Notes under the pieces: model-generated
What the model was told of the DNA's origin: nothing
The model's input: the letters and a program-made list of their open reading frames with translations, nothing else
The model's database searches: none
Assembly (NCBI GenBank): GCA_013289785.1
Contig: JABCZE010000011.1
Location: 1 to 13,661 of the forward strand
Source: Vulcanimicrobiota bacterium
Lineage (GTDB): Bacteria; Vulcanimicrobiota; Vulcanimicrobiia; Vulcanimicrobiales; Vulcanimicrobiaceae
Reading direction: 5' to 3'
Length of the DNA stretch: 13,661 nucleotides
Translations under genes and position numbers: made by a program
Shown here: in pieces, positions 1-13,661 of the stretch
Layout of the letters: each line of letters begins with the position of its first letter
How positions within the stretch are numbered: the first letter of the stretch is position 1

Positions 1-460
1 CTACGGATTGATGCCGTCGCCGCAAACGAGTGCCGCGATGAAAGAGAAGCCGCTCGACCTGCGTCCCGCGCTCTCGTACGTCTCCGAACTCATCGTCGTG
101 CGCACGGTTGCCGCCGGTGCTTCGGTCGGTTACGGCGGGAGCTTTCACGCTCCGCGCGAGATGCGCATCGGCGTCGTTCCGGCGGGTTATGCCGACGGCG
201 TGCCGCGCGCGTTGTCGAATCGCGGCGCGTTCGTCGTTGACGGTGCGCTCTGTCCCATCGTCGGCCGAGTCGCGATGAACATGACGCAGATCGATCTGTC
301 GAACGCGCGCAACGCGCACGTTGGAACGGTGGTGACGCTCATCGGCCGCGACGGCGAGCGCGCCGTTACCGCCGACGACTGGGCGGAATGGTCCGACACG
401 ATCAACTATGAAATCGTAACGCGCCTCCCGAGCGACCTCCCGCGCGAGTTCGTAGAATAA
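1..460 (+). CDS. alr: Alanine racemase, C-terminal part (5' end outside window)
   Basis: PLP-dependent enzyme that interconverts L- and D-alanine and so supplies D-Ala for the Ddl encoded at the other side of this window. Only about the last 152 codons are present. The frame is open to the left edge and begins YGLMPSPQ, which matches the end of the barrel domain (typically LYGLYPS), so the gene is cut by the window and not by a mutation. The C-terminal beta domain is clear: VGYGGSF carries the catalytic tyrosine (codon at 131-133), followed by GVVPAGYADGVPR, PIVGRVAMNMTQIDL and a TINYEIVTRLPSDLPREF ending. The motif usually written CMD reads AMN here: the Met is kept, while the flanking Cys and Asp are replaced. 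It ends with TAA 8 bp before the stop of the convergent hisA. Family assignment is secure; the effect of the AMN variant is unknown. Confidence 0.95.
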   Translation, partial: YGLMPSPQTSAAMKEKPLDLRPALSYVSELIVVRTVAAGASVGYGGSFHAPREMRIGVVPAGYADGVPRALSNRGAFVVDGALCPIVGRVAMNMTQIDLSNARNAHVGTVVTLIGRDGERAVTADDWAEWSDTINYEIVTRLPSDLPREFVE

Positions 461-468
461 GGGAAGCG

Positions 469-1188
469 CTAGGAAACTGCGGAGATTGCGGCGGGTAAGT
501 CGAGCGTCCCGTTGTACAGCGCGCTGCCGACGATGCAAGAGTCGACGGCCGGCGGAACCGAGCTTTTCAACAGCGCTAAGTCCTCGATATTGCGCGCACC
601 CCCGCTCGCCGTAACCTTGACCGGGGCGGCGCCGGCAACCGCGGACAGCGCTTCGATGTCGTAGCCTTCGCCCATACCGTCGCGGCGGATCTCGGTAAAA
701 ATGATTCGCGAGACACCCCACTGCGCGACGCGGCGCACGAGCGCGTCGCGATCGACCGGCGTGCGCTCCTGCCAGCCGTGAATCGCAACCTGCGTGCCGC
801 GCGCGTCGATACCGGCGATGACTTTACCCGGAAAGCGGTTGATGATATGACGCGCCAGCCGTTCGTCTTCGACCAGCAGCGTCCCGAGAATGATCTCGCA
901 AGCGCCCGCCGCCAAGGCTCGTTCCGCGTGGGTAACCGTGCGCAACCCGCCGCCGGTCTGCACCGGAACTTCCACGGACCGGCAGATCCGTTCCACCGCG
1001 GCGAGGTTCTCGCCGGAGCCAAAGGCGCCGTCGAGATCGATCACGTGCAAGCGGCGCGCGCCTTGCGCCACGAACGCGGTCGCGCGTTCTACCGGGTCGC
1101 CGTCATACTCGGTCTCGGTCGTGGGATCGCCCTGCTTCATTCGAACGCACTTGCCGTTGCGCAAGTCGATCGCCGGCACGACCAGCAC
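469..1188 (-). CDS. hisA: Phosphoribosyl-formimino-AICAR-ribotide isomerase (HisA)
   Basis: Catalyses the Amadori rearrangement of ProFAR to PRFAR in histidine biosynthesis (cytosolic TIM barrel). With a GTG start at 1188 the protein is 239 residues, the normal family size. It begins LVVPAIDLRNGKCVRM with the first catalytic Asp at residue 8. The second catalytic Asp lies in AGIDARG (about 128), and the FTEIRRDGMGEGYD loop carries the Thr/Asp pair (about 165-170). Phosphate-binding glycines are in QTGGGLR, ASGGAR and IVGSALY. A longer reading from 1251 would add 21 low-complexity residues and overlap citrate synthase, so I reject it. The chosen start is 7 bp after the citrate synthase stop, with a GAGG 11 nt upstream, so it is probably the second gene of that operon. 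No other his gene is visible. A PriA-type (HisA/TrpF) bifunctional role cannot be excluded, but the sequence reads as ordinary HisA. Confidence 0.95.
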   Translation of the reverse strand: MLVVPAIDLRNGKCVRMKQGDPTTETEYDGDPVERATAFVAQGARRLHVIDLDGAFGSGENLAAVERICRSVEVPVQTGGGLRTVTHAERALAAGACEIILGTLLVEDERLARHIINRFPGKVIAGIDARGTQVAIHGWQERTPVDRDALVRRVAQWGVSRIIFTEIRRDGMGEGYDIEALSAVAGAAPVKVTASGGARNIEDLALLKSSVPPAVDSCIVGSALYNGTLDLPAAISAVS

Positions 1189-1195
1189 GGAGGCG

Positions 1196-2362
1196 TTAGC
1201 CTCGTGCGCCGTTTGCGGCTCGCTTTTCGATCGGCACGTACGGCCCCGCAACCGGCCCGTCGTACGTCGCTTGCGGGCGTATCAAACGGTTGTCCGCGAG
1301 CTGCTCGAGAATGTGTCCGGTCCAACCGGCAATGCGCCCGCAGGCGAAAAGGCAGGTAAACTCGTCGCCGGGGATTCCGAGATCGGCCAGCACCGGTGCC
1401 GTATAAAAATCCACGTTCGCGTAGATGGTGTTGCCCGGTTTTTTCTCTTGTAAGACTTTGCGGCTAGCCTCTTCGACGGCGTGCGCGGTTTCATAAAGAC
1501 GATCGCGGCCGGCGTACGCGGAAAGCTCCTTCGCCATCTCCTCGAGATGTTTCGCGCGCGGATCCCGAACCTTGTACTCGCGGTGCCCCATTCCCATGAT
1601 GCGTTGTCCGCGTGCGAGGATATCTCGCACGAAGGGCTCGGCGTTCTCCGGCGTCTTCACGTCGTTGAGCGTACGGAAAGCGGCCGTGGCAGCCCCGCCG
1701 TGCAGATCGCCTTGCAGCGTCGCAAGCGCTGCAGTTACGGAGCCGTACATGTCGGCGCGCGTCGACGCCGCGACTCGCGCCGCGAATGTCGAAGCGTTGA
1801 ACGAATGATCGGCCAACAGAACGAAATAGGTATCGAGCGCGTCCTCCTCGATCTTATGGGGCGCCTTGCCCGTACGCATGTAGAGAAAGTTTCCGGCTTG
1901 TGAGAGATCGGAGCGCGGGGCGATGGGATCGAGGCCGCGGCGAATCCGGTCCCAGGCAGCGACGATCGTCGGCATCTTTGCGATCAGCTCGATCGCCGTG
2001 TGCACGTCGGAAAGGTGTTCTCCTTGAGCGTTCACCGGCGAAAAGAGTCCGAGACCGCTGACGATCGTGCGCAGGACCTCCATCGGCCACGCCGTCTTTG
2101 GAACGTTCTGCATGGCGTTGACCAGTGGCTCCGGGAGCGCGCGGCCGGAACCAAGCTCGCGTTTCAACTCGTCGAGTTGGTGGCGGTTGGGAAGCTGGCC
2201 GTAGAGCAGAAGGTGGACGATCTCTTCGAACGTGGCGTTGGGCGCAAGATCGTCGATGTCGTAGCCGCGATACGTTAGGCGGCCGATTGCACCTTCAACA
2301 TTACTAAGCTCGGTAGACCCGACGACGACGCCTTCGAGACCCCGATCGACAACGGTTGGCAA
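1196..2362 (-). CDS. gltA: Citrate synthase (short bacterial type; 2-methylcitrate synthase possible)
   Basis: Condenses acetyl-CoA with oxaloacetate to citrate, the entry step of the TCA cycle. The protein is 388 residues from the TTG at 2362, the size of the short (Bacillus-like) citrate synthases. The N-terminus has the conserved GVVVGSTELSNVEG and LTYRGYDIDDLA. Active-site elements in order: LLADHSFNASTF (His about 186), GDLHGGA (His about 221), MGMGHREYKVRDPRA (His about 260 and an anion-binding Arg) and NVDFYTAPVL (Asp about 318). The His-His-Asp catalytic set is therefore complete. The start is decided by GGAGGA at 2367-2372, 5 nt before this TTG. An upstream in-frame TTG at 2374 overlaps that ribosome site and is unlikely. 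hisA follows after 7 bp. Sequence alone does not separate citrate synthase from 2-methylcitrate synthase. No prpB/prpD neighbours are seen, which favours citrate synthase. Confidence 0.94.
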   Translation of the reverse strand: MPTVVDRGLEGVVVGSTELSNVEGAIGRLTYRGYDIDDLAPNATFEEIVHLLLYGQLPNRHQLDELKRELGSGRALPEPLVNAMQNVPKTAWPMEVLRTIVSGLGLFSPVNAQGEHLSDVHTAIELIAKMPTIVAAWDRIRRGLDPIAPRSDLSQAGNFLYMRTGKAPHKIEEDALDTYFVLLADHSFNASTFAARVAASTRADMYGSVTAALATLQGDLHGGAATAAFRTLNDVKTPENAEPFVRDILARGQRIMGMGHREYKVRDPRAKHLEEMAKELSAYAGRDRLYETAHAVEEASRKVLQEKKPGNTIYANVDFYTAPVLADLGIPGDEFTCLFACGRIAGWTGHILEQLADNRLIRPQATYDGPVAGPYVPIEKRAANGARG

Positions 2363-2484
2363 GGAATCCTCCAAAGAGTGGCAAGGTACACAACGTCTTT
2401 CGACGGCTGCAAAGTTTCGACTTTCCCGAAAAGGCGCCTCGTCTCACAAGGCATCGGCGCCCTGGCTGGTTGAAGAGCGCTGCC
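2363..2484. promoter_or_regulatory. Divergent intergenic region between citrate synthase and the DUF5069 gene
   Basis: This 122-bp stretch must hold the promoters of both divergent units. It contains a 7-bp direct repeat TTTCGAC at 2398-2404 and 2415-2421 (17 bp start to start). The second copy lies inside a small inverted repeat, AAAGT-TTCG-ACTTT, at 2411-2424. Two GGCGCC palindromes follow at 2433-2438 and 2456-2461. I cannot point to a convincing -35/-10 pair for either direction. The repeats could be an operator, but short repeats like these also arise by chance. Confidence 0.4.
2367..2372 (-). promoter_or_regulatory. Shine-Dalgarno site deciding the TTG start of citrate synthase
   Basis: The minus strand reads TTTGGAGGATTCCTTG. 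GGAGG stands 5 nt before the TTG at 2362, close to the ideal distance. The alternative TTG at 2374 sits just upstream of the GGAGGA itself and has no site of its own. Confidence 0.75.
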
Positions 2485-2910
2485 ATGGACGCACTCGACC
2501 TCACGCAGCGCCCGCCCCGCAGTCCCCGCGACCTCCTGCCCGGCCTGGATCTCCTGATGGCGGCGAGGACCGTCGACAAGATAAGAGCGACGCTACCGGG
2601 CGGGAACCTCGGTCAGTATCAAATCACCGGTTTCAGTTCCAGCCTTCTCAATAGGCTTGGAATCGTCGAAGGGTTGCTGCGCGAAGCGATCGCGCGGGCG
2701 GGATCGGACGCCGAGGTCGCCGATTGGATTGCACGGCATAGCGATCCGGCACGCTATGCAGAGATAAACGCCTCGCTCGAACGGCCGACGGTCGGCGAAC
2801 GGCTCGACGATCCCGAGTTCGTACGGCGCTATCCAGTGGCCGGCCGGCTGGCGCCGGAGTCGTCGCGACTCGATCTGCTGGTTGCCGACGATGAAGAAGC
2901 GTTTAAGTAA
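2485..2910 (+). CDS. DUF5069-family protein of unknown function
   Basis: A 141-residue protein that resembles the DUF5069 family, recognised by the opening LDLTQRPPRSPRDLLPGL and the following ARTVDKIRATLPG and LGQYQITGFSSSLLNRLGI. The middle region (GSDAEVADWIARHSD) also fits that family's usual layout. There is no signal peptide or membrane segment, so it is probably cytosolic. No catalytic residues are established and I assign no reaction. The ATG at 2485 is chosen because the family signature begins directly after it and a weak GAAGAG stands just upstream; the open frame continues to 2356, but that part overlaps the citrate synthase start and is not family-like. It ends in TAA, with the first lipoprotein gene starting 12 bp later, so the two are likely co-transcribed. 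The family match is from memory of its signature and not from a search. Confidence 0.75.
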   Translation: MDALDLTQRPPRSPRDLLPGLDLLMAARTVDKIRATLPGGNLGQYQITGFSSSLLNRLGIVEGLLREAIARAGSDAEVADWIARHSDPARYAEINASLERPTVGERLDDPEFVRRYPVAGRLAPESSRLDLLVADDEEAFK

Positions 2911-2922
2911 GGCTACGATCGG

Positions 2923-3900
2923 ATGCGTTTACTTACCTCGGTACTTTGTGCAACCGTCGCGAGCACCTTGCTCCACGGCTGCGCCGGCAGCTTCGCGGCT
3001 CCAACGTCGCGTGCCGTGCAGCTCCGCCAAGAGCGGCCGCGCGCAGCAAAAAAGATTCCATCAAGCGGAATTTACATTTCGCAGTTCTATGGTAGCGAGA
3101 TCTTAGGCTACCCATCCAAGAACAAGCTGCACCGGCTACCGCTTTGCAACCTCCGCGCAGGCATGTACGTCAACGACGTCGCGGTCGACGGCCAGGGCAA
3201 CCTGATCGTTCCCAGCGGCGCAAGCCAAAACGTCGTCGTTTACCAGGGTCCGGAGATGTGCGGAAAGCGGCTCGGAGCCTTCCACGATCCGTACGGACAG
3301 CCGTCGGACGTGGCGAGCCAGGACGCCGCGAACGGAAAGATCGCTGTTGGAAATATCCGCGACCACGGCAGCTCGGCCGGCAGCCTCTCGATCTGCACGC
3401 TGCGAGCCGGCTGTACGAGCAACCTAACCAATCCGAAATTAAACGCAGCCGGCGGAGTCGCAATGTCCAACGGCGGCGACTGCTGGGTCGATGCAATGCG
3501 CCATCCCGCCGGCGGTGCGGCGCTGATCTACTTCAAGGGCTGCGCGGGCCAAGGTCAAGTGGCCAGGGGTTTCCGCAGCAAGTCCTACGGTGGAATCGAT
3601 ATCGATAACCAGGGCAACCTCGCGATCGTCGATCAGGCGGCGTCGACGGTCTCCATCTACGGCGGGTGTAATCCCAGCTGTACTCGCGTCGGCGGCCCTT
3701 ATCGGATCAAAGCCAAAAGCTTTTTCGGCAAGCTCAACGCCGCGAACACCGACTTCGTCGCCGTCGATCAAACCAGCGGCGCGGTCGACTTCTACTCCTA
3801 CAGTACCAAGGCAATCAAGTTCGAGTACTCCTTCAGACGCGGCCTGCAAATCGACCTAGCTCCCCAGGGCGTCGCTCAAAATCCCCGCTCGGCGCAGTAG
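2923..3900 (+). CDS. Cys-rich NHL/SMP-30-like repeat lipoprotein, paralogue 1
   Basis: A predicted 325-residue secreted lipoprotein without a known function. Residues 1-19 form a signal peptide (MRLLTSVLCATVASTLLHG), and Cys20 follows in a lipobox-like LHGC. After a short basic linker (about 21-46) comes a domain with repeats of the form VNDVAVDGQGNLIVP, GGVAMSNGGDCWVD and GGIDIDNQGNLAIVD, typical of NHL/SMP-30 beta-propeller blades. Eight further cysteines (75, 113, 158, 164, 187, 207, 249, 253) recur in the next gene, suggesting up to four disulfides outside the cytoplasm. The start has only a weak TAAGG that overlaps the stop of the upstream DUF5069 gene, which implies translational coupling. 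A ligand or enzymatic role cannot be deduced. The residue after the lipid Cys is Ala, not Asp. Confidence 0.85.
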   Translation: MRLLTSVLCATVASTLLHGCAGSFAAPTSRAVQLRQERPRAAKKIPSSGIYISQFYGSEILGYPSKNKLHRLPLCNLRAGMYVNDVAVDGQGNLIVPSGASQNVVVYQGPEMCGKRLGAFHDPYGQPSDVASQDAANGKIAVGNIRDHGSSAGSLSICTLRAGCTSNLTNPKLNAAGGVAMSNGGDCWVDAMRHPAGGAALIYFKGCAGQGQVARGFRSKSYGGIDIDNQGNLAIVDQAASTVSIYGGCNPSCTRVGGPYRIKAKSFFGKLNAANTDFVAVDQTSGAVDFYSYSTKAIKFEYSFRRGLQIDLAPQGVAQNPRSAQ

Positions 3901-3993
3901 CGGGAAAAGAACGGGATTATAAAGGGTTCCCGAGCCCGAGCGGGCAACCTCGAAGGTCCCATTTCCGATCTACTTGCCAAGGAGACTTATCGC
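3901..3993 (+). promoter_or_regulatory. Spacer between the tandem lipoprotein genes with strong ribosome site
   Basis: This 93-bp spacer holds an AAGGAGA site at 3979-3985, with GGAG 9 nt before the ATG of the second lipoprotein gene. That site is much stronger than the one of the first copy. A CGGGAA/TTCCCG inverted repeat (3901-3906 with 3927-3932) and a GCCC-GAGC-GGGC hairpin (3934-3945) are also present, but neither is followed by a T-run, so they do not look like a terminator. A TATAAA at 3918-3923 could be part of a -10 element, but I see no matching -35. Confidence 0.4.
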
Positions 3994-5049
3994 ATGCGTT
4001 TGTTTACTTCGGCGCTCTGCTCGGTGGTCGCGATCGGCCTCATCAGCGGTTGCGCCAGCAGTGTGTCGCCCTCCAATAGCTCGATTCCCGGCGTCGGCTC
4101 CGCAACGCGCCCGATCAGTGTGTACGACGACTTCACGCCGGTGCGCGCGATCTCGGTTCTTCACGAGATCGTTCCGGAGGCAAAGAAGAAGCCACCGACC
4201 ACCGGAATCTACGTCTCGGAGTTCGGTGAGACCGACCTCTTGGGTTACGCTGCGGACAACAAAGCCAATAAGGCACCGATCTGCACGGTCCAAGGCGTTT
4301 CAAGCGTCAACGGCGTTGCCGTCGACCTCAAGGGCAATCTGATCGATCCCGATGGCGGAAGCGGATATGTCATCGTTTACAAAGGTCCGGGAATGTGCCC
4401 GAAAAAGCAACTCGGACTGATCTCCGACACCTACGGTCAGCCCTCCGATGCGTCGACCCCCGACGGCGCGACCGACACGATCGCGGTCGGCAACATCGTC
4501 GGTAAGAGCTCGACGCCGGGAAGCCTGTCCCTCTGCACCCTCGCAGCCGGCACGTGTACGACGAACCTCACCAACGGCGCCATCTACCACGCGGGCGGCG
4601 TCGCGATGTCGCCCGGCGGCGACTGTTGGCTCGACGCGAAGACGAGTTCCACCGGCGGCGCGGCGCTGATCTACTTCAAAGGCTGCGCGGGCGGCGGCGT
4701 TGCGGCCAAGGGCTTTAAGCAGACGTACTACGGTGGAATCGATATCGACAACAAGGGACAGTTAGTCATCAACGACCTCGATGGCGAAGACACCTACATC
4801 TACAGCGGCTGCAATCCGACTTGCAAAGTCGTCGGCGGCCCCTTCGCGCTCAAAGGCGAAAGCTTCTTCGGCAAACTTAATGCAGCAAACACCGACTACG
4901 CCGCCGTCGACCGGACCAACGGCGATGTCGACATCTACTCCTACACCGGCAAGGCGATCAAGTACGAATACAGCTTTAGCAAAGGCATTACGCTCAGCTC
5001 GAGCATCGTTCCCGAAGGAGTCGCACAACTTCCGCGTTCCAAGGAATAG
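3994..5049 (+). CDS. Cys-rich NHL/SMP-30-like repeat lipoprotein, paralogue 2
   Basis: A predicted 351-residue secreted lipoprotein, a paralogue of the preceding gene. It begins MRLFTSALCSVVAIGLISGC, a signal peptide with lipobox ISGC and lipid-anchor Cys20. The linker after the anchor is about 20 residues longer than in copy 1 and is rich in Ser and Pro. The propeller-like part has VNGVAVDLKGNLIDPD, GGVAMSPGGDCWLD and GGIDIDNKGQLVIND. Cysteines at 97, 135, 181, 188, 211, 231, 273 and 277 match those of copy 1 one for one. Other shared stretches are GGAALIYFKGCAG, SFFGKLNAANTD and GVAQ.PRS near the C-terminus. The ATG is supported by AAGGAGA at 3979-3985. The function is unknown; a surface or periplasmic binding or scaffold role is only a guess. 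A strong terminator follows at 5083-5116. Confidence 0.87.
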   Translation: MRLFTSALCSVVAIGLISGCASSVSPSNSSIPGVGSATRPISVYDDFTPVRAISVLHEIVPEAKKKPPTTGIYVSEFGETDLLGYAADNKANKAPICTVQGVSSVNGVAVDLKGNLIDPDGGSGYVIVYKGPGMCPKKQLGLISDTYGQPSDASTPDGATDTIAVGNIVGKSSTPGSLSLCTLAAGTCTTNLTNGAIYHAGGVAMSPGGDCWLDAKTSSTGGAALIYFKGCAGGGVAAKGFKQTYYGGIDIDNKGQLVINDLDGEDTYIYSGCNPTCKVVGGPFALKGESFFGKLNAANTDYAAVDRTNGDVDIYSYTGKAIKYEYSFSKGITLSSSIVPEGVAQLPRSKE

Positions 5050-5082
5050 CGCAGAAACGGCGATCGTTTAGCAGTTGAACCC

Positions 5083-5116
5083 GCGGGCTCGCTTCGGCGA
5101 GCCCGCTTGCATTTTT
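5083..5116 (+). terminator. Rho-independent terminator after the lipoprotein pair
   Basis: A perfect 10-bp stem (GCGGGCTCGC, 5083-5092, with GCGAGCCCGC, 5097-5106) is closed by a TTCG tetraloop and followed on the plus strand by TTGCATTTTT. It lies 33 bp after the second lipoprotein stop. The T-run overlaps the stop codon of the convergent ddl (5115-5117). The same hairpin is just downstream of ddl on the minus strand but has no T-run there, so termination in that direction would be weaker. Confidence 0.92.
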
Positions 5117-6068
5117 ACGCGACCGCGTCGCGAAGCTGGGCCCGCGCGAGCGCGTAGTTGACGAGGCGTTCGATCAACGCGTCGAAGCCGATTCCGACCG
5201 CGGCACAAGCATCGGGCAACAGGCTCGCGGGGGTTAACCCGGGGAGCGAGTTGATCTCTAACAGATAGGGCCGGTTGTCCGAGCGAATGATGAAGTCGCT
5301 GCGAGAGTAATCCCGTAAGCCCAGCAGCCGGTGCGCCGAGAGGCCGAGCATCTGCAAGCGCGCCGCCAAATCTTCGTCGATCTTCGCAGGAACGACGTGG
5401 GTGCTGCCGCCGGGCGCGTATTTTGCGTCGTAGCTGTAAAACCCGTCGCGGTTGGCGACGATCTCGACGATCGGCAACGCCTCTTCTCCCAGAACGGCGC
5501 ACGTGAACTCGCGCCCCTCGACGTACTCCTCGGCTAGTATCTGCGCGTACGACTTCGAGGCCTCGAGCATCGCGTTGGTCCACTCTTCGTGCGTCCGCAC
5601 GATCGTGACGCCGTTCGACGACCCTTCGTAGCGCGGTTTGATCACCAGCGGCAGGTCGAGCGATCCCGGCAAGAGCGGCAGCGTTCCGCCCGCAAGATCG
5701 AACAAATCCCAGACGGGAGTCGGCAGGCCTTCGGCCGCGAGCAACTTCTTGGTGAGGTGTTTGTCCATCGAAAGCGCCGCCGCTTCCAAACCGCTGCCGG
5801 TGTACGGAATCGAAAGATACTCGAGCAGCGCCTGAACGTGCCCGTCCTCGCCGCCGGGACCGTGCAGCGCGATGAAGACGACGTCGGGCTTGTATTGGTG
5901 CAGCGCCTCGATAAAGCGCTCGTCGTAGTCGAGCGATCGCGCCTCGTAGCCAAGCGTTTGCAACGCGCGGAGGACTTCAGAGCCGGACCGGATCGAGATC
6001 TCGCGTTCGCCGCTGGTGCCGCCCATCACCACGGCAACCCTGGCCCGGGACCCACCGTTACGTTGCAT
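5115..6068 (-). CDS. ddl: D-alanine--D-alanine ligase
   Basis: An ATP-grasp ligase that makes the D-Ala-D-Ala dipeptide added to the UDP-MurNAc tripeptide. It has 317 residues from the ATG at 6068, a normal size. Visible motifs: GGTSGEREIS with the substrate Glu (about 21), LHGPGGEDG (69-76), KPRYEGSSNGV (144-154) for ATP binding, YSYDAKYAPGG (omega loop, about 211-221), RSDF (256-259) and LEINSLPGLTP (270-280) with the metal-binding Glu and Asn. The Tyr in the omega loop fits a D-Ala-D-Ala rather than a D-Ala-D-Lac enzyme. The start is supported by GGAG at 6078-6081, 9 nt upstream. The longer open frame to 6326 overlaps murB and is rejected. The start overlaps the murB stop by 11 bp. It is the last gene of the operon. 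Confidence 0.96.
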   Translation of the reverse strand: MQRNGGSRARVAVVMGGTSGEREISIRSGSEVLRALQTLGYEARSLDYDERFIEALHQYKPDVVFIALHGPGGEDGHVQALLEYLSIPYTGSGLEAAALSMDKHLTKKLLAAEGLPTPVWDLFDLAGGTLPLLPGSLDLPLVIKPRYEGSSNGVTIVRTHEEWTNAMLEASKSYAQILAEEYVEGREFTCAVLGEEALPIVEIVANRDGFYSYDAKYAPGGSTHVVPAKIDEDLAARLQMLGLSAHRLLGLRDYSRSDFIIRSDNRPYLLEINSLPGLTPASLLPDACAAVGIGFDALIERLVNYALARAQLRDAVA

Positions 6069-7014
6069 CGATAAAGACTCCAACCAGATGCACTTCCAAA
6101 AGCAGCTCGATACCGCAGCGATCGAGCACCGCACTTCGGATTCGTGCGAGCAGCGTGGCGACGTCGCGCGCCGTCGCACCGCCAACGTTGTTAATAAAGT
6201 TCGCGTGCAGCGATGAGACTTCCGCGCCGCCCTCCCGCCACCCCTTAGCCCCGACGGATTCGATGAGCGCGGCAGCCTTTCCACCGTCGGGGTTGCGAAA
6301 GCACGATCCGGCGTTGGGGAGCGCAATCGGTTGAGTCGCCTTGCGCCGCACGAGGCGCGTCTGCATCTCTTGGCGCACGTCGCGCGAGTCCGCGCAAGGA
6401 AATGCGAGCGTCACCGCCGACACGACGACGTCGCGCTCGAGCGTCGAATGGCGGTATAAATAGCGTACGCTGACGCGATGGGGCTCCGGCCGGCTCGGTG
6501 ATTGAACCCAAACGTCGCGGACGAAATCGCCGATTTCACGATCGGTGCCGGCATTCATCCGCAGCGATCCACCGACCGTTCCGGGAATGCCCGCTAGCGA
6601 CCCGATCCCGGCGGCGCCGGCCGAGGCCGCCTTCGCGGTGACCAATGCCATGCCGGCCGACCCGCCGGCCTCGACGACGACGTTGCCGTCTTCCGGGTGC
6701 ACCTCGACCGCCGCGAAGCCGCCGGCCAGCCGGATCACGATGCCGCGGACGCCGCCGTCGCCGACGAGCACGTTGCTCCCCGCGCCGACGACCCACCACG
6801 GAAGCTTGCGACGCAAGCACAGCCGCATCAGTTCCGCGAGTTGCGACTGCGTTTGCGCAGTTACCAAGGCATCTGCCGGACCGCCGATCTTCCACGAGGT
6901 ATACGGCGCAAGCGGCTCGTCGAACCGCACCCCGTCGCCGAAGATCGCAAGTAGCGCTTCTCGATCGACCGGCTCGAGGAGGCTGTGCAGCGCCTGTCGC
7001 GTGGTGACGCTCAT
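6058..7014 (-). CDS. murB: UDP-N-acetylenolpyruvoylglucosamine reductase (MurB)
   Basis: An FAD- and NADPH-dependent enzyme that reduces the enolpyruvyl group of UDP-GlcNAc-enolpyruvate to give UDP-MurNAc. It has 318 residues. The FAD domain shows YTSWKIGGPAD (38-48), VGAGSNVLVGDGGVRG (76-91) and GIPGTVGGSLRMNAG (142-156). The reductase domain has QP-ALPNAGSCFRNP (about 228-242) with the proton-donor Ser, LHANFINNVGGATA (269-282) and a late Glu in LLEVHLVG (about 307). This arrangement is that of type II (Gram-positive-like) MurB rather than the E. coli type. The ATG shares ATGA with the murC stop (7011-7014), and no separate ribosome site is seen, so translation is probably coupled to murC. 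Confidence 0.96.
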   Translation of the reverse strand: MSVTTRQALHSLLEPVDREALLAIFGDGVRFDEPLAPYTSWKIGGPADALVTAQTQSQLAELMRLCLRRKLPWWVVGAGSNVLVGDGGVRGIVIRLAGGFAAVEVHPEDGNVVVEAGGSAGMALVTAKAASAGAAGIGSLAGIPGTVGGSLRMNAGTDREIGDFVRDVWVQSPSRPEPHRVSVRYLYRHSTLERDVVVSAVTLAFPCADSRDVRQEMQTRLVRRKATQPIALPNAGSCFRNPDGGKAAALIESVGAKGWREGGAEVSSLHANFINNVGGATARDVATLLARIRSAVLDRCGIELLLEVHLVGVFIDAT

Positions 7015-8366
7015 CCGCGCGCCGCTGCCGCCAGACGTCCGGCGACGTCGGTGATGTTTCCGGCCCCGAGCATCAGAACCAGGGCGCCGGCCGGGGCCTC
7101 CGCCAGGATGCGGGCCTCGAGGTCGTCGACGCTAGCCACGTAGCTCACGCGCCCGCCGTTGATCGCGAGCGAGTCGCCGATGGAGCGTTCGCTCACGCCG
7201 GGAATCGCGGGCTCCGACGCCGCGTAGATCGGCGTGAGGTAGACGCTATCGGCGCCGCGCAGCGAGTCGGCAAACTCCGCCGCCAGATAGGCCGTGCGCG
7301 AATAACGATGCGGTTGAAAGGCTACGACCAGCGTGCCGCGATGGTAGTGGCGCGCCGCCGCGATCGTGGCACGAACGGCAGTGGGGTGATGCGCGTAATC
7401 GTCGACGATCGTCACTCGATCGTTGGAGAGCAAGATATCGAAACGGCGGCGTACGCCTTGAAACGATTTCAGCGACGCGGCGATTGAGGCGAACGGCAAC
7501 TCGAGCGCGCGTCCCACCGCCAACGCAGCAAGCGCGTTCTGAACGTTCATCGCTCCGGGCACTCGCAACTCGACGGTGCCGAGCGTGACGTCGCCGTCGA
7601 GCGCGTCGAACGTCGAGCCGAAATCCTCAAAGCGTACGTTGGCCGCTCGAATGCGTGCGTCTGCCGCCAAGCCGCAGGTTACCAGACGGGCCCGAAGCTC
7701 GTGACAGGTTAGCGAAGCCGCGAGCGCGTTGTCGACGCCGACGATAGCGAGGCCGTCGTCCGGTAACTTCGCCAAAAACTCGCCGAAGGCGCGCACCAAG
7801 CCCGGAAGCTCGTCGTCGCTGGTCAGGTGATCGTTTTCGACGTTGGTAACGATTGCGATGTTCGGTTCCAACAAAGCAAAAGAGCCGTCAGATTCATCGG
7901 CCTCCGTCACGAACCAGGGCGACGTTCCGTCGTAGGCGTTGGTTTCCAGCGACACATCGAGGCCGCCCAGCGAAAGACCGGCATCGATCCCTCCGCCGCG
8001 CAGGACGGCATGCGTCATCGCGGTCGTGGTCGTCTTTCCGTGCGTTCCGCAGACCGCGATGCCGCGCCGCCCCGAAAGTAAACGCGCGAGCATCTCGCCA
8101 CGATGTAAGACCGGCGTTCCGGCGCGCACGGCGGCGACGTACTCCGGATTGGCGCGATCGATCGCCGAGCTGACGACTACGACGTCGGCCCCGCGAACGT
8201 TGGCGGCTTGGTGGCCGATCGTAACCCGAATGCCCTCGCCGCGCAGACGTTCGATCAGCGGCGTCTCGGCAACGTCCGAACCGGTAACCTCGACGTTGCG
8301 CGCGCGCAAAATGCGAGCGATCGCGCTCATGCCGATGCCGCCGACGCCGACGAAATGGTACGTCAC
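7011..8366 (-). CDS. murC: UDP-N-acetylmuramate--L-alanine ligase (MurC)
   Basis: A cytosolic ATP-dependent ligase adding L-Ala to UDP-MurNAc, the first step of stem-peptide assembly. The GTG at 8366 gives 451 residues, the usual length. The N-terminal domain opens YHFVGVGGIGMSAIARIL. The central ATPase domain has the P-loop GTHGKTTT (107-114) and EADESDGSF (155-163). The C-terminal domain has DDYAHHPTA (322-330) and the MurC hallmark FQPHRYSRT (350-358). The start is supported by GAGGAAGG at 8374-8381, 7 nt upstream, and by the glycine-rich motif beginning right after it. The open frame reaching 8456 would overlap murG and is not used. It is 13 bp from the murG stop, the only real gap among the junctions of this operon, and the murC site overlaps the murG stop. 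Confidence 0.96.
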   Translation of the reverse strand: MTYHFVGVGGIGMSAIARILRARNVEVTGSDVAETPLIERLRGEGIRVTIGHQAANVRGADVVVVSSAIDRANPEYVAAVRAGTPVLHRGEMLARLLSGRRGIAVCGTHGKTTTTAMTHAVLRGGGIDAGLSLGGLDVSLETNAYDGTSPWFVTEADESDGSFALLEPNIAIVTNVENDHLTSDDELPGLVRAFGEFLAKLPDDGLAIVGVDNALAASLTCHELRARLVTCGLAADARIRAANVRFEDFGSTFDALDGDVTLGTVELRVPGAMNVQNALAALAVGRALELPFASIAASLKSFQGVRRRFDILLSNDRVTIVDDYAHHPTAVRATIAAARHYHRGTLVVAFQPHRYSRTAYLAAEFADSLRGADSVYLTPIYAASEPAIPGVSERSIGDSLAINGGRVSYVASVDDLEARILAEAPAGALVLMLGAGNITDVAGRLAAAARG

Positions 8367-8373
8367 CCCAGCG

Positions 8374-8381
8374 CCTTCCTC
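8374..8381 (-). promoter_or_regulatory. Shine-Dalgarno site for murC
   Basis: The minus strand reads GAGGAAGG, then 7 nt, then the GTG of murC. It overlaps the murG stop codon. It supports the GTG at 8366 as the true start in the one junction where genes do not overlap. Confidence 0.7.
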
Positions 8382-9483
8382 AAACCAGGGTATCGATCCG
8401 CGCAAGGATCTGCGCCAACGGATCGTTTTGAGCCAGCTGACGAGCGTTGGACGCAAGCGTTGCCAGGCGCTGCGGCGCCGTTGCCTCGGTCAGCACGCCC
8501 GGCAAAGCTCCGGATGCAAGCTGCTGATCGGTCACTACCAGCGCCGCACCGGCAGCTTCAAAGCGCGCCGCATTCGCCCGCTGATGCGCCTCGGTTGCAA
8601 ACGGATACGGCACCAAAACCGCGGGCTTGCCAAGTGCCGCCAGCTCTCCGAGCGTCGACGCTCCGGCTCGCGCTAGAACCAAGTCCGCGACGGCGTAGGC
8701 GTCGCCCATCTCGTCGAGATACGGAAGCGCCACAAACGTTGCGACTCCTGCCTCTTTTGCCGCGCGCACGGCCGCGCAAACCTTGTCGTACTCGGCCGCA
8801 CCCGTGAGCGAAAGCACTTGCCAGCCCGCTGGGAGCGCATTGCTCTTTAGCGCTCCAAGCAGCGCGTCGTTGATCGCGCGCGCCCCCTGGCTGCCACCGA
8901 TTGCCAGAAGCACCGGCTTGGCGGGATCGAGTCTCAGACGCGTGGCGGCCGTTTCGCGCGACGGCAAGCTTCGGAGCGAAGAGCGAACGGGAACGCCCGT
9001 CGGCCGGCATTTAGCCCGCAGGTGTTTCGCAAAACCACCGCACTCGCCCCAAATCTCGTCCACCATCGGCGCCAGCAACCGCGTCGTCAAGCCCGGCGCG
9101 AGATTGGGTTCGAGCAAAACGATCGGCGCGCGCGAGAGCCCCACGAGCTTGCGGATGCGTGCGGCGAGCGCGACCGGAAAGCAGACGTAACCGCCGGTGG
9201 CGACGACGAGATCGGGACGCGCCGAGGCTAAGAGCGCGAGGCTTTGGAGCGTTCCTTTAACGTTACGCGCAGCGGCTCGAAGAAAATCGAACGATAGACG
9301 CCGCGGCAGCGCGTGAGCGGAGACGGTGTGGAGCGGATAGCCGGCCTTCGGCACGATCGTCGTTTCGAGGCGATCGGCGCTGCCGATGAAGGCGATCGTC
9401 GCGCGCGAGCGCAGCGCGTCGGCAATCGCGATTGCCGGATAGAGATGGCCTCCGGTACCGCCGCCGGCAAAAACGACGGTCAC
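8380..9483 (-). CDS. murG: UDP-GlcNAc:lipid I GlcNAc transferase (MurG)
   Basis: A GT-B glycosyltransferase at the inner face of the membrane that adds GlcNAc to lipid I to make lipid II. It has 367 residues from the GTG at 9483. Motifs: FAGGGTGGHLYPAIAIADAL (5-24) for acceptor and diphosphate binding, VATGGYVCFP (about 94-103), the donor-site loop IGGSQGARAIND (about 195-206), RAGASTLGELAALGKP (272-287) with the nucleotide-sugar Glu, and VPYPFATEAHQRANA (291-305). The family EQN..PG segment reads EPNLAPGL here, a small variation. The start shares GTGA with the ftsW stop (9480-9483). The longer frame to 9663 is antisense-like filler over ftsW and is rejected. It lies between ftsW and murC, the order usual for dcw clusters. 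Confidence 0.96.
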   Translation of the reverse strand: MTVVFAGGGTGGHLYPAIAIADALRSRATIAFIGSADRLETTIVPKAGYPLHTVSAHALPRRLSFDFLRAAARNVKGTLQSLALLASARPDLVVATGGYVCFPVALAARIRKLVGLSRAPIVLLEPNLAPGLTTRLLAPMVDEIWGECGGFAKHLRAKCRPTGVPVRSSLRSLPSRETAATRLRLDPAKPVLLAIGGSQGARAINDALLGALKSNALPAGWQVLSLTGAAEYDKVCAAVRAAKEAGVATFVALPYLDEMGDAYAVADLVLARAGASTLGELAALGKPAVLVPYPFATEAHQRANAARFEAAGAALVVTDQQLASGALPGVLTEATAPQRLATLASNARQLAQNDPLAQILARIDTLV

Positions 9484-10649
9484 AGGGCTGCGTGGACTCT
9501 GCGATGGCGACCCACATTGGCAATGAGTGCAACGGCAATGAGATTGACGACCAGCGAGCTTCCTCCGAACGAGATGAACGGCAACGGAACGCCGGTCACC
9601 GGCCACGACGACGAAACGACGCCGATGTTCACGAAGGCCTGAATCGTGATCATCGCGCCGCATCCGATCGCGAGAAAGAACCCAAACCGGTCGGGTGCGG
9701 CCAAGGCGATCTTGATGGCACGGTAGGCCAGCGTCACGAAAAGCGCGACGACCACCAGCGTGCCGATGAGGCCCAGCTCTTCACCGAGCACCGAGAAGAT
9801 GAAGTCGGTGTACTGTTCGGGCAAATAGAAGAACTTCGCGCGCGACGCGCCCAGCCCCACGCCGAAGATTCCTCCGCTGCCCAGTGCCAGCAATGACTGA
9901 ACGATGTGAAAGCCGGTGTTGAGTGGATCCTTCCACGGATCGACGAAGGCAAAGACGCGCGCGCGCCGGTATGGGCTGGCCAGCACCGTAAAGACCGCGA
10001 ACGGAACCGTCGTTAACGCGATCGCGGCCAGATGAACCAGGCGCGCTCCGGCTGCAAAGAAGAGCGCGAAAGCCGTAAAGAAGAGGAGGCTTGCGGTGCC
10101 CATATCCGGCTCTTTGAGCACCAGCACCGCCATGATTGCCACCGGAACGCAGAGCGGAAAGAGCCCGCGCCCAAGCGACGTAATCCGTTCGCCGCGCGAC
10201 GACAAGACCGCCGACAGGTAGATGACCAGCGCGAGTTTGGAGAACTCCGACGGTTCGAAGCTAAAGCTCGCCGTGCCGATCCAGCGGCGCCCGCCGTTCA
10301 CGCCGAGCCCAACGTGCGGCACGAAGACCATCGCCAGTGCAACGATCGCGGCGGCCAAGAGGTATGGCGCCGCGCGACGCAGGCGCTGATACTCGAGCCG
10401 GTAGCAAAAATAGGCGCCGCCTAGTCCGACCGCGAGCCAAATCAACTGCCGCTTGAGGTAGTAGGCGACGTCCCCATGCTCGGCATACGCCGTCGCGCTC
10501 GACGCCGAGAACACCATAACCAGGCCGATGGCGACCAGCGCCGCGACCGTCGTGAAGAGCCAGACGTCGAGTGGCGCCGCGACGTACGAGCGCAGGCGGG
10601 ACTTGCGTTCCGCATCGCGATTGGCGCGAAGCGCTGCAGCGTTATGCAC
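9480..10649 (-). CDS. ftsW: SEDS peptidoglycan polymerase FtsW
   Basis: A polytopic membrane glycosyltransferase of the SEDS family that polymerises lipid II at the septum together with a class B PBP. It has 389 residues with about ten hydrophobic segments. Conserved parts: FSFEPSEFSKLALV, KEPDMGTA (179-186), NTGFHIVQSLLALGSGGIFG, a LPEQYTDFIFSVLGEELG stretch with the catalytic-type Asp about 282, and GVPLPFISFGGSS (353-365). Its place between murD and murG argues for FtsW rather than RodA. Two starts compete. The ATG at 10655 has GGGAG only 1 nt away, while the GTG at 10649 has the same GGGAG (10657-10661) 7 nt away, so I prefer the GTG. The overlap with murD is then 8 bp (14 bp for the ATG). 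Confidence 0.94.
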   Translation of the reverse strand: MHNAAALRANRDAERKSRLRSYVAAPLDVWLFTTVAALVAIGLVMVFSASSATAYAEHGDVAYYLKRQLIWLAVGLGGAYFCYRLEYQRLRRAAPYLLAAAIVALAMVFVPHVGLGVNGGRRWIGTASFSFEPSEFSKLALVIYLSAVLSSRGERITSLGRGLFPLCVPVAIMAVLVLKEPDMGTASLLFFTAFALFFAAGARLVHLAAIALTTVPFAVFTVLASPYRRARVFAFVDPWKDPLNTGFHIVQSLLALGSGGIFGVGLGASRAKFFYLPEQYTDFIFSVLGEELGLIGTLVVVALFVTLAYRAIKIALAAPDRFGFFLAIGCGAMITIQAFVNIGVVSSSWPVTGVPLPFISFGGSSLVVNLIAVALIANVGRHRRVHAAL

Positions 10650-12038
10650 CCGCATGCTCCCGTTGCGACGTGACCGCCGCACTAAACCGTTCGCCGCGAT
10701 CCTCGGCCGAGTTAAACATATCGAACGACGCGCAGCCGGGCGAAAGCAAGACGACGTCGCCGGGTACGGCCAGCTCGCGCGCGCGCTGTACGGCCTCTTC
10801 CATCGAGAACGCATCGACGACGGCGACCTCGCCGGCCGCCCGCCGAATTTCGCCGGCCGATTCGCCGATTGCAACCAGCGCCTTGACGTGCTGCGCGATC
10901 GCCGATCCCAGCTCGCCGAATCCGATGCCTTTCGAACGGCCGCCCGCGATCAGCACGATCGGCCGGTCGTAGCTGCGCAGCGCCGCGACCACCGAAGTTG
11001 GAATCGTCGATTTCGAATCGTCGACGTAGAGCACGCCGTCGATCTCGGCAACCGTCTCGAGGCGGTGCGGCATCGGCGCAAACGATCGTATCGCATCTCT
11101 CAGCGAGGCCGGGTCGCAGCCGACCGCCAGCGACGCGAGCAGCGCCGCCATAACGTTCTCGATGTTGTGAGCGCCCTGCAGCGGTATTTCGCTGCACGGC
11201 AAGAGCGCAATGGGGCGCGGATCGCCGGTAACCGGGGCGTAGGTTATCACGTCGTCGCGTAAGTACATCGTGGCGCGTTCGCTCCCGTTGCGTGTAAACC
11301 AGAGCTGGCGCGCTTGGACGCGAGCGTTGCCGTGGCGCCACGCGAGAGCTTCGATTCGCGGATCGTCAAGGTTGCCGACGAACCAATCGCTCATCGACTG
11401 ATTGGCACAGATGCGGTACTTGGCTTCGGCATACTCATCCATCGAAGGGTACCGGTCGAGATGGTCGGGCGCGATGTTGAGTAAGACGGCGACGCGCGGT
11501 TTGAACGCACGAATCGTTTCGAGCTGAAACGACGAGACCTCGGCGACGATCCAGTCGGCAGACGTCGCCCCGGCGATCTCCTTGATGAGCGGATTGCCGA
11601 TGTTCCCGCCGACTCGAGCCTGACGACCGCAACCACGAAGCAGATGTCCGATCAGCGCCGTGGTGGTCGACTTTCCCTTGGTACCGGTGACCGCAACGAT
11701 CGGCGCCTTGCAAAGCCGATAGGCAAGCTCGATCTCTCCCATGACCGGCACGTCGGCCCGGTGAATGGCGCGGACGACCGGGGAGATCGGTGGAACGCCG
11801 GGCGATAGCACCGCCCAGGAAATCGTTTGGAGGATGCCGTCAAGCGCGCCGGGCTCCACGAAGCGCGCGCCGAACGACTCCGCCGCCGCGATTGCTTCGC
11901 TCAAGGCTTCCACGGGCTTCTCGTCGGTCGCGTAAAGGGAGACGTTATGGTGAGCGAGGACTTCCAAGCTCGCTAGTCCGCTACGGCCCAAGCCTATGAC
12001 GAGTATCGCATCGCCGGCGTGAAGTTCAAGCGTATCGG

Positions 12039-12042
<4 letters not shown>
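10642..12042 (-). CDS. murD: UDP-N-acetylmuramoyl-L-alanine--D-glutamate ligase (MurD)
   Basis: A cytosolic ATP-dependent ligase that adds D-Glu to UDP-MurNAc-L-Ala. It has 466 residues from the ATG at 12042. The N-terminal Rossmann-like domain has LVIGLGRSGLASLEVL. The P-loop is VTGTKGKSTTT (118-128), followed by GGNIGNP (145-151), EVSSFQLE (168-175) and NIAPDHLDRYPS, with the probable carbamylated Lys at about 208. The C-terminal domain shows PHRLE, VDDSKSTIP, AGGRSKG and LSPGCASFDMF, all typical of MurD. The start shares ATGA with the mraY stop (12039-12042). An earlier in-frame ATG at 12057 lies deeper in mraY and has no better ribosome site. The ORF beginning at 12120 is therefore too long. 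Confidence 0.95.
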
Positions 12043-12997
<955 letters not shown>

Positions 12998-13001
<4 letters not shown>

Positions 13002-13661
13002 CCGTGCGCGCAGCCCCTCGCGCCATTTAGCAGGGGATTATCGCCGGATCCGCGCCACTTGAGCACCACGATCGGGGTCTGTTCGTCGCTGTTGCCGTGC
13101 GGGTTGTCGAGCAGCGCCGCTTCGACGCACGCCGCGCAGACGTTGCCGGATGCGCCGAGAACCTTTGCCTTCTCCAAATCGTTGGCGTCGACGACGGCGC
13201 AATCGATGCCGCAGCGCCCTTCGAAGTCTCGCGCGAACGCATCGGGGTCGCGCGGAGCAAAGACGATGGCCCGTTCGTAGGGCGGCATCGTGCCGGTGTA
13301 GCCGTCGAAGGCCGCAATCGCCTCGCCCATCAACTCGTAAAAGACACCGCGGCGGCCGGCGAGACGGCCTGCCAAGTGGGCCAACGTAGCATAAACTGCT
13401 CTTGGATATCCGACTCGATCGATAACCAGCTGCATGGACTCGGGCTGGCTGATCGTCGCCATCGGCCCCGCATAACGGCAGAGCAGATACGCTAGCTTCG
13501 ACGGCCGCACGCGCTCGGCAACGACGAACTCGCCTTGGGCGATCGCAAGCGCCGTCTCCGAAATGGCGACGACGTCGCCGGCTCGCGCGATGCCGGCCAC
13601 CGCCTCCGAAACCAATGCGGCGAGGTCGTCACCGGGCCGCACCAAGCGTGTGCGAACCGGG
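12998..13661 (-). CDS. CofE/F420:glutamate-ligase-like protein (5' end outside window)
   Basis: About 220 residues are visible. The frame is open to the right edge (PVRTRLVRPGDDLAAL), so only a short N-terminus is probably missing. RPGDDLAALV, AGDVVAISETALAIAQGE and the closing DEQTPIVVLKW resemble the coenzyme F420-0:gamma-glutamyl ligase fold (PF01996/COG1478). They are closest, from memory, to the divergent branch in bacteria such as cyanobacteria, which are not known to make F420. Other segments are TISQPESMQLVIDRVG, TGTMPPYERAIVFAP and VVDANDLEKAKVLGAS. In CofE a conserved Asp-Thr pair binds metal; here the matching spot seems to read Asp-Ala. A CAAC pair and a Gly-rich tail (RGSGDNPLLNGARGC) follow. 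It is not MurF: there is no GTNGKT P-loop. The stop overlaps the mraY start, which implies a role linked to wall precursors, though the substrate is unknown. Confidence 0.72.

Follow-up and report, generated by a model that had tools for sequence, protein, structure and literature searches.

A CofE-like gene between murF and mraY in Eremiobacteria-class genomes and its relatives beside mreC and mreD in Cloacimonadota

The CofE-like gene and the murein operon of the window

The window, which is the whole 13,661-nucleotide stretch of DNA that was analysed, carries a series of wall genes on the minus strand with a CofE-like gene immediately upstream of mraY (Table 1). The open frame of this gene at 12998-13660 (-) translates to 220 residues, and because the contig itself stops at base 13661 the protein is truncated, with about 22 N-terminal residues missing relative to full-length relatives. 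All four motifs quoted by the first-pass annotation, including RPGDDL, VVDANDL and DEQTP, were found in this translation, and the ATGA that it described is indeed shared by the CofE-like stop and the mraY start. The same annotation stated that the gene upstream of mraY encodes not MurF but another protein. That is correct for this gene, but murF is not missing and is the next gene upstream in the Eremiobacteria-class loci that reach that far, so a role as a stand-in for MurF was rejected. The source genome is 66% complete and yielded one CofE-like copy. A relative is encoded in 55 of the 60 genomes of the phylum, own genome counted, and this conservation excludes chance as the origin of the gene and its overlaps. 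A 4-base overlap is possible at the cofE-mraY junction in 32 of 40 loci and at the murF-cofE junction in 31 of 40, and both are upper counts because, among the possible starts, the one whose overlap came closest to 4 bases was taken.

Table 1. Features of the window (E57, D141, D180 and N182 follow the numbering of the full-length relative L026)
Feature	Positions	Strand	Remarks
CofE-like gene	12998..13661	(-)	5' end cut by contig end; about 22 N-terminal residues missing
Glu codon (E57)	13556..13558	(-)	invariant; GDVVAISE motif; Ser40 in compared CofE
Asp codon (D141)	13304..13306	(-)	invariant; DxxTGTxPPY motif
D180 to N182 codons	13181..13189	(-)	DxND motif; D180/N182 aligned with Asp150/Asn152 of A. 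fulgidus CofE
ATGA	12998..13001	(-)	cofE-like stop overlapping mraY start
mraY	12039..13001	(-)	PF00953 7.5e-35; MraY signature 0.00055, just under its cut-off
murD	10642..12120	(-)	Mur ligase domains; longest open frame, start near 12042 likelier
ftsW	9480..10874	(-)	named by reading; longest open frame
murG	8380..9663	(-)	named by reading; longest open frame
murC	7011..8456	(-)	named by reading; longest open frame
murB	6058..7014	(-)	named by reading
ddl, D-Ala-D-Ala ligase	5115..6326	(-)	PF07478 and PF01820; longest open frame

On the strand opposite the wall genes lies an adjacent, similar pair of putative lipoproteins, named by reading (2923-3900 and 3994-5049, +), neither of which had a Pfam match at E 0.001. 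A DUF5069 protein (PF16798; 2356-2910, +) is encoded between this pair and a citrate-synthase-like open frame, also named by reading.

Family membership, retained residues and F420 markers

The window protein matched PF01996 at 5.5e-12 and 46.1 bits (cut-off 25) over residues 2-82, the first third of the protein, and the profile exceeded its cut-off in 53 of the 60 genomes, with one copy each. A structural comparison, performed with VIA-align on the top 345 chains selected by Foldseek and valid for folds within that selection, recovered the CofE fold over most of the protein length, with 25% identity to A. fulgidus CofE (2G9I, 2PHN, 7ULD) over the structural alignment. The CofE-family likeness proposed at first pass is therefore supported. 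The CofE equivalog models were not reached by the full-length relative L026, which scored 25.4 against 180.65 for TIGR01916 and 22.6 against 274 for NF009809. With these scores and the loss of CofE-invariant residues, gamma-glutamyl transfer as such, which the first-pass annotation had suggested, is unsupported.

In a MAFFT alignment, Lys45, Ser40, Gly153-Arg157 and Trp176, which are invariant in the compared CofE proteins (a narrow set of 14 sequences picked from 120 listed for the A. fulgidus protein), are replaced or deleted in the CofE-like branch, with Asp in place of Gly153. The branch also carries insertions after position 93 and around the TGTxPPY loop. We take Lys45, Asp109 and Asp150 of CofE to be nucleotide or metal contacts, and with Lys45, Ser40, Arg154-Arg157 and Trp176 lost, the nucleotide site may have changed or disappeared. 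The family itself retains 17 invariant residues, acidic and amide ones and the equivalents of Asp150 and Asn152 among them. D141 falls opposite CofE residue 114 in the alignment; its pairing with Asp109 comes from reading the motif, and the position is unsure. The GxxGxFY motif follows a moderately hydrophobic helix, whose mean Kyte-Doolittle value ranges from 0.76 to 1.58 among the groups. A stretch that contacts F420 in CofE (according to an excerpt of PMC10861534) is absent from the branch. We conclude that the CofE-like gene is real and that it belongs to a previously undescribed branch of the CofE family.

The gene is annotated as coenzyme F420-0:L-glutamate ligase, and it is thus named after an F420 enzyme that its carriers seem unable to use. 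The first-pass annotation had seen no F420 gene nearby, and the genomes bear this out: neither CofH (TIGR03551) nor CofD (TIGR01819) was found over cut-off in any of the 60 genomes of the phylum, the 66% complete source genome included, with sub-cut-off matches in 57 and 26 of them, respectively. Control searches for both pass in three archaea. CofD was found over cut-off in 2 of 38 carriers outside the phylum (21 of the 38 being Cloacimonadota), both labelled actinobacteria, which indicates that the search is able to detect CofD. PF01933 matched in 56 of the 60 genomes, but these matches do not mean CofD, because the stricter TIGR01819 gave none over cut-off and E. coli also matches PF01933; we take them to be YvcK-type proteins. 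The sub-cut-off CofH matches are presumably menaquinone (Mqn) radical-SAM relatives. MK-9 is reported for Vulcanimicrobium alpinus WC8-2 (in an excerpt of PMC9758169). A part in F420 synthesis was rejected on the two missing markers. A folate role was likewise rejected: FolC exceeded its cut-off in 56 of the 60 genomes, own genome counted, and in 35 of the 38 carriers outside the phylum, and TIGR04132 (NCBI: putative folate gamma-glutamate ligase) gave no match for L026 and 12.5 against 350 for the anchored L071.

Genomic placement and phylogeny

We surveyed Eremiobacteria-class neighbourhoods in two sets. The first contains 41 loci (L021-L059, L065 and L068; one labelled Rhodospirillales and several only 'bacterium'), with murF directly upstream in 40 of 41 and mraY directly downstream in 40 of 41, both exceptions being contig ends. 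The second contains 20 loci (L143-L162) drawn from additional genera and families within the 60 genomes; of these loci, L143, L145, L146 and L157 repeat first-set contigs, and both neighbours were present in all 20. The mraY linkage reported at first pass is thus kept in every Eremiobacteria-class locus that could be read. A protein outside the CofE fold, a full F420 pathway or an mraY linkage lost in relatives would each have spoken against the earlier reading, and none of these was found. Wherever the contigs reach, murC, murE and murF are present. The murD slot varies, with a murD match in some loci, only a weak murC or murE match in others and no match in L027; no textbook Mur step was seen to be missing.

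Five of the 60 genomes gave no CofE-like match (G005, G059, G018, G004 and G039). In G005, which is 95% complete, the contig ends inside murF and the lack of a match is an assembly gap. In G059, murF overlaps mraY with no CofE-like gene between them. In G018, the murE-murF-mraY contig (L120, G018:C95) encodes proteins 31-46% identical to the reference proteins; since the genome is called the same family, this contig may be foreign.

The phylum of L067, a locus labelled Cloacimonetes, was represented by 98 sampled genomes, and 84 of them gave a CofE-like match. We read 40 of these 84 loci, namely the 20 best-scoring (including L067) and those of 20 of the 21 lowest-scoring genomes, a fragment in G250 being omitted. 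The gene mreC lies upstream in 39 of 40, as L089 begins at the CofE-like gene, and about 880 bases intervene in L131. All 40 have mreD and/or mrdA downstream; a match to mreD, with E values as high as 0.1, was obtained in 18 of the 20 best-scoring and 19 of the 20 lowest-scoring loci, and mreB was seen in 19 and 16, respectively. In L067, Pfam confirmed MreC, MreD, PBP2 and RodA. One family therefore sits inside two different wall operons in two lineages, with conserved linkage to murF/mraY in one and to mreC/mreD/mrdA in the other. If wall genes make up 2% of all genes, chance would produce both placements about 4 times in 10,000, a post hoc estimate that serves as a rough guide. Separately, Cloacimonadota genomes G065, G267, G271, G281, G284 and others contain open frames of about 930-970 residues with a weak match to the Mur-ligase-related FolC model, perhaps fused Mur ligases.

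A longer, anchored form occurs elsewhere. In the phylum's other classes (G055-G058; 34-42% identity) it has about 400 residues, including a hydrophobic segment at the N terminus and an additional domain, and it lies outside the murF-mraY gap in those read; in G057 it directly follows ddl. Its N-terminal domain gave no usable sequence match (E 0.6 and worse). L070 (5299-6000) and L071 (296-1087) both have an NAGPA (phosphodiester glycosidase) gene upstream of the anchored form, with ddl between the two genes in L071. In the phylum of the Synechococcus-labelled L060, at least 30 of 146 sampled genomes matched, with frames of 370-484 residues; this is perhaps a lower bound, as the search was seeded from short words. 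The anchored form was present in all 12 loci read among these 30. The cyanobacterial gene run (L105-L110 and L113-L117) consists of the anchored CofE-like protein, a GNAT-like protein (Pfam match in 3 of 6 scanned), RuvX, DUF3727 and a HAD protein; MltG (YceG) is also part of it in 2 of the 11 loci. The identified neighbours are mostly other than wall genes and the link to the wall is weak here. According to Lys/Arg counts, the soluble part of the anchored form faces the cytoplasm in 15 of 16 proteins.

In L061-L064 and L066 (Bacillota and actinobacteria labels) the CofE-like domain lies in frame behind a glutamine-hydrolysing asparagine synthase in proteins of 874-945 residues, a fusion identified by reading in the five loci and by Pfam in L062. 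Two fusion-carrying Bacillota-labelled genomes also have separate standalone copies (L111 5921-6688 and L112 3516-4220), which fall beside the fusions in the tree.

In a phylogeny of 65 rows, a single branch separates each of seven labelled groups from the remainder, though weakly for the fusion group (88/61), and CofE stands off on a branch 2.75 changes per column long. The relative order of the main groups lacks firm resolution. The anchored forms from the phylum's other classes cluster with the cyanobacterial ones (98/94) and not with the short Eremiobacteria form, so plain vertical descent within the phylum does not account for the short form. This grouping could reflect transfer or old paralogy. 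Given the separate placement, a single function for the short and anchored forms is an assumption.

Candidate function and comparison with known systems

Because it lies between murF and mraY in every class locus read and beside mreC/mreD in another phylum, the CofE-like gene should serve the wall. This reading draws on the CofE fold, the strict operon placement in the loci read, the absence of two F420 markers, the second wall operon and the anchored homologues. We propose, with moderate confidence, that the protein is an envelope carboxylate-amine ligase acting on a peptidoglycan precursor. It would work at the cytoplasmic membrane's inner face, where it would activate a carboxylate by forming an acyl phosphate, in the way that CofE treats F420-0, and couple an amino acid or ammonia to it. 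It could act after MurF, on UDP-MurNAc-pentapeptide, or after MraY, on lipid I/II, and candidate sites are the free alpha-carboxyl groups of D-Glu and of meso-DAP; the AsnB fusion would fit amide formation. We infer catalysis, nucleotide use, the stem peptide as acceptor and the group joined alike. If a precursor is modified, this would add an extra step to one of the best-studied bacterial pathways. A broader version, which we put forward only tentatively and would sooner doubt than assert, is an old wall-enzyme family on the CofE fold across Eremiobacterota, Cloacimonadota, cyanobacteria and some actinobacteria, which would add a ligation step acting on the peptidoglycan precursor in the inner leaflet. 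If true, the muropeptides of whole phyla would depart from the textbook form, and wall ligation would have a common ancestor with F420 glutamylation.

Several observations weigh against the ligase proposal. Operon position indicates co-expression and not substrate, no textbook Mur step is seen to leave a vacancy for the protein, and the short form stands apart from the anchored forms of its own phylum, which themselves lie outside the murF-mraY gap in the genomes read. The G059 operon is arranged without the gene, and the cyanobacterial neighbours point mostly away from the wall. The main doubt comes from the loss of Lys45, a nucleotide contact in CofE, alongside Ser40, Arg154-Arg157 and Trp176. 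It is this loss that feeds the strongest rival, in which ligase chemistry has been lost and the protein is a regulator or scaffold that senses a nucleotide or precursor, its target being MraY in one phylum and in another the MreC/MreD complex, whose activity it would tune. Placement beside membrane proteins of two wall machines rather than beside one chemical step, together with the existence of anchored forms, fits such a role, but the 17 invariant residues and the amidotransferase fusion look like catalysis, and we consider it unlikely.

Somewhat less likely again is an envelope ligase that acts not on the stem peptide but on some other lipid or glycan of the inner face, for instance a phospholipid or an undecaprenyl-linked polymer. 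The CofE homologue gene qimC in a wall-modification operon of Streptococcus pyogenes (excerpt of PMC13059722), the NAGPA gene at two anchored loci and the hydrophobic helix before GxxGxFY would suit it, but the two strictest placements are among peptidoglycan genes and the helix may be simply buried core. A folylpolyglutamate synthase of the FolC2 kind that lies in the wall operon by happenstance is already disfavoured and very improbable: CT611 of Chlamydia trachomatis, a CofE homologue, complements an E. coli folC mutant and chlamydiae are described as lacking folC (excerpt of PMC1971073), but the carriers examined here mostly have FolC and L026 does not match TIGR04132. A CofE of an F420 pathway, for which PF01996 membership speaks, is already refuted by the missing CofD and CofH and the lost F420-contacting stretch, short of an unrecognised route.

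We found no description of the CofE-like wall family or its wall linkage in the literature searched, which excluded most subscription journals. The nearest published case is QimC, a CofE homologue likewise encoded within a cell-wall-modification operon, although that operon is quorum-regulated and is not the core murein operon; in the excerpt of PMC13059722 available, its authors call the contribution of QimC unclear, with no single deletion made yet. QimC looks closer to true CofE, given its RMSD of 0.969 to 2PHN (same excerpt), and it is set apart here by description and not by sequence. Chlamydial FolC2 (CT611, COG1478) is a CofE-family protein in bacteria without F420 and as such a precedent for a CofE relative with another job (excerpt of PMC1971073). 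It differs from the present family, whose carriers mostly keep FolC, whose short form has wall-gene neighbours and which leaves the FolC2-like model unmatched. The five in-frame fusions recall AsnB-type meso-DAP amidotransferases, and AsnB amidates meso-DAP in Listeria (PMC8554201), whereas the scanned Eremiobacteria and Cloacimonadota proteins have no amidotransferase domain. CofE itself uses GTP to activate a carboxylate to which Glu is joined, and is described as strongly similar to MurD, which resembles it mechanistically in the acyl-phosphate ligation of glutamate in wall synthesis but is non-homologous to it (excerpt of PMC10861534); a murD is present in the window's operon. The origin of CofE was called unclear in a 2021 review (excerpt of PMC8498797), and the CofE-like branch described here bears on that origin.
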